A stretch of 61,233 nt of DNA from Xanthobacteraceae bacterium (GTDB lineage Bacteria > Pseudomonadota > Alphaproteobacteria > Rhizobiales > Xanthobacteraceae), in the NCBI GenBank assembly GCA_030037895.1, contig JASHPW010000005.1, positions 1 through 61,233 of the forward strand, in the 5' to 3' direction. Positions 1-61,233 of the stretch are shown piece after piece. The first letter of the stretch is position 1. Each line of letters begins with the position of its first letter. The position numbers and the translations under genes are program-made. Under the pieces are notes generated by a model that saw only the letters and a list, made by a program, of their open reading frames with translations, made no database searches and was not told the DNA's origin.

Positions 1-2183
1 TTGGCGACGAAGCCCATGGGCTTGAGCCGGGCGCGTTCGAGCCGCCGCGTCAGCAGCATGCCGAGCGTTTGATGCGCGAGCCGGCCTTCGAACGGATAGC
101 AGACCAGATAATGCTTGTTGGCGCGCGGAAACGTCTCGACCAGGAGTTCGCCGGCTCCCGGCATGAGCGAACGCCATTCCTGGATCTCGAGCCATTCGCG
201 CACCTGGGCGGGGAGATGGCGCCACTGCCGCGGATCGGCGATAAGCGAGCGCACGCGCGCGGCGAGATAGGTCGAGAGCGGGAATTTGCCGCCTTCATAG
301 GCCGGCACTTTGGGGTCTTCCGCGGTCGCGCGCGAGACATACACCTCGTCCTCGACCAAAGCCTCGTATTTGAGGATTTCTCCGGCGAACACGAAAGTAT
401 CGCCCGGCACCATGGTCTCGACGAAATATTCCTCGACCTGGCCGAGGAGCCGGCCGCCGCGCGGAATGAGCTTCGAGGCGCGCGAGCGCACCAAACGCAC
501 TTTGAGCATGTCGGCCTCGACGATGGTGCCGACATTGAGCCGATAGCGCATCGCCACATTGGGATGGGTGATGCGCCAGCGTCCGTCCTTGCCTTCGCGG
601 ACGCGGGCGAAGCGTTCATAGGCCTTGAGCGCATAGCCGCCGGTGGCGACGAAATCGACCACGGCGTCGAAATCGGCGCGAGTGAGCGCCGCGTAGGGCG
701 CGGCGATCTTCACTTCGGCATAAAGCTCCTCGCTCAGGAACGGCGCACCGCAGGCGCAGCCGAGCACGTGCTGCGCCAGAACGTCGAGCGCGCCGACGCG
801 CAAGGGCGGCGTGTCCTGCGCGTTCTCGGCGATGGCGTCGAGCGCGGCGCGGCATTCCAGCACCTCGAAACGGTTCGCCGGGATAAGCACGCCCTTCGAC
901 GGCTCGTCCATGCGGTGGTTGGCGCGGCCGATGCGCTGGAGAATGCGCGAGGCGCCCTTCGGCGCGCCGACATTGACGACGAGATCGACGTCGCCCCAGT
1001 CGATGCCGAGATCGAGCGAGGAGGTGCACACGACCGCGCGCAGGCGGCCGGCCGCCATCGCCGCCTCTACCTTGCGCCGCTGCGCCACGTCGAGCGAGCC
1101 GTGGTGGAGCGCGATGGCGAGATTATCGTCGTTGATGTGCCAGAGGTCCTGGAAAATGCCTTCCGCCTGGCTGCGCGTATTGACGAAGACGAGCGTGGTG
1201 CGGTGCGCCTTGATGAGTCGGTAGATTTCATCGAGCGCGTGGCGCGCCGAATGGCCGGCCCAGGGCAGCCGCTCGCGCGTGTCGAGCATGCTGACGTCGG
1301 GCTCGGCGCCGCCTGCGGCGATGATGAGATCGGCGCGTGCGGCGTCCGCCGCGCCGTCGCGCTGCGGCACCATGAAGCGGGCGATCTGCTCGGGCTCCGC
1401 CACGGTCGCCGAGAGGCCGATGCCGGCGAGGCCCGGGGCGAGACGAAAGAGGCGGGCGAGACCGAGCGCGAGGAGGTCGCCGCGCTTGGAGGTAACAAGC
1501 GCGTGCAGCTCATCGAGGATCACGCGCTTGAGCGAGCCGAACAGGTACGGCGCATCGGCGGACGCGAGGAGGAGCGCAAGCTGCTCCGGCGTCGTGAGCA
1601 GAATTTCCGGCGGATCGCGGCGCTGGCGCCGACGCTTGCCGGTCGGCGTGTCGCCGGTGCGCGTCTCGATGCGGATCGGCAGTCCCATCTCCGCGATCGG
1701 CGCTTCCAGGTTGCGCGCGATATCGACCGCGAGCGCCTTGAGCGGTGAAATGTAGAGCGTGTGCAGCCCGCCCTCGCGGCGGAGGTCGCGGCCGGCGGAG
1801 ACGAATCTCCTTTTATTAAGGTGTTGACTTTCCTCACCTTCTCCCTTGCGGGCGAGGTCGATTATTGCGGACTGTGTCCGCAATAATCGGGAGGGGGGTG
1901 GATTGGCGGCGGCTTCGCATCCCCCTTCCCAATCCTCCCCCGCAAGGGGGGAGGGAGCAGTTTGGGCACGCGGCGCGGCGGTTTTCACCGACAATTCCAC
2001 GAGGCTCGGCAGGAAGCCCGCGAGCGTCTTGCCGCTGCCGGTCGGCGCAATCAGCAGCACCGAGCGCCCGGCTTGCGCCTTCGCCAGGAGCTCAAGCTGG
2101 TGCGCGCGCGGAATCCAGCCGCGGCTGGCGAACCAGCGGGCGAACACCTCGGGAAGGGCCGCGGTGCGTTCGACGACGGTCAC
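1..2183 (-). CDS. Lhr-like, ligase-associated DEXH-box DNA helicase (3' end outside window)
   Basis: Superfamily 2 ATP-dependent helicase of the ligase-associated DNA damage response type. The frame is open from a GTG at 2183 to the window edge (727 codons). Seen: Walker A APTGSGKT at residues 46-53, motif Ia TLYISPLKALA (about 142-152), Walker B as DELH (224-227), a GLSAT motif III, and an Lhr-type RIGRANHRMDEPSKG motif VI. The LKPMGFVA stretch is at the window edge. The GTG overlaps the stop of the upstream methyltransferase as GTGA, so the two are probably translated in tandem. Family members are about 820-850 residues, so roughly 100 are missing on the left. Odd feature: about 55-60 residues rich in P, G, S and E (about 70-130), encoded by a nested palindromic repeat, interrupt the protein between motifs I and Ia without breaking the frame. 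Family call is firm; the in vivo role in repair is inferred from the family. Confidence 0.9.
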   Translation of the reverse strand, partial: MTVVERTAALPEVFARWFASRGWIPRAHQLELLAKAQAGRSVLLIAPTGSGKTLAGFLPSLVELSVKTAAPRAQTAPSPLAGEDWEGGCEAAANPPPSRLLRTQSAIIDLARKGEGEESQHLNKRRFVSAGRDLRREGGLHTLYISPLKALAVDIARNLEAPIAEMGLPIRIETRTGDTPTGKRRRQRRDPPEILLTTPEQLALLLASADAPYLFGSLKRVILDELHALVTSKRGDLLALGLARLFRLAPGLAGIGLSATVAEPEQIARFMVPQRDGAADAARADLIIAAGGAEPDVSMLDTRERLPWAGHSARHALDEIYRLIKAHRTTLVFVNTRSQAEGIFQDLWHINDDNLAIALHHGSLDVAQRRKVEAAMAAGRLRAVVCTSSLDLGIDWGDVDLVVNVGAPKGASRILQRIGRANHRMDEPSKGVLIPANRFEVLECRAALDAIAENAQDTPPLRVGALDVLAQHVLGCACGAPFLSEELYAEVKIAAPYAALTRADFDAVVDFVATGGYALKAYERFARVREGKDGRWRITHPNVAMRYRLNVGTIVEADMLKVRLVRSRASKLIPRGGRLLGQVEEYFVETMVPGDTFVFAGEILKYEALVEDEVYVSRATAEDPKVPAYEGGKFPLSTYLAARVRSLIADPRQWRHLPAQVREWLEIQEWRSLMPGAGELLVETFPRANKHYLVCYPFEGRLAHQTLGMLLTRRLERARLKPMGFVA
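1806..1965. repeat. Nested palindromic repeat inserted in frame in the helicase gene
   Basis: A core perfect inverted repeat lies at 1859-1889: 14-bp arms (left arm CGATTATTGCGGAC) around a 3-base loop. Outside it, CTCCCTTGCGGG near 1841 and CCCGCAAGGGGGGAG near 1940 form a second, imperfect inverted pair. The style matches rhizobial intergenic mosaic/palindromic elements, which are usually intergenic. Here the unit lies inside a coding sequence and is read through in frame. Boundaries are estimated from where helicase-like sequence stops and resumes. Confidence 0.75.
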
Positions 2184-3154
2184 CCGTCAGAAGTAGCGGG
2201 CGCGCGCATCGGGGTCGAGGGCCGCGCGACGACGACGAGGCTCTCGACCGGCACGCCCTTTTCCCTGCGCACTGCAGCCTTGGAAAGATACGCGACGCTC
2301 AGACCGGCGCTGTCGATGGCGCTGCGCACATAAGTTTCGCCGTGCGCATAGCGCAGCGTCGGCAACAGCTTCGCGCCGTCGCCGGAATGGGTCTCGACGG
2401 TAAAGGCGACAAGACCGTCGGGCGCAAGCACACGCGCGATCGCGGCCGCGATCGGGTCGAGATCGTTCACATAGACGAAGACGTCGGCGGCCAGGATCAG
2501 GTGGTGGCGCGCCGCGCGAGCGGCCTCTTCGACGAGAAAGCTTTTGAGGTCGGCAATGGCGAGACGGTCGTAAAGGCCTTTCGCGACCGCCTGCGCGACC
2601 ATGGCCAACGAGAGGTCGACGCCGATAAGCCAATCGACGAAGGGGCGAAATGCGCCGCCGCCGAGCCCGGTGCCGCAGCCGAGATCGAGCATGGAACCGA
2701 ACCGCAGCGGCCGCCCCGCCGCGCGCAGCGTCTCGGTCACGGCATCAAGGAGAAGCGCCGGGCCGCGATAGTCGAGATGCTCGGTGAGTGCGGCGTCATA
2801 GCGTGCGGCATACTGGTCGAACAGCCGGCGGATGTAGGTTTCGGTCATGGCCGGAGCGATGTCGCCGGATCCGAGCCGCGCGAGCTGGAGCCGCGCGCCG
2901 TGATAATCCCCGGGATCGGCGTCGCGGGCTTTTTCGAACGCGGTGATCGCGCCGTCACGGTCGCCGAGCCGATCGCGGATGGCGCCGAGCGCGAACCAGG
3001 CCGTGGCGAAACTCGGCGCGCGCTCGACCGTCTGAACGAGAATATCGGCCGCGCCGGTAAAATCGCCGCGCGCGGCATGATCGAGCGCCCATTTGTAGCG
3101 CCGGTCGGCGACGAGATCGCCGGAGGAGACGAAGAGCGGGCCGGTGTCGATCAT
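2180..3154 (-). CDS. TPR-containing class I SAM-dependent methyltransferase
   Basis: Predicted methyltransferase of 324 residues. Residues about 20-90 form two tetratricopeptide-like helical repeats (ALGAIRDRLGDRDGAITAFEKA). The SAM-binding motif I LDLGCGTG is at 156-163, followed by an acidic motif (IGVDLSLAMV) and a later VFVYVNDLDP block. The ATG at 3154 is preferred. A longer frame begins at 3469, but its extra residues run through a dispersed repeat and the promoter region of the divergent hicB-like gene. The stop overlaps the GTG start of the helicase (GTGA). The acceptor substrate cannot be told from sequence. Such TPR-methyltransferases are commonly annotated beside this helicase in alphaproteobacteria, which hints at a protein or nucleic acid substrate, but that is inference. 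Confidence 0.8.
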   Translation of the reverse strand: MIDTGPLFVSSGDLVADRRYKWALDHAARGDFTGAADILVQTVERAPSFATAWFALGAIRDRLGDRDGAITAFEKARDADPGDYHGARLQLARLGSGDIAPAMTETYIRRLFDQYAARYDAALTEHLDYRGPALLLDAVTETLRAAGRPLRFGSMLDLGCGTGLGGGAFRPFVDWLIGVDLSLAMVAQAVAKGLYDRLAIADLKSFLVEEAARAARHHLILAADVFVYVNDLDPIAAAIARVLAPDGLVAFTVETHSGDGAKLLPTLRYAHGETYVRSAIDSAGLSVAYLSKAAVRREKGVPVESLVVVARPSTPMRAPATSDG

Positions 3155-3160
3155 CGATGC

Positions 3161-3200
3161 GTCATTCTGGGGCGTGCCAAGCGAAACCCGGAATCCATGA
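3161..3200. repeat. Dispersed GTCATTC...GGAATCCATGA repeat copy
   Basis: A 40-bp imperfect palindrome begins GTCATTCTGGGGC and ends CCCGGAATCCATGA, between the divergent methyltransferase and hicB-like genes. A related copy is at 26826-26869. Repeats of this style are abundant between genes in Rhizobiales chromosomes. It may act as a REP-like or transcription-terminating structure, which is unproven. Confidence 0.6.
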
Positions 3201-3332
3201 CCATTGCCTCGGGAATATTGCAAAGTGGCGCTTAATCTCTTGCTGGACAACGGTCCGAGCCCCGCACCTTTTCTGCTCAATCCGGGTTTCGCCCGCGTCC
3301 GATCCGCGCTAAATTGCTGCAGAGGTATCCGC

Positions 3333-3569
3333 ATGAACAAGCCGGTGATCTTTACGATTTCCGCCGTCTGGGACACCGAGGCGTCCGTCTGGAGCGGCCA
3401 TTGCGACGATATTCCGGCCGCCGCCGATGCGCCGACGTTGGACGGGTTGCTGGCCAGCATGTCGGCCATGGCGCTCGATCTTTTACCGGATAATCATCCC
3501 GGTATTGATCCGGCGTCGCTCTTCCTTCAGATCACGGCGCTACGCGAAGTCGAGCCGGCTGCGGCCTGA
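3333..3569 (+). CDS. HicB-like antitoxin (DUF1902 type)
   Basis: Protein of 78 residues with a partial RNase H-like fold sequence (FTISAVWDTEASVWSGHCDD) typical of DUF1902/HicB antitoxin N-terminal domains. There is no obvious C-terminal helix-turn-helix or ribbon-helix-helix, so it would be a minimal antitoxin. The ATG at 3333 follows AGAGGTATCC, a reasonable ribosome site. The stop and the start of the downstream HicA-like gene share one base (TGATG). The order antitoxin then toxin is the reverse of classical hicAB. Its role would be to bind and neutralise the downstream RNA-cleaving toxin. Family call rests on pattern and partner. Confidence 0.75.
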   Translation: MNKPVIFTISAVWDTEASVWSGHCDDIPAAADAPTLDGLLASMSAMALDLLPDNHPGIDPASLFLQITALREVEPAAA

Positions 3570-3766
3570 TGGCGCCGCAGTTCGGCCGCGCCCTGCGGGA
3601 CATATTGCGCGCGGCCGGCTGTATCTTCGTGCGCCAGGGCAAGGGCAGCCACGAAATTTGGTATAGCCCGATCACGAAGAGAAATTTTCCGGTCCCCGTC
3701 GGGATCGCCAGCCGGCATACAGCCAATTCCATCCTTCGGCAGGCCGGGTTGCCGAAAGCATTTTGA
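3569..3766 (+). CDS. HicA-like mRNA interferase toxin (YcfA family)
   Basis: Protein of 65 residues with a double-stranded-RNA-binding-like fold pattern. Seen: an LRAAGC...RQGKGSHEIW segment in which His in GSH is the conserved catalytic residue of HicA toxins, followed by the usual basic/proline strand RNFPVPVG and C-terminal helix TANSILRQAG. Length is normal for HicA (55-70). It is translated from an ATG overlapping the stop of the DUF1902 gene by one base. Expected to cleave translated mRNA when unopposed. The catalytic His is intact, so the module looks functional. Confidence 0.8.
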   Translation: MAPQFGRALRDILRAAGCIFVRQGKGSHEIWYSPITKRNFPVPVGIASRHTANSILRQAGLPKAF

Positions 3767-3778
3767 GTCACGCGCTCG

Positions 3779-3810
3779 TCACCTTGCATACTCGGTATGC
3801 GGGGTGGTGA
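3779..3810. terminator. Candidate bidirectional hairpin between convergent genes
   Basis: GCATAC (3786-3791), three bases, then GTATGC (3795-3800) form a perfect stem. It is extended by TCACC at 3779-3783 pairing with GGTGGTGA at 3803-3810. It sits between the stop of the HicA-like gene and the stop of the convergent acyl-CoA synthetase gene, where a shared terminator is expected. There is no long T run, so factor-independent activity is uncertain. Confidence 0.5.
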
Positions 3811-3826
3811 GATCAATGCGGCGCAA

Positions 3827-5452
3827 TTACAGCCCCTTCGCCAGCTCGCGCAGCTTGAATTTCTGCAGCTTGCCCGTACTCGTCTTCGGGATTTCCGCGA
3901 ACACGACATAGCGCGGGCATTTGTAGGCGGCGAGGTGTTTGCGGCACCAGGCGATCAGCTCTTCGGCGGTCGCTTTGGCGCCGGGCTTTAATTCGACGAA
4001 CGCGCAGGGTGTCTCGCCCCATTTCGCGTCCGGCTTGGCGACCACGGCCACGGCGGCGATCGCCGGATGCTTGTAGAGCGCGTCCTCGACCTCGATCGAG
4101 GAGATGTTCTCGCCGCCGGAGATGATGATGTCCTTGGAGCGGTCCTTGAGCTGGATATAGCCGTCGGGATGGATGACGCCGAGATCGCCGGAATGGAACC
4201 AGCCTCCGGCGAACGCCGCATCGGTTGACGGCTTGTTCTTCAAGTAGCCTTTCATCACCACGTTGCCGCGGAACATCACCTCGCCCAGCGTGGCGCCGTC
4301 GCGCGGCACCGGCCGCATCGTTTCCGGGTCGAGCACGTCGAGCGCTTCGAGCACCGGATAGCGCACCCCCTGGCGCGCCTTCTTCTCCGCCTGCTGATCG
4401 GCGGGCAGCGCGTCCCATTCGCGGTGCCAGTCGTTGATGCTCGCCGGGCCGTAGGTCTCGGTCAGCCCGTAGAGGTGGGTGACGTTGAAGCCGGCGGCCT
4501 TCATCGCCGCCAGCACCGCCTCGGGCGGCGGCGCGGCGGCGGTCGCGAATTCGACCACGTGCGGCAGAGGCTTCTTCTCCTGCGGCGCGGCGTTGAGCAG
4601 CGTCGCCATCACGATCGGCGCCCCGCACAGATGGGTCACCTTGTGCGCGGCGATGGCGTCGAAGATCGGCCCCGCGCGCACTGCGCGCAGGCAGACATGC
4701 GTGCCGGCGACGACCGACAGCGTCCAGGTAAAGCACCAGCCGTTGCAGTGGAACATCGGCAGCGTCCACAGATAGACCGGATGCCTGCCCATGCCGCAGG
4801 TGACGGCGTTGGCGAGCGCCAGCAGATAGGCACCGCGATGGTGATAGACCACGCCTTTGGGATCGCCGGTCGTGCCCGACGTGTAATTGAGCGAGATCGC
4901 GTCCCATTCGTCGGCCGGCATGTGCCAAGCAAAATCCGGATCGCCCTGGCGCAGAAATTCCTCGTACTCGATGCCACCGAGGCGCTCGCCGGCGCCGGCG
5001 AATTCCGGGTCGTCGTAGTCGATGACCAGCGGCTTGGCCCTGGCGCGCGCCAGCGCCTCCTTCATCACCTTGGAATATTCGCGATCGACGATGAGCACCT
5101 TGGTGTCGGCGTGGTCGAGGGTGAAGGCGATGATGGCGGCGTCGAGCCGCGTGTTGATGGCGTTGAGCACGCCGCCGGCCATCGGCACGCCGTAATGCGC
5201 CTCGATCAGCGCCGGCGTATTGGCGAACATGACCGAGACGGTATCGCCGCGCTTGACGCCGCGCCGGGAGAGCGCCGAGCCGAGCCTTTTCGCGCGCGCA
5301 TAAAACTCCCGGTATGTCCATGACCGCGCGCCGTGGATGATCGCGGTCACGTCCGGGTAGACCTCGCCGGCGCGGGCGAGGAAGGAGAGCGGCGTAAGCG
5401 GCTGGAAATTCGCCGCGTTGCGGTCGAGGTCGATATCGTAGGGCGTACCCAT
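3827..5452 (-). CDS. Acyl-CoA synthetase (AMP-forming, fatty-acid type)
   Basis: Predicted ANL-superfamily ligase of 541 residues that activates a carboxylic acid with ATP and CoA through an acyl-adenylate. Seen: P-loop-like LNYTSGTTGDPKGVVYHH, the YGLTETYGP signature, the GWFHSGDLGVIHPDGY hinge region, DRSKDIIISGGENISS, and the C-terminal catalytic lysine in KTSTGKLQKF. The ATG at 5452, with AGGA five bases upstream, is preferred over an in-frame TTG at 5464. The pattern resembles medium-chain or DmdB/AlkK-like acyl-CoA synthetases. Exact substrate is unknown. The gene is convergent with hicBA. Together with the nearby prpE and enoyl-CoA hydratase it forms an acyl-CoA-themed neighbourhood rather than a clear operon. 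Confidence 0.88.
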   Translation of the reverse strand: MGTPYDIDLDRNAANFQPLTPLSFLARAGEVYPDVTAIIHGARSWTYREFYARAKRLGSALSRRGVKRGDTVSVMFANTPALIEAHYGVPMAGGVLNAINTRLDAAIIAFTLDHADTKVLIVDREYSKVMKEALARARAKPLVIDYDDPEFAGAGERLGGIEYEEFLRQGDPDFAWHMPADEWDAISLNYTSGTTGDPKGVVYHHRGAYLLALANAVTCGMGRHPVYLWTLPMFHCNGWCFTWTLSVVAGTHVCLRAVRAGPIFDAIAAHKVTHLCGAPIVMATLLNAAPQEKKPLPHVVEFATAAAPPPEAVLAAMKAAGFNVTHLYGLTETYGPASINDWHREWDALPADQQAEKKARQGVRYPVLEALDVLDPETMRPVPRDGATLGEVMFRGNVVMKGYLKNKPSTDAAFAGGWFHSGDLGVIHPDGYIQLKDRSKDIIISGGENISSIEVEDALYKHPAIAAVAVVAKPDAKWGETPCAFVELKPGAKATAEELIAWCRKHLAAYKCPRYVVFAEIPKTSTGKLQKFKLRELAKGL

Positions 5453-5484
5453 CAATGTCCTCAAATTTTAGTGCCGCGAATCGA

Positions 5485-6255
5485 TCATTGACTCTTAAGG
5501 GTGAGGAATGGCGGCAGCGTTTGAAAGGCGATGTGGAGGGTATCGGAAAAGGAACCAAATTTGTATCCATGCCGGGCGAATGCGAGGGCAAGCGCCTGTT
5601 TGCTGAAAATCGAGATGTGGCCGTTGCGCGGTCCAACGTACCACCAGTTGAGGCCGAGTTGGTCGAAGTCCACCGGCTGCGCAACCGTCGTCAAGAAGAC
5701 GTGTCCCTGATCCGCGGTATGCTCAAGCAGCGATGCAACGCCGCCGGCCGGATCGGGAAGGTGCTCGAGCGTCTCGAAACAGGTCACCAGGTCGAATTTT
5801 TCCTCCGGCCGGCGGGCGTATTCCTCGACCATCGGATCGTACGTCACCGCAATCGGGAAGCCGTTCGCGCGCAGCGTGGCGCAGAACACGTCGTTGCCGC
5901 CGCCATAGTCGAGCACGCGCGTCCGCGCCTTTATTGTACCCCAGAGCTGCGTCACAAATCTGGCGTTGTTGAGCGGCCGCTTGCCTTGATAATCGGGATC
6001 GATTGCGGCGTAGCCCTCGTTATAGATGTACGCCTTGAATTGTTCGGTGCTCCAGTCGTCGAACGCGTCCGTAAACAGAAATTTGCAGTTCGCGCAGCGG
6101 CGATAATAGATCGGCACCCCCGACAGGGGTAACCGAAAGCCGCGCAGCTCTTCGCAGCTCTTGTTGAAGTCCACCACGCCGTAGAGCGCCGCCGGGCCGC
6201 CGCAGATCTTGCAGGGCAGAGGGCCGACCGAGACGGGCTTGAGGCGGTCGATCAT
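5485..6255 (-). CDS. Class I SAM methyltransferase with N-terminal CxxC zinc cluster
   Basis: Protein of 256 residues. Near the N-terminus CKICGG and, about 40 residues later, CANCKFLF provide two CxxC pairs, as in the putative zinc-binding domain found ahead of sugar C-methyltransferase-like enzymes. The SAM site follows as TRVLDYGGGNDVF, then LVTCFETLEHLPDP, typical of Methyltransf_23-like enzymes. The ATG at 6255 starts with the zinc-cluster module close behind. It is divergent from prpE across a 183-bp gap containing a 9-5-9 inverted repeat. The likely substrate is a nucleotide sugar or small metabolite, inferred from fold only; no sugar-biosynthesis genes are adjacent. Confidence 0.78.
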   Translation of the reverse strand: MIDRLKPVSVGPLPCKICGGPAALYGVVDFNKSCEELRGFRLPLSGVPIYYRRCANCKFLFTDAFDDWSTEQFKAYIYNEGYAAIDPDYQGKRPLNNARFVTQLWGTIKARTRVLDYGGGNDVFCATLRANGFPIAVTYDPMVEEYARRPEEKFDLVTCFETLEHLPDPAGGVASLLEHTADQGHVFLTTVAQPVDFDQLGLNWWYVGPRNGHISIFSKQALALAFARHGYKFGSFSDTLHIAFQTLPPFLTLKSQ

Positions 6256-6317
6256 GACGGCTCATTGGGCGGCGAAGGGCGGCGAAATCGCAGCCGCCCG
6301 CAGCGTAGCGAATGACG

Positions 6318-6340
6318 GCGGTCGCAATCAATGCGACCGC
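6318..6340. promoter_or_regulatory. Perfect 9-5-9 inverted repeat between divergent genes
   Basis: GCGGTCGCA at 6318-6326 and TGCGACCGC at 6332-6340 are exact reverse complements separated by five bases. The repeat lies 63 bp from the methyltransferase start and 99 bp from the prpE start. That fits an operator for a dimeric regulator of one or both genes, or a small RNA hairpin. No regulator gene is adjacent. Confidence 0.45.
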
Positions 6341-6438
6341 AGTGCAACTTGCAAAGGCTGCGGCGGGGCGGAAAATAGGCGCTCAAAGTGCGCTTCTTCT
6401 TCCGCATGGTGGGAGAAGGCTTGCAGGGAGGCTGCGCC

Positions 6439-8367
6439 ATGGACGCCAGGTCGAGCCGTTACCACGAGGTCTATGCGCGCTGGCAGCGCGACCCGCAAGG
6501 ATTTTGGGCCGAGGCGGCACGGGAGATCGACTGGTTCGAGCAGCCGAAGGCGGTCTTCGACGCCAAGGCCGGCATCTACGGCCGCTGGTTTCCCGGCGGC
6601 GTCTGCAACACCTGCTTCAATGCCGTTGACCGCCACGTCAATGCTGGGCGCGGCGAGCAAGCGGCCATCATCTACGATTCGCCGCTCGCCGGGGTGAAGC
6701 GCACCATCACCTACCACCGGCTGATGACCGAGACGCAGGTGCTCGCCGCCATGCTGCGCGATCTCGGCGTGCAAAAGGGCGATCGGGTGATCCTCTATAT
6801 GCCGATGGTGCCGGAAGCGGTGATCGCCATGCTCGCCTGCGCGCGCATCGGCGCCATTCATTCGGTCGTGTTCGGCGGTTTCGCCGCGCGTGAACTCGCT
6901 ACCCGCATCGACGACGCCAAGCCGAAGGTGATCCTCTCCGCGAGCTGCGGCCTCGAGCCCGGCCGCATCGTCGCCTACAAGCCGCTGCTCGACGAGGCGA
7001 TCGCGCTGGCGCAGCACAAGCCCGAGTCCTGCTTGATCCTGCAGCGGCCGCAAGCGCAGGCGCCGCTCGTCGCCGGCCGCGATCACGACTGGGCGGCGAT
7101 GCGCGATGACGCGCTCGTCCATGCCCGCTCGGTCTACGAGTGCGTCCCGGTCGCGGCCACCGATCCGCTCTACATTCTCTACACGTCGGGCACGACCGGC
7201 CGCCCCAAGGGCGTGGTGCGCGACAATGGCGGCCACATGGTCGCGCTCAAATGGTCGATGAAATATCTCTACGGCGTCGAGCCGGGGGACGTGTACTGGG
7301 CGGCGTCCGATGTCGGCTGGGTGGTCGGCCACAGCTACATCGTCTACGCGCCGCTGTTCCATGGTTGCACGTCGATCCTCTACGAGGGCAAGCCGGTCGG
7401 CACGCCCGACGCCGGCGCGTTCTGGCGCGTAATCTCGGAGCACGGCTGCGCCGCCCTGTTCACCGCGCCGACCGCCTTCCGCGCCATCAAGAAGGAGGAC
7501 CCGCAGGGTAAACTCCTCGCGCAATACGATCTGTCGAAATTCCGCGCTTTGTTTCTCGCCGGCGAGCGTGCCGATCCCGATACGGTGGTGTGGGCGGAGA
7601 AGCTGCTCAAGGTGCCGGTGATCGATCATTGGTGGCAGACCGAGACCGGCTGGGCGATCGCCGGCAATCCGGTCGGCCTCGGCCTGCTGCCGGTCAAGCA
7701 CGGCTCGCCTACGGTGGCGATGCCCGGTTACGACGTGCGCATCGTTGATGATGCGTCCCGCGAGGTCGCCGCCGGCAAGATGGGCTCGATCGTGGTCAAG
7801 CTGCCGCTGCCGCCGTCCTGCCTGCCGACGCTGTGGCAGGCGGACCAGCGCATGCGCGAGAGCTTCCTCGACGAATTTCCCGGTTACTACAAGACCGCCG
7901 ACGCCGGCTACAAGGATGAGGACGGCTACATCTTCGTGATGGGCCGCACCGACGACATCATCAATGTCGCCGGCCACCGGCTCTCTACTGGCGGCATGGA
8001 GGAGGTGCTCGCGGCCCACCCCGACGTGGCCGAATGCGCCGTGTTCGGCGTCAAGGACGCGCTCAAGGGCGAGGTGCCGTGCGGCTTCATCGTGCTGAAA
8101 TTCGGCGTCAACCGGCCGCCGGCGGAGATCGAGAAAGAATGCGTCGCGCTCATTCGCGACAAGATCGGCCCGGTCGCCGCCTTCAAGCTCGCCATCGCCG
8201 TGGCGCGGCTGCCGAAGACGCGCTCGGGCAAAATCCTGCGCGGCACGATCAAGAAGATCGCCGACGGCGACAAGTGGGCCATGCCCGCCACCATCGACGA
8301 CCCTGTGGTGCTCGACGAGATCGGCGGCGCATTGAAGGGGAGAGGCGTGATCGGCAGCCCGGCTTGA
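6439..8367 (+). CDS. prpE: Propionyl-CoA synthetase (propionate-CoA ligase)
   Basis: AMP-forming ligase of 642 residues that makes propionyl-CoA from propionate, ATP and CoA. The N-terminal YHEVYARWQRDPQGFWAEAA is the acetyl-CoA-synthetase-type N domain. YTSGTTGRPKGVVRDNGGH carries the VVRDNGG signature that separates PrpE from Acs. The C-terminal [19 protein letters not shown] contains the acetylatable catalytic lysine. The ATG at 6439 has AGGGAGG upstream; a longer in-frame start at 6388 is less likely. Length matches PrpE (about 630). Propionyl-CoA would feed the methylmalonyl or methylcitrate route, neither of which is in the window. A true acs gene lies at 33652, so the two short-chain activities are separate. 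Confidence 0.9.
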   Translation: MDARSSRYHEVYARWQRDPQGFWAEAAREIDWFEQPKAVFDAKAGIYGRWFPGGVCNTCFNAVDRHVNAGRGEQAAIIYDSPLAGVKRTITYHRLMTETQVLAAMLRDLGVQKGDRVILYMPMVPEAVIAMLACARIGAIHSVVFGGFAARELATRIDDAKPKVILSASCGLEPGRIVAYKPLLDEAIALAQHKPESCLILQRPQAQAPLVAGRDHDWAAMRDDALVHARSVYECVPVAATDPLYILYTSGTTGRPKGVVRDNGGHMVALKWSMKYLYGVEPGDVYWAASDVGWVVGHSYIVYAPLFHGCTSILYEGKPVGTPDAGAFWRVISEHGCAALFTAPTAFRAIKKEDPQGKLLAQYDLSKFRALFLAGERADPDTVVWAEKLLKVPVIDHWWQTETGWAIAGNPVGLGLLPVKHGSPTVAMPGYDVRIVDDASREVAAGKMGSIVVKLPLPPSCLPTLWQADQRMRESFLDEFPGYYKTADAGYKDEDGYIFVMGRTDDIINVAGHRLSTGGMEEVLAAHPDVAECAVFGVKDALKGEVPCGFIVLKFGVNRPPAEIEKECVALIRDKIGPVAAFKLAIAVARLPKTRSGKILRGTIKKIADGDKWAMPATIDDPVVLDEIGGALKGRGVIGSPA

Positions 8368-8456
8368 GCAGATGGTCCGGTGAGAGACCTGCCCGGTTTT
8401 CGCCGCGCCCGATCCGGGCTCGAGCATTTCCTCGATCGCGCCACCTCCCGTCCGGC

Positions 8457-9230
8457 CTATTTGTTCTCGAACTTGGCCGGCCGCTTGGCGATGAAGGCCG
8501 ACATTCCTTCCTTCTGATCGATGGTTGCGAACAGCGAATGGAATATCCGCCGCTCGAAGCGCACGCCTTCGGCGAGCGAGGTCTCGAACGCGCGATTAAC
8601 CGCCTCCTTGGCCGCCAGCACCGACGGCAGCGACATGGAAGCGATCGTTTCGGCGACCTTGACGGCTTCCTCGACGACGCTCGCCGCCGGCACGATGCGG
8701 GCGACGAGGCCGGCGCGTTCCGCTTCCGCGGCGTCCATCATGCGGCCGGTCAGGATGATGTCCATCGCCTTCGCTTTGCCGACCGCGCGCGTGAACCGCT
8801 GCGTGCCGCCGATGCCGGGGATGATGCCGAGCTTGATCTCCGGCTGCCCGAACTTGGCGTTGTCGGCGGCGATGATGATGTCGCATTGCATGGCAAGCTC
8901 GCAGCCGCCGCCGAGGGCGAAGCCCGAGACTGCGGCGATGACCGGCTTGCGCGCACGCGCGAGGCGGTCCCAGCTTGCCGCAAAGTCGCCGAGGAAGGCG
9001 TCGATGAAGGTCTTGTCCACCATCTCCTTGATGTCGGCGCCGGCCGCGAACGCCTTCTCCGAACCGGTGATCACCAGGCAGCCGATAGTGCCGTCGGCTT
9101 CGAACGCATCGACGGCCGCGCCCAGCTCGCGCACCAGCGCGCCGTTGAGCGCGTTGAGCGCCTGCGGGCGATTGAGCCTTATCAATCCGACCTTGCCGCG
9201 CGTCTCGACGATGATGTTCTGGTAGCTCAT
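8457..9230 (-). CDS. Enoyl-CoA hydratase (crotonase family)
   Basis: Protein of 257 residues that hydrates trans-2-enoyl-CoA in fatty acid or side-chain beta-oxidation. Seen: [10 protein letters not shown] oxyanion-hole segment and [16 protein letters not shown] and [20 protein letters not shown] blocks. Both catalytic glutamates are present (in GCEL and QPEI), so hydratase rather than isomerase or dehalogenase activity is expected. The ATG at 9230 is chosen; an upstream extension to 9338 would overlap the mutM end and looks unrelated. Its closest style is the short-chain mitochondrial-type (ECHS1/PaaF-like) enzyme. It is convergent with prpE. It lies just downstream of mutM on the same strand, 20 bp away, so read-through is possible. 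Confidence 0.9.
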
Positions 9231-9250
9231 GGCGTGTCTCTCATGAAAGA

Positions 9251-10144
9251 TCACTTCTGGCACAGCGGACAATAGAACGTCGAGCGCCCGTTCTGCACGA
9301 TGCGTCTGACGGTGCCGCGGCAGCCGAGCGTCGGGCACTTCGCGCCTTCGCGGTCGTAGACGCGGAAGCGATGCTGGAACATGCCGAGTTCGCCGTCGGT
9401 CCGCCGATGATCGCGCAACGAGGAGCCGCCGGCCTCGATCGCGTCCTCGAGCACCGCCTTGATGCCCGCGACCAGGCGTTCGGCGCGCTCGTTCGGCGCG
9501 CCGGTTTTGTCGGCGATGCTCGCGGCCAAGCGCTTAGGCGAAAGCCGCGCACGATGGAGCGCCTCGCACACATAGATGTTGCCGAGCCCGGCCACGACCC
9601 GCTGGTCGGACAGCGCCGCCTTGAGGCTCGTCTTCTTGCCCTTGCAGGCGCGGGCCAGCATGGCGGCGTCGAATGCGTTGCCGAGCGGCTCCGGGCCGAG
9701 CCGCCGCAAAAGCGGCTCCTCGTCGAGCTTGTCGCGGGCGACGATCTTCATCGAGCCGAAGCGACGAGGATCGTTGAAGGTCACGGTCGCGCCGGAGGAC
9801 ATGTGGAAGACGACGTGGTCATGCGCGAGGTGCTGCGAACGCCGGTGATAGTAGTTGCCGGGACTTTGCCCGTCGGCATGATCGCCGTTCTTCTGAAAAA
9901 CATGGAACGAACCCGACATGCCGAGATGCATGATGAGCACGTCGCCGGATGAGAGGTCGGCGAGGAGATATTTGGCCCGCCGGCCAAGGCCGGTCACGGT
10001 CCGGCCTTCGAGGCGGCGGGCAAAATCCTTGGCCAGCGGCCAGCGCAGATCGCCGCGGTGAACGTCGACCTTGGTGAAACGCGCGCCTTCCATGGCCGGT
10101 TCAAGCCCGCGGCGCATGGTCTCGACTTCGGGGAGTTCGGGCAT
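9251..10144 (-). CDS. mutM: Formamidopyrimidine-DNA glycosylase
   Basis: Bifunctional DNA glycosylase/AP lyase of 297 residues that removes 8-oxoguanine and related lesions. Residues 1-6 are MPELPE, giving the catalytic Pro2 and Glu3 after Met removal. The conserved lysine region (LGRRAKYLL), the helix-two-turn-helix ([17 protein letters not shown]) and the C-terminal zinc finger with cysteines at KCPTLGC and YCPLC are all visible. The start is fixed because the mature N-terminal proline is the nucleophile. It is divergent from ubiE, with 111 bp between starts. All key residues are present. Confidence 0.95.
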
Positions 10145-10255
10145 CGTTCATCCGGCCGGGAAGCGGAGGAAGCAACATGGTTAACGCGGTTGATGCCAAC
10201 ACATAGCGTCACTGGCGCCGCCGCGCTATGGTTTAGCGCAAGCAGGAAACCGACG

Positions 10256-11038
10256 ATGGAAGAGACCGCCCATTTCGGTTCGCGCCAAGTGCCGCTCGGG
10301 CAAAAGCAGGGACTCGTCGACGACGTATTCCGCAGCGTGGCGCGCCGCTACGATCTGATGAACGACCTGATGTCGTTCGGCCTGCACCGGGCCTGGAAGG
10401 ATGCGCTGGTCACCGCGGTCAATCCGCCGAAAAGCCGGCCGTTTGCGCTTCTCGACATTGCCGGCGGCACCGGCGATGTCGCGTTGCGCGTGATCGCGGC
10501 CGGCGGCGCCGAGACGCGGGCAACCGTTTGCGACATCAATGCCGACATGCTCGCCGTCGGCCGCGAGCGCGCGTCGGCGCGTTCACCTTCCCTGCCCGCG
10601 TCCGCAAGCGAGGGAGAGATGAAGCGGAGGATCGCCTTCATCGAGGCCAATGCCGAGGCGCTGCCGTTCGAGGCCAAGAGCTTCGATGCCGCGACCGTCG
10701 CCTTCGGCATCCGCAACGTGCCGCGTATCGACCGGGCCCTGGCCGAGGCGTTTCGCGTCCTCAAGATCGGCGGCAGATTCCTCTGCCTTGAATTCTCCGC
10801 CGTGGACGTGCCCGGACTCGACCGGCTCTACGAAACCTACTCGCGCAACGTCATCCCGGCGCTCGGCCGCTGGGTGGTTGGCGATATGGAATCATATCGC
10901 TATCTGGTGGAATCGATCCGCCGCTTCCCGAAGCCGCAAGCCTTCGCCGAGATGCTGCGCAAGGCGGGCTTCGCGCGGGTTTCCTTCCGACCGATGAGCG
11001 GCGGCATCGTCATGCTGCACTCCGGCTGGCGTTTGTGA
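10256..11038 (+). CDS. ubiE: Ubiquinone/menaquinone C-methyltransferase
   Basis: SAM-dependent C-methyltransferase (260 residues) of ubiquinone biosynthesis. Seen: [22 protein letters not shown] (UbiE signature region), [14 protein letters not shown] (SAM motif I), [27 protein letters not shown] and CLEFS blocks, and a C-terminal [10 protein letters not shown] typical of the family. The ATG at 10256 follows CAGGAAACC. The stop overlaps the GTG of ubiB (GTGA). Odd feature: about 12-16 extra residues ([12 protein letters not shown] and flanks, coded near 10583-10622) sit between the ERA helix and the [11 protein letters not shown] strand, where homologs are shorter; the DNA there is palindrome-like. 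Function and name are otherwise routine. Confidence 0.93.
10580..10632. repeat. Possible in-frame palindromic repeat remnant inside ubiE
   Basis: The segment contains TTCCCTGCCCGC and, inverted, GCAAGCGAGGGAGAG, so that CCCT and AGGG ends can pair around a GC-rich centre. The encoded low-complexity [12 protein letters not shown] is absent from typical UbiE proteins. It resembles the CTCCC...GGGAG repeat style seen in the helicase insertion at 1806-1965 but is only about 40-50 bp. An expansion of a natural loop cannot be excluded. Confidence 0.4.
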
Positions 11039-12603
11039 TCTCCGCCCCCGCGCATCTTGTCCGTCTCGGCCGCGCCGGCTTCGTGTGCGCCCGCGAAGGC
11101 GTCTTCGGCATTGTCGATGCCGCCGCGATGCCGGCACCGGCGCGGCCATTATTGCGGATCGCGCGCCTCATCGAGCGGCCGGCGCGCGGCGCCGCCGAGA
11201 CGCGTTTGTCGGCTGCGCTCACGCGGCTCGGACCGAGCTACGTCAAGCTCGGCCAGTTCCTGGCGACCCGGCCGGACGTGGTTGGCGCGGCGCTCGCCCG
11301 CGATCTCGAACGGCTGCAGGACCAGATGCCGCCCTTTCCGCAGCAGGAGGCGGAGGCGGCGGTCGCCGCCTCGTTCGGCCGGCCGGTCGGTTCGGTCTTC
11401 GCGAGTTTCGGGCCGCCGGTTGCCGCCGCGTCGATCGCGCAGGTGCATCGGGCCGAGGTCGCCACGGCAACCGCGCCGCGCGCCGTCGCCGTCAAGGTTT
11501 TGCGCCCCGGAATCGAGCGTCGCTTCCACGCCGATCTCGCCGCCTTCACCTTCGTCGCGCACCACGTGGAAAATCTGTCCGCCGAGGCACGGCGGCTGCG
11601 GCTCGTCGAAGTGGTCGACACTTTGCGGCGCTCGGTCGCCGTCGAGATGGACTTCCGCCTGGAGGCCGCCGCGCTCTCGGAAATGGCCGAGAATACCAAG
11701 GCCGATCCGGATTTCCGCGTTCCCGCGGTCGATTGGGACCGCACCACCAAGGACGTCCTCACCCTGGAATGGATCGACGCGACGCCGCTGTCGGATCGCG
11801 CGCGTCTCTTGGCCCAAGGCTTCGACTTGCGCCAGCTTGCCCGCGCCTTGATCCAGACTTTTCTCCGCCACGCGCTGCGCGACGGCTTCTTTCACGCCGA
11901 CATGCACCCGGGAAATCTGTTCGTCGACGACGAAGGTCGGCTCATTGCCGTCGACTTCGGCATCATGGGCCGGCTCGGCGTCAAGGAACGCCTGTTCCTC
12001 GCGGAAATCCTGCACGGCTTCATCACCCGGAATTATCACCGCGCCGCCGAGGTTCATTTCGAGGCCGGCTACGTGCCGGCGCATCATTCGGTTGAAAGCT
12101 TCGCGCAGGCGATCCGCGCCATCGGCGAGCCGATCCACAACCGCGCCGCCGAAGATATCTCGATGGCGCGGCTGCTTACGCTGCTGTTCGAGGTCACCGG
12201 CCTGTTCGACATGCGCACGCGGCCGGAATTGCTGCTCCTGCAGAAGACCATGGTGGTGGTAGAGGGCGTGGCGCGCTCACTCGACCCCAAGCTCGACATT
12301 TGGACCACCGCCGAGCCGGTCGTCGGCGAATGGATGACGCGGCATCTCGGCCCCGCCGGCAAGCTCGAAAATGCGGCGCAGGGCGCGTTCGAGATCGGAC
12401 GCTTCGTCAGCAGCGCGCCGGGCCTGTTGACGCGCGGCGCCCGCGTCCTCGACCAGCTCGACGAGATCACGCGCGACGGCCTCGTCCTGTCGCCGCAAAC
12501 CATCGCCGAGATCGACAAAGCCGAGGCCCGCCGCGGCCGCTGGACCATCGCGGCGTTGTGGGTCATCGCCGCGCTCCTTCTGTGCATCATCCTGATCCGA
12601 TGA
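11035..12603 (+). CDS. ubiB: UbiB-type atypical kinase/ATPase for ubiquinone biosynthesis
   Basis: ABC1/ADCK/UbiB protein kinase-like family member, 522 residues, membrane-associated. Seen: the family-specific [17 protein letters not shown] (KxGQ motif), [18 protein letters not shown] (alanine-rich nucleotide loop), [11 protein letters not shown] (lysine), [25 protein letters not shown] (catalytic-loop-like HxDxHPGN) and IAVDFGIMG (DFG-like). The C-terminal end, [18 protein letters not shown], is a transmembrane anchor. The GTG start at 11035 overlaps the ubiE stop, so the two genes form a two-gene ubiquinone unit. It is needed for aerobic ubiquinone synthesis in relatives; the molecular role is an ATPase acting on lipid intermediates or the Ubi complex. 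Confidence 0.93.
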
Positions 12604-12626
12604 TTGCATTGATTGCAGTGCAATCA
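12601..12626. promoter_or_regulatory. Triple half-site operator candidate upstream of coaBC
   Basis: Three exact 8-bp half-sites repeat every 9 bp: TGATTGCA at 12601-12608, TGATTGCA at 12610-12617, and its reverse complement TGCAATCA at 12619-12626. The last two form a 17-bp palindrome around one base. The array starts at the ubiB stop codon and covers the -35 element and much of the spacer of the coaBC promoter. A ribbon-helix-helix dimer would be expected to bind such a site, and the downstream protein begins with that domain. Confidence 0.65.
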
Positions 12627-12637
12627 TCGGCTATAAT
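12609..12637 (+). promoter_or_regulatory. Sigma-70-type promoter for coaBC
   Basis: TTGATT at 12609-12614 and TATAAT at 12632-12637 are separated by exactly 17 bp. The predicted transcript start near 12644 gives a leader of about 20 bases before the ATG at 12665. The -35 element lies inside the half-site array, a geometry suited to repression. Confidence 0.65.
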
Positions 12638-12664
12638 CGCGCGGATTGGCCGGGACATGGACAT

Positions 12665-14107
12665 ATGGCGCAGACGAGCAGCATCACCATTCGCCGGCTG
12701 GACGGGCGCTTGAAGAAAGAGCTGCGCATTCGTGCGGCCAAGCACGGCCGCTCGATGGAAGACGAGGTGCGCACGATCCTGCGAGCGGCGGCCGATATCG
12801 AGCAAGCCGACGCTGCCGCCGCCATTCAACGGATCGCGGAACCCGGCGGCGATGTCGAGCCGGAGGCGCCGCCGCGCCGGCGGGCGAAGGAACTGACGGT
12901 CCGCCCCACGCGCGTCCTGCTCATCATCGGCGGCGGCATCGCTGCCTATAAATCGCTCGATCTCATTCGCCGCCTGCAGGACGGCGGCATGCGGGTGCGC
13001 GCGATCCTCACTGACGCGGCGCAGCATTTCGTCACGCCGCTCGCCGCCGGCGCGCTCTGCGGCGAACGCGCCCATACCGATTTGTTCGATCCGCAGAGCG
13101 AGTTCGATGTCGGCCATATCCGTCTGGCGCGCGATGCCGATCTCGTCGTCGTCGCGCCGGCGACGGCCGACCTCATCGCCCGGATGGCCGGCGGCCATGC
13201 CGATGATCTCGCCGCCGCCGCGCTGCTGGCGACCGACAGGCCGATCCTGATCGCGCCGGCGATGAACCCGCGGATGTGGGCCGCCAAGGCGACGCAGCGC
13301 AATCTCGCGCAGCTTGTGGCCGACGGCGTTCGCATCGTCGGACCCAATTCCGGCGCAATGGCCGAACGCGGCGAAGCCGGCATCGGCCGCATGGCCGAGC
13401 CGGTCGAAATCGTCGCCGCCGTTGCGGCGATGACGCACGGCGCCGGACCGCTCGCCGGCAAGCGCGTGCTCGTCACTTCGGGGCCAACCAGCGAGCCCAT
13501 CGACCCGGTGCGGGTCATCGCCAACCGCTCGTCCGGCAAGCAGGGCCACGCCATCGCGGCCGCGGCGGCGGCGGCGGGCGCCGACGTGGTGCTGGTGAGC
13601 GGTCCGGTCAATCTGCCCGATCCGCCGAGCCTCTCGGTCGTGCGGGTCGAAACCGCGCAGCAGATGCTCGCCGCCGTCGAGAAGGCGCTGCCGGTCGATG
13701 TCGCCATCTTCGCCGCGGCGGTCGCCGACTGGCGTCCGCGGCGGGTGAGCGAAAGCAAGATCAAGAAGCAACCGGGCGGCGCGCCGGTGCTCGACCTCGT
13801 GGAGAATCCCGACATTCTCTCCACGATCGCCCATCGCTCGTCCGATCGTCCGCGGCTCGTCATCGGATTTGCCGCGGAAACCGATCGCGTCGTCGCCAAT
13901 GCCAAGGCGAAGCTCGCCAAGAAGGGCTGCGATTGGATCCTCGCCAACGACGTTTCACCGGGAACCGGCATCATGGGCGGCGACACCAACACGGTTCACC
14001 TCGTCACCGCTTCGGGCGTCGAATCCTGGCCGCCGCAATCGAAAGACGATGTTGCGCGCGCATTGGTCGAACGGATCGCCGCGGCGCTTGAGGAGGCGAA
14101 ACAGTGA
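12665..14107 (+). CDS. coaBC: CoaBC (phosphopantothenoylcysteine synthetase/decarboxylase) with N-terminal FitA-like RHH domain
   Basis: Bifunctional coenzyme A biosynthesis enzyme of 480 residues, about 75 longer than E. coli CoaBC. Residues 1-47 ([20 protein letters not shown], then [15 protein letters not shown]) match the FitA-like ribbon-helix-helix: one DNA-contacting strand and two helices. Residues about 48-77 are a charged linker. CoaC follows from about 78 with [34 protein letters not shown] (active-site His) and PAMNPRMW. CoaB follows from about 262 with [33 protein letters not shown] and KIKKQ. The CoaC motif that usually carries a redox cysteine (ACG) reads AERGE here. The stop overlaps dut (GTGA). 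The domain and the half-site array just upstream suggest autoregulation; this is inference. Confidence 0.9.
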
Positions 14108-14604
14108 GCGGCGCCGCGCGCGCGGAAGTGCGCATCGTGCGCCTGCCGCACGCCGCCGACCTGCCCTTGCCCCAATACCAGAGCGCGTTGGCGGCCGGGC
14201 TCGATTTGCTCGCCGCCGTGCCGGCCGATGCGCCGGTCGAACTCTTGCCGGGCGCGCGCGCCATGATTCCGACCGGCGTCGCCATGGCCTTGCCCGCCGG
14301 CACCGAGGGCCAGATCCGGCCGCGCTCGGGGCTTGCCATCCGCCACGGCGTCACCGTGCTCAACTCACCTGGAACTATCGACGCCGATTATCGCGGAGAA
14401 CTGCAGGTTATTCTTGTAAATATGGGCTCCGCATCTTTCATCGTCCGCCGGGGTATGCGCATCGCGCAGTTGGTCATAGCGCCTATTCAACGTGTGCAAC
14501 TCGTTGAATCGAGAAGCTTGGATGCGACCGGGCGCGCCGGCGGCGGACTCGGTTCGACCGGATTGGCCGCGAATATCGTTGGCGAGGTTGACGAGGACGA
14601 ATAG
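14104..14604 (+). CDS. dut: dUTP diphosphatase (dUTPase)
   Basis: Trimeric dUTPase, 166 residues, converting dUTP to dUMP and pyrophosphate. All five family motifs are visible: AGLDLLAA (1), [11 protein letters not shown] (2), [17 protein letters not shown] (3, with catalytic Asp and the uracil-recognition strand), RIAQLVI (4) and [10 protein letters not shown] (5, the mobile C-terminal arm). The GTG start overlaps the coaBC stop, so expression is tied to coaBC, the common coaBC-dut pairing of proteobacteria. Nothing unusual in length or residues. Confidence 0.95.
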
Positions 14605-14678
14605 AACCGCGCCATCTGCTCGCCCAGGCTTGCGCATAGTCCAGCAGGTGTCGCCCGCCCGTCCTCGTTCACGATCTG

Positions 14679-14734
14679 GACTCTTTCGGCGCGAATCCGC
14701 TTGAGAGTAAAGTCGAACGATTCGCGGGCGAGTC
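14679..14734. promoter_or_regulatory. Cluster of four GANTC methylation sites upstream of divL
   Basis: GACTC 14679-14683, GAATC 14693-14697, GATTC 14719-14723 and GAGTC 14730-14734 all lie within 56 bp, using all four variants of the CcrM recognition site. By chance one site is expected per roughly 250 bp. In alphaproteobacteria GANTC methylation state tunes promoters of cell-cycle genes. The dut-divL gap (14605-14784) shows no other convincing feature, and no TTAA-N7-TTAA CtrA box was seen. Confidence 0.45.
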
Positions 14735-14784
14735 CGCGGACCCGCTGGCCCTATGGCGGTGGCGGCCAGCAGAGGCGAAGGGGC

Positions 14785-17295
14785 ATGCCGGAGACGATCC
14801 GGACCAGCGGGGGCTGCGCGCATCCGTGGCGAGGCGGATTCCTTGCAGCCGGATTTGCTCTAGCCATAAGTCCGCTCCCGCTCCGGCCCGCCCGCGCCGA
14901 CGAACCGCCGGCGCTGGCGCTGCAGCACCTCGTCCTCGGCGCTTCGCGCAGCATCGACCGCCACGAGATCGCGGTGCTCGCGCTCATCGTCGGGCTCCTA
15001 TTGTTTGCCGTCGTCACGGCGATCCTGTTGGTGCGCAGCCGCACGCGCTCGGCGCGACTGGAGATGGCGGTGCAGGACGAGATCGTGGCGCTGCGCGCCG
15101 ACCTCGACCGCGCCAACGCCCTGTTGCTGTCGGAACCGCAAGTGGTGGTGGATTGGCCGGCGGCAGCGGACGAACCCGGCATCGAGGGTGATCCCGCCGT
15201 CGTCGGTGTCTCCGAACCGCATCGCGTGCTCGCCTTTGGCACTTGGCTCGACGCCGGCAAGGCGCGCGCGATGGACGAGGCGGTCGAGGCGTTGCGCGCG
15301 CGCGGCGAAGCCTTCTCGATGGCTTTCAGCACGCTCGCCGGCCGCCCGATCGAGGCGCAGGGACGCGTCGTCGCCGGGCGCGCGGTGCTGCGTCTCAAGG
15401 ACGCCAGCGGCGTCAAGCGCGAGCTGTTGGACCTTGCCGGGCGTCATGAGGCCTTGCTGCGCGAGGTCGCGTCGCTGCGCACGCTGGTCGAGCGGCTGCC
15501 GTCGCCGGTGTGGACGCGCGATGCGACGGGGCGGCTCACTTTCGTCAATTCGGCCTATGCACGCGCGGTCGAGGCGCGCGATGCCGCCGACGCCATCGAC
15601 CGCCGCCTGGAACTGCTCGACAGCTCCGCGCGCGCCACCATCGCGCGCACGCGCACGGCCGGCGGCGCCTATTCCGGCCGCCTCCCCGCCGTGGTCGCCG
15701 GAACGCGGCGCAGCTTCGACGTGCTCGACTTTGGCACCGAGACCGGCAGCGCCGGCCTCGGCATCGACGCCACGGAAGCGGAAACGATGCGCGGCGCGCT
15801 CGCCCACATGGTCGAAGCGCACCGCCGCACGCTCGATCAGCTGTCCACCGGCGTCGCCATGTTCGACGCCGCTCACCGGCTCACGTTCTATAATGCCGCT
15901 TATCGCGCGCTGTGGGATCTCGATGCCGGTTATCTGGACCAGTCGCCGGCCGATGCGGCGGTGCTCGAGGAGCTGCGCGCGGCGCGCAAGCTTCCCGAGG
16001 AGCAGGACTTCCGGCAATGGAAGACGCAGCTCCACAACGCCTATCGCGCCGTCGAGGCGAAGGAACATACTTGGCACCTGCCCGACGGGCGCACGCTGCG
16101 CGTCGTCACCACGCCCAATCCGGACGGCGGCGTCACCTATCTGTTCAACGACGTGACCGAGCGGCTCGATCTCGAGCGGCGCTTCGAGGAGTTGATCCGG
16201 GTGCAGGGCGAAACGCTCGACAACCTCGCCGAGGGCGTCGCCGTATTCGCCAGCGACGGCCGCATCCGCCTCGCCAATCCGGCTTTTGCCCGCATGTGGC
16301 GGCTCCCTCCGGCGGTCTTGGCCGAGCGGCCGCACATCGAAACGATCACGGATTTATGCCGGCCGCTGCATGGCGACGATCCCACCTGGCAGGCGCTGCG
16401 GCAGGTCGTGACCGCGATCGACAGCCGCGAGGCCATTTCCGGACGGCTCGAACGGCGCGACGGCAGCGTGGTCGATTGCACCACCGTTCCGCTCCCCGAC
16501 AGCGCCACATTGGCGACGTTCCATGATGTCACCGACTCGGTCAACGTCGAGCGCGCGCTGCGCGAACGCAATGAGGCGCTCGAGGATGCCGACCGGATCA
16601 AGATCGATTTCGTCCACCACGTGTCCTACGAGTTGCGCTCGCCGCTCACTAATATTATCGGCTTCGTCCACCTGCTCGGCGATCCGGCGACCGGTCCGCT
16701 CGCCGACAAGCAGCGCGAATATCTCGACTACATCACGGTGTCCACGAATACGCTGCTCGCTCTCATCAACAACATTCTCGATCTGGCGACCATCGATGCC
16801 GGCCGCATGCAGCTCAGGCTCGGGCCGGTCGATATTCGCGCCACCATGGATGCCGCCGCCGAAGGCGTGCAGGATCGGCTGGTCAGCGGCGCGCTCGCGC
16901 TCAACATTCAAGCCGCGCCCGACATCGGCGGCTTCGTCGCCGACGAGCTGCGCGTGCGGCAGGTCCTTTTCAATCTGTTGGCCAACGCGGTGAGTTTTTC
17001 TCCCGCCGGCGGCACCGTGACGCTGTTGGCGGAGCGGCGGACCGATGCCGTCGTCTTCTCGGTTACCGATCGGGGGCCGGGAATTCCGCCGGAAATGCTG
17101 GACAGGGTATTCGATTGGTTCGAGACGCATTCGCTCGGCGCGCATCATCGCGGCGCCGGAATTGGCCTGTCGCTGGTGCGTTCGTTCGTCGAACTGCACG
17201 GCGGCACGGTCACGATCGCCTCCGTCGTCGGGGAGGGCACCACGGTGACGTGCACGTTTCCGCTCGCTGCGGCCGTCCGGCTGTCCGCGGCTTAG
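14785..17295 (+). CDS. divL: DivL-type tyrosine pseudo-histidine kinase, cell-cycle regulator
   Basis: Membrane sensor kinase-like protein, 836 residues from the ATG at 14785 (an in-frame TTG at 14701 would add 28). A hydrophobic N-terminal segment (19-38) precedes a transmembrane helix at about 61-83, followed by several PAS-like domains (for example around LPSPVWTRDATG, LSTGVAMFDAAH, LAEGVAVFASDG). The dimerisation box reads HHVSYELRSPLTNIIGF: the phospho-accepting His of normal kinases is Tyr (codon 16627-16629, residue 615). The ATPase domain keeps FNLLANAVSFSP, DRGPGIP and GAGIGLSLVRS. A Tyr at this place is the hallmark of DivL, which in Caulobacter binds DivK and modulates CckA-CtrA signalling. 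The downstream tsaE/addBA neighbourhood looks like that of other Rhizobiales. The symbol is an assignment by these features. Confidence 0.85.
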   Translation: MPETIRTSGGCAHPWRGGFLAAGFALAISPLPLRPARADEPPALALQHLVLGASRSIDRHEIAVLALIVGLLLFAVVTAILLVRSRTRSARLEMAVQDEIVALRADLDRANALLLSEPQVVVDWPAAADEPGIEGDPAVVGVSEPHRVLAFGTWLDAGKARAMDEAVEALRARGEAFSMAFSTLAGRPIEAQGRVVAGRAVLRLKDASGVKRELLDLAGRHEALLREVASLRTLVERLPSPVWTRDATGRLTFVNSAYARAVEARDAADAIDRRLELLDSSARATIARTRTAGGAYSGRLPAVVAGTRRSFDVLDFGTETGSAGLGIDATEAETMRGALAHMVEAHRRTLDQLSTGVAMFDAAHRLTFYNAAYRALWDLDAGYLDQSPADAAVLEELRAARKLPEEQDFRQWKTQLHNAYRAVEAKEHTWHLPDGRTLRVVTTPNPDGGVTYLFNDVTERLDLERRFEELIRVQGETLDNLAEGVAVFASDGRIRLANPAFARMWRLPPAVLAERPHIETITDLCRPLHGDDPTWQALRQVVTAIDSREAISGRLERRDGSVVDCTTVPLPDSATLATFHDVTDSVNVERALRERNEALEDADRIKIDFVHHVSYELRSPLTNIIGFVHLLGDPATGPLADKQREYLDYITVSTNTLLALINNILDLATIDAGRMQLRLGPVDIRATMDAAAEGVQDRLVSGALALNIQAAPDIGGFVADELRVRQVLFNLLANAVSFSPAGGTVTLLAERRTDAVVFSVTDRGPGIPPEMLDRVFDWFETHSLGAHHRGAGIGLSLVRSFVELHGGTVTIASVVGEGTTVTCTFPLAAAVRLSAA

Positions 17296-17348
17296 CGCAT
17301 GATTCCGCAAAGCGGGCGCCGATTTTCGGAAAAGATCATGCTCAGACA
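17295..17348. repeat. Rhizobiales GCATGAT...GATCATGC dispersed palindrome
   Basis: GCATGATTCCGCAAAG near 17297 and TTTTCGGAAAAGATCATGC ending near 17341 form an imperfect palindrome that fills the gap between divL and the tsaE fusion. Near-identical units occur in many copies in Bradyrhizobium- and Rhodopseudomonas-like genomes (from memory). It may serve as a transcript-stabilising or terminating hairpin here. Confidence 0.7.
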
Positions 17349-17373
17349 AAAAAGCCGATAGTGGAGCGCGGCG

Positions 17374-18903
17374 ATGTTCCCGACTGCCCTCGGCGGCGCT
17401 GGCTTCACCGTCATCCTGGATAACGAGCAGGCGACGGCGCGTTTTGCGGCCGACGTCGCCGCCGCGCTCGAGCCCGGCGATGTGGTGACGCTGTCCGGCG
17501 ACCTCGGCGCCGGCAAGACCGCCTTCGCGCGCGCGCTCATCCGCTGCCTTGCCGGCGACGATACAATCGAGGTGCCGTCGCCGACCTTCACGTTGCTGCA
17601 GACCTACGAGTTGGCGCGCTTTGCGCTCGTTCACGCCGATTTCTTTAGGCTTTCGGGCGCGACCGAACTCGCCGAACTCGGCTTCGACGACCTGCCGGAC
17701 GGCACCGTGATGCTGCTGGAATGGCCCGACCGCGCCGCCGGTTTGCTGCCACCCGATCGGCTCGACATCACCTTCACGCTGGCGCCGCAACTTCATGCCG
17801 ACGTCCGCAATGCCCGCGTTGTCGGCTATGGCGCCTTCGCCGCGCGTGCCGAGCGCATCTCCCGGATTCGCGCCTTCCTCGAAGAATCGGGCTTCGGCCA
17901 CGCGCGTCGCCGCCGGCTGCAGGGCGACGCCTCGACGCGCATCTTCGAGCGCCTCGCGCTCAACGACAAGACGGCGATCCTGATGAACGCGCCGCGGCGC
18001 CCGGACGGTCCGCCGCTGCGCGACGGCAAGCCCTACAGCGCCATCGCCCATCTCGCCGAGGACGTCGTTCCTTACGTCGCCGTCGCCGCGGCGCTGCGCG
18101 GCCGCGGCGTCTCGGCGCCGGCCATCATCGACGCCGATCTCGAGCGCGGGCTCGTCATCATGGAGGATCTCGGCGATGAACGCCTCGTCGGCGGCGATCC
18201 GCCGGCGCCGATCGAGGCGCGCTACCAGGTCGCCGTCGATCTGTTGGCATCGTTGCACGGCCAGACATTGCCCGATGTCCTGCACGTGGCGCCTCACCTC
18301 GATTATCGCCTCCCGCGCTACGACATGCAGGCGTTCCTGATCGAGGCCGAGCTGCTGCTCGACTGGTACCTCAAACCCACGCCGGCGGCGGCCGCGCGCG
18401 AAGAATTTCTCGCGCTCTGGCGCCAGGCGTTGACGCCGGCGATCGAGGCCCCGCCGACCTGGGTGCTGCGCGATTATCATTCGCCCAATCTGCTCTGGCT
18501 TTCCCGGCGCGAAGATACCGCCCGGATCGGCGTGCTCGACTTCCAGGACGCGCAGATCGGTCCGGCGGCCTACGATGTCGCTTCGTTGCTGCAGGACGCG
18601 CGCGTCGATGTCCCCGAATCGCTGGAAATGGCGCTGCTCAGCCGCTACGCGCGCGCGCGCCGCGCTCACGACCGCTTTTTCGACCTGGCTTTCTTCTCGC
18701 AGCTTTACGCGACGCTGACGGCGCAACGGGCCACCAAGATTCTCGGCATATTCGCCCGGCTCGATCGCCGCGACGGCAAGCCGCAATATCGCCGTCATAT
18801 GCCCCGCCTGTGCGGCTATTTGCAGCGCTCGCTCGCGCATCCGGCGCTCGCCGCGCTCAAGGCCTGGTACGCCGCCAACATACCGGCGCGGGATAAGCTA
18901 TGA
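17374..18903 (+). CDS. tsaE: TsaE-AmgK fusion: tRNA t6A ATPase plus sugar/aminoglycoside-type phosphotransferase
   Basis: Two-domain protein of 509 residues. Residues about 10-145 are TsaE, the ATPase of tRNA threonylcarbamoyladenosine synthesis: GDLGAGKTAFARALIRCL Walker A, SPTFTLLQTY, LVHADFFRL and LLEWPD. Residues about 165-500 form an APH/choline-kinase fold: MEDLGDERL, the catalytic-loop LRDYHSPNLLWL and metal-binding LDFQDAQIGP. The second half matches AmgK, which phosphorylates MurNAc/GlcNAc at the anomeric position in peptidoglycan recycling. The immediately downstream murU-like gene supports this. The fusion is recurrent in alphaproteobacteria. Start ATG at 17374 follows the dispersed palindrome. 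Confidence 0.9.
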   Translation: MFPTALGGAGFTVILDNEQATARFAADVAAALEPGDVVTLSGDLGAGKTAFARALIRCLAGDDTIEVPSPTFTLLQTYELARFALVHADFFRLSGATELAELGFDDLPDGTVMLLEWPDRAAGLLPPDRLDITFTLAPQLHADVRNARVVGYGAFAARAERISRIRAFLEESGFGHARRRRLQGDASTRIFERLALNDKTAILMNAPRRPDGPPLRDGKPYSAIAHLAEDVVPYVAVAAALRGRGVSAPAIIDADLERGLVIMEDLGDERLVGGDPPAPIEARYQVAVDLLASLHGQTLPDVLHVAPHLDYRLPRYDMQAFLIEAELLLDWYLKPTPAAAAREEFLALWRQALTPAIEAPPTWVLRDYHSPNLLWLSRREDTARIGVLDFQDAQIGPAAYDVASLLQDARVDVPESLEMALLSRYARARRAHDRFFDLAFFSQLYATLTAQRATKILGIFARLDRRDGKPQYRRHMPRLCGYLQRSLAHPALAALKAWYAANIPARDKL

Positions 18904-18942
18904 TGGCGCGAATCGGTTGATGGTGAGGGTCGGGGGAACGCA

Positions 18943-19653
18943 ATGACGCCGAACCGCGCGATGGTGCTCGCGGCCGGCCTCGGCACGCGTATGCGGCCGT
19001 ACAACGGCCATATCCCGAAGCCGCTGGTCGCGATCGGCGGCAAGTCTTTGATCGATTACGCTCTGGATCGTCTCGCCGATGCCGGCGTGGAGCGCGCGGT
19101 GGTGAACGTGCACCATCTCGCCGACGCGGTGGAACGGCATTTGGCTTCGCGCCGGCGGCCGCGGATCGTCATCTCGGACGAGCGCGCGGCGTTGCTCGGC
19201 ACCGGCGGCGGCATCGCCAAAGCCCTGCCGGAACTGGGCGATGCGCCGTTTTTCCTCGTCAATTCCGACACGGTCTGGCTCGAAGGCGCCAAACCCAACT
19301 TCATGCGGCTCGCCGCGGCCTTCGATGCCGATGCGATGGATGCGCTCCTCCTGTTGGCGCCGACGGCCGACAGTATCGGCTATGCCGGAAGCGGCGACTT
19401 CGCCATGCGGCCCGACGGCCGCTTGCACCGGCGCGCCGAGCGCGAGGTGCCCTTCGTCTATGCCGGAGCGGCCATACTCGCTCCGGCGCTCTTCCATGAT
19501 GCGCCCGCCGGCGCCTTCCCGCTGCCGCTCCTGTTCGATCGCGCCGACGACGAGGGCCGGCTGTTCGGGCTGTGCCTCGACGGCGTCTGGATGCATGTCG
19601 GCACGCCGGAGGCGGTCGCGGCCGCGGCGGCGGCGCTCGCCGCTGCACGATAG
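18943..19653 (+). CDS. murU: MurU-like nucleotidyltransferase (MurNAc-1-phosphate uridylyltransferase)
   Basis: Protein of 236 residues of the sugar-1-phosphate nucleotidyltransferase family. The N-terminal nucleotide loop LAAGLGTRMRPYNGHIPKPL, the LVNSDTVWL metal site and the FPLPLLFDRA to GVWMHVGTPEAV end are visible; length matches MurU (about 225). With the AmgK domain encoded just upstream it would convert MurNAc to UDP-MurNAc, bypassing de novo synthesis, a recycling route known in Pseudomonas and Caulobacter. The 39-bp spacing from the fusion gene and GGGGGAACG before the ATG suggest one transcript. Confidence 0.85.
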   Translation: MTPNRAMVLAAGLGTRMRPYNGHIPKPLVAIGGKSLIDYALDRLADAGVERAVVNVHHLADAVERHLASRRRPRIVISDERAALLGTGGGIAKALPELGDAPFFLVNSDTVWLEGAKPNFMRLAAAFDADAMDALLLLAPTADSIGYAGSGDFAMRPDGRLHRRAEREVPFVYAGAAILAPALFHDAPAGAFPLPLLFDRADDEGRLFGLCLDGVWMHVGTPEAVAAAAAALAAAR

Positions 19654-19687
19654 ATCGTATAATCATCGGGGCCTGTCGGGACTCGAT

Positions 19688-22600
19688 ATGCCCCCGCGCG
19701 TCTTCACCATTCCGCCGTCGGCGCCGTTTTTGCCGACCCTGATCGCGGCCTTGACCGGCGGCCGGCTCGGCTTTCCCGCCGTCCGCGATTCGCTGGCCTT
19801 TGCCGCCGCCACGCTCTATCTGCCGACCCGGCGCGCCTGCCGGCTCGCGCGCGACGCTTTCCTCGACGTGGTGAAGAACGACGCCGCGATTCTGCCGCGC
19901 ATCGTCGCCATCGGCGATATCGACGAGGACGAGATCGTCTTCGCTGAAGCGGCATCGGGCGCGATTGCCGCGGAGGCGTTGGCGCTACCGCCGGCGCTGG
20001 GCGGACTCGAGCGCCGGCTGCTGCTGGCGCAACTGGTGACGAAATGGGCCACAGCGCCCAAGGTGCGCGGCGCCCGCGGCGTACCCCTTGTCGCGCAGAC
20101 GCCGGCGGCGGCCTGCGCGCTCGCCGACGATCTCGCCCGGCTCATCGACGACGTGACCACGCGCGGCGTGTCATGGGACGAGCTCGACGGACTCGTGCCG
20201 GAAGCGCTCGATCCCTACTGGCAGCTCACACTGGAATTTCTGCAAATCGCGCGCACGGCCTGGCCGGATGCTTTACGCAAGCTCGGCCGCATGGAACCGG
20301 CCGCGCGGCGCGATGCGCTGATCAAGGCCGAGGCGGCGCGGCTCGCGCGCAAGACCGATGGGCCGGTGATCGCCGCGGGATCGACCGGCTCGATCCCGGC
20401 CACGGCCGAATTGATCGCGACCATCGCGCGCCTGCCCCATGGTGCCGTGGTTCTGCCCGGCCTCGATACCGATCTCGATGAGGACTCCTGGCGCTTGATC
20501 GCGGGCGATGAACGCGCCGGTGTCGCACCGGCGCCGGGGCACCCGCAATTCGCCATGCAGGCGCTACTCGACCGCATCGGGATCACGCGCGAGGCGGTCG
20601 TGCGGCTGGCCGAGCCTCGCGGCCGCGAGCGGCTGATCTCGGAAGCGCTGCGGCCGGCGGCGGCGACCGATGCATGGCGACAACGCGCCACCGACCCTTC
20701 CTTCGCGGCGGAGGCGGATGCGGCGCTCGGCACGATCACGATGATCGAAGCGGCCCATGCCGAGGACGAAGCGCTCGCCATCGCGATCGTCCTGCGCGAG
20801 GCGGTCGAGGAGAAGAAAACCGCCGCGCTGGTCACGCCCGACCGCGCGCTGGCGCGGCGTGCGCTCTGCGCCCTTGCACGCTGGAACATTGCGGCGGAGG
20901 ATTCCGGGGGCGACGCGCTCCTCGACACGCCGGCCGGGATTTTTGCGCGGCTGGCGGCCGACGCGGCGCTCGGCGGCCTTATTCCGGTGACGCTGCTCGC
21001 CCTGCTCAAGCATCCGCTGCTGCGGCTCGGTTCGAGCGGCGACGTAAGGGCCGTCGCCGCGCTCGAGCGCGCGATTCTGCACGGGCCGCGTCCGCGTCCC
21101 GGCACCACCGGACTCGCTCGTGCGCTCGACGCCTTTCGCGCGCAGCTCGAAAAATTCCGCCGCAAGGAGCCGGTCGATCTGCATCCCTCCGATCCGCGCA
21201 TCGGTCTCACCGATGCCGCGCTTGCGGCCGCCGCCGATCTCGTTCGCCGCCTCGCGGACGCGCTCTCGCCGCTCGAAGGCCTCGGCAAGGAACGGCGCGC
21301 GTTCAGCGACTTGGCCGCGCGTCATCGCGACGTGGTCGCGGCGCTGTCGCGGGACGGCCGGCGCGAGCTCGCTTTCTTCGGCGCCGAGGGCGCGAAACTT
21401 GCGGAAGCGTTCGACGAATTGGCGACCGGTGAAGCTGCCGGCGGCTTGCTGGTCGCACCATCCGACTATCTCGAACTCTTTTCCGCCGCTCTGGCCGACC
21501 GGGTCGTGCGGCGTCCGCCCCAATCCAGCGCACGCGTGCGCATCCTCGGGCCGCTCGAGGCGCGGCTCACCGCAAGCGATCGCGTGGTGCTGGGCGGTCT
21601 TATCGAAGGAACATGGCCGCCGGAAACGCAAACCGGCGCGTGGCTCAGCCGCCCCATGCGCCAGAAACTCGGCCTCGATCTGCCGGAGCGCCGCATCGGC
21701 CTTTCCGCTCACGATTTCGCCCAGTTGCTCGGTGCGCGCGACGTGGTCCTGACGCGCGCCGCCAAGATCGGCGGCACCCCGACGGTTCCCTCGCGCTTCA
21801 TCCAGCGGCTCGCGGCGATTGCCGGCGAGCGCTGGCAGGTGGCGATCGATCGCGGCAATCGCTATCTCGCCTGGGCGCGCGCGCTCGACCGGCCCGAGAA
21901 GCCCCCGCAACCGGCGCCGCGGCCAGCGCCGAAGCCGCCGCGCGCGGTGCGGCCGACGAGCCTCTCGGTGACCGAAATCGAAGATTGGCTGCGTGATCCC
22001 TATACGATTTATGCCAAGCACATCCTGGGGCTGGCGCCGCTCGATGCGGTCGATACCGCACCCGGCGCCGCCGAGCGCGGCACCTTCATCCACGCCGCCA
22101 TCGGTGCATTCACCCAGCGTTTCGCGAACGGCCTGCCGCCCGATCCAGCGCGCGAACTCATCGAGCTTGGGCGAACCTATTTCGCCGGGCTCGCCGAGTT
22201 TCCGGAGGCGCGTGCCTTCTGGTGGCCGCGGTTCCTGCGCATCGCACGTTGGTTCGGTGGCTGGGAGACGGGCCGGCGATCCGCTATCACCGCGCTTGCC
22301 GCCGAGATCCGGGGCGAGATCGACATCCCACTCGCCGCGGGCGCGTTCAAATTGCGCGGCAGGGCCGACCGTATCGAGCGCCACGCGGACGGCCGCTATG
22401 TCATCCTCGACTACAAGACCGGCTCGACGCGGACCGAGAAGCAGGTGCGCGCGGGGCTCGCGCCGCAGCTTACGCTCGAAGCCGCGATGCTGCGCCGGGG
22501 CGCCTTCGCGGCGATTCCGGCGGGCGCCTCGGTCGCCGAGGTCGCCTATGTGACGCTGAAAGGCGGCGTGCCGCCGGGCAAGCTGGAATCGATCACGTTC

Positions 22601-22807
22601 AAGGAAGGCACGCCGGACAGTCAGGCCGACCGGGCGCTCGACAAGCTCGCGGCGCTGGTCAGGCACTTCGACGACCAAAACGAGCCCTACCGCTCGCTCG
22701 TCCATCCGATGTGGAAAGCGCGCTACGGTGACTACGACCATTTGGCGCGGGTGAAGGAATGGTCGGCCACCGGCGGGCCCGAGGACGATATCGGGAACGG
22801 CCCATGA
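19688..22807 (+). CDS. addB: AddB, double-strand-break repair helicase-nuclease subunit
   Basis: AddB subunit of the AddAB recombination complex, 1039 residues. Its N-terminal inactivated helicase region starts MPPRVFTIPPSAPF, as in alphaproteobacterial AddB. Residues about 900-990 contain the RecB-type nuclease: FIHAAIGAF, RGRADRIERHADG, then VILDYKTGSTRTEKQV with the catalytic Asp-x-Lys. The ATG at 19688 is chosen; an open frame extends 149 codons upstream, but it overlaps murU in another frame. The stop overlaps the addA start (ATGA). With AddA it processes DNA ends for RecA loading. Confidence 0.93.
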   Translation: MPPRVFTIPPSAPFLPTLIAALTGGRLGFPAVRDSLAFAAATLYLPTRRACRLARDAFLDVVKNDAAILPRIVAIGDIDEDEIVFAEAASGAIAAEALALPPALGGLERRLLLAQLVTKWATAPKVRGARGVPLVAQTPAAACALADDLARLIDDVTTRGVSWDELDGLVPEALDPYWQLTLEFLQIARTAWPDALRKLGRMEPAARRDALIKAEAARLARKTDGPVIAAGSTGSIPATAELIATIARLPHGAVVLPGLDTDLDEDSWRLIAGDERAGVAPAPGHPQFAMQALLDRIGITREAVVRLAEPRGRERLISEALRPAAATDAWRQRATDPSFAAEADAALGTITMIEAAHAEDEALAIAIVLREAVEEKKTAALVTPDRALARRALCALARWNIAAEDSGGDALLDTPAGIFARLAADAALGGLIPVTLLALLKHPLLRLGSSGDVRAVAALERAILHGPRPRPGTTGLARALDAFRAQLEKFRRKEPVDLHPSDPRIGLTDAALAAAADLVRRLADALSPLEGLGKERRAFSDLAARHRDVVAALSRDGRRELAFFGAEGAKLAEAFDELATGEAAGGLLVAPSDYLELFSAALADRVVRRPPQSSARVRILGPLEARLTASDRVVLGGLIEGTWPPETQTGAWLSRPMRQKLGLDLPERRIGLSAHDFAQLLGARDVVLTRAAKIGGTPTVPSRFIQRLAAIAGERWQVAIDRGNRYLAWARALDRPEKPPQPAPRPAPKPPRAVRPTSLSVTEIEDWLRDPYTIYAKHILGLAPLDAVDTAPGAAERGTFIHAAIGAFTQRFANGLPPDPARELIELGRTYFAGLAEFPEARAFWWPRFLRIARWFGGWETGRRSAITALAAEIRGEIDIPLAAGAFKLRGRADRIERHADGRYVILDYKTGSTRTEKQVRAGLAPQLTLEAAMLRRGAFAAIPAGASVAEVAYVTLKGGVPPGKLESITFKEGTPDSQADRALDKLAALVRHFDDQNEPYRSLVHPMWKARYGDYDHLARVKEWSATGGPEDDIGNGP

Positions 22808-25800
22808 GATCGCCGAGCATCATTCCGCCCGACGTGCGGCGATTGCAGACCGAGGTGTCGGACCCGGACGTATCGGCATGGGTCGCCGCCAACGCGGGAG
22901 CGGGCAAGACGCACGTTCTGACGCAGCGGGTCGTCAATCTGCTGCTCGCCGGTGTGGCGCCGGAAAAGATCCTCTGCATCACTTTCACCAAGGCGGCCGC
23001 CGCCAATATGGCGACGCGCGTATTTGACACGCTCGGGCGCTGGACCATGCTCGACGATGCCGCGCTCGACGAGGCCATCCGCGCGCGGCCGGGCGCGGCG
23101 CCCGACGCGCGGCGGCGCGCATTGGCGCGACGGCTCTTCGCCCGCGCGCTGGACACGCCGGGCGGCCTCAAGGTGCAAACCGTCCACGCTTTCTGCACCC
23201 AGCTCCTGCACCGGTTCCCATTCGAGGCGAACGTCGCCGCCCGCTTCAGCGTGCTCGACGAAACGGTGCAGGCGCAGCTCGTCGAGCAGTTGACGCTCGA
23301 GGTGCTGCTCGAAGGGGCTTCCGCTCCCGAGAGCGCGCTCGGCCGCGCGCTGGGCACGGCGATGACCGCGGGCGCCGATCAGACCTTCCGCGACGTGGTG
23401 CGCGAAGCGATCGGCCAACATGACGCGATCGACCGCTGGGTCGAAAGCGCTGGCGGCGTAGAGAAGGCGATCGCCGCTCTCTCCGGCGCGCTCGGCGTCG
23501 CGCCGGCGGACGACATCGAGAGCATCGACGCGGAGTTCTTCGCCGGCTCCTTGATCGCGCCGTCGGAATGGCCCGCCATTGCCGCGGCCTTGGCGCGAGG
23601 CAGCAAGACCGACTGCGAGCAGGCGCGGCGGTTCGGCGCGCTCGCCGCGCTCTCCGGCTCCGACCGCATCGAGGAATATCTCGACATATTCTGCACGGAG
23701 CACCGGATTCCGCGCCAATCCATCGTCACCGGGGCGATCAAGGACGCAAACCTGGTCGAGCGCCTGTGCGCGGAGCAGAAGCGGGTCTGTGCAATTCTCC
23801 AACGGCGCAATGCGGTTCTCTGCCGCGACCGCAGCGCGGCGCTGCTCACCGTCGCCGCAACGGTGCTGGCGCGTTATGCCGCCGAAAAGGAGCGCCGCGG
23901 CCTTCTCGATTACGACGACCTCATCGACAAGACACTGGCGCTGCTCGACAATTTCGATGCCGCTTGGGTCCATTACAAGCTCGATCTCGGCATCGATCAC
24001 GTGCTGATCGACGAGGCGCAGGACACCTGCAGTAACCAGTGGGCGATCATCCGCCGTCTCACCGCCGAATTCACCGCCGGACAAGGCGCGCGCGACCTCA
24101 CGCGCACCATCTTCGCCGTCGGCGATGAAAAGCAGTCGATCTTCTCCTTCCAGGACGCCGCGCCGCAGGAATTCGCGCTGATGCGCCGTCATTTCGAAAG
24201 CGCCCACAAGGGCGGCGGACTCGGCTTCGTGTTCCGCGAGTTCAAGCACTCGTTCCGGTCGGGCGAGAGCGTGCTCGGCGCCGTGGACCAAGTTTTCAAG
24301 GCGAAGGCCATCGCGGCAAGCGTCACCGCCGACAGCGACGGTTTTCCGCCGCACATCGCCTTGCCGGACGCGCCGCCCGGCCTAGTCGAGATCTGGGAGC
24401 CGTTGCAGCCGGAGGAACGCAGCAAGATCGAGGGCTGGGACGCGCCGTTCGATACGGTCGGCGAGACGAGCCCGCGGGTCAAGCTCGCGCAGCGGATCGC
24501 GCGCACCGTGCGCAAGCTGGTCGCCGCGCGCACGCCGGTCGGCGTCGAGGGCCGTGCCGCTCGCTACGGCGACGTGCTCGTCCTGGTGCGCCAGCGCGGG
24601 CCGCTGTTCGAGGCGATCATCCGCGCGCTCAAGAACGAGAACGTCGAAGTCGCCGGCGCCGACCGCCTCCTGCTCACCGAGCATATCGCGGTCATGGATC
24701 TCATGGCGCTCGCCGATGCGCTGTTGCTGCGCGAGGACGATCTGGCGCTGGCGACCGTGTTGCGCAGCCCGCTGTTCGGCTTCGAGGACGAGGATCTGTT
24801 CGCGATCGCCTGGGGCCGCGGCCGCGCGTCACTGCGCGCGGCGCTCAAGCGCAAATCGGCCGAGCGGGAATTATTCGCGGCGGCCGCCGCGCGTCTCGAT
24901 GAGCTGGCGGAGGACGCGCGGGCTGGGGGGCCGTTTGCCTTCTATGCGCGGCTCCTCGGCGTCGGCGGTGCCCGCCGCCGTTTCCTCATGCGGCTCGGTG
25001 CCGAGGCGAACGATGCGCTCGACGAATTCCTCAACCTCGCGCTCGACTACGAGCGCCGCGAGGCGCCGTCGCTGCAAGGCTTCATCGCCTGGCTGCGCGC
25101 CGCGTGCGCCGAGGTGAAGCGCGACATGGAGATCGCCCGCGACGAAGTGCGCGTCATGACGGTGCACGGCGCCAAGGGCCTCGAAGCGCCGATCGTGATC
25201 CTCGCCGATACGATGACGCCGCCCGCCGGGCCGCGGCCGCCGCGGCTCATCAAGCTTGCCGACGGCGGCCTGATCTGGGCGGGACGCAAGGACGACGACG
25301 TGCCGCCCGTTGCGGCGGCTCGCGAGGCGGCGCGGATCGAAGCCGAGAACGAATATCGCCGGCTCCTCTACGTCGCCATGACGCGTGCCGCCGATCGGCT
25401 GATCGTCTGCGGCGCCGACGGCGAAAAAGCGCGGCCGAAGAACTGCTGGTACGACCTGGTGCGCAAGCCGCTCGACGGGTTGCTCGTCCCCGAAGAGGAT
25501 TGCGGCGAAAAAGTCCTGCGATATCGCAAGCCCGCTCCCGCCGCGGTCACGAAGCCGGCGCCGGCGACAGCGGATGCGACCAAGGTCGATCGCGGCGAAT
25601 TGCCGTCGTGGCTGCGGCAGCCGGCGCCGCAAGAGATGCCGCGGCCGGTGCCGCTGTCGCCTTCCTCGGCCTTCGACGAGGAGATCGGTCGCGCTTTCGC
25701 GCCTCGGGCGGCCTCGGTCGCCGAACGCGGCAAAGCGCTTGCCCGCGGACGCATCGTCCATCGATTGATGCAGTCGCTGCCCGATATCCCACCGGCCGGC

Positions 25801-26277
25801 CGCAAGGATGCGCTTGAGCGATACCTGAAAAGAGCCGCCGCCGATTTCTCCCTTGCCGAGCAGACCGAGATCGCGCAACAAATCCTCACAATCATCGATG
25901 ACTTGGTCTTTGCCGAGGTGTTTGCGTCAGGAAGCCGCGCCGAGGTGCCGATCGTCGGCCGCATCGCGCGCCCCGGCGCCGCCCCGATCGTCGTCTCGGG
26001 TCAAGTTGACCGCTTGGTGGCAACGCGAGACGCCGCCCTCATCGCCGACTACAAGACCGATCGGGATGCTCCATGCCGGCTTGCCGATGTGCCGCGGGCC
26101 TATATCGACCAGCTCGCTCTCTACCGTGCCGTACTCGCGCGCATTTATCCGGAAAGAGCCATTCGCGCGGCACTCCTTTTCACCGACGGACCCCGGGTCA
26201 TCGAAGTGCCCGGTGCGGTCATGGACGCCGCACTCGCCGAAATCATAAGTCGGCCATGCGTCGGTGAAGCGCCTTGA
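22804..26277 (+). CDS. addA: AddA, double-strand-break repair helicase-nuclease
   Basis: AddA subunit, 1157 residues, UvrD-family helicase plus C-terminal nuclease. Seen: AANAGAGKTHVLTQRVVNLLL (motif I), ILCITFTKAAAANM (Ia), DHVLIDEAQDTC (II), FAVGDEKQSIFSFQDA (III), VMTVHGAKGLEAPIVILADT (V), and LLYVAMTRAADRLIV (VI). The nuclease at the C-terminus reads SGQVDRLVATRDAALIADYKTDRD. The start is fixed by the ATGA overlap with addB. All helicase and nuclease residues expected are present. The gene ends 64 bp before trxA on the same strand. Confidence 0.95.
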   Translation: MRSPSIIPPDVRRLQTEVSDPDVSAWVAANAGAGKTHVLTQRVVNLLLAGVAPEKILCITFTKAAAANMATRVFDTLGRWTMLDDAALDEAIRARPGAAPDARRRALARRLFARALDTPGGLKVQTVHAFCTQLLHRFPFEANVAARFSVLDETVQAQLVEQLTLEVLLEGASAPESALGRALGTAMTAGADQTFRDVVREAIGQHDAIDRWVESAGGVEKAIAALSGALGVAPADDIESIDAEFFAGSLIAPSEWPAIAAALARGSKTDCEQARRFGALAALSGSDRIEEYLDIFCTEHRIPRQSIVTGAIKDANLVERLCAEQKRVCAILQRRNAVLCRDRSAALLTVAATVLARYAAEKERRGLLDYDDLIDKTLALLDNFDAAWVHYKLDLGIDHVLIDEAQDTCSNQWAIIRRLTAEFTAGQGARDLTRTIFAVGDEKQSIFSFQDAAPQEFALMRRHFESAHKGGGLGFVFREFKHSFRSGESVLGAVDQVFKAKAIAASVTADSDGFPPHIALPDAPPGLVEIWEPLQPEERSKIEGWDAPFDTVGETSPRVKLAQRIARTVRKLVAARTPVGVEGRAARYGDVLVLVRQRGPLFEAIIRALKNENVEVAGADRLLLTEHIAVMDLMALADALLLREDDLALATVLRSPLFGFEDEDLFAIAWGRGRASLRAALKRKSAERELFAAAAARLDELAEDARAGGPFAFYARLLGVGGARRRFLMRLGAEANDALDEFLNLALDYERREAPSLQGFIAWLRAACAEVKRDMEIARDEVRVMTVHGAKGLEAPIVILADTMTPPAGPRPPRLIKLADGGLIWAGRKDDDVPPVAAAREAARIEAENEYRRLLYVAMTRAADRLIVCGADGEKARPKNCWYDLVRKPLDGLLVPEEDCGEKVLRYRKPAPAAVTKPAPATADATKVDRGELPSWLRQPAPQEMPRPVPLSPSSAFDEEIGRAFAPRAASVAERGKALARGRIVHRLMQSLPDIPPAGRKDALERYLKRAAADFSLAEQTEIAQQILTIIDDLVFAEVFASGSRAEVPIVGRIARPGAAPIVVSGQVDRLVATRDAALIADYKTDRDAPCRLADVPRAYIDQLALYRAVLARIYPERAIRAALLFTDGPRVIEVPGAVMDAALAEIISRPCVGEAP

Positions 26278-26341
26278 CGCCTGCTTGTGCCGTTTATAGG
26301 TAAGGCGTCCTGCCACTTTGCTCTGAATCGCGAGGTCCTCC

Positions 26342-26659
26342 ATGGTTGATAAGGTAACAGACGCAACGTTCGATCAGGACGTGCTCAAGGCCAGCGGGCC
26401 GGTCGTGGTGGACTTCTGGGCGGAGTGGTGCGGACCTTGCCGGATGATTTCCCCTGCGCTTGAGGAAATCTCCAATTCGCTCAACGGCAAGGTCAAGATC
26501 GTCAAACTCAATGTCGATGAGAACCCGGCGACGACCACGAAGTACGGCATCATGTCGATCCCGACGCTGATGCTCTTTAAGGGCGGTCAACTCGCGTCCC
26601 GCCAGATCGGCGCTGCGCCGAAGCAGAAGCTGGAGCAGTGGATCACCGGCGCGGTGTGA
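26342..26659 (+). CDS. trxA: Thioredoxin
   Basis: Cytoplasmic thioredoxin of 105 residues, a general protein disulfide reductase. Seen: [23 protein letters not shown] with the WCGPC redox centre (residues about 31-35), the buried Asp in VVVDF, and the cis-proline loop [12 protein letters not shown]. No signal peptide. Start ATG at 26342 is preceded by GAGGTCCTCC. It lies downstream of addA, as in many Rhizobiales. Immediately after its stop begins a MITE-like repeat block. Confidence 0.97.
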
Positions 26660-26822
26660 TACCAATGGCGACAAATTTTGACCTGTCATGCCCCGCGACG
26701 GCGGGGCATTCAGTAACCACAAGTGGCGCAGACAACTCCAGCCGTCGCGACGACTGGATCACCCGCTTCCGCGGGTGATGACATTCAAATGAGTTATTGT
26801 TTAATGCGGTTGGTGTGATTTT
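26658..26822. mobile_element. MITE-like composite repeat with IS630-like ends
   Basis: The trxA-purH gap starts with GATACCAATGGC and ends, on the other strand, with CACACCAACCGC; these act as imperfect terminal inverted repeats. The right-hand end, read inward, matches 21 of 28 positions of the end of the IS630-like element starting near 60851 (ATACCAACGGC...GACTCAT). Inside are two perfect 9-4-9 hairpins: ATGCCCCGC/GCGGGGCAT at 26688-26709 and ATCACCCGC/GCGGGTGAT at 26758-26779, with a CGTCGCGACG palindrome between them. No coding potential. Probably non-autonomous and also acting as a hairpin terminator for trxA. Confidence 0.6.
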
Positions 26823-26825
26823 ACC

Positions 26826-26869
26826 GTCATTCCGGAGCGCGTCGAAGATGCGCGCCCGGAAGTCCATGA
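26826..26869. repeat. Second dispersed GTCATTCCGG...CCGGAAGTCCATGA repeat
   Basis: Begins GTCATTCCGGAGCGCG and ends CGCGCCCGGAAGTCCATGA, forming an imperfect stem. Related to the copy at 3161-3200. Lies directly before the convergent end of purH, so the whole 26660-26894 gap is repeat sequence. Confidence 0.6.
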
Positions 26870-26894
26870 CAGTGTTGGTGCATGCTCTGCATCG

Positions 26895-28487
26895 TCAATG
26901 CCGGAAATGCCGCGTGCCAGTAAAGACCATGGCGACGCCGTGCTCGTTGGCGGCTTGGATGACCTCATCGTCGCGCACCGACCCGCCCGGCTGGATCACC
27001 GCCGTGGCGCCGGCCTCGATCGCGACGAGGAGGCCGTCGGCGAACGGGAAGAAGGCGTCGGAGGCGACCACCGATCCCTTGGTCGCCGCCTCCTTGCGGC
27101 CGGCTTTTCTTGCGGCGTCTTCGGCCTTGCGCGCGGCGATGCGCGCGGAATCGACGCGGCTCATCTGCCCGGCGCCGATGCCCACCGTCGCGGAATCCTT
27201 GGCATAGACGATTGCATTCGATTTCACGTGCTTGGCGACGCTGAAGGCGAAGCGCAGGTCGCGCAATTCGGCGTGGCTCGGCGCGCGTTTGGTCACCGGC
27301 TTCAGCTCCAGGTCATCGACTACGGCGTTGTCGCGCGACTGCACCAATAATCCGCCGGCGACGGTCTTTGCTGAAAGACCGGGAACGCGGGGATCGGGGA
27401 GCCCGCCGGCGAGGAGCAGGCGCAGATTCTTCTTCGCGCCGACGACGGTGAGGGCCTCCGGCGTCGCGTCCGGCGCGATAATGACCTCGGTGAAAATCTC
27501 GGTGATCGCGGCCGCCGCTTCGGCATCGAGCGCGCGGTTGAGCGCGACGATGCCGCCGAACGCCGACACCGGATCGCAGGCCAAGGCCTTGCGATAGGCA
27601 TCGAGCAAGTTTCCGCCCTCGGCGACGCCGCACGGGTTGGCGTGCTTGATGATGGCGCAGGCGGCGGTCCGGGCCGGATCGAATTCGGCCACGCATTCGT
27701 AAGCCGCGTCGGTGTCGTTGATATTGTTGTAGGAGAGCTGCTTGCCCTGAACCTGCCGCGCGGTCGCGACGCCGAAGCGCCGTTCTGTCGTGCGGTAAAA
27801 TGCGGCGGATTGATGTGGATTTTCGCCGTAGCGCAACCGCTCGATCAGCCGGCCGCTGAAGGCGCGGTATTCCGGCGCCGGCTCGCCCAGCTCGCGCGTG
27901 AACCAATCGGCAATGGCGGCATCGTAGGCGGCAGTTCGGGCGAAAGCCTTGGCGGCGAGGCGGCGGCGCAAGGCGAGCGTGGTCGTACCGCCGTGCCGCG
28001 CGAGTTCCGCGAGCACGGCGGCGTAGTCGCCGGCGTCAACTAGGACGACGACGTCGGCGTGGTTCTTGGCGGCGGCGCGGATCATGGCCGGGCCGCCGAT
28101 GTCGATGTCCTCGATACAGTCGTCGAAACGGGCGCCGCGCGCTGCCGTCTCCTCGAACGGATAGAGGTTGACGACCACAAGATCGATCGGGCGGATTTTT
28201 TGGGCGCGCAGCGCTGCGGCATGCGTGGCGTTGCCGCGGATCGCCAGCAAGCCGCCGTGCACGGCCGGGTGCAGCGTCTTGACGCGACCGTCCAGCATCT
28301 CCGGAAAGCCGGTAAGCTCGGAAACGTCGAGCGCGGCGAGGCCGGCGTCCCCCAGAGCCTTGCGCGTGCCGCCGGTCGCGACCAGCTCGACGCCGTAGCC
28401 GGAGAGCGCGCGGGCCAGTTCGACGATCCCGGCCTTGTCGGCCGCGGCAATCAGGGCGCGCGAAACGCGGCGCAGGTCCTCGGTCAT
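26895..28487 (-). CDS. purH: Bifunctional AICAR formyltransferase/IMP cyclohydrolase
   Basis: Last two steps of purine synthesis in one protein of 530 residues. The N-terminal MGS/IMP cyclohydrolase domain shows [31 protein letters not shown] and GGRVKTLHP-type [14 protein letters not shown]. The C-terminal transformylase shows [41 protein letters not shown] and the end [31 protein letters not shown]. The ATG at 28487 is preferred over the first start of the frame at 28526, since [15 protein letters not shown] is the usual N-terminus. It is 80 bp downstream of the heparinase-like gene on the same strand. Confidence 0.96.
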
Positions 28488-28567
28488 GGCGTGTATTTGT
28501 GTCTCATCCTCCACCGCGTAGCGCAAGCGCAGCGGCCGAGGATAACGGGCGTCGGGAAATCATACCA

Positions 28568-30325
28568 TCACAGCTGCAGCTTGGGCTCCTCGCCGCGCCC
28601 GCGCCGCGAGCTGGCTGCGGCGCCGGCCGAAGGGGTCTGCTGAAGGGTCCACAGCACGCGTGGCGCGCGGCGAGCATGCCCGTAGATGACCATTTGCATG
28701 GTGCGGCGCGGGCCATCGGATCCGGCGAGATAAACGCTGTCCTCAAGCTCGACGCGGTTATCGTTGACGTTGAAAGTCCATGCCTCCTTGTTCGGCGCCA
28801 TGAGCATGACGCTGTGTCCGTTCGTGAGCCGGGTGGCCTTGATCAAAGGGTGCAGGTGAAAGCGTACCGCGTAGCGGTCGCGGGTGGTGCGAATTGCGGG
28901 ACCGCCGTCGGCGGCCAGGAACAAATCCTCGCCTTCGAGCCGGGTGCCGTCGGACGCCAACGCCAATGTGCGCTCGTGCACGATGCCGTAAGCGTCGGCG
29001 TAGCCGTCGTGCGCCGCACGCAATACGATCGAGTCGGGGCGGTTCTCGCGCGTCACCGAGACGTGGCTCGGGCCGTCCAGCATCGGCGCGCCGCCGAGCA
29101 CGCGCCGGAACGCGGCGGATTCGAGGAATCTCGCCGAGGACGCGTCGTTGAACGTGACGGTCGAATGCGACGCGGTGGCGCGCGCATGCGCCCGCCAATC
29201 TTCGCGCGATGTCGCCGGCATTCCGCAATTCACGATGATGAGGTTCTGCTTCGGCGAGGAGAATTCGAACGAGAGGCAGCCGGCATGCGCTTCGAGGCTC
29301 ATTTCGATCGGCGGCGCCCGCCCGGTATCCATGACGAGCACACCGCCGCCGGCTTCCAGGCGTTGATAGGCGGAATGTGGCGCATTGGAGAGCGGCGCCC
29401 CCCGGGTCTCGTCATAGGCGAGCAACGTCATGAGCAGATCGGCCGGCGTCGACCCCATGCCGTTGAAATGCGCGAATGTTCCATCCGAATGGCGGAAGAA
29501 GCGCAGCATCGGCATCATGCGGTCGATGGCGTTGAGCAGCGCTTGCGGCGGCGCAATGTTGCGCGACGCGAACACCTGACGCAGCGGCAGAAATTCGAGC
29601 AGCACTTCGACGACCGATCCGGGATTGCGGCCAATGTGGCCGCCGTCGGGAAGGATCTGCCGCTCGATCTCGCGGTTCAGACGCCCGGTGATGGATTTGA
29701 TGTGGCGCGCCTGGCCGGCGATGCAAAGCGCGGCATAGGTGAGGGCGATGGTAGCCTGCATCTGCGCCACGCCGCCGCTGGCGTCGCCTGCGGTATGGCG
29801 CAGATATCGCACCTGACGGACCAGACTGCGCAGGAAGCGCCGATAGAAGCGCACGTCGGCATCCTCGAGCACCAGGGACGCTTGGCTGAGCCAGGAGATG
29901 ATGCGCCGCGACAGCACGTCCGGACGCCAGGCGAGGGAGTGCCGGGAGCCCTGCAGCGTGATCCATTCATCGATCAGCGCGCGCGCATTGGCGCGAGTGA
30001 TGCCGGATTCGGCCGCGCGCAGGTGGCGCAGCCAGCTGAAGCCGAGAAGCTCGGCCGCCCATTCGTCCGACGGCGGCTCCATCTCGAATATCGAGCGGCC
30101 GTCGCAGACCACGACCTTGCCGGCGAAAGCGAAGCGGCCGGAATAAATTTCGCTGGCGCGGGTGGCGTCGGCGGTGCGCAGGTCCGGCGGCGCGATCAAC
30201 AGCCGGTCGGGCTTGAGCGGCAGCACCGGCCAACGCAGCAAAGGATGACCGCTGAGCCGCCGCAAGCCTGCGCGCAGCAGCAGCCATAAGAGCTTCGCAT
30301 TGCTCGCGATTGAGACGCGCGCCAT
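28568..30325 (-). CDS. Heparinase II/III family protein
   Basis: Protein of 585 residues. The N-terminal half is alpha-helical, like the alginate-lyase-type barrel (RIISWLSQASLVLEDADVRFYRRFLRSLVRQVRYLR, quoted in part). The C-terminal half is a beta-sandwich with FNGMGSTPADLLM, SLEAHAGCLSFEFSSPKQNLIIVNCG and SHSTVTFNDASSARF, the family's conserved His/Asn region. No clear signal peptide. The gene lies between rsmB and purH, an order common to Rhizobiales. The substrate is not known; heparin is unlikely. Relatives are supposed to act on uronic-acid-containing polysaccharides such as envelope or exopolysaccharides. Treat as a putative polysaccharide lyase. Confidence 0.82.
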   Translation of the reverse strand: MARVSIASNAKLLWLLLRAGLRRLSGHPLLRWPVLPLKPDRLLIAPPDLRTADATRASEIYSGRFAFAGKVVVCDGRSIFEMEPPSDEWAAELLGFSWLRHLRAAESGITRANARALIDEWITLQGSRHSLAWRPDVLSRRIISWLSQASLVLEDADVRFYRRFLRSLVRQVRYLRHTAGDASGGVAQMQATIALTYAALCIAGQARHIKSITGRLNREIERQILPDGGHIGRNPGSVVEVLLEFLPLRQVFASRNIAPPQALLNAIDRMMPMLRFFRHSDGTFAHFNGMGSTPADLLMTLLAYDETRGAPLSNAPHSAYQRLEAGGGVLVMDTGRAPPIEMSLEAHAGCLSFEFSSPKQNLIIVNCGMPATSREDWRAHARATASHSTVTFNDASSARFLESAAFRRVLGGAPMLDGPSHVSVTRENRPDSIVLRAAHDGYADAYGIVHERTLALASDGTRLEGEDLFLAADGGPAIRTTRDRYAVRFHLHPLIKATRLTNGHSVMLMAPNKEAWTFNVNDNRVELEDSVYLAGSDGPRRTMQMVIYGHARRAPRVLWTLQQTPSAGAAASSRRGRGEEPKLQL

Positions 30326-30427
30326 CGCCGCGATCGCCCTTCCTTAGGCGGCGCGCTCGGCGTCCCGCCGAATCCACCATAACGGAATGGTGCGCTCCCG
30401 GCCAACGGACGGTTATTGGCCAAAATG

Positions 30428-31765
30428 TTAACGTTTTTCGAGCCGCGCGGCGTAGAAGCCGTCGAGGCCGGCCATCCGCGAATCAGCGTCGGGGAAATGG
30501 CACGGCAGGGTGCGCAGGTCGCCGTCCTTGGTGATGAACTCTTCGCGGCCGAAAATTTCGGCTGCGGCGATCGGCACCCGCTTTAGGCCGGGCTCGCGCG
30601 CAAGCAGGTCGGCGACCACGTCTTCGCCTTCCTCGGGCTCGAGCGAGCAGGTGCAGTAGACGAGCGCGCCGCCCGACTTCGTGAGTGCGGCCGCGCGCGC
30701 CAAGAGCCGGCGTTGCAGCGCGGCGAGCGCGGCGATATCGGACGCGCGCTTGAGCCACGGCACGTCGGGGCGCCGCCGGAAGGTGCCGGTCGAGGAGCAA
30801 GGCGCGTCGATCAGGACGGCGTCAAATGGCGCGGCCGTCCATTCCGTCGCGTCGGCGCAGACGAGCTCGGCCGTCAGCGATAGGCGGGCGAGATTTTCGC
30901 GCAAGCGGTCGAGCCGCGCCGGCGAGCGATCGACCGCCGTGACCTGTGCCTCGGCGGCCGCAAGCTGCGCGGTCTTGCCGCCGGGCGCCGAGCAGAGATC
31001 GGCGATGCGGCGCCCGCTCACGGGGCCGAAGAGGCGCGCCGGCAGCGCCGCGGCGGCGTCCTGCACCCACCAGGCGCCCTCGGCAAAGCCCGGCAGCGCG
31101 GCGACCGCGCCGTGGGCGATCGTGCGCACCGAGCCGGTCGGCAGCACGCGCCCGTCAAGCCGCTGCGCCCAGATTTCGGGATCGCTCTTGACCGTGAGAT
31201 CGAGCGCCGGCTCATGGCCATTGGCGGCGGCGATGGCGTGCGCCGCCGCCGCGCCGTAGGTCGCGATCCAGCGCGCCATCAGCCACGACGGCGTATCGAG
31301 GACCGGGAGGTCGAGTTCGCTCACTTGCGCGGCGCCATCGCGCGCCAAACGCCGCAACACGGCATTGACGAGGCCGGCATAGCGGGCCGCGTTGTGGTCC
31401 GCCTGGGTGAGCCGGACCGCGAGGTCGACGGCAGCGTGATCCGGTACGTCGAGGAAGAGAATTTGCGCTGCGCCGATCAGGAGCGCGGTCTCGACCCGCG
31501 GCGCCTTCGCCGGCAGGCCGCGATCGAGACAGAAGCCGATGAGATGGCGGAGCGTGCCGAGCCGGCGCAGCACGGTCGCGACCAGCGCGCGAGCGAACGC
31601 GCGGTCGCGCTCGGGGAGGCCGGCAAGCCCGGGATTCGCGCCGGGGCCGTCCAATTGCTCGTCGAGCGCGCGGCGGCGGCGCAGCACCCCGTCGAGGATA
31701 TCGGCCGCGATGTGCCTGACGGCGAGACCGGGCACGTCGGCCACGGCTTTGATCGGACGAGCCAT
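30428..31765 (-). CDS. rsmB: 16S rRNA (cytosine-C5)-methyltransferase RsmB
   Basis: Protein of 445 residues combining an N-terminal NusB-like RNA-binding domain (about 10-150, RALVATVLRRLGTLRHLIG) and a Rossmann RNA-m5C methyltransferase. Seen: DLCSAPGGKTAQLA (SAM motif I), VDRSPARLDRLRENLARL, IDAPCSSTGTFRRRPDVPW and LVYCTCSLEPEEGEDVV; the two catalytic cysteines are in DAPC and CTCS. Expected to methylate C967 of 16S rRNA. It begins the minus-strand run rsmB, heparinase-like, purH. The C-terminus is the normal family end. Divergent from the DUF1674 gene. Confidence 0.92.
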   Translation of the reverse strand: MARPIKAVADVPGLAVRHIAADILDGVLRRRRALDEQLDGPGANPGLAGLPERDRAFARALVATVLRRLGTLRHLIGFCLDRGLPAKAPRVETALLIGAAQILFLDVPDHAAVDLAVRLTQADHNAARYAGLVNAVLRRLARDGAAQVSELDLPVLDTPSWLMARWIATYGAAAAHAIAAANGHEPALDLTVKSDPEIWAQRLDGRVLPTGSVRTIAHGAVAALPGFAEGAWWVQDAAAALPARLFGPVSGRRIADLCSAPGGKTAQLAAAEAQVTAVDRSPARLDRLRENLARLSLTAELVCADATEWTAAPFDAVLIDAPCSSTGTFRRRPDVPWLKRASDIAALAALQRRLLARAAALTKSGGALVYCTCSLEPEEGEDVVADLLAREPGLKRVPIAAAEIFGREEFITKDGDLRTLPCHFPDADSRMAGLDGFYAARLEKR

Positions 31766-31904
31766 TCGTCGGCGTTCTATAGGGAATCGCCTGTGTATCC
31801 CACTTGCATCATTTCAGAGCGGATGCGGCGCCGCTTCGCGACGATCCGGAATGGCGGGGGACCTTCTCTTGCGGGCAGGGCACGGCCACGCCACGTCAGG
31901 AGCA

Positions 31905-32141
31905 ATGCCAACCGATCCTCCATTGCCGAAACCTGCCGCGATACATGCGCCAGACGATCAGACCGGCGAGCAAAGTCCGCTGCCGCCAGCGGCGCGGCGC
32001 GCGCTCGCCGAGGCGGCGGCGCGCCGTGCCGGGCATGACCGCCAGCCGGCCATTCCGCCGAAGGAAATCCACGGCCGTGGCGGCCTCGACCCAACCCGTT
32101 ATAGCGATTGGGAGATCAACGGCCTCGCGTCGGATTTTTAG
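31905..32141 (+). CDS. DUF1674 protein (SdhAF4-like succinate dehydrogenase assembly factor)
   Basis: Small protein of 78 residues. The conserved C-terminal block PPKEIHGRGGLDPTRYSDWEINGLASDF is diagnostic (GxxGxEPTRYGDWExxGxxxDF in the family). The N-terminus is proline- and alanine-rich and probably disordered. The ATG at 31905 has AGGAGCA in front; a longer open frame upstream overlaps rsmB and is not used. The family's eukaryotic member Sdh8/SDHAF4 protects flavinated SdhA during complex II assembly. The bacterial role is inferred. No sdh genes are in the window. Confidence 0.85.
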   Translation: MPTDPPLPKPAAIHAPDDQTGEQSPLPPAARRALAEAAARRAGHDRQPAIPPKEIHGRGGLDPTRYSDWEINGLASDF

Positions 32142-32173
32142 AGAGCGCCCTTCGGGGTCATCCCAAAGCAATG

Positions 32174-32202
32174 TTGACATTCTTTCCTAAATTTCAGAAT
32201 AT
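32174..32202 (+). promoter_or_regulatory. Promoter candidate for the thermonuclease gene
   Basis: TTGACA at 32174-32179 is a perfect -35. GAATAT at 32197-32202 gives a 17-bp spacer; the better TATAAT at 32200-32205 gives 20 bp. The AT-rich island contrasts with the flanking GC-rich sequence. Which hexamer is used is unclear. Confidence 0.5.
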
Positions 32203-32210
32203 AATCCTGC

Positions 32211-32225
32211 ATTCAATGATTGAAT
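32211..32225. promoter_or_regulatory. Perfect 7-1-7 palindrome overlapping the predicted transcript start
   Basis: ATTCAAT (32211-32217), one base, ATTGAAT (32219-32225). It sits just downstream of the -10 region and 30 bp before the ATG, the usual position of a repressor operator. No adjacent regulator gene. Confidence 0.45.
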
Positions 32226-32255
32226 CGCAACAATATACGATCATCGCGAGCAGGC

Positions 32256-32831
32256 ATGAGGCGCAATCTGTCCTTCGCGGCTCTGGGCCCCGTGCGGCGT
32301 GGCGGCCTGCTCGCCATCGCCGGCGTGATCTTTGCCTTGGGCTTGGTGGCGGGCGCGACGGTCAGGCCATCGCTATGGCTGCATGCGGCGTCCTCCATCG
32401 AGCCCGCGCGCGCGGCCGCGCGTGACGGCGAGTCGATGCCGGCCGCGCGCACAAGTTCGCAAAGGCTCGATCCGCGTCTCAGCTATCCGGCCGACGTGTT
32501 GCGCGTGATCGATGGCGACACCTTCGAGGCGCGGGTACGCGTGTGGCCGGGGCTCGACGTCGACACCAAGGTGCGTCTGCGCGGCATCGACGCGCCGGAG
32601 CTTCATGCCCGCTGCGCCGACGAGTACGTCAAAGCGGAGGCGGCGCGCGCGGCGCTGGAAACGATCCTGGCGGAAGGCGAGGTCGCGATTTCGCGGGTCG
32701 GGATCGACAAATATGGCGGTCGCGTCGATGCCGCCGTCGCTACCCGCAACACCGCCGATGTCTCCGCGGCCCTCCTCAATGGCGGCTGGGCGCGCAGCTA
32801 CGATGGCGGCCGGCGGGGAAGTTGGTGCTGA
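32256..32831 (+). CDS. Membrane-anchored thermonuclease (SNase-like) family protein
   Basis: Staphylococcal-nuclease-like protein of 191 residues. A transmembrane or signal-anchor segment at about 16-36 (GLLAIAGVIFALGLVAGATV) is followed by a linker and an SNase OB-fold from about 70: VLRVIDGDTFEARV (metal Asp), KVRLRGIDAPEL (Arg and Glu of the active site), GGRVDA (second Arg) and LLNGGWARSYDGG. All three catalytic positions appear present, so it is probably an active periplasmic, surface-facing nuclease. The ATG at 32256 is preferred over an in-frame TTG at 32220. It has its own promoter and a palindrome ahead. Confidence 0.82.
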   Translation: MRRNLSFAALGPVRRGGLLAIAGVIFALGLVAGATVRPSLWLHAASSIEPARAAARDGESMPAARTSSQRLDPRLSYPADVLRVIDGDTFEARVRVWPGLDVDTKVRLRGIDAPELHARCADEYVKAEAARAALETILAEGEVAISRVGIDKYGGRVDAAVATRNTADVSAALLNGGWARSYDGGRRGSWC

Positions 32832-32936
32832 TTTCAGGGAACAGGACTCAGCTGTTCAGGTATCGGAACGCGCCGGCGGCGAACACGACCGTGCGGTCTC
32901 ATCGGCCGTCCGACGCCGGATCTTCCGACCCCCTGA

Positions 32937-33455
32937 TTACCGGGTCACCACCACCCGGGTGCCGACGCCGACCCGGCTGTAGAGGTCTTCGATGTCGGCG
33001 TTGTACATGCGGATGCAGCCGTGCGACACGAAGCCGCCGATCAACGCCGGAGCGTTTGTGCCATGGATGGCGTATTCGCCGCTTCCCAGCGTCATCGCGG
33101 CGACGCCCATCGGATTACGCGGCGAGCCGCCGGGGATCACGTGCGCGCCCGAGCGGCTATGGCGCCTGATCGAGAGTGGCGCCAACCACGCCGGATTTCG
33201 GTACTTGCCGCTGATATAGGACGTGCCCGCCCATTGCATGCCGGCGCGGCCGACGCCGACCGGATAGCGCAGCGCCCTGCCGCCGCCGAGCACCAGATAG
33301 AGCCGGCGTTCGTGCGTCTTCACCACGATGGTGCCCGGCATATAGCGGTCGTCTGTGGAGACCACATCGCCGCGCGCCTGCGCCGGCCGTGGCGCCACCG
33401 CCAGTGAGCCAAGGACGGCCGCGATCGCGGCCGTAAGCAAGACTTTCCCCCGCAT
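32937..33455 (-). CDS. L,D-transpeptidase (YkuD/ErfK family)
   Basis: Exported protein of 172 residues. Signal peptide about 1-27 (LLTAAIAAVLGSLAVAPRPAQA). The YkuD domain ends with AIHGTNAPALIGGFVSHGCIRMYN, carrying the conserved His and the catalytic Cys of the SHGCIR motif. It forms 3-3 cross-links in peptidoglycan or attaches proteins to it. The ATG at 33455 with GAGG upstream is chosen over an in-frame TTG at 33470. Short size indicates a lone catalytic domain without LysM or PG-binding modules. Convergent with the nuclease gene. Confidence 0.88.
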   Translation of the reverse strand: MRGKVLLTAAIAAVLGSLAVAPRPAQARGDVVSTDDRYMPGTIVVKTHERRLYLVLGGGRALRYPVGVGRAGMQWAGTSYISGKYRNPAWLAPLSIRRHSRSGAHVIPGGSPRNPMGVAAMTLGSGEYAIHGTNAPALIGGFVSHGCIRMYNADIEDLYSRVGVGTRVVVTR

Positions 33456-33651
33456 TGTTGCAATCCTCAACGCCCGAACCTCGAGACCCGAAACGTCCCA
33501 CCGCCGTGCGCGTGGCGCGGCTGCACGGAAACCATCATAGTCGGATGCACGCTCTTGCTCTGTATCTCACGCGCAACACGGTAAAATATTCGCAAATTGT
33601 CCACTCATATTCGGATCGCAAGCCAGAGGAGGTTTAGGGGACGCGCCGCCG

Positions 33652-35598
<1,947 letters not shown>

Positions 35599-35803
35599 GT
35601 CGTCCCTCCACTGGGCGCGCCACAGCGCACTTTATCCTCCGCTGCACCCATTATGCGATGGCGCCGCGCGCCCGGACAAGTCGCCGCTCCGCGACGCGAT
35701 GAGGCACCTCCGGTCGGCGAGGCGGGCGGCAGACGATGCGACGCACAGTGCCACGCCCGGCGCAGACGACGAGCACTATGGTCAAGCCCCGCGCGCAATC
35801 CGC

Positions 35804-36235
35804 TCAGCGCGCCGCCATGCCGCCCATCCGGCAGACGAGCGTCCATTCCGCGGGCGTGACCGGCTGCACCGACAGGCGGGCGTATTTCACCAGGGCCATG
35901 TCCTTGAGTTTCGGCTCCGCCTTGACGGCCACGAGCGTCACCGGTTTCGGCAGCGGCTCGACCGCGCTGGTGGTCACCGCGACCCATGGCTCGCCCGTTG
36001 GCGCGGTCGGGTCGCGATAGGCCTCCTCGATCACTTCGCCGATGCCGACCACCCGCTTTTCGGTGCCGGTGTGATAGAAGAAGAATTTATCGCCCCTCTT
36101 CATCTCCTTGAGGTGCCGGCGCGCGGTGAAATTGCGCACGCCGCTCCAGGGCTCGCCCTTGGCCCCGCGCTTCACCTGATCGTCCCAGGAAAACTCCTCC
36201 GGCTCGGTCTTCATCAGCCAATACGCCACGATCAT
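35804..36235 (-). CDS. EVE domain-containing protein
   Basis: PUA-like EVE domain protein of 143 residues ([15 protein letters not shown] at the start, [22 protein letters not shown], and [16 protein letters not shown]). EVE domains bind modified bases in DNA or RNA. Small stand-alone members are common in proteobacteria, with unknown targets. Its ATG overlaps the stop of gpsA (ATGA), so it is co-translated with a phospholipid precursor gene with no obvious functional link. A role in sensing modified nucleic acid is inferred from the family. Confidence 0.88.
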
Positions 36236-37215
36236 CCCTCCGCCTTCAGCGGCCGCGCCAATAATGATTCGATCGCTTCGTCCACGCTCATCGCTCCGGC
36301 GAGCAGCGCGGCGACGGCGGAGGAGATCGGCATATCCACGCCGCGTTTGCGCGCCATGTCAACGAGCACCGGCGCGGTGAAGACGCCCTCGGCAAGCCCG
36401 GCGTGGATCGCCTCCGGCCTTTCACCGCGGCCGAGATCGACGCCGAAGGTGAAGTTGCGCGACTGCGGGCTCGAGCACGTGAGCAGGAGATCGCCGAGGC
36501 CGGACAGGCCCGTCATCGTTTCCGCCTTCGCTCCATAGGCCTTGCCGAAGCGCACCAGCTCGGCGAAGCCGCGCGTGGTCAGCGCCGCCGCGGCGCTGGC
36601 GCCGAGGCGGCGGCCGACGACGACACCGGCGGCGATGGCGAGCACGTTCTTGGCGGCGCCGCCGATCTCGACGCCGCGGACATCGGTCGAATGGTAAGGA
36701 CGGAAGCTTGCCGAGCCGATGGTCCGGGCCAGCGCGGCGGCGAGCGCGCCGTCGCTCGCCGCCAGCGTGACCGCCGTCGGCATGCCGCGCGCCACGTCGG
36801 CGGCAAAGCTCGGCCCGGAAAGGATCGCCGGCACCGCGTTGGGCGCGCATTCGGCGATCACCTCGCTCATGAACTTCTCCGTCCCGCGTTCGATGCCCTT
36901 GGCGCAGACGACCACGGGGGTACGGTCGGCGATCAAAGGGGCCAGCTTTTGCGCGACATTGCGCACCGCCTGCGCCGGTACAACAAGCAGCAGCGCCGGC
37001 GCGCGCGCGGCCGCGGCGAGATCGTCGACGAGGGCGATGGCGTCATCGATGCGCACGCCGGGCAGAAACAGGCTTTCGCGCTTGTTCCTCAGCTGTGCGG
37101 CATTGGCCGCGTCATGCTCCCACAATGTGACCGTTCGCCCGGCGCGCGCGCAGGTCAGAGCGAGCGCCGTACCCCAGGCGCCGCCGCCAATGACCGTGAT
37201 GTGGTTGAACGCCAT
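36232..37215 (-). CDS. gpsA: NAD(P)-dependent glycerol-3-phosphate dehydrogenase
   Basis: Protein of 327 residues making sn-glycerol-3-phosphate from dihydroxyacetone phosphate for phospholipid synthesis. Seen: [21 protein letters not shown] (dinucleotide fold), [47 protein letters not shown] (catalytic Lys in AAKN) and [19 protein letters not shown]. Start ATG at 37215. The stop overlaps the EVE gene. Normal length and intact residues. Upstream gap of 72 bp to the UbiH-like gene on the same strand. Confidence 0.94.
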
Positions 37216-37287
37216 GGTATGTTGCGCAGCGGATGGGGTGGATTGACGGCCTATACAGGCAGCGAATTTCCGACGAAAGACATTTAA

Positions 37288-38562
37288 TTACAATACCTTA
37301 CCGCGCAGCAATTTCGGTACTTCGCCGACCAGCCCAGCAGCCTCGCGGATGAACAAGCGCTTGAGGCTGGGCACACGGTCGACCAGGCCGAGGCCGACGT
37401 CGCGGGCAAGGCGCAGCACGGCGGAGCTGTTGGAGAACAGACGATTGAGGCCGTCGGTCGCAAGGCCCATGGCCATCGTGTCGAAGCGCCGCCAGCGCTG
37501 ATAGCGCTCGAGTACAGCCGCGGCGCCCGGATCGAGGCCGAGCCGTGCCGCATCGACAATCACCTCGGCGAGAGCGGCTACGTCCTTCAGCCCCATATTG
37601 AGACCCTGACCCGCGATCGGGTGGATGACGTGGGCGGCGTCGCCGACGAGCGCAATCCTTTCGCCGATGAACGAGCGGGCGACAAAAAAGCCGAGCGGAT
37701 GCACGCGGCGTTCGCCCACGGTCGTGATCTCGCCGAGATTGAGCTTGAAGCGACGCTCAAGCTCGGCGTGGAAGGCGTCATCCGGCAGCGCCATGATGCG
37801 CTCGGCCTCGGGCGCCGCCTCGGTCCACACGATCGACGAGCGGCGCCCCTTGAGCGGGAGGATGGCGAACGGGCCGGCGGGGAGAAAATGCTCCTCCGCT
37901 CGGCCGCCATGATCGCGTTCGTGACCGACATTGGTCACGATCGCCAACTGGCCGTAGTTCCAGCCATGGGTGGCGATGCCGGCGGCTTCGCGGATCGACG
38001 AGCGGGCGCCGTCGGCGGCAATGAGGAGCCGTGTCGAGACGGCGCCGCCGTCGGCAAACTCGACGTGGAGGTGCGGCGGCGAATCATGGGCAGATTCCCG
38101 CTCCTCCCGGGAACGCGCCGCTTGCCCGGGAGAAAATTTCGCAACGGCCGTGGTTCGAAACACGACGCCGACCGCCTCCGCCTTCGCTTCGAGTGCGGCG
38201 ATGAGGTGCCGGTTCTCGATCATGTGGGCGAAAGGTTCGCCAGGTTCGATTTCGCCTGCGAAGGTGAGGAAGACCGGCCGCGCCGCGGCGTCGAGCCCGC
38301 TGTCGGTGACGATCATGTCGAGGATGGGCTGTGTCTCCTCGGCCACCTTTTGCCAAATGCCAAGCGTTTCGAACAGCCGGCGCGCCGCGGCGACGATCGC
38401 CGAAGCGCGCTCGTCGTCGGCGTGGCTGCCGCCGAGCATCGGATCCGCGAGCACGACGCAAAATGACGGTCCGAGCGCTTGCCGAAGCGCGATCGCGAGC
38501 GCGAGGCCGGCAAAGCCGCCGCCTGCAATCAGCACGTCGATAGGATCGTCGGGGCCGGTCAT
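37288..38562 (-). CDS. UbiH/UbiF/VisC-type FAD-dependent hydroxylase (ubiquinone biosynthesis)
   Basis: Flavoprotein monooxygenase, 424 residues. Seen: DVLIAGGGFAGLALAIAL (GxGxxG FAD site), HADDERASAI (family position of the DxRxxA motif), LIAADGARSSIREAAGI (DG motif) and RIALVGDAAHVIHPIAGQGLNMGLKD (GD motif with the UbiH-family HPIAGQGLN signature). It probably hydroxylates a ubiquinone ring precursor; in alphaproteobacteria the ring position varies, so no UbiH/UbiL/UbiM choice is made. The ATG at 38562 is used. Odd feature: a segment at 38080-38140 codes SPGQAARSREERESAHDSPP and contains an inverted CTCCCGGG pair, perhaps a small repeat accepted in frame. Confidence 0.88.
   Translation of the reverse strand: MTGPDDPIDVLIAGGGFAGLALAIALRQALGPSFCVVLADPMLGGSHADDERASAIVAAARRLFETLGIWQKVAEETQPILDMIVTDSGLDAAARPVFLTFAGEIEPGEPFAHMIENRHLIAALEAKAEAVGVVFRTTAVAKFSPGQAARSREERESAHDSPPHLHVEFADGGAVSTRLLIAADGARSSIREAAGIATHGWNYGQLAIVTNVGHERDHGGRAEEHFLPAGPFAILPLKGRRSSIVWTEAAPEAERIMALPDDAFHAELERRFKLNLGEITTVGERRVHPLGFFVARSFIGERIALVGDAAHVIHPIAGQGLNMGLKDVAALAEVIVDAARLGLDPGAAAVLERYQRWRRFDTMAMGLATDGLNRLFSNSSAVLRLARDVGLGLVDRVPSLKRLFIREAAGLVGEVPKLLRGKVL
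38104..38132. repeat. Inverted CTCCCGGG repeat inside the UbiH-like gene
   Basis: CTCCCGGG at 38104-38111 and CCCGGGAG at 38125-38132 are exact reverse complements with a 13-base centre containing GCGCCGC. The encoded charged stretch falls in a region that is variable among homologs. Style resembles the palindromes in the helicase and ubiE, but the evidence for insertion is weaker. Confidence 0.35.
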
Positions 38563-38682
38563 GCGGGGCAAGCCTGTTCCTGGACCGCAGCGAGCCGGCA
38601 GCATAGCATCGCCCGGCAATCATGCGAATTCGTCGCCGGCGGCACGGCCGCCATCCCCGCGGGCATCGATCGGAACTCATTC

Positions 38683-39561
38683 ATGTCTTCTGCCATCCAA
38701 GAAGTCGTCTCGATCCTCGATCTCGAAACGCTGGAGGTGAACTTGTTTCGCGGCCGGTCGCCGCAATCGCGTTGGCAACGCGTGTTCGGCGGACAGGTCA
38801 TCGGCCAATCCCTGGTCGCGGCCTGCCGCACGGTCGAGGATGTGACGGCACGGCCGCCGCATTCGCTCCACGCCTATTTCCTCCTCGGCGGCGATCCCAA
38901 GGTGCCAATCATCTACGAGGTCGACCGCATCCGCGACGGCAGGAGCTTCACCACGCGCCGCGTCGTCGCGATCCAGCATGGCCGCGCGATCTTCTCCATG
39001 GAGGTGTCGTTCCACGGCGCCGAGGAGGGATTCACCCACCAATTTCCTATGCCGGACGTGCCGAAACCTGACGCGCTGCCGAACGAAGCCGACATCAAGA
39101 ATCGCGGTCTGGCGCTGATGCCCGATCCGGTGCGCCGCTATTACGAGCGCGAGCGGCCGATCGAATTGAGGCCGGTCGAATACGGCCGCTATCTCGGCGA
39201 AAAGCTCGAAGGCGGCCGTTTTCACGTCTGGATCCGCGCGACCGGCCGCCTGCCCGACGAACCGGCGATCCATCAATGCGTGCTCGCCTATGCCTCGGAC
39301 ATGACCTTGCTCGATGCCGCGTTGATCCCGCATGGGCGCACCGTCTTCCACGAGGATATCATGGCGGCAAGCCTCGACCACGCGCTGTGGTTCCACCGTC
39401 CTTTCCGCGCCGACGCGTGGCTCCTTTACGCCCAGGACAGCCCGAACCTCTGTGGCGCGCGCGGCTTCTCGCGCGGCTTGATCTTTGCGGAGGACGGCAC
39501 GCTGGTCGCCTCGGTCGCGCAGGAAGGGCTCCTGCGGCAGCGCCGCGCCAAGCCGGCCTGA
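38683..39561 (+). CDS. tesB: Acyl-CoA thioesterase II
   Basis: Double hot-dog thioesterase of 292 residues that hydrolyses medium- and long-chain acyl-CoA. The N-terminal SILDLETLEVNLFRGRSPQ and RVFGGQVIGQSLVAA blocks, GRSFTTRRVVAIQHGRAIFSM, and the C-terminal MAASLDHALWFHRPFRADAWLLY and GARGFSRGLIF are classical TesB segments. The conserved catalytic triad region (Asp in SLDHALWFH) is present. The ATG at 38683 is used because upstream frame extension overlaps the divergent monooxygenase. Cytoplasmic. Linked to acyl-CoA genes earlier only by theme. Confidence 0.92.
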   Translation: MSSAIQEVVSILDLETLEVNLFRGRSPQSRWQRVFGGQVIGQSLVAACRTVEDVTARPPHSLHAYFLLGGDPKVPIIYEVDRIRDGRSFTTRRVVAIQHGRAIFSMEVSFHGAEEGFTHQFPMPDVPKPDALPNEADIKNRGLALMPDPVRRYYERERPIELRPVEYGRYLGEKLEGGRFHVWIRATGRLPDEPAIHQCVLAYASDMTLLDAALIPHGRTVFHEDIMAASLDHALWFHRPFRADAWLLYAQDSPNLCGARGFSRGLIFAEDGTLVASVAQEGLLRQRRAKPA

Positions 39562-39698
39562 TGGGCAAATTGCTCGTCCTATGCCCAGCGACGACATTGA
39601 ATGACGCTCCGCGCCCGCAGCAATAAGCCGCTTAAATCTTGGCCGCGATGCCGATAATGTGCGCATCGAGCCTTTGGCAATCCGCCGGGAACTGATCC

Positions 39699-40037
39699 AT
39701 GAAGCTCGTCATCGCCGTCATCAAGCCGTTCAAGCTCGAGGACGTACGCGACGCCCTCAATGCCATCGGTGTTCACGGCATGACCGTGACCGAGGCGAAG
39801 GGTTATGGCCGGCAGAGGGGCCACACCGAGATTTATCGCGGCGCCGAATATGCGGTGAACTTTTTGCCGAAAGTCCGCATCGAAGTCGCCGTCCCGGCCG
39901 ATCAGGCCGATCAGGTCGTGGAGGCCATCAGCACCGCCGCCAAGACCGGACAGATCGGCGACGGCAAGATTTTCGTGATTTCGCTCGAACATGCCGTGCG
40001 TATCCGCACCGGCGAAACCGACGCCGGCGCTCTGTAG
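39699..40037 (+). CDS. glnK: PII nitrogen regulatory protein (GlnK/GlnB)
   Basis: PII signal protein of 112 residues. It starts MKLVIAVIKPFKLEDVRDAL and has the T-loop RGHTEIYRGAEYAVNFLPK with the uridylylatable Tyr (about residue 51), the B-loop KTGQIGDGKIFV and the C-loop RIRTGE. Position just before an ammonium channel gene, 31 bp apart, identifies the GlnK role: binding AmtB through its T-loop to shut ammonium entry when nitrogen is plentiful. Expected NtrC/sigma-54 control, but no clean -24/-12 element was found in 39562-39698. Confidence 0.93.
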   Translation: MKLVIAVIKPFKLEDVRDALNAIGVHGMTVTEAKGYGRQRGHTEIYRGAEYAVNFLPKVRIEVAVPADQADQVVEAISTAAKTGQIGDGKIFVISLEHAVRIRTGETDAGAL

Positions 40038-40067
40038 TGGCGCGTTTGCAGGACCGGGGGAAATAGG

Positions 40068-41369
40068 ATGAGGGTGGCACCGCTTATTCGCGCCATGGCC
40101 ACAGCCGGCGCGCTCGTCGTGCTTGCGATGACGCCCGCCATGGCCCAATCCGCATCGCGGATTGATCCGGCGAATACCGCCTGGATGATCTCGGCGACCG
40201 CCCTTGTCCTGATGATGTCGATACCGGGCCTGGCGCTGTTTTATGCCGGAATGGTGCGCAAAAAGAACGTGCTCGCGACCATGGCGCAAACCCTGGCGGT
40301 GACTGCCATGGGCTCCATCCTGTGGGCGGTCGCGGGCTACACTCTCGCCTTTACCGGCAACGCGCCGATCATCGGGACGCTCGATCGCCTGTTGCTGCGC
40401 GGCATGGGGATGGAAACGGTCAGTCCACTCGCGAATTCCATCCCCGAAGCGCTGTTCGTGATTTACCAGATGACGTTCGCGGTGATCACGACCGCGCTTG
40501 TCGCCGGCTCGGTCGCCGACCGCATGAGATTTTCCGCCTTCGTCTGGTTTGCGGCACTCTGGCTCATCATCGTTTACGTGCCGGTCGCCCACTGGGTGTG
40601 GGGCGGCGGCTTTCTCGCCACCGCGGGGCTGCTCGATTTCGCCGGAGGTACGGTGGTCCATCTCAATGCCGGCGTTGCCGGCCTTGTCGCTGCCTTGGTA
40701 CTGGGCGCCCGGCGCGGCTATGGCACCGACAACTTCGCACCCCACGATTTGTCGCTCGCGGTAATCGGGACCGGATTGTTGTGGGTCGGCTGGTTCGGGT
40801 TCAACGGCGGATCGGCGTTGGCCGTCGGGTCACGCGCGGTTTTCGCGATCGTGGCCACGCACCTCGCCGCCTCCGCCGGCGCCGTCACCTGGATGGCGCT
40901 CGAATGGTGGTCCCGAGGCAAGCCCTCCGTGCTCGGTATGATCTCCGGTGCCGTGGCCGGGCTCGGCGCCATCACGCCGGCTTCGGGATTCGTACTGCCG
41001 TGGCACGGCATCGTCATCGGCCTCGTGGCGGGCTTGGTCTGCTTTTGGAGCTGCACCGCGCTCAAGCTCAGGTGCGGTTACGACGATTCGCTCGACGTGT
41101 TCGGTGTCCACGGCATTGGCGGCGCAACGGGCACGTTGCTCGTCGGCGTTTTCGCCGTTCGAGCCGTGGGCGGCGCCGCCGGGCTGCTAGAGGGCAACGG
41201 CGCCCAGGTGCTTATCCAACTCTATGGTATCGCCGTCACCTTGGCCTGGTCCGCTGTCGCGACCTTCATCCTGCTGAAGGCGATCGCAGTCTTCGTTCCC
41301 CTGCGGGTCGATCCGCAGAGCGAGATGGAAGGTCTCGATGTGACGCAGCACGGTGAAGCCCTCCAATAG
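40068..41369 (+). CDS. amtB: Ammonium channel AmtB (copy 1)
   Basis: Amt/MEP/Rh family channel, 433 residues, 11 predicted membrane helices after a cleavable signal (ALVVLAMTPAMA). Seen: TAWMISATALVLMMSIPGLALFYAGMVRKKN (start of TM1), the first pore His in VATHLAASAGAVTWM and the second in FGVHGIGGATGTLLVG, and the GWFGFNGGSAL signature. Its C-terminal cytoplasmic tail with GLDVTQHGE is the normal GlnK-interacting end. It follows glnK closely and precedes a second amtB. It conducts ammonium across the inner membrane. Confidence 0.95.
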   Translation: MRVAPLIRAMATAGALVVLAMTPAMAQSASRIDPANTAWMISATALVLMMSIPGLALFYAGMVRKKNVLATMAQTLAVTAMGSILWAVAGYTLAFTGNAPIIGTLDRLLLRGMGMETVSPLANSIPEALFVIYQMTFAVITTALVAGSVADRMRFSAFVWFAALWLIIVYVPVAHWVWGGGFLATAGLLDFAGGTVVHLNAGVAGLVAALVLGARRGYGTDNFAPHDLSLAVIGTGLLWVGWFGFNGGSALAVGSRAVFAIVATHLAASAGAVTWMALEWWSRGKPSVLGMISGAVAGLGAITPASGFVLPWHGIVIGLVAGLVCFWSCTALKLRCGYDDSLDVFGVHGIGGATGTLLVGVFAVRAVGGAAGLLEGNGAQVLIQLYGIAVTLAWSAVATFILLKAIAVFVPLRVDPQSEMEGLDVTQHGEALQ

Positions 41370-41414
41370 CGCGGCAGAAGCCGGTGCGCTTGGCCGGCAT
41401 CAGCCTAAGTTTTG

Positions 41415-41542
41415 AGCACTGTGCTTGCTCTTTGAGCGAGAAGCCCGCTTTCAGCCTCAACGGCCCCGCGGGAATCGCTCTGAATGACCGGCCCTTTGAC
41501 TGACCACGGAAATGGCACGGCGCTTGATTCCTGCACTGTGCT
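41415..41542. promoter_or_regulatory. Repeated GCACTGTGCT boxes between the two amtB genes
   Basis: The dyad AGCACTGTGCT occurs at 41415-41425, and GCACTGTGCT recurs at 41533-41542, 117 bp apart. The first also overlaps a GAGCAC-N5-TTGC element resembling a weak -24/-12 promoter. Such dyads could bind NtrC or another dimeric regulator. The rest of the 307-bp gap 41370-41676 shows no gene. Confidence 0.35.
41513..41528 (+). promoter_or_regulatory. Sigma-54-like promoter candidate for second amtB
   Basis: TGGCACG at 41513-41519, four bases, TTGAT at 41524-41528. It matches the consensus TGGCACR-N4-TTGCW except A for C in the -12 dinucleotide. It lies about 150 bp before the ATG at 41677. Nitrogen-regulated amt genes often use sigma-54, which makes it plausible despite the mismatch. 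Confidence 0.4.
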
Positions 41543-41676
41543 GATCGCGCGGGGCCGGGTTGCTGCGGTGTCGCCCACGTGTGTCCGCCCGATCGATGCA
41601 GCGCACAGGCGGGACGGGGGTGATCGCGCCCGTGAAGAAACCGGCACGACAATCTCCACGGGACAGGAGTGAAGCC

Positions 41677-43131
41677 ATGATATTGAAGAAGGTCTCGCGT
41701 GCGGGGCTGTTCCCTCTCGTCGCAGCGGTTCTCCTTGCCGTTGTGCTGAGCCTGCCGGCATTCCAGGCTTCCGACGCGCAGGCTCCGGCTGGACAGGAGG
41801 CGACACCTGCGGCGCCGGCAGCGGGCGCGGTGACCACGGCGGCTGAGGCTCCGCCGCCGCCGGCCTGCGACGCCAAGATTCTCGAAAAATGCACGCCGAA
41901 TTCGGGCGACACCGCCTGGATGCTGACCTCGATGGCCATCGTGCTGATGATGACCATACCCGGCCTTGCCCTGTTCTACGGCGGCATGGTGCGCAAAAAG
42001 AACGTCGGCGACACGGTGATGACGAGCTTCGCCATCACCTGCCTCATCAGCATTCTCTGGCTGTTCTTCACCTACAGCCTGGCCTTCCGCGCCGGCACGC
42101 CCTTCATCGGCGGACTAGATCGGGCCTTCCTGCAGGGCATCCTGAGCGACGTCGCGAAGGGCATCGGCAATCCCAATCCGCTGGCGCCAACCATCCCCGA
42201 GACCGTCTATTCGATGTTCCAGCTGACCTTTGCGATCATCACTGCGGCGCTCATCGCCGGCTCGTTCGCCGAGCGCATGAAGTTCTCGGCCATGCTCTGG
42301 TTCATCGGGTTGTGGGCGATCTTCGTCTATTCGCCGATCGCGCATTGGGTATGGGGACCGGACGGCATCTTCAACAGTTCGAATCCCGACGCGAAATTCC
42401 ACGTCCTCGATTTCGCCGGCGGCACGGTGGTGCACGTCAATTCCGGCACCGCCGGCCTGATGGCTGCGCTCATGCTCGGCAAGCGCAAGGACACCGGGCC
42501 CGCCCACAATATGGTGTTGACGCTGATCGGCGCGTCGCTTTTGTGGGTCGGCTGGTTCGGTTTCAACGCCGGCTCCGCCGTGAGCGCGGGCATGCAGGCC
42601 GGCATGGCGATGTGCGTCACTCACCTTGCCACGGCGACCGCCGGATTCACCTGGATGCTCGTCGAGTGGATGAGGCGCGGCAAGCCGACGGTCATCGGCA
42701 TTTGCTCGGGCGCCGTGGCCGGTCTCGTCGCCATCACGCCGGCATCGGGCTTCGTCGGCCCGATCGGAGCGTTTTGCATCGGCATCGCCGCCGGCGTCGT
42801 TTGCTATTGGGGCTGCACCGGCCTCAAGCGCTTCTTCGGTTATGACGACGCGCTCGATACGTTCGGCGTGCACGCGGTCGGCGGCGCGGCCGGCGCGCTG
42901 CTCACCGGCGTGTTCGCCGTCCAGCAATACGGCGGCACCCCGGGCCTGATCGAAGGCCATCCCGAGCAGGTCCTCAACCAGGCCGTCGGCATCGGCTGCG
43001 TGTTCATCTACGACGCGGTGGTGACGCTGATCATCCTCAAGATCGTGGACCTGATCATCGGGCTGCGCGTGACCGAGGATGTCGAGCGCGAAGGTCTCGA
43101 TCTCGCGCTGCATGGCGAGATCGTGCAGTAA
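41677..43131 (+). CDS. amtB: Ammonium channel AmtB (copy 2)
   Basis: Second Amt channel, 484 residues. A signal peptide (FPLVAAVLLAVVLSLPAFQA) is followed by an Ala/Pro-rich periplasmic segment of about 50 residues (APAGQEATPAAPAAG) not found in copy 1, with cysteines in PACDAKILEKCT. The channel domain then begins TAWMLTSMAIVLMMTIPG. Both pore histidines are present (CVTHLATATAGFTWM and FGVHAVGGAAGALLTG). C-terminal tail DVEREGLDLALHGEIVQ. The ATG at 41677 has ACAGGAG ahead; it probably has its own promoter given the 307-bp gap. Divergence from copy 1 suggests different affinity or regulation. Confidence 0.94.
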   Translation: MILKKVSRAGLFPLVAAVLLAVVLSLPAFQASDAQAPAGQEATPAAPAAGAVTTAAEAPPPPACDAKILEKCTPNSGDTAWMLTSMAIVLMMTIPGLALFYGGMVRKKNVGDTVMTSFAITCLISILWLFFTYSLAFRAGTPFIGGLDRAFLQGILSDVAKGIGNPNPLAPTIPETVYSMFQLTFAIITAALIAGSFAERMKFSAMLWFIGLWAIFVYSPIAHWVWGPDGIFNSSNPDAKFHVLDFAGGTVVHVNSGTAGLMAALMLGKRKDTGPAHNMVLTLIGASLLWVGWFGFNAGSAVSAGMQAGMAMCVTHLATATAGFTWMLVEWMRRGKPTVIGICSGAVAGLVAITPASGFVGPIGAFCIGIAAGVVCYWGCTGLKRFFGYDDALDTFGVHAVGGAAGALLTGVFAVQQYGGTPGLIEGHPEQVLNQAVGIGCVFIYDAVVTLIILKIVDLIIGLRVTEDVEREGLDLALHGEIVQ

Positions 43132-43293
43132 CAAATAAAGGCAGAGCAAGACCGGCTTCGCGTCAGGTGCCCGGCATAAGCCGCAGGTGCACATCGCTTC
43201 GGCAGCGCCGCCGGACGGTGACGCCTATCGCCATCGGAATATTGCCGAGGCCGCTTTTTCCTGTTAGGAGCAAGGTACTGAAAAGACTATAGT

Positions 43294-43309
43294 TTTACTT
43301 TATTCTAAA
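43294..43309 (+). promoter_or_regulatory. Irr/ICE-like iron box half-site upstream of the iron operon
   Basis: TTTA at 43294-43297 and ATTCTAAA at 43302-43309 resemble the rhizobial iron control element (TTTAGAA...TTCTAAA): the right half is complete, the left half is degenerate. It lies in an AT-rich island 64-79 bp before the ATG of the P19-like gene. Rest of the gap 43132-43372 is featureless. Confidence 0.35.
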
Positions 43310-43372
43310 GCTAAACTGGGAAACGGTCGCATCGTTGAGGCCGGGCCGCGAAATCGCTCTGGGAGAATCGTC

Positions 43373-43918
43373 ATGGGACTCATGAGACGCACAACGCTTG
43401 CCGCATTGGTCGCCGCCACGGCCGCTGTCGGCTGGGCGACGCTGCCGGCCGCAGCGAAGGAATTCTATGTCGGCGAGCCGATTGTGCAGAACGACATGCA
43501 AATCGTCCCGCACTATCTGCTCGGCATCGTGATGTCGGCGATGCCGAAGGGCGCGGCGATGGGTCCGAATGCCGTTCATCTTGAAGTCGACGTGCACGCG
43601 ACCAAGGACGAGAAGCACGGCTTCAAGGAGGACGAGTGGATACCCTACCTGACGATCTCCTATACGATCGAGAAAGTGGGCACGAAGTTCAAGAAGACCG
43701 GAAAGATGCTGGCCATGACCGCGGACGACGGTCCGCATTACGCCAACAACGTCGCGCTCAAGGGTGACGGCGATTATCGCCTCACTTATCATTTCGAGCC
43801 GCCGTCGAAGGCGGGTTTCCTCCGCCACATCGACAAGGCGACCGGGGTACCCGACTGGTGGAAGCCGTTCTCGGAGAGCTGGACCTTCCATTTCCCGAGC
43901 AAAGAGGCCAACGACTGA
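43373..43918 (+). CDS. Periplasmic P19/Tp34/FetP-type iron-binding protein
   Basis: Exported protein of 181 residues, signal peptide 1-28 (LAALVAATAAVGWATLPAAAK). The mature part fits the P19 iron-transport family: EFYVGEPIVQNDMQIVPHYLLGIVMS, with Glu, Met and His residues that make the copper/iron site, then HLEVDVHATKDEKHGF and MLAMTADDGPHYANNV with further ligands. These proteins deliver ferrous or ferric iron to an FTR1-like permease. ATG at 43373 with GGGAGAATC before it. A cupredoxin-like gene follows after 11 bp, but no FTR1 permease is nearby. Confidence 0.88.
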   Translation: MGLMRRTTLAALVAATAAVGWATLPAAAKEFYVGEPIVQNDMQIVPHYLLGIVMSAMPKGAAMGPNAVHLEVDVHATKDEKHGFKEDEWIPYLTISYTIEKVGTKFKKTGKMLAMTADDGPHYANNVALKGDGDYRLTYHFEPPSKAGFLRHIDKATGVPDWWKPFSESWTFHFPSKEAND

Positions 43919-43929
43919 CGCAAGCCGTG

Positions 43930-44262
43930 ATGCGCGCATCAACATTGCTGGTCGTCGCGGCATTGGCCGCGGCCTGCGCGAGCGCGCGGGCCGAAGACTC
44001 CTATTCGACGACCATTACCATTCGCAATCACCGCTTTGAGCCGTCCGAACTCCGCGTCCCCGCCGGCAAGCGGATAACGCTGACGGTCATCAATGCCGAT
44101 CCGCTTTCGGAGGAATTCGATTCGTCGGCGCTCAAGGTCGAAAAAGTCATCGCCGGCAAGGCGCAGGGTGTCGTGCACATCAGTCCGCTCAAGCCCGGCC
44201 GCTACGACTTCATCGGCGAATATCACGAGGATACGGCGAAGGGCGAGGTCATCGCCGAATAA
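43930..44262 (+). CDS. Cupredoxin-like periplasmic protein (iron-uptake associated)
   Basis: Small exported protein of 110 residues: signal peptide (LLVVAALAAACASARA), then a cupredoxin-fold sequence STTITIRNHRFEPSELRVPAGKRITLTVIN ending GRYDFIGEYHEDTAKGEVIAE. The classical Cys/Met copper ligands are absent; acidic residues and His dominate, as in the EfeO-type cupredoxin domain. Eleven bases after the P19-like gene, so one operon. It probably takes part in periplasmic iron handling or oxidation with P19. The FTR1 permease that usually follows is missing. The next 254 bp (44263-44516) hold no recognised gene. Confidence 0.8.
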   Translation: MRASTLLVVAALAAACASARAEDSYSTTITIRNHRFEPSELRVPAGKRITLTVINADPLSEEFDSSALKVEKVIAGKAQGVVHISPLKPGRYDFIGEYHEDTAKGEVIAE

Positions 44263-44516
44263 AAATCGCAGCGCCGTTGTCGCAGCACCGATGGTGGCGA
44301 AGGGCGAAACTCGCCGCCGCAGATCCGGTACTCGACGGAGCGGGGCGTGCTGCCCTATCAGATTGATCTAACATCGGAATTGGCGTAACTCGACGGCCGT
44401 TGGCGACCGTGTGGAGCCGCCCTTATTTGCCGATTCCCGCGTCGCCAAGGCGGGCGCGGGCGTTTAGACTGCGGCCGGGAGCAGCGCTGACCGGGAAGCA
44501 AACGGCGGGGTGAGCC

Positions 44517-47500
44517 ATGTCCATGTCCCTGATGACGACGCGGCGTTTTGCGCCTCTATTCTGGTGCCAATTCTTCTCGGCGTTCAGCGACAACTTCCTC
44601 AAGACGGCGCTGGTCTTCGTGATCCTGTTTCAGATCGCCGGCGCCAACTCCGCGGCGTTGATCACGCTCGCCGGCGCGACGCTCATCGCTCCGTTCTTCC
44701 TGCTCTCCGGGCTCGGCGGCGAACTCGCCGATCGCTACGACAAGGCCGTCGTGGCGCAGCGCCTGAAGCTCGTCGAGATCGGCGTCGCCGCGCTGGCGGT
44801 GACCGGCTTCGCCCTTCATTCGCTGCTGCTGCTTTTTCTCGCGGTGCTCTCGTTCGGAACGATCGCCTCGCTGTTCGGCCCGATCAAGTACGGCATCCTG
44901 CCCGACCATCTCGCGCGCGAGGAACTGCCGTCCGGCAACGCGCTGGTCGAAGGCGGGACCTTCCTCGCCATCCTCATCGGCACCATCGTCGCCGGCGTCG
45001 CCGCCAAGGGCGGCGGCGATCCGATCCATTTTGCCTGGCTGATGATGGTGTCGGCGTTGGCGTGCTGGATCGCGAGCCGGTTCATCCCGCCGAGCGGCGA
45101 AGGCGCGCCCGAACTCAAGATCAACCGCAACATCTTCGCCTCGACCGGCGCTCTCATCAGGTATGTGCGCGCCGAACCGCGGTTGTGGTGGGGCGCGCTG
45201 GTCACCAGTTGGTTCTGGCTCGTGGGCGCGCTGGTGCTGTCGCTGTTGCCGCCGCTCGTGACCTTCAACATCGGCGGCAGCGAGACGGTGGTGACCCTCT
45301 TCCTCACCATATTCTCGGTGGCGGTCGCGATCGGTTCGGCGTTTGCCGCCTGGCTCGCTCACGGCCGCATCGTTCTCCTGCCGACGCTCGTTGCCGCCGT
45401 GTTGCTCGGTTTGTTCTCTCTCGATCTCGGCTGGACCATTTCCGCCGTCGCGCCCGCGACGCATCCGCTCGGCATCGGCGGGTTCTTCGCCTCGCGCTAC
45501 AGCGTTCACCTCGCGATCGATCTCGCCGGGCTCGCGCTCGCGGGCGGCTTGTTCATCGTGCCGACGTTTACCGCGGTGCAGGCCTGGGCCGGCGCCGACC
45601 ACCGCGCCCGCGTCGTCGCCGCCGTCAACGTGCTCAATGCCGCCTTCATGGTCGTCGGCGCGATCATCCTCGCCGTATTGCAAAAGCTCGGCTTCGGCGT
45701 GGGGTTTCTCTTCGCCCTCATCGGCGTCGCCAACCTCATCGTCGCCGTCATCGTCGGCCGCACCATGCCGGCGGGCTGGCTGAACGATTTTCTGTCGATC
45801 GTCTTCCGCGCTTTCTTCCGCCTCGAGGTCAAGGGCCTGGAGAATATCGACAAGGCCGGTCACAACGCCATCATTGCGCTCAACCATGTGAGCTTTCTCG
45901 ATCCGCCGCTGGCGACGGCGATCCTGCCGAAGCGCCCGGTCTTCGCCATCGACGTGGCGATGTCGAAGCGCTGGTGGATCCAGCCCTTCCTCAAATTCGT
46001 GCGCACCATGGCGCTCGATCCGCTCAAGCCGATGGCGCTGCGCACCATCATCAACGCCGTGCGCGACGGCAACATGCTGGTGATATTCCCGGAGGGACGC
46101 ATCACCGTCACCGGCAGCCTGATGAAGATCTACGACGGCGCCGCGATGATTGCCGACAAATCCGACGCGATGGTGGTGCCGGTGCGCATCGACGGACCGC
46201 AGGCGACGATCTTCAGCCGGCTCAAGAGCACGCAGGTGCGCCGGCGGCTGTTCCCGAAGATCACGGTGACGATCCTCGAACCGGTGAAGCTCAACATCGA
46301 TCCGGCGCTCAAGGGGCGCAAGCGGCGGCTGGCCGCCGGGGCCGCGCTTTACGACGTGATGTCCAACCTGATCTTCCGCACCACCCCGACCGACCGCACC
46401 ATCGTCGAAGCGGTCATCGAGGCGGCGCACATTCACGGCGGGAAGTGGCCGATTATCGAGGACCCGACGAGCGGACGGTTGACCTACAAGCGGCTCCTCC
46501 AGGCGACCAGGATCCTCGGCGCCAAGTTGATGCCGCTGGCGCCGGAACGGCGCGCCGTCGGCGTCATGCTCCCGACCGCCAACGGCGCGGCCGTGACCGT
46601 GCTCGCGCTGATGTCCGCCGGACGCGTTCCGGCCATGATCAACTTCACCTCGGGAGCCGCCAACATCCTCGGCGCCTGCCGCGCGGCGGAAGTCGACACC
46701 ATCCTCACTGCCCACGCCTTCGTCGAGAAGGCGCGGCTCGAAAAGCTCATCGCCGCACTCGAAGGCAAGGTGCGCATCGTCTATCTGGAGGACATTCGCA
46801 AGACCGTGACCTTCGCCGACAAGCTGCGCGGCGCCTTACGGGCAAAAAAGCCCTTGGTCGAGCGCAAAGCCGATGATTGGGCGGTGATTCTGTTCACCTC
46901 CGGCACCGAAGGCGTGCCCAAGGGCGTGGTGCTCTCGCATCGCAACGTGCTCGCCAACGTGGCGCAGGCCGAAGCGCGCATCGATTTCGGCCGCGAGGAC
47001 CGGTTGTTCATGGCGCTGCCGGCGTTCCACTCCTTCGGCTTCATGGGCGGCATCGTGTTGCCGCTCATCTCCGGCGTGCCGACCTATTTCTATCCCTCGC
47101 CGCTGCACTACCGCACCGTGCCGGAATTGGTGTACGGCATCTGCGCCACCTATCTGTTCGGCACCGACACGTTTCTTGCCGGATATGCGCGCATGGCCAA
47201 CCCTTACGACTTCCGCTCGCTGCGCTGCGTGATCGCGGGCGGCGAGCCGGTGAAGGATTCGACGCGTCAGGTGTGGATGGAAAAGTTCGGCCTGCGCATC
47301 CTCGAAGGCTACGGCGTCACCGAGACGTCGCCTGTGGTTTCCTTCAACACGCCGATGTTCAACAGATACGGCAGCGTCGGCCGCCTGTTCCCCGGCATCG
47401 AAGTGCGGCTGGAGAAAGTCGAAGGGGTCGAGGGGGGCGGTCGCCTGTTCGTCAAGGGGCCGAACGTGATGCTCGGCTATCTGCGCGCCGACCGTCCCGG

Positions 47501-47924
47501 CGTGCTCGAGCGGCCGCCCGAAGGCTGGCATGACACCGGCGATATCGTCAGCATCGACGAGCAGGGCTATATCGCCATCAAGGGCCGCGCCAAGCGCTTC
47601 GCCAAGATCGGCGGCGAGATGATCTCGCTCGCGGCCGTGGAAATGCTCGCGGCCGAGCTGTGGCCGAACTATATCTCCGCGGTGGCCACGGTTCCCGACG
47701 CCCGCAAGGGCGAGCGCCTGATCCTGGTCACCGACAAGCACGGCGCGACGCGCGCCGACTTTCAGGCCTATGCCCGCAGCAAACACGCCTCCGAACTGAT
47801 GTGTCCGGCCGAAGTCATCGTCCTCGACAAGCTGCCGCTGCTCGGCTCCGGCAAGCCCGACCTCATGGCGCTGCAGAAATTCGTAAACGAGCAGACGGCG
47901 GCCAAAGCCGCGGCCGCGGAGTAA
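44517..47924 (+). CDS. aas: Aas: LplT-like transporter, acyltransferase and acyl-ACP synthetase fusion
   Basis: Inner-membrane protein of 1135 residues with three modules. Residues about 1-420 are an MFS transporter of LplT type (FAPLFWCQFFSAFSDNFLKTAL start, 12 helices). About 430-640 is a PlsC acyltransferase: NHVSFLDPPLATA (HX4D) and IFPEGRITVTG. About 650-1135 is an AMP-forming acyl-ACP synthetase: ILFTSGTEGVPKGVVLSH, YGVTETSPVVSFN, GWHDTGDIVSIDEQGY, and C-terminal LPLLGSGKPD with the lysine. Together they import lysophospholipid and re-acylate it, a membrane repair and fatty-acid scavenging route. In E. coli LplT and Aas are separate genes; the fused form is frequent in alphaproteobacteria. 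Confidence 0.92.
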   Translation: MSMSLMTTRRFAPLFWCQFFSAFSDNFLKTALVFVILFQIAGANSAALITLAGATLIAPFFLLSGLGGELADRYDKAVVAQRLKLVEIGVAALAVTGFALHSLLLLFLAVLSFGTIASLFGPIKYGILPDHLAREELPSGNALVEGGTFLAILIGTIVAGVAAKGGGDPIHFAWLMMVSALACWIASRFIPPSGEGAPELKINRNIFASTGALIRYVRAEPRLWWGALVTSWFWLVGALVLSLLPPLVTFNIGGSETVVTLFLTIFSVAVAIGSAFAAWLAHGRIVLLPTLVAAVLLGLFSLDLGWTISAVAPATHPLGIGGFFASRYSVHLAIDLAGLALAGGLFIVPTFTAVQAWAGADHRARVVAAVNVLNAAFMVVGAIILAVLQKLGFGVGFLFALIGVANLIVAVIVGRTMPAGWLNDFLSIVFRAFFRLEVKGLENIDKAGHNAIIALNHVSFLDPPLATAILPKRPVFAIDVAMSKRWWIQPFLKFVRTMALDPLKPMALRTIINAVRDGNMLVIFPEGRITVTGSLMKIYDGAAMIADKSDAMVVPVRIDGPQATIFSRLKSTQVRRRLFPKITVTILEPVKLNIDPALKGRKRRLAAGAALYDVMSNLIFRTTPTDRTIVEAVIEAAHIHGGKWPIIEDPTSGRLTYKRLLQATRILGAKLMPLAPERRAVGVMLPTANGAAVTVLALMSAGRVPAMINFTSGAANILGACRAAEVDTILTAHAFVEKARLEKLIAALEGKVRIVYLEDIRKTVTFADKLRGALRAKKPLVERKADDWAVILFTSGTEGVPKGVVLSHRNVLANVAQAEARIDFGREDRLFMALPAFHSFGFMGGIVLPLISGVPTYFYPSPLHYRTVPELVYGICATYLFGTDTFLAGYARMANPYDFRSLRCVIAGGEPVKDSTRQVWMEKFGLRILEGYGVTETSPVVSFNTPMFNRYGSVGRLFPGIEVRLEKVEGVEGGGRLFVKGPNVMLGYLRADRPGVLERPPEGWHDTGDIVSIDEQGYIAIKGRAKRFAKIGGEMISLAAVEMLAAELWPNYISAVATVPDARKGERLILVTDKHGATRADFQAYARSKHASELMCPAEVIVLDKLPLLGSGKPDLMALQKFVNEQTAAKAAAAE

Positions 47925-47964
47925 TCGTTATCTTTTCCGCCGGCCTCGGGCCGGCCGCCCCAAA

Positions 47965-49197
47965 TCAGGCGGCGGCTCGCTGCCAGAGGCGCTTCGTGGC
48001 GAGCGCCGCGCCCTCCGAGAGCGCCTTGAGCTTCGCCCAGGCGACCTGCGGATGCACGCGGCCGCCGAGCCCGCAATCGGTCGAGGCGATGACGTTGTCG
48101 CGGCCGACCGCCTCGGCAAAGCGGCAAATCCGGTCGGCGACGGTCTCGGGATGCTCGATCAGATTGGTCGAGTGGCTGACCACGCCGGGCAGGATCTTCT
48201 TGCCCGCGGGCAGCTTCACGTCCTTCCACAGCTTCCACTCGTGCTCGTGGCGGACGTTGGCAGCCTCGAAGGAATAATAGTCCGCGTTGATCCCGAGCAT
48301 CAGGTCGACAAGGTGCTTCATGGGAATGTCGGTGGAATGCGGGCCGTGCCAGCTTCCCCAGCACAGGTGGAAGCGGATTTTGCTGGAAGGAAGTCCCTTG
48401 ATCGCGTGGTTGAGCGCGTCGAGGCAAAGCTTCGTGTAACGCCGGTAGCCCTCGACGGTCGGTTCCTTTTTCGACTGGTCCCAACTTTCGCCGATCGCCG
48501 GGTCGTCAAGCTGCAAGGTGAAGCCGGCGTCGATGATCGCCTTGTACTCCTCGCGCATCGCGTCCGCGCAGGCGTACATCAATTCCTCCTCGGTCTTGTA
48601 GTAGTCGCTGGCGAAGCGCGAGCAACTCGCCGGCGCCACCGCGTTCATCCAGCCGTCCTTGATTCCCGCCGCCGCCAGCGCGGCTTTGAGGTTGGCGATG
48701 TCGCGCTGGATCGCCCGCTGTCCCTTGTACTTGATCGGGCCGGTGACCAGGGGGCTATAATGAGTCATGAACTGTTCGGGCAGGTTGCAACCGGACTGCG
48801 GGTCCGCGTAGGCTTCGGCGAACTTGTTGAAGTCCCGGCGATCCGGCCAGCTCCCCAACTCGAAAGCGCCGGGCGTCAAGGGTTTGATCGGCGCCAATGG
48901 TTTCTTCCAGAGCCCGATCTCGACGACCTCAACGCCGGTCAGGCGCCGCACCACATACGACCACCACGAGCCGTAATCATAGGCCCAGCCCATCGTGTGG
49001 CCGAGCTCGCCGTCGTTGATGAGGTCGATGCCGGCCTCCTTCTGGCGGCGGACGACATCCGCCACCGCGCCCTTGAGTTCCTTCTCGAAAGCGGTCTCGT
49101 CGGCCGAATGTTCGACGGTGCGCTGATGCGCGGCGGCGATCAGCTTCTCTGGGCGCGGCAGGCTCCCCACGTGGGTCGTCAGGATCCGGTCAGCCAT
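47965..49197 (-). CDS. MetE C-terminal-like (cobalamin-independent methionine synthase II family) protein
   Basis: Protein of 410 residues, one TIM-barrel of the UROD/MetE superfamily rather than a full MetE (about 750). Seen: TTHVGSLPRPEKLI at the start, DLINDGELGHTMGWAYDY, LQLDDPAIGE, IRFHLCWGSWHGPHSTDIP (zinc ligands His and Cys), YSFEAANVRHEHEW and ASTDCGLGGRVHPQVAWAKL (zinc Cys). The barrel and thiolate-activating zinc site suggest a methyl- or alkyl-transferase to a thiol, like MetE or epoxyalkane:CoM transferase. The real substrate is unknown. The ATG at 49197 is chosen; the earlier start of the frame at 49248 is unlikely. No riboswitch was recognised in 49198-49460. Confidence 0.85.
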   Translation of the reverse strand: MADRILTTHVGSLPRPEKLIAAAHQRTVEHSADETAFEKELKGAVADVVRRQKEAGIDLINDGELGHTMGWAYDYGSWWSYVVRRLTGVEVVEIGLWKKPLAPIKPLTPGAFELGSWPDRRDFNKFAEAYADPQSGCNLPEQFMTHYSPLVTGPIKYKGQRAIQRDIANLKAALAAAGIKDGWMNAVAPASCSRFASDYYKTEEELMYACADAMREEYKAIIDAGFTLQLDDPAIGESWDQSKKEPTVEGYRRYTKLCLDALNHAIKGLPSSKIRFHLCWGSWHGPHSTDIPMKHLVDLMLGINADYYSFEAANVRHEHEWKLWKDVKLPAGKKILPGVVSHSTNLIEHPETVADRICRFAEAVGRDNVIASTDCGLGGRVHPQVAWAKLKALSEGAALATKRLWQRAAA

Positions 49198-49460
49198 CTT
49201 TTCCTCCCGATTTTTGTGAGCGTTGCGCCGGGTGCGGCAGTGCGCCACCCGTTACGGCGGTTCTATCAAAAAACGCTCCTCATCGGCAAGGCGTCCGCGG
49301 CGCGGCTGCCGGACTGGATCATCGCACGTGATCGTTTGCGGCGCGGATGGGCGGGCGCCCGCACGAACGGCTGCATCAGCAACATACGTCCGCATGTTCC
49401 GGGAATTCGCGTTTGGAGATTTCAGCAGTTCCGCGACAGCGATTTTACAATTCCCGGTCA

Positions 49461-50849
49461 TTACGTGCGCGAAGTGCGCGCCTCTCTCTTCTCCAGCACC
49501 CGATCGACCATCGCGCCGGCCTCGCCGAGATAATGCGTCGGATCGCACAGCCGCGCGAGTGCCGCGCGGTCGAGGTGCTTGGCGATCTCCTCGTTCTCGG
49601 CGAGCAGATCGACCAGCGGCCGGCCGGTGGTGGTGACTTGACGGCAGAGGTCGTAGACGAGATCGTGCGCGTATTGGCGGCCGAGATGCGGGCCGAGCCG
49701 CATCATCACCGCCTCGGAGGCGATGAGCCCGCGCGTTACGTCGAGATTGGCGCGCATCTTCTTCTCATCGACCTGCAAGCCGGTCACCACGAAGCGGGTC
49801 TGTGCCAGCACGCCGGCAGTCAGACAGAAGATTTCCGGCAGCACGATCCATTCGATCTCCCAGGGGCCGGTGGCGCGCTCGTGGTCTGCGACCATGGCGT
49901 CAAGGAGCGCGGCGACCTCCTGGCGCACCACCGCGTTCAGCGCGGTGATGTAGACCGCGGAGATCGGGTTGCGCTTCTGCGGCATGGTCGACGACGAGCC
50001 GCGGCCTTCCTGGAACGGCTCGGAGAGCTCCGCGACTTCGGTCTGCATCAACAGTTTCACGTCGAAAGCGAGCTTCGCGCAGGTGCCGGCGAGGAGGCCG
50101 AGGAAGCAGCCGACCTCGGCGATCGAATCGCGCATCGTGTGCCAGGCGATCTCCGGCGCGCCGAGTCTCAGCTCCTTCATCAGTTCGGCCTGCACGTTGA
50201 GGCCGCGTCCGCCCAGCGAGGCGAGCGTGCCGGCCGCCCCGCCGAACTCGCCGACCAGCGCACGCCCGCGCAGCTCCTGCAGCCGCTGCCGGTGGCGTTC
50301 GAACGCCGCCAGCAAAGTCGCCATCTTGTAGCCGAAGGTGATCGGTACCGCCTGCTGCAGGTTGCTGCGGCCGGCCATCGGCGTGTCGCGGTATCGGCGC
50401 GCGAGGCGCCCGAGCGCGTCGGCGATCGCTTCAATGTCCGCTTCGATCAGGGCGAGCGCCTCGCGAATCTGCAGCACGGTGGCGGTGTCGGTCACGTCCT
50501 GCGTGGTCGCGCCCCAATGGCACCACTCGCCGAGCCGGTCGTGGCAGAGCGCGACGAGCTGCTGCACCACCGGCAGCACCGGATAGCCGATGCGTTCGGT
50601 CTGCGCCTTTAGCTTAACGAAATCGATCTCGGCGGCATGGCAATGGCGGCCGATTTCGTCGGCCGCCGCGTGCGGAATAACGCCGAGCCGCGCCTCGACT
50701 CGCGCCAGCGCCGCCTCGATGTCGAGATATTTCTGCACGCGGCTCTCGTCGGAGAACACGCGCCGCATCGCCGCGGTCGAGAAGATGTCGCGGAACACGG
50801 CGGAATCGACGACGGTTGCCGAACTCGTCGCGGGCGTTGTCGCAGGCAT
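49461..50849 (-). CDS. Fumarase/adenylosuccinate lyase superfamily lyase (PurB/PcaB-like)
   Basis: Protein of 462 residues of the class II fumarase superfamily. Seen: DIEAALARVEARLGVIP, WGATTQDVTDTA (substrate-binding), the superfamily signature GSSSTMPQKRNPIS with the catalytic Ser loop, and a C-terminal domain DLVYDLCRQVTTTGRPLVDLL. The pattern fits adenylosuccinate-lyase-family proteins close to 3-carboxy-cis,cis-muconate cycloisomerase (PcaB). A housekeeping purB is typically shorter and begins with a different N-terminus. No pca or purine genes are adjacent, so the substrate is open. ATG at 50849; divergent from the Tad operon. Confidence 0.83.
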   Translation of the reverse strand: MPATTPATSSATVVDSAVFRDIFSTAAMRRVFSDESRVQKYLDIEAALARVEARLGVIPHAAADEIGRHCHAAEIDFVKLKAQTERIGYPVLPVVQQLVALCHDRLGEWCHWGATTQDVTDTATVLQIREALALIEADIEAIADALGRLARRYRDTPMAGRSNLQQAVPITFGYKMATLLAAFERHRQRLQELRGRALVGEFGGAAGTLASLGGRGLNVQAELMKELRLGAPEIAWHTMRDSIAEVGCFLGLLAGTCAKLAFDVKLLMQTEVAELSEPFQEGRGSSSTMPQKRNPISAVYITALNAVVRQEVAALLDAMVADHERATGPWEIEWIVLPEIFCLTAGVLAQTRFVVTGLQVDEKKMRANLDVTRGLIASEAVMMRLGPHLGRQYAHDLVYDLCRQVTTTGRPLVDLLAENEEIAKHLDRAALARLCDPTHYLGEAGAMVDRVLEKREARTSRT

Positions 50850-50893
50850 GGCTCAAGTCTCACGCTGGCGTAAATTTCGTAAAGGTTATCTGT

Positions 50894-50911
50894 TCGCTTC
50901 GAACAAAGCGA
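50894..50911. promoter_or_regulatory. Inverted repeat upstream of the Tad operon
   Basis: TCGCTT at 50894-50899 and AAGCGA at 50906-50911, six-base spacer, in the 227-bp region between the divergent lyase and cpaB genes. It may be an operator for either direction. No clear -35/-10 pair was identified, and the remainder of 50850-51076 shows nothing else. Confidence 0.3.
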
Positions 50912-51076
50912 TACACGTCCCGTAAAGAATACGCATTGAAGCAATGTTCAGCATAGGCCGAGAAGCCTCGGCGGTTTCCCCGCGGGCGCACCGCAGTTTC
51001 ACCAATTCCACACCAGCGGCGGACCAATACTCGCCGCGAACAACCAAAGAATTCGACGCGTCATCAGGGGACGGAC

Positions 51077-51955
51077 GTGCGCACCAGTACAATCGTGATG
51101 GTCGCCTTTGCGGTTCTGTTCGGGCTGCTCGCCGTGTTCTTGGCGCAGACATGGCTCAACAATCAGGCCGAACAGCGCCTGCGCAGCCTTGAGGCGCAGG
51201 GGAAGTCGGGCCCGGCGGCGCGCACCATCGTCGTCGCCAGCCGGGCGTTGCGGTTCGGCGACGAGCTTCGCGCCGCGGCGCTGCGCGAGGTGGCCTGGCC
51301 GGGGAACGCGCTGCCGGCCGGCGCCTTCGCCAAGATCGCAGACCTCACCGCAAGCAAGCGCATCGTGCTGATGCCGATCGACGCCAACGAGGCGATCCTC
51401 GCCTCCAAGATCACCGGTCCGGGCCAGCGCGCCACGCTCTCGGCCATGCTGCACGAGGGCATGAAGGCGGTGACCATCCGAGTCAACGATGTCGAGGGCG
51501 TCGCCGGCTTCGTGCTGCCCGGCGACCATGTCGATGTCGTGCTGACGCGGCAGACCGACAAGAGCAAGGCGACGAACGACGTGGTGATCCAGAACGCGCG
51601 CGTGCTCGCGATCGACCAGTTGGCAGACGCGCGTGCGGAGAAGCCTTCCGTCGCCAAGGCGGTGACGCTGGAAGTCAACGTCATCGACGGCCAGAAGCTC
51701 GCGCTCGCTTCCGCGGTCGGGACGTTGTCGCTGCTGCTGCGCAAGGCCGGCGAGATGGACGAGGAAAGCCGGCGGCGGGTCACTCTCCTCGATCTGGGGA
51801 GCGCCGCCGCGCCGTCGAGCGACGCACGCTTCGTGACCGTCCGCGTGACGCGCGCGTTCCGGCATGAAGCAAGCAAACACGATGAATACAGCGTGCCGGT
51901 CGAGGGCGGAACGCGTTCTGCCGCCCTTTCCGGACGCGAGCCGGCGCACGACTAA
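51077..51955 (+). CDS. cpaB: Flp pilus assembly protein CpaB/RcpC
   Basis: First gene of the Tad (tight adherence) pilus operon, 292 residues. An N-terminal membrane helix (STIVMVAFAVLFGLLAVFLAQTWL) is followed by an SAF domain (TIVVASRALRFGDELRAAALREVAWP), then EGMKAVTIRVNDVEGVAGFVLPGDHVDVVLTR, the RcpC/CpaB core. It is thought to assist secretin assembly or bind peptidoglycan via the SAF fold. Start is GTG at 51077 with AGGGGACGG ahead. It heads a seven-gene run to 58664, all on the same strand with short gaps. Confidence 0.92.
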   Translation: MRTSTIVMVAFAVLFGLLAVFLAQTWLNNQAEQRLRSLEAQGKSGPAARTIVVASRALRFGDELRAAALREVAWPGNALPAGAFAKIADLTASKRIVLMPIDANEAILASKITGPGQRATLSAMLHEGMKAVTIRVNDVEGVAGFVLPGDHVDVVLTRQTDKSKATNDVVIQNARVLAIDQLADARAEKPSVAKAVTLEVNVIDGQKLALASAVGTLSLLLRKAGEMDEESRRRVTLLDLGSAAAPSSDARFVTVRVTRAFRHEASKHDEYSVPVEGGTRSAALSGREPAHD

Positions 51956-52034
51956 CGGAGATCGTGCGCGGCGGCGAATTGGGGCGTGAACTTGAGCTTG
52001 GGGACAACGAGTGAGTGAATCGCGGGAGGCCGAC

Positions 52035-53564
52035 GTGAACAGCCGGTATGAAAATGCAAAGCACATCGCCGGCGAATGCCGGCCGCATTCGGACGGGGGC
52101 ATGACACTCGGGAGGTTCCGGCCGCGCTGCCAATTGGTGGCGGCGCTGGTCGCGATGATCGTCATGCTGCTCGCGCTCGCGACCGGCGAGTCGCAGGCGC
52201 AGCAGCGCATCGCGCTGGCGAATTCCGCGCATACCACGACGGTGACGGTGACGGTCGGGAAATCACTGGACGTCCACACCGATCAGAGCTTCGTCGACAT
52301 TACGGTCGGCGATCCCGAGGTCGCCGACGTGAACCCGCTCACCGATCACGCGTTGTCGATCCTCGGCAAGAAGATCGGCACGACGCGGGTCACGGTGTAT
52401 GACGAGAACAAGAAGCCGGTCGGCATTTTCGACATCGAGGTGTCCTACGACATCCCGCAGCTCAGCGCCGAGATCGCGCGCTTCACCGGCGGCGGGATCA
52501 GGGTGTCGTCGGTCAACGGCCGGATCATGCTGAGCGGCACCGCGCCCGACGCCGTCACGCTCGACAAGGCCGTGACCGTCGCCCGCCAGTTCGCACCGGA
52601 TGTCCTCAACGTCGTCCAGGTCGTGCAGCCGCAGCAGGTCATGCTGCAAGTGCGCTTCATCGAGGTCTCGCGTTCGGCGAGCCGCGAGCTTGGCGTACAA
52701 TGGAACGTATTCGGCAGTTCGGCAGTCGCCAATATCGGCAACCAGGTCAGCGCCAGCCAATTGCCGATCACCAATTCGTCCATTTCGTCGGCGGTCGCCG
52801 CCGGCGTACTCTCCGGTACGGCGCCATTCGGCTTTCTCGTCGGCCAACTGTCGAACAAGCTGCAGGTGGAGGTCAATGCGCTCGAACAGAAAGGTCTTGC
52901 CCGTAGTTTGGCGGAACCCAATCTGGTGACCCTGTCGGGCGAGACCGCCAGTTTCCTCGCCGGCGGGCAAATCTACATCCCGGTGCCGCAAGCGCTCGGC
53001 ACGGTGACGTTCGCTCCCCAGCCCTACGGCGTCGGGCTTTCCTTCACGCCGACCGTGCTCAAGGACGGCACCATCAACCTGGTGATCAAGCCGGAGGTGA
53101 GCGAGCTCGACACCAGCAACACCGTGACGGTGTCCGGCACTTCGGTGCCCGGACTCATCGTGCGCCGGGCCTCGACCACGCTCGAACTGCGCGACGGCCA
53201 GAGCTTCATGCTGGGCGGCCTGTTGCAGAACGACAGTCAAACCGCGCAGGACCAGTTGCCATGGGCCGGCGACGTGCCGGTGCTCGGCACGCTCTTCCGC
53301 TCGAGCCAGTACCAGAAGAACGAGACCGACCTCGTCATCATCGTCACGCCGCACATCGTCCGCCCGCTGCCGCCGAGCGCGCCCATTCATACGCCGTTCG
53401 ACGACACGTTGCCGGCGAACGACGTCGATTTCTTCCTGATGGGCCAGCCCGAGGTCAGCCCGGCGCTCGCGCGCCTCGCCCTCGGAGCGCTGAGCAGGCC
53501 GTATGTCGGACACATCCTCGATTTGCCGAAGAAAGGGGGAATCTATGTCTCGGCCAAGGACTAA
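52035..53564 (+). CDS. cpaC: Tad pilus secretin CpaC/RcpA
   Basis: Outer-membrane secretin, 509 residues from the GTG at 52035, chosen because GGGAGG lies five bases upstream; GTG 52011 and ATG 52101 are alternatives. A signal peptide lies around LVAALVAMIVMLLALATGESQAQ. Residues about 60-130 are the pilus-family N domain (KSLDVHTDQSFVDITVGDPEVADVNPL), then a BON-like repeat (SVNGRIMLSGTAPDAVTLDKAV). The secretin channel shows FIEVSRSASRELGVQWN, LNALEQKG-type VNALEQKGLARSLAEPNLVTLSGE, VGLSFTPTVL and the C-terminal ETDLVIIVTPHIVRPL. It forms the pilus exit pore. The next gene overlaps its 3' end by 20 bases. Confidence 0.92.
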   Translation: MNSRYENAKHIAGECRPHSDGGMTLGRFRPRCQLVAALVAMIVMLLALATGESQAQQRIALANSAHTTTVTVTVGKSLDVHTDQSFVDITVGDPEVADVNPLTDHALSILGKKIGTTRVTVYDENKKPVGIFDIEVSYDIPQLSAEIARFTGGGIRVSSVNGRIMLSGTAPDAVTLDKAVTVARQFAPDVLNVVQVVQPQQVMLQVRFIEVSRSASRELGVQWNVFGSSAVANIGNQVSASQLPITNSSISSAVAAGVLSGTAPFGFLVGQLSNKLQVEVNALEQKGLARSLAEPNLVTLSGETASFLAGGQIYIPVPQALGTVTFAPQPYGVGLSFTPTVLKDGTINLVIKPEVSELDTSNTVTVSGTSVPGLIVRRASTTLELRDGQSFMLGGLLQNDSQTAQDQLPWAGDVPVLGTLFRSSQYQKNETDLVIIVTPHIVRPLPPSAPIHTPFDDTLPANDVDFFLMGQPEVSPALARLALGALSRPYVGHILDLPKKGGIYVSAKD

Positions 53565-53940
53565 CGCCGCGACGCGCACGGTCGCAGCCGTCGTAACGCT
53601 CGGCGCGGTGCTCGCCGGCTGTTCCGACATCTACTTCGACCGGCGCGACACGATTGCGCTCTCCGGCGGCGACGCCGTCGCCGCGAACATGGCCGAGCAG
53701 ACGGTCGACCCGTGGCCGCCGCATAGCGGCAACACGAACATCGCGTTCAACGGCGAACGAATGCAGCGTGCGGTGCAGTGCTACCGCGCCGACAAGGTCG
53801 CTCGACCAACCGATCTCAACACGACGGTGGTCCCCGGCTCCACTCCGTCGACCACGACAGGGTCTTGCGAGGGCCAGATGAATAGCGGCAGCGCGCAACC
53901 GGCGGGCAACGCCACGGTGGCCGCCGAGCCCGGCAAATAA
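53545..53940 (+). CDS. Small CpaD-like pilus lipoprotein
   Basis: Predicted lipoprotein of 131 residues: signal AAVVTLGAVLAGC with lipobox LAGC (Cys about residue 27), then SDIYFDRRDTIALSGGDAVAANMAEQTVDPWPP. It occupies the cpaD position between the secretin and cpaE, but is shorter than CpaD (about 200-230) and has a low-complexity Thr/Gly/Ala tail (STTTGSCEGQMNSGSAQPAG). The N-terminal DRRDTIALSGGDAVAAN motif is typical of the short rhizobial pilus proteins at this place. Probable outer-membrane partner of the secretin. Overlaps cpaC by 20 bases. Confidence 0.75.
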   Translation: MSRPRTNAATRTVAAVVTLGAVLAGCSDIYFDRRDTIALSGGDAVAANMAEQTVDPWPPHSGNTNIAFNGERMQRAVQCYRADKVARPTDLNTTVVPGSTPSTTTGSCEGQMNSGSAQPAGNATVAAEPGK

Positions 53941-53971
53941 TGTCGGCGCCCGCGCCATGCGAGCCTGAACC

Positions 53972-55195
53972 ATGCGCATCGGCCGATCCAAAAATCCAAC
54001 GGGCGAAATCACGCTGGTCGTTTTGACCGCCGATGATGCGTTCGAGGCGTCCGTTCGCGCCGCGTTCAGCACCAGCGCGCAAATCGGTCTCGCGGTCGTC
54101 AAGACCAGGCTGTCGGACCGCGACGACATCGATCTCGACGGCGCGACCGTCGTCATCGCCGACCTCGATGCCGGCGATGACGCCGAGCTGGAGGCGCTCG
54201 AGCGTATCATGGCGCGCGCCGACAATCGGCCGCCGGTCGTCGCGGTGGCGCGAAGCTTCGAAAAAGTCGTTGCCCGCCGGCTCATGCAGATGCGCGTGGC
54301 CGATTTCCTGGTCAAGCCGGTACCGCCGGTCGAACTCATTCGCGCCTGCGCGCGCGTCGCCAAGGACCCGACCGATGCGGAGGCGTCGGAAGCGCAGATC
54401 TTCACCTTCCTGCCGGCCGTCGGCGGCGCCGGCGTGACCACCCTTGCGGTGCAGACCGCCATGCTGCTCTTGAACAGCGGCACGCGCGGCAAAGCCACAA
54501 CCTGTCTCGTCGATCTCAACTTCCAGCACGGCGCCTGCGCCGATTACCTCGATATCGAGCCGCGCCTCAATCTCAGCGAGATCGAACCCCGCCCCGAGCG
54601 GCTCGACCGGCAGCTCCTCGAAGTCATGCTTTCGCACCACCCCTCCGGACTCGCGGTGGTCGCGGCGCCGAACCGGCCGGCGGAAATGCGCTCGTTCGAT
54701 CCCGACGTCGTGACCAGGCTGCTCGATCTGGTGTCGGCGCATTTCGACTTCGTGGTGTTCGACATGCCGCGCACCTGGTTCTCCTGGACCGACAGCGTCC
54801 TGCTCGGTTCCAACCATCTGTTCATCGTCAGCGAGACAACCGTGCCCGGGTTGCGCCAAGCGCGGCAACTGGTCGAAGCCATCCGCGAGCGGCTCGGCGA
54901 CGGCCCGAAGCCGCAAGTCATCATCAATCGCTTCGTGCAGAAGCTTTTCTCGCCCGGTTTGCGCCGCCGCGACATCGAGCAGGCAATCGGCGATGCATTC
55001 GCGGCCTGCGTGCCCAATAATTACGCTCTCGTGCGCGAAGCCATCGATCGCGGCGTCCCGCTCGAAGAGGTTAAGCCGGGCAACCAGATCACGCTTCAGC
55101 TCAAGAAGCTGATCCTGCCGCACGCTGCGGGTAAAATCGGCAAAGAGCCCGCGCGTGCGGCGAAGAAGTTCAAGCTTGCGTGGGCGCGATCGTAG
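53972..55195 (+). CDS. cpaE: Tad pilus localisation ATPase CpaE/TadZ
   Basis: Protein of 407 residues. Residues about 1-125 are a receiver-like atypical domain ([18 protein letters not shown], then RVADFLVKPVPPVELI). From about 145 a ParA/MinD-type ATPase follows: TFLPAVGGAGVTTLAVQTAML is the P-loop, in which the deviant Walker A lysines are replaced (GGAGVTT rather than KGGVGKT). VDLNFQHGACADYLDI and FVVFDMPRTWFSWTD are the Walker A' and B regions. TadZ/CpaE positions the pilus machine at the cell pole. Loss of the lysines suggests weak or no ATP hydrolysis, as reported for some TadZ proteins. Lies 31 bp after the lipoprotein gene. Confidence 0.9.
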   Translation: MRIGRSKNPTGEITLVVLTADDAFEASVRAAFSTSAQIGLAVVKTRLSDRDDIDLDGATVVIADLDAGDDAELEALERIMARADNRPPVVAVARSFEKVVARRLMQMRVADFLVKPVPPVELIRACARVAKDPTDAEASEAQIFTFLPAVGGAGVTTLAVQTAMLLLNSGTRGKATTCLVDLNFQHGACADYLDIEPRLNLSEIEPRPERLDRQLLEVMLSHHPSGLAVVAAPNRPAEMRSFDPDVVTRLLDLVSAHFDFVVFDMPRTWFSWTDSVLLGSNHLFIVSETTVPGLRQARQLVEAIRERLGDGPKPQVIINRFVQKLFSPGLRRRDIEQAIGDAFAACVPNNYALVREAIDRGVPLEEVKPGNQITLQLKKLILPHAAGKIGKEPARAAKKFKLAWARS

Positions 55196-55298
55196 GCTCG
55201 GTCATGGCGGAGCGCCGCAAACGTCCACGGCTCTTATCATTCTTCCCCGCCGCATTGCGCGGCGGAGGATGCATGCGTTGGTGTCGTAGGACAGCGAT

Positions 55299-56717
55299 AT
55301 GACAGGTCGTTTCTCGACGCGCCGCGTCACCGGTCCTGACCTCGTTCCGGCGGCCGAAAATACCATGCTCGACGGCGAGTCGTGGACCGTATTCCCCGAC
55401 GCCGCCACTGAGCCCGCCGCGGTCGCCGCCGCCAATCCGCTGCTGACCGACAAGCTCCTTGACGCCAAGGTGCGCCTCCATCGCAAGCTGATCGAGGAGA
55501 TCAATCTGTCGGCTCTGGAAAAGCTGCCGGAAGAGGAAATCCGCGGCCACATTCAAGAGCTCGTCTCGCAATACGTCCTGGCGGAGCGGCTGGCGCTCAA
55601 CGCCCAGGAGCTCAACGATTTCGTCCTGGAAATTCTCGACGAGATGACGGGGCTCGGTCCGCTCGAGCCGCTGCTCAAGGATCAATCCGTCAACGACATC
55701 CTCATCAACGGCCACGAATGCGTCTATGTCGAGCGGCAGGGCATGCTCGAGCCGACCGGCGTGCGTTTCAAGGACGAGGCGCATCTTCTGCGCATCATCA
55801 ACAAGATCGTATCCGCCGTCGGCCGCCGGGTCGACGAGTCGCACCCGATGTGCGACGCGCGGCTTGCCGACGGCTCGCGCGTCAACGTGGCGGTGCGGCC
55901 GGTGGCCATCGACGGGCCGCTGGTGTCGATCCGCAAGTTCTCCAAGAAGCCGTACAATTTGAACAAGCTGGTCGAGATCGGGACGCTGCGCCCGCAAATG
56001 GCGGAATTGCTTGCAGCGGCGGTGAAGGCGCGGGTCACGCTGATCGTTTCCGGCGGCACCGGCTCGGGCAAGACGACCATGCTCAACGCGCTGTCGACCT
56101 TCATCTCCGAGAAGGAGCGGCTCATCACCATCGAAGACTCCGCCGAGCTGCAATTGCAACAGCCGCATGTCGGCCGCATGGAGACGCGGCCGCCGAGTAT
56201 CGAAGGCAAGGGCGAAATCCGCCAGCGCGAGCTGGTCAAGAACGCGCTGCGCATGCGGCCGGACCGCATCATCGTCGGCGAGTGCCGCGGCGAGGAAGCC
56301 TTCGACATGTTGCAGGCCATGAACACCGGCCACGAAGGTTCGATGTCGACCATTCACGCCAACACCACGCGCGACGCCGTCTCGCGCCTCGAGCAGATGA
56401 TCGGCATGACCGGCATGCCGATGACGGTGGCCTCGATTCGCGGTCAAGTCGCAGCCGCCATTCGGGTGATCGTGCAGCTCTCGCGGCTCTCCGACGGCAA
56501 GCGCCGCATGATGAGCGTCGCCGAGATCACCGGACTCGAAGGCGACATCATTCAGATGCAGGAGATTTACAAGTTCGTCCGCACCGGCGTCGCGGCGGAC
56601 GGCAGCGTGCAGGGTCATTTCCAGGCTACCGGGGTGCGCCCGCGCTTCCTCACCGATCTCGTCGCCATGGGAATCAAGATTCCCGCCTCCTATTTCGACC
56701 CTTCGCAGCCGCTCTGA
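55299..56717 (+). CDS. cpaF: Tad pilus assembly ATPase CpaF/TadA
   Basis: Secretion ATPase of 472 residues powering pilus assembly. Seen: EITGLGPLEPLLKD-like DEMTGLGPLEPLLKDQSVNDILINGHECVYVE, RRVDESHPMCDARLADGSRVN, LIVSGGTGSGKTTMLNAL (Walker A), the Asp box ITIEDSAELQL, MRPDRIIVGECRGEEAFDMLQAMNTGHEGSMSTIHAN (Walker B and His box). Hexameric, cytoplasmic, docks on TadB/TadC. ATG at 55299 with AGGACAG upstream. A 103-bp spacer separates it from cpaE. All catalytic residues are present. Confidence 0.95.
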   Translation: MTGRFSTRRVTGPDLVPAAENTMLDGESWTVFPDAATEPAAVAAANPLLTDKLLDAKVRLHRKLIEEINLSALEKLPEEEIRGHIQELVSQYVLAERLALNAQELNDFVLEILDEMTGLGPLEPLLKDQSVNDILINGHECVYVERQGMLEPTGVRFKDEAHLLRIINKIVSAVGRRVDESHPMCDARLADGSRVNVAVRPVAIDGPLVSIRKFSKKPYNLNKLVEIGTLRPQMAELLAAAVKARVTLIVSGGTGSGKTTMLNALSTFISEKERLITIEDSAELQLQQPHVGRMETRPPSIEGKGEIRQRELVKNALRMRPDRIIVGECRGEEAFDMLQAMNTGHEGSMSTIHANTTRDAVSRLEQMIGMTGMPMTVASIRGQVAAAIRVIVQLSRLSDGKRRMMSVAEITGLEGDIIQMQEIYKFVRTGVAADGSVQGHFQATGVRPRFLTDLVAMGIKIPASYFDPSQPL

Positions 56718-56723
56718 TCCGTC

Positions 56724-57701
56724 ATGTCGTTCCTATCGTTCGATTTCGATCCGATCTATCTGATCTGGCTGTTCGTCGCGGTCTCGGCGGTGCTGACGGT
56801 CGAGGCGGTCTATCTGCTGTGCTTTTCCGCGGCGTCCTATCGCAGCCAGATCAACCGACGGCTGCGGCTGGCGAAGGATCGTCCCGATCGCGAAAACGTC
56901 CTTATCGAGTTGCGGCGCGAACGCGGACTTACCGGGACCGGCAATTACCGGCTCCCTTTTGTCGCGCTCAACCGGCTGGTCCTGCAATCGGGCATCAGCA
57001 TGGGATTTGCGCGCCTTACTCTCATGATTGCCGCGCTCAGCGTCGCGGCGTTCGTCGCCGCGCTGGTGCTCCACCAAGGTTTCATGACCGCAATCTTGGC
57101 GGCGCTGGTGAGCGCCACGGCGCTACCTTATTTGCTGCTGCTCCTGCTGCGCGGCAATCGGCAGAAGAAGTTCGCCGCCCAATTCCCCGACGCGCTCGAC
57201 ATCATCGTGCGCAGTCTGCGCGCCGGCCATCCGGTGGCTATCGCCGTCAACATGGTGGGCCGGGAAATGCCGGATCCGATCGGCTCGGAATTCGGCATCG
57301 TGTCCGACGAGGTCACCTACGGAGCCGATCTGGAGACGGCGATGCGCAACCTCTACGGTCGCATCGGTGCGGACGACCTGCCGTTGTTCGTCACCGCGGT
57401 CGGCATTCAAGGCGCGACCGGCGGCAATCTCGGCGAGATTCTGCAGAATCTCTCCGGCGTCATCCGCCAGCGTTTCAAGATGCGGCGAAAAATCCGGGCG
57501 CTTGCTTCCGAGGCCCGCGCCTCGGCGATGATCCTCTCCGCTTTGCCGATCGGCGTGTTCTTCGCCATCCAATTCCTCGCGCCTGATTTCTACGCTTCGG
57601 TCTGGCATGAACACCTCACCAAGGTTCTGCTCGGCTGCGCCATGGCGTGGATGCTGACGGGCAATCTGATCATGTTCAGAATGGTAAACTTCAAGATCTG
57701 A
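56724..57701 (+). CDS. tadB: Tad pilus inner-membrane protein TadB
   Basis: Type II secretion F-domain protein, 325 residues, with an N-terminal helix (IYLIWLFVAVSAVLTVEAVYLLCF), two central helices (LMIAALSVAAFVAALVL, AALVSATALPYLLLLLL) and a C-terminal helix pair. The F domain shows QFPDALDIIVRSLRAGHPVAIAVNMVGREMPDP and GGNLGEILQNLSGVIRQRFKMRRKIRALASEARASAMIL. It forms, with TadC, the inner-membrane platform for the CpaF ATPase. It starts six bases after cpaF and ends three before tadC. Confidence 0.93.
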   Translation: MSFLSFDFDPIYLIWLFVAVSAVLTVEAVYLLCFSAASYRSQINRRLRLAKDRPDRENVLIELRRERGLTGTGNYRLPFVALNRLVLQSGISMGFARLTLMIAALSVAAFVAALVLHQGFMTAILAALVSATALPYLLLLLLRGNRQKKFAAQFPDALDIIVRSLRAGHPVAIAVNMVGREMPDPIGSEFGIVSDEVTYGADLETAMRNLYGRIGADDLPLFVTAVGIQGATGGNLGEILQNLSGVIRQRFKMRRKIRALASEARASAMILSALPIGVFFAIQFLAPDFYASVWHEHLTKVLLGCAMAWMLTGNLIMFRMVNFKI

Positions 57702-57704
57702 TCC

Positions 57705-58664
57705 ATGCACGCAAGCAACATCCTTGGCCTGTTCGGCGACAGCCTGACGACGACGATGAGGCTTCTCATCTTCCTCTGCGCCGGCACGCTTGCATTCGCG
57801 GCGATGATCGGCGTTACGACGCGGGAGGCAGTGCGCCGCCGCGCCGCCGGCGTCGGCCTCAACCGGAATTCCTCGATCAACCGGCGTTCGCTGCGTTATT
57901 CGGGCCTCAAGGCGGCGCGCAAGCTGATCGATTACACGACGAAGCATTATTCGTCGGCCGACACCAAGGATATGAAAATGCTGCGTAACCGGCTCGTGCA
58001 GGCCGGCATCTATAATGCGCACGCGGCGGCTTATTTCTTCATCGCACGCACCGCCCTGGCGGTCGGCCTCGCCGTGGTTTTTTTCTTCGTCCTGCCGATG
58101 TTCCACATGGCCGGCAAATCGTCGTTCTGGCTTTTCGTCATGGCCGGCGGTCTCTGCGGATATTTGATGCCGAGCCTCTATCTCGACCGCCGGATCAAGG
58201 CGAGGCGGCAGGAGCATCGGACCGGCCTTCCCGATCTCATGGACCTCCTGGTCGTGTGTGCCGACGCCGGGCTTGCCATTGAGGCCGCGCTCGACCGGGT
58301 CGGCCGCGAGCTCGCCGACGCCTTTCCCTCGCTCGCCGCCAACATCCACATGGCCAATCTTGAAATCCGCGCCGGCCGCACCATGACCGATGCGCTCGAG
58401 CATCTCGGCGACCGACTCGGCCTCGAAGAGGCGCGGGCCTTCGCCGTGCTCATTCATCAGTCGGAGGAGCTCGGCTCCAGCATCGGCGATGCGCTGCGCG
58501 TCTACAGCGAGGACATGCGTCACAAGCGATTGTCGCGCGCCGAAGAAAAGGCTTACGCCCTGCCGGCCAAGCTCGCGGTGCCGATGATAACCTGCATCTT
58601 CCCGGTGCTGTTCGTGGTCATTCTTTGCCCGGTCATCGTGCGGATGGTCACCGGCAATTGGTGA
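57705..58664 (+). CDS. tadC: Tad pilus inner-membrane protein TadC
   Basis: Partner F-domain platform protein, 319 residues. Helices at about 20-40 (MRLLIFLCAGTLAFAAMIGV), about 105-145 and the C-terminus (MITCIFPVLFVVILCPVIVRMV). The F domain shows GLPDLMDLLVVCADAGLAIEAALDRVGRELAD, IRAGRTMTDALEHLGDRLGLEEARAFAVLIHQSEELGSSIGDALRVYSEDMRHKRLSRAEEKA. Last gene of the recognised operon. No Flp pilin, prepilin peptidase (cpaA/tadV) or TadE/G pseudopilin gene is in the window, so they must be elsewhere. Confidence 0.93.
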   Translation: MHASNILGLFGDSLTTTMRLLIFLCAGTLAFAAMIGVTTREAVRRRAAGVGLNRNSSINRRSLRYSGLKAARKLIDYTTKHYSSADTKDMKMLRNRLVQAGIYNAHAAAYFFIARTALAVGLAVVFFFVLPMFHMAGKSSFWLFVMAGGLCGYLMPSLYLDRRIKARRQEHRTGLPDLMDLLVVCADAGLAIEAALDRVGRELADAFPSLAANIHMANLEIRAGRTMTDALEHLGDRLGLEEARAFAVLIHQSEELGSSIGDALRVYSEDMRHKRLSRAEEKAYALPAKLAVPMITCIFPVLFVVILCPVIVRMVTGNW

Positions 58665-58732
58665 GCAGGTTTCCTGCCCTGAAAGGGAAGAGCTTGCCCG
58701 CGGGCTTGACTCGACCGTGGCGAGCCAATGGA

Positions 58733-58753
58733 CCGGCGCGAAGCGCCGCCGGC
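58733..58753. terminator. Candidate hairpin after tadC
   Basis: GGCGC-GAA-GCGCC at 58735-58747, within a wider CCGGCG...CGCCGG context, followed by ACGTTTAAATG. It lies between the convergent ends of tadC and the 116-residue gene, where a shared terminator is expected; the T run is short. Confidence 0.35.
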
Positions 58754-58796
58754 GGCGGCCGGCGACGTTTAAATGAACGCTGAGATGAATGGCGAG

Positions 58797-59147
58797 CTAT
58801 CCGTTCATGGTCGGAATGCCCGGCAACTTTTTCACGCTTTCGGAGATGATCTTCGTCAGTTGTATCACCGACCGGCTCAGCTCCGCATATTCCACGATGT
58901 CGTGTTGAACGCGATTGCCGTCGTCCTGCAGCTTTTCACGCAAGGCCTGCAGCTCGCCGATGAGCTCGTCGATTTCGCGCGTCGAGGTTCCCGACACCCG
59001 GCGCAGCAAAGAGTTGAGGTTGTTGGCGCTTATTTCGCTGTCGCTCTCGGCTTGGCGAAAAGCGGCGCTGTCCCGTCGCACCAATTCGCGAATATTTCCT
59101 TCGACTTCCGCTTCCGTTGATTGATCGATCGGCTTGACAGAGTTCAT
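58797..59147 (-). CDS. Hypothetical small coiled-coil protein
   Basis: Protein of 116 residues, charged and helical, no signal peptide or membrane segment. Residues about 10-110 show heptad-like spacing (NIRELVRRDSAAFRQAESD, REIDELIGELQALREKLQ, DIVEYAELSRSVIQLTKIISESVKKL), so a coiled coil is likely. The ATG at 59147 with AAGGGG upstream is well supported; the longer open frame to 59480 is not. It is convergent with tadC. Function not recognised. It may be a small regulatory or scaffold protein, but nothing in the sequence identifies one. Confidence 0.65.
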   Translation of the reverse strand: MNSVKPIDQSTEAEVEGNIRELVRRDSAAFRQAESDSEISANNLNSLLRRVSGTSTREIDELIGELQALREKLQDDGNRVQHDIVEYAELSRSVIQLTKIISESVKKLPGIPTMNG

Positions 59148-59361
59148 GACACACCCCTTGCATTCACCCGCCCTTTTTCGGGCGGCTCGACCGGCTTGGA
59201 TGGCCGCATGAAAATGTGACGACTTCGCGGCCCGGGGATGCCCGACGCCGCGGCTGTGGATTTCCGGGCACCGACATCGGCGGATCTTCCGAAAATGCCT
59301 GGATTTTAGGACGAGTTGAAGGACGCAATCCCTCCCATGGGCTTCTGTGCAAGGAGAAAAC

Positions 59362-59709
59362 ATGAAAACGCTCATTCTTGCTCTTGGACTTCTCCTGACG
59401 GCCGCGCCGGCTCTCGCCGAGACCATCCGGCCGGAAGAGGCGCCGGCGCATGTCGGCCAAGTGGTGACCGTCGAAGGCACCGTCAGCGAGGTCCATCACG
59501 CCGCGTCCGGACGCGCCACGTTCATCGACATGGGCGGCCGTTACCCGGACAATGTCTTCGCCGCGGTTATCTTCGCGGACGATGCGGGCAAGTTTCCGAA
59601 CGCGGACGCGCTCGGCGGCAAGACCGTCGATATCACCGGCGCGATCCGGCTCTACCAAGGACGGCCCGAGATCATCTTGAACGACGTGAGCCAGATCAAA
59701 GCCAAATAG
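59362..59709 (+). CDS. Exported OB-fold-like hypothetical protein
   Basis: Protein of 115 residues. Clear signal peptide (KTLILALGLLLTAAPALA, cleavage before ETIRPEE). The mature part has five predicted strands (QVVTVEGTVSEVHH, GRATFIDMGG, NVFAAVIFA, GKTVDITGAIRLY, PEIILNDVSQIK), a pattern seen in small periplasmic nucleic-acid-binding-like OB-fold proteins. AAGGAG lies six bases before the ATG. Standalone gene. Ligand unknown; the OB resemblance is by eye. Confidence 0.7.
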   Translation: MKTLILALGLLLTAAPALAETIRPEEAPAHVGQVVTVEGTVSEVHHAASGRATFIDMGGRYPDNVFAAVIFADDAGKFPNADALGGKTVDITGAIRLYQGRPEIILNDVSQIKAK

Positions 59710-59933
59710 CGGGCCCGCCTGTCTCGCCTCGACGCGCTCGGGCTACATCACCGGCGTGAACGCGGAAGGCCGCTTCTCCGGCGGCCATCGGTCGGCGGGG
59801 CCGGACGCGCCGGTGCAATGACGGGAGAGAATGCGGCGGCGACTTGCTGTAAGCTCCGCCATGCTGATTCTCATCATGGATGCGCGGAACGTGATGTAAG
59901 ATTTCGCCCGCGCATAACGAAGCAGAGGATACC

Positions 59934-60368
59934 ATGCAGCTCTCATCCAAATTCCGCACCGCTTTGATCGCCGCGCTCGCGCTCGCCGGCGCATCCACCG
60001 CCGCCTACGCCGACAGCGGCAGCATCAGCTTCGCCGTCTACAAGGCCGGCTGGTTCATCGGCGGCTCGGGCGGTGAGGGCACGCTCATCTTCCATGGCAA
60101 GCGCTATCCGCTGTCGATTGGTGGCGTCTCCGCCGGCTTCGTGTTCGGCGCTTCGAAGACCTATTACCGGGGCACCGTCAGCAACATCCGCAGTCCCTAC
60201 GACGTGTCCGGCGCCTATGGCGCGGTGGGCGCCGGCGGCGCGGCCGTGATCGGCGCGCAGGCGATCGTGCTGCGCAACGAGAAGGGCGCCGTGCTCACGC
60301 TGACCGGCCATCAGGTTGGATTGCAGATCAACGTCGATCTGAGCGGGCTGGCGATTACGGTGAAGTGA
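59934..60368 (+). CDS. Exported glycine-rich hypothetical protein
   Basis: Protein of 144 residues with a signal peptide (LIAALALAGASTAAYA) and a mature domain rich in Gly, Ala and beta strands (SFAVYKAGWFIGGSGGEGTL, YPLSIGGVSAGFVFGASKTYY, GAYGAVGAGGAAVIGAQAIVL, HQVGLQINVDLSGLAITVK). It recalls small alphaproteobacterial envelope proteins (perhaps DUF1134/EipA-like or YSC84-like topology), but the similarity is weak and no name is given. AGAGGATACC precedes the ATG. The upstream gap 59710-59933 has no recognised feature. Confidence 0.7.
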   Translation: MQLSSKFRTALIAALALAGASTAAYADSGSISFAVYKAGWFIGGSGGEGTLIFHGKRYPLSIGGVSAGFVFGASKTYYRGTVSNIRSPYDVSGAYGAVGAGGAAVIGAQAIVLRNEKGAVLTLTGHQVGLQINVDLSGLAITVK

Positions 60369-60393
60369 GGAAGCGCAGGTAAGCACGCAGCGC

Positions 60394-60419
60394 GGGCACA
60401 GGCGCACGGCGCCGTGCCC
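60394..60419. terminator. Candidate hairpin after the glycine-rich exported protein gene
   Basis: GCACGGCGCCGTGC at 60404-60417 is a perfect 14-bp palindrome, with GGGCAC at 60394-60399 also able to pair with GTGCCC at 60414-60419. It follows the stop at 60368. No T run, so only a candidate. Confidence 0.3.
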
Positions 60420-60434
60420 ACGCACAGGCTTATA

Positions 60435-60563
60435 TTAGGCCTCCTCGAAACTGAACTGCTTGAGCACTGTCGGGTCCGTGGTGCGTTTCGATGTATTGAA
60501 AATCTCAATACCGACGAGGCAACCTTCCTCGTCGTAGCCGAGATGATACCGTCGGCAACTTAT
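60435..60563 (-). pseudogene. DUF2283-like gene remnant (C-terminal part)
   Basis: An open stretch of 42 codons on the minus strand, ending TAA at 60435, codes RYHLGYDEEGCLVGIEIFNTSKR, which matches the C-terminal half of small DUF2283 proteins (pattern D-x-x-G-x-L-V-G-I-E-I-x-x-A/T-S). No start codon and a stop directly upstream, so the N-terminal half is lost or frame-broken. Lower GC than the neighbourhood. Confidence 0.5.
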
Positions 60564-60606
60564 TCACTTTTTTGATTGGCCGTCGGTCAAGTTGAGGTAG
60601 AGCTTT

Positions 60607-60822
60607 TTAGGGTTTGCGCCACTTATCTCTGCCACCGACCTTAGCATCGCGGACTCGTTCGACGAGAATGGCCGCTTTGGGGTCTAGTTTTTCAGCCTTC
60701 TCAATGGCTTCTTTCTGTGTCGACGCAGTCACAGATGCCCGCTCAGAGCCTTCACGCCTAACCGCGTAATCTCCTTGTGACCGGCGTTCGATGTAGAGCT
60801 CGTGCTTCTTGTTGGCCGTGAC
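60607..60822 (-). pseudogene. DUF2188-like gene remnant lacking a start codon
   Basis: The minus-strand frame ending TAA at 60607 reads NKKHELYIERRSQGDYAVRR, then EGSERASVTASTQKEAIEKAE and a tail GGRDKWRKP, a good match to small DUF2188 proteins (WAVRREGxxRAS...T-QxEAI). The frame stays open to a stop at 60882 but contains no ATG, GTG or TTG. GTC at 60820-60822 lies just before the codons where relatives begin (M-T-A-N-K-like). Probably a decayed gene or one with its 5' end replaced by the adjacent insertion sequence. Region is AT-richer than average. Confidence 0.5.
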
Positions 60823-60850
60823 ACCGATCCGTGATTCGTCAATCAGGGCA

Positions 60851-61233
60851 GTATAATACCAACGGCATTTAATTCTGACTCATGGGGGATTCCGTGGGCT
60901 GCTCGGATGTGATTCCTTGGCATTCTTGATTCGCGAGGAGGCTGGGATGGCGGCGGTTGCGATCACACGTTACACGGCACAGGACCTGCGCGCGTGTGCG
61001 AAGCGGAGCGAGGATGTGGCGGCGGCGCGGCGAATGCTGGCCTTGGCACTGGTCTTGGAAGGCAAATCGCGCAGCGAGGCGGCGAGCTCCTGTGGCATGG
61101 ATCGACAGAGCCTGCGCGATTGGGTGCACCGCTACAATGCTGAAGGTCTGGGAGGGCTTCATAATCGAACCGCTCCCGGGGCGAAACCGAGGCTCTCCCC
61201 GGAGCAAGCGCGCGCGGTGGCGGAACTGGTTCG
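60851..61233 (+). mobile_element. IS630-type insertion sequence, left end (continues beyond window)
   Basis: From about 60851 the sequence TATAATACCAACGGCATTTA looks like an IS630-family terminus next to a TA target, followed by a non-coding leader and a transposase gene. The same terminal sequence is echoed in the MITE-like unit at 26658-26822. Only the left part is in the window. The exact boundary cannot be fixed without the right end. Confidence 0.65.
60947..61233 (+). CDS. IS630 family transposase, N-terminal part (truncated by window edge)
   Basis: Open from ATG 60947 (GAGGAGGCTGGG ahead, a strong ribosome site) to the window edge, 95 codons. It codes a helix-turn-helix region: RRMLALALVLEGKSRSEAAS, then CGMDRQSLRDWVHRYNAEGL, GGLHNRTAPGAKPRLSPEQ. 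This is the standard Winged-helix/HTH_29 start of IS630 transposases (AEGLxGLxxRxxPGxxxxL). The DDE catalytic domain is outside the window, so activity cannot be judged. Confidence 0.88.
   Translation, partial: MAAVAITRYTAQDLRACAKRSEDVAAARRMLALALVLEGKSRSEAASSCGMDRQSLRDWVHRYNAEGLGGLHNRTAPGAKPRLSPEQARAVAELV

Follow-up and report, generated by a model that had tools for sequence, protein, structure and literature searches.

The window, by which we mean the whole stretch of 61,233 nt that was analysed, begins inside a gene that is read on the minus strand as a single open frame from position 2183 to position 1, where the contig end cuts it off. The incomplete product scores 907 bits against TIGR04121, the model for ligase-associated DNA-damage-response DEXH helicases (curated cut-off 850), and contains the Pfam domains DEAD, Helicase_C, WH_Lhr and DEAD_assoc. 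Its best fold match among solved structures is M. smegmatis Lhr (5v9x, E 1e-32). The C-terminus of the helicase carries on in contig C64 of the same genome (G000), the first 195 bp of which also encode residues 663-727. Further along the window, two small neighbouring frames (3333-3767) resemble, by eye only, a HicB/HicA-type toxin–antitoxin pair. The features of the helicase gene that matter here, with the basis of each assignment, are as follows.

1 to 2183, minus strand: Lhr-type ligase-associated DEXH-box helicase gene, incomplete (open frame, TIGR04121, Pfam, fold match)
1728 to 1763, minus strand: motif Ia region, HTLYISPLKALA, residues 141-152, intact (translation; conserved in 48 homologues)
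1764 to 2006, minus strand: motif I–Ia linker, 81 residues (comparison with genus-mates; predicted structure)
1832 to 1961, minus strand: palindromic element of about 130 bp (limits inferred from flanks common to other copies, e.g., TCACCT and GGGAGCAG)
1837 to 1857, no strand assigned: left outer arm, 21 nt (inverted-repeat search)
1859 to 1872, no strand assigned: left inner perfect arm, 14 nt (inverted-repeat search)
1876 to 1889, no strand assigned: right inner perfect arm, 14 nt (inverted-repeat search)
1890 to 1930, minus strand: central imperfect stem-loop of the element (predicted fold)
1934 to 1954, no strand assigned: right outer arm, 21 nt, itself the family hairpin CCTCCCCCGCAAGGGGGGAGG (inverted-repeat search and family pattern)
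2025 to 2048, minus strand: motif I / Walker A, APTGSGKT, residues 46-53, intact (translation; conserved in 48 homologues)

An earlier note on this DNA had described a nested inverted repeat with perfect 14-bp arms between helicase motifs I and Ia, and such a structure is indeed present. The inner arms are 100% complementary across a 3-nt loop and are nested within outer arms that are 86% complementary. The inner palindrome is the sole perfect 14-bp hairpin with a loop of at most 10 nt in the 61-kb window, for which first-order shuffles lead one to expect 0.03. The whole element stretch also folds far better than its dinucleotide shuffles, both as DNA (z = -8.1) and as RNA (z = -7.5), with 0 of 200 shuffles equal to it. 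As the note had stated, the motifs on both sides are intact in one continuous frame, the translation giving APTGSGKT ahead of the insert and HTLYISPLKALA behind it.

The very stable RNA fold could be taken to mean that the palindrome acts at the RNA level, as an mRNA hairpin that lowers or attenuates helicase expression and of which the peptide is a by-product. However, about 220 nt of the frame precede the element, and an Rfam search of the element returned no family close to its threshold. Moreover, most orthologues are without the element, and relatives have different elements at the same site, all of which makes such a regulatory role very unlikely.

Comparison with close relatives, i.e., MAGs of Xanthobacteraceae and other Hyphomicrobiales taken from GTDB contigs, points to an insertion. 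In the nearest relative, L022 (88% identical), the linker is 30 residues long versus 81 here. The net gain is thus 51 codons, and it reaches up to 61 residues against the shortest genus-mate (20). Thus, the extra length that the note had claimed is real, whereas its figure of 55-60 residues is not the one obtained against the nearest orthologue. Linkers without the full element measure 18-46 residues among the helicases of related genomes (20-38 in genus-mates), whereas those in the genus with a full element measure 61-87, and no element-free orthologue with an equally long linker was found. Two other origins of the long linker were weighed against this pattern. One is that it is an inherited domain that happens to be palindromic by chance, a suggestion that draws on some length variation among the element-free orthologues. 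However, most Hyphomicrobiales orthologues have a linker of only 16-33 residues, the long linkers coincide with family hairpins, and their peptides come from different reading frames, so that we regard inheritance as exceedingly improbable. The other is an assembly error or a chimera of the metagenome bin, for which the fragmented assembly (148 contigs) and the error-prone nature of palindromes can be cited. This seems just as hard to credit, because the frame is open, both sides of the insert are 88% identical to relatives, and other elements are found in the linker in assemblies made independently, among them ones with long contigs (e.g., L055, on a 3.4-Mb contig).

The element belongs to a dispersed family. 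Repeat copies in the 3.27-Mb, 148-contig genome were located by BLAST and pattern searches, and the outer hairpin pattern CCTCCCCC-N5-GGGGGAGG occurs 68 times with up to 2 mismatches, against once for the reversed control pattern; the further copies that the note had proposed to look for therefore exist. Among 36 relatives, 25 contain copies of the hairpin (0 to 53 per genome with one mismatch), and the controls are zero in all but one genome. We extracted 49 stretches (48 usable), which are mostly 105-170 bp long and multi-hairpin, and which follow a common plan consisting of an outer hairpin, an optional variable hairpin, a central stem, a second optional variable hairpin and a final outer hairpin. 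The hairpin loops are of at least two types, CAAG/CTTG-like and TGAAA/TTTCA-like. No name for this family of roughly 105-170 bp repeats was found in the open-licence literature. The exact inner palindrome of the helicase copy has no second match elsewhere in the genome within 3 mismatches, showing that the inner palindrome itself is not the repeated unit. There is exactly one further occurrence of the 13-nt inner arm GTCCGCAATAATC, at G000:C35:403-415, beside another repeat copy. A claim that the inner slot is sequence-variable yet always palindromic was dropped, since, of 59 slots cut out automatically, only 16 did better than their shuffles at p 0.05 and many of these slots contain no hairpin; the slot test is thus only partly convincing.

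Stop-free reading frames are more frequent in these elements than composition alone would give, with 166 of 294 frames open across the 49 extractions versus 122 in composition-matched shuffles (one empty extraction adds 6 to both counts), which helps the in-frame survival of copies. How the copies move is a separate matter. Target-site duplication is not readable at the helicase insert because the flanks have diverged from those of insert-free relatives. Y1 transposases, the only type of mobiliser sought, number two in this genome and zero in G046, which has 53 copies of the repeat; Y1/REP transposases, considered as the mobiliser, thus show no consistent association with the family.

The helicase linker has received elements in other genomes as well. 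Other palindromic elements lie at the same site in L019, L020, L021, L023, L028, L033, L051, L055 and L106, and a single hairpin is present in L029 and L035. These linker elements vary in both sequence and reading phase, giving rise to peptides of the PSPLAGEG-, LPRLRGRVGEG- and SPPAGRGR-type. On a helicase tree computed without the linker, the presence of an element switches at least 10 times, a count of presence changes in which the tree cannot separate gain from loss and some differences may be deletions. Insert-bearing and insert-free relatives are paired with high support in several places (L051 with L030, 100/99; L033 with L038, 100/99; L055 with L052 and L054, 100/97), and the window helicase groups with its nearest insert-free relatives with weak support (89/67). 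L021, L023 and L028 have a common frame and may include inherited copies, and the linker of L024 looks like a decayed relic. Both gains and decays thus seem to occur at this linker, and the simplest reading of the sequences, with gain and loss left unseparated in the tree count, is that the same linker independently received different elements several times.

The protein appears to bear this burden well. In the AlphaFold model, residues 71-140 have pLDDT values below 50 and are flanked by a helix (52-69) and a strand (142-145). The insert is thus predicted to be a disordered loop, a favourable outcome for the structural check suggested in the note and consistent with tolerance. In the alignment to M. 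smegmatis Lhr, the linker region is only about six residues long (query 66 and 138 corresponding to chain 89 and 96). Outside the linker, dN/dS is 0.10-0.16 between the window helicase and its genus-mates and 0.11-0.15 between the insert-free L022 and the same set. Insert-bearing and insert-free helicases are under equal purifying selection, which agrees with the note's view that the protein tolerates the insert.

Taken together, the repeat family, the open frame, the roughly 51 extra residues, the recurrence in the linker and the unchanged purifying selection lead us to conclude that the helicase insert very probably belongs to a dispersed family of non-coding, MITE/REP-like palindromic elements, one copy of which is here read within the protein frame and is survivable in a permissive linker. 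Under the mechanism that we propose, the element would spread by copying into many sites, and its C/T- and G/A-rich, GC-rich arms would leave few stop codons in any frame. Copies within genes would survive where they add a multiple of three nucleotides and the site is a flexible surface linker, and the encoded peptide, if translated, would stay disordered and presumably harmless. The motif I–Ia linker would be one such permissive site and would, for that reason, be struck repeatedly and independently.

The same family has entered other genes. Hairpins were picked by DNA pattern only, and those kept had to lie within an open frame flanked by recognised protein families. In this genome, in-frame copies besides that in lhr were found in uvrA, dnaE2 (two sites), imuB, a PHP-UvrD fusion, polA, glyS, nrdJ, hydantoinase A and a POT transporter, and copies at gene ends in pdeM, ccmA and others. 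In pdeM (L164, G000:C64:757-873), the next gene downstream of the helicase on the adjoining contig, the palindromic element is at the start, and the real start codon may be located further downstream. The relatives G018 and G021 have copies in mfd, an ATP-dependent DNA ligase, PHP-UvrD, dnaE2, uvrC, leuS, glyS, a pseudouridine synthase, nrdJ, hydantoinase A and an indolepyruvate oxidoreductase. The corresponding linkers grow as the helicase linker does: in uvrA, most outgroups have 9 residues where this group has up to 82, and in dnaE2, many outgroups have 13 against as many as 102 in the genus.

Several observations on dnaE2 may be added. At L165 (G000:C75:16700-24200), dnaE2 has two in-frame palindromic inserts, the adjacent imuB-like gene has one, and a further copy lies directly upstream, so that the whole error-prone polymerase operon is decorated. 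A third dnaE2 site is enlarged in an order-level relative: L196 (G038:C139) has about 230 extra residues there, built from several stacked repeat-like peptides, and the hairpin pattern occurs only twice in that genome. The dnaE2 linkers of L184, L179 and L204 contain peptides such as AHSRASGNP and RHSGAERSAEPGMT that resemble translated CGTC-type REPs, and two unrelated repeat families therefore seem to use the same linkers.

Genes for repair and replication make up 6 of the 10 internally hit genes in this genome (lhr, uvrA, dnaE2, imuB, PHP-UvrD and polA) and 5 of 11 in G018 and G021 (mfd, DNA ligase, PHP-UvrD, dnaE2 and uvrC), in a sample drawn without regard to function. Pooled as distinct genes, the share is 9 of 16 (binomial p ~8e-8 under a 6% background that is an assumed estimate). 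This raises the question of whether insertion is steered to, or selected in, such genes on account of effects of the altered proteins on repair or the mutation rate, in line with the mutator hypothesis of an earlier study, where the same gene classes were reported with unrelated repeats (PMC3733652). We consider the skew suggestive only, because the background is estimated and gene length is uncontrolled, the screen favouring long multi-domain proteins. Furthermore, tRNA synthetases, hydantoinase and ribonucleotide reductase are also struck, and the unchanged purifying selection on the helicase suggests that its activity is not altered. Steered or selected insertion of this kind is accordingly an improbable account of the data. 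A broader version, in which elements accumulate by targeting or selection in the linkers of Lhr, UvrA, UvrC, Mfd, UvrD, DnaE2, ImuB, PolA and ligase and so tune genome maintenance, with one loop reused by different elements, is speculative and, in our estimate, unlikely. Insertion of a dispersed element into permissive linkers is the reading that we retain.

Three known systems resemble what is seen here. The Rickettsia palindromic elements (RPE-1 to RPE-3; Ogata et al.) are 100-150 bp long and enter the reading frames of unrelated genes without breaking them (PMC3767692, PMC10969869). The element in this work is likewise a palindromic repeat of that size class, present in several copies and in frame inside protein genes, so that the likeness drawn by the earlier note holds for the way in which it works. 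However, it is not one of them. First, intragenic RPEs encode a conserved peptide (PMC10969869), whereas the peptide here is not conserved and varies with several reading frames; up to E 10, no NCBIfam protein model matched the linker peptide. Second, every Rickettsia orthologue has its RPE insert at the same locus (PMC3767692), whereas presence here is patchy and different copies occupy one site. Third, the hosts here are Xanthobacteraceae/Hyphomicrobiales, whereas those of RPEs are Rickettsiales.

In-frame GTAG/CGTC REPs were described in free-living bacteria by Di Nocera et al. in 2013 (PMC3733652), so that the note's in-frame palindrome in a free-living-type genome stands as an observation, but not as a new one. 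The authors listed uvrA, UvrD/Rep, dnaE2, DNA polymerase I, DNA ligase, tRNA synthetases and pseudouridine synthases among the REP-bearing genes, noted a DNA-repair gene bias of intragenic REPs, speculated on mutators, and reported a REP at about the same site in recB of two Xanthomonas (PMC3733652). In-frame palindromes, free-living genomes and an overlapping gene list are thus common to both studies, and the genes listed here are those of 2013 again, now with a different repeat family inside them. Those REPs are 20-40 bp long with stems of 5-13 bp, an unpaired GTAG or CGTC end and, in the CGTC type, a CCA tail (PMC3733652), whereas the element here is about 105-170 bp long and has several hairpins, with C/T-rich outer arms that can pair across the whole element. 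Compared by eye with the published description, it does not have the defining features of either REP type (PMC3733652). A CGTC...CCA string elsewhere in the window (3160-3200) was considered as a degenerate CGTC-type REP and rejected, as it folds no better than its shuffles.

Bacterial MITEs (ERIC, Correia and the like) are short, non-coding elements with terminal inverted repeats, for which in-frame fusions are known (PMC10969869). The present element is also short, non-coding and multi-copy with terminal inverted repeats; the search for Y1 enzymes turned up no parent transposase for it, and no target-site duplication is readable in the diverged flanks. Since it is neither a REP (by size and plan) nor an RPE (by peptide and taxon), we count it as a variant of a known phenomenon. 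In-frame palindromic insertion being known already, we judge that what is new is a structurally different repeat family and its recurrent insertion at one linker.

The helicase loop may be read as a record of parasitic DNA lengthening working proteins, most often DNA-repair proteins. Closely related genomes provide a natural series in which one enzyme has, at a single linker, no insert, one insert or a different one, and this series makes it testable how repetitive DNA becomes protein sequence and whether the repair-gene bias is neutral or selected.
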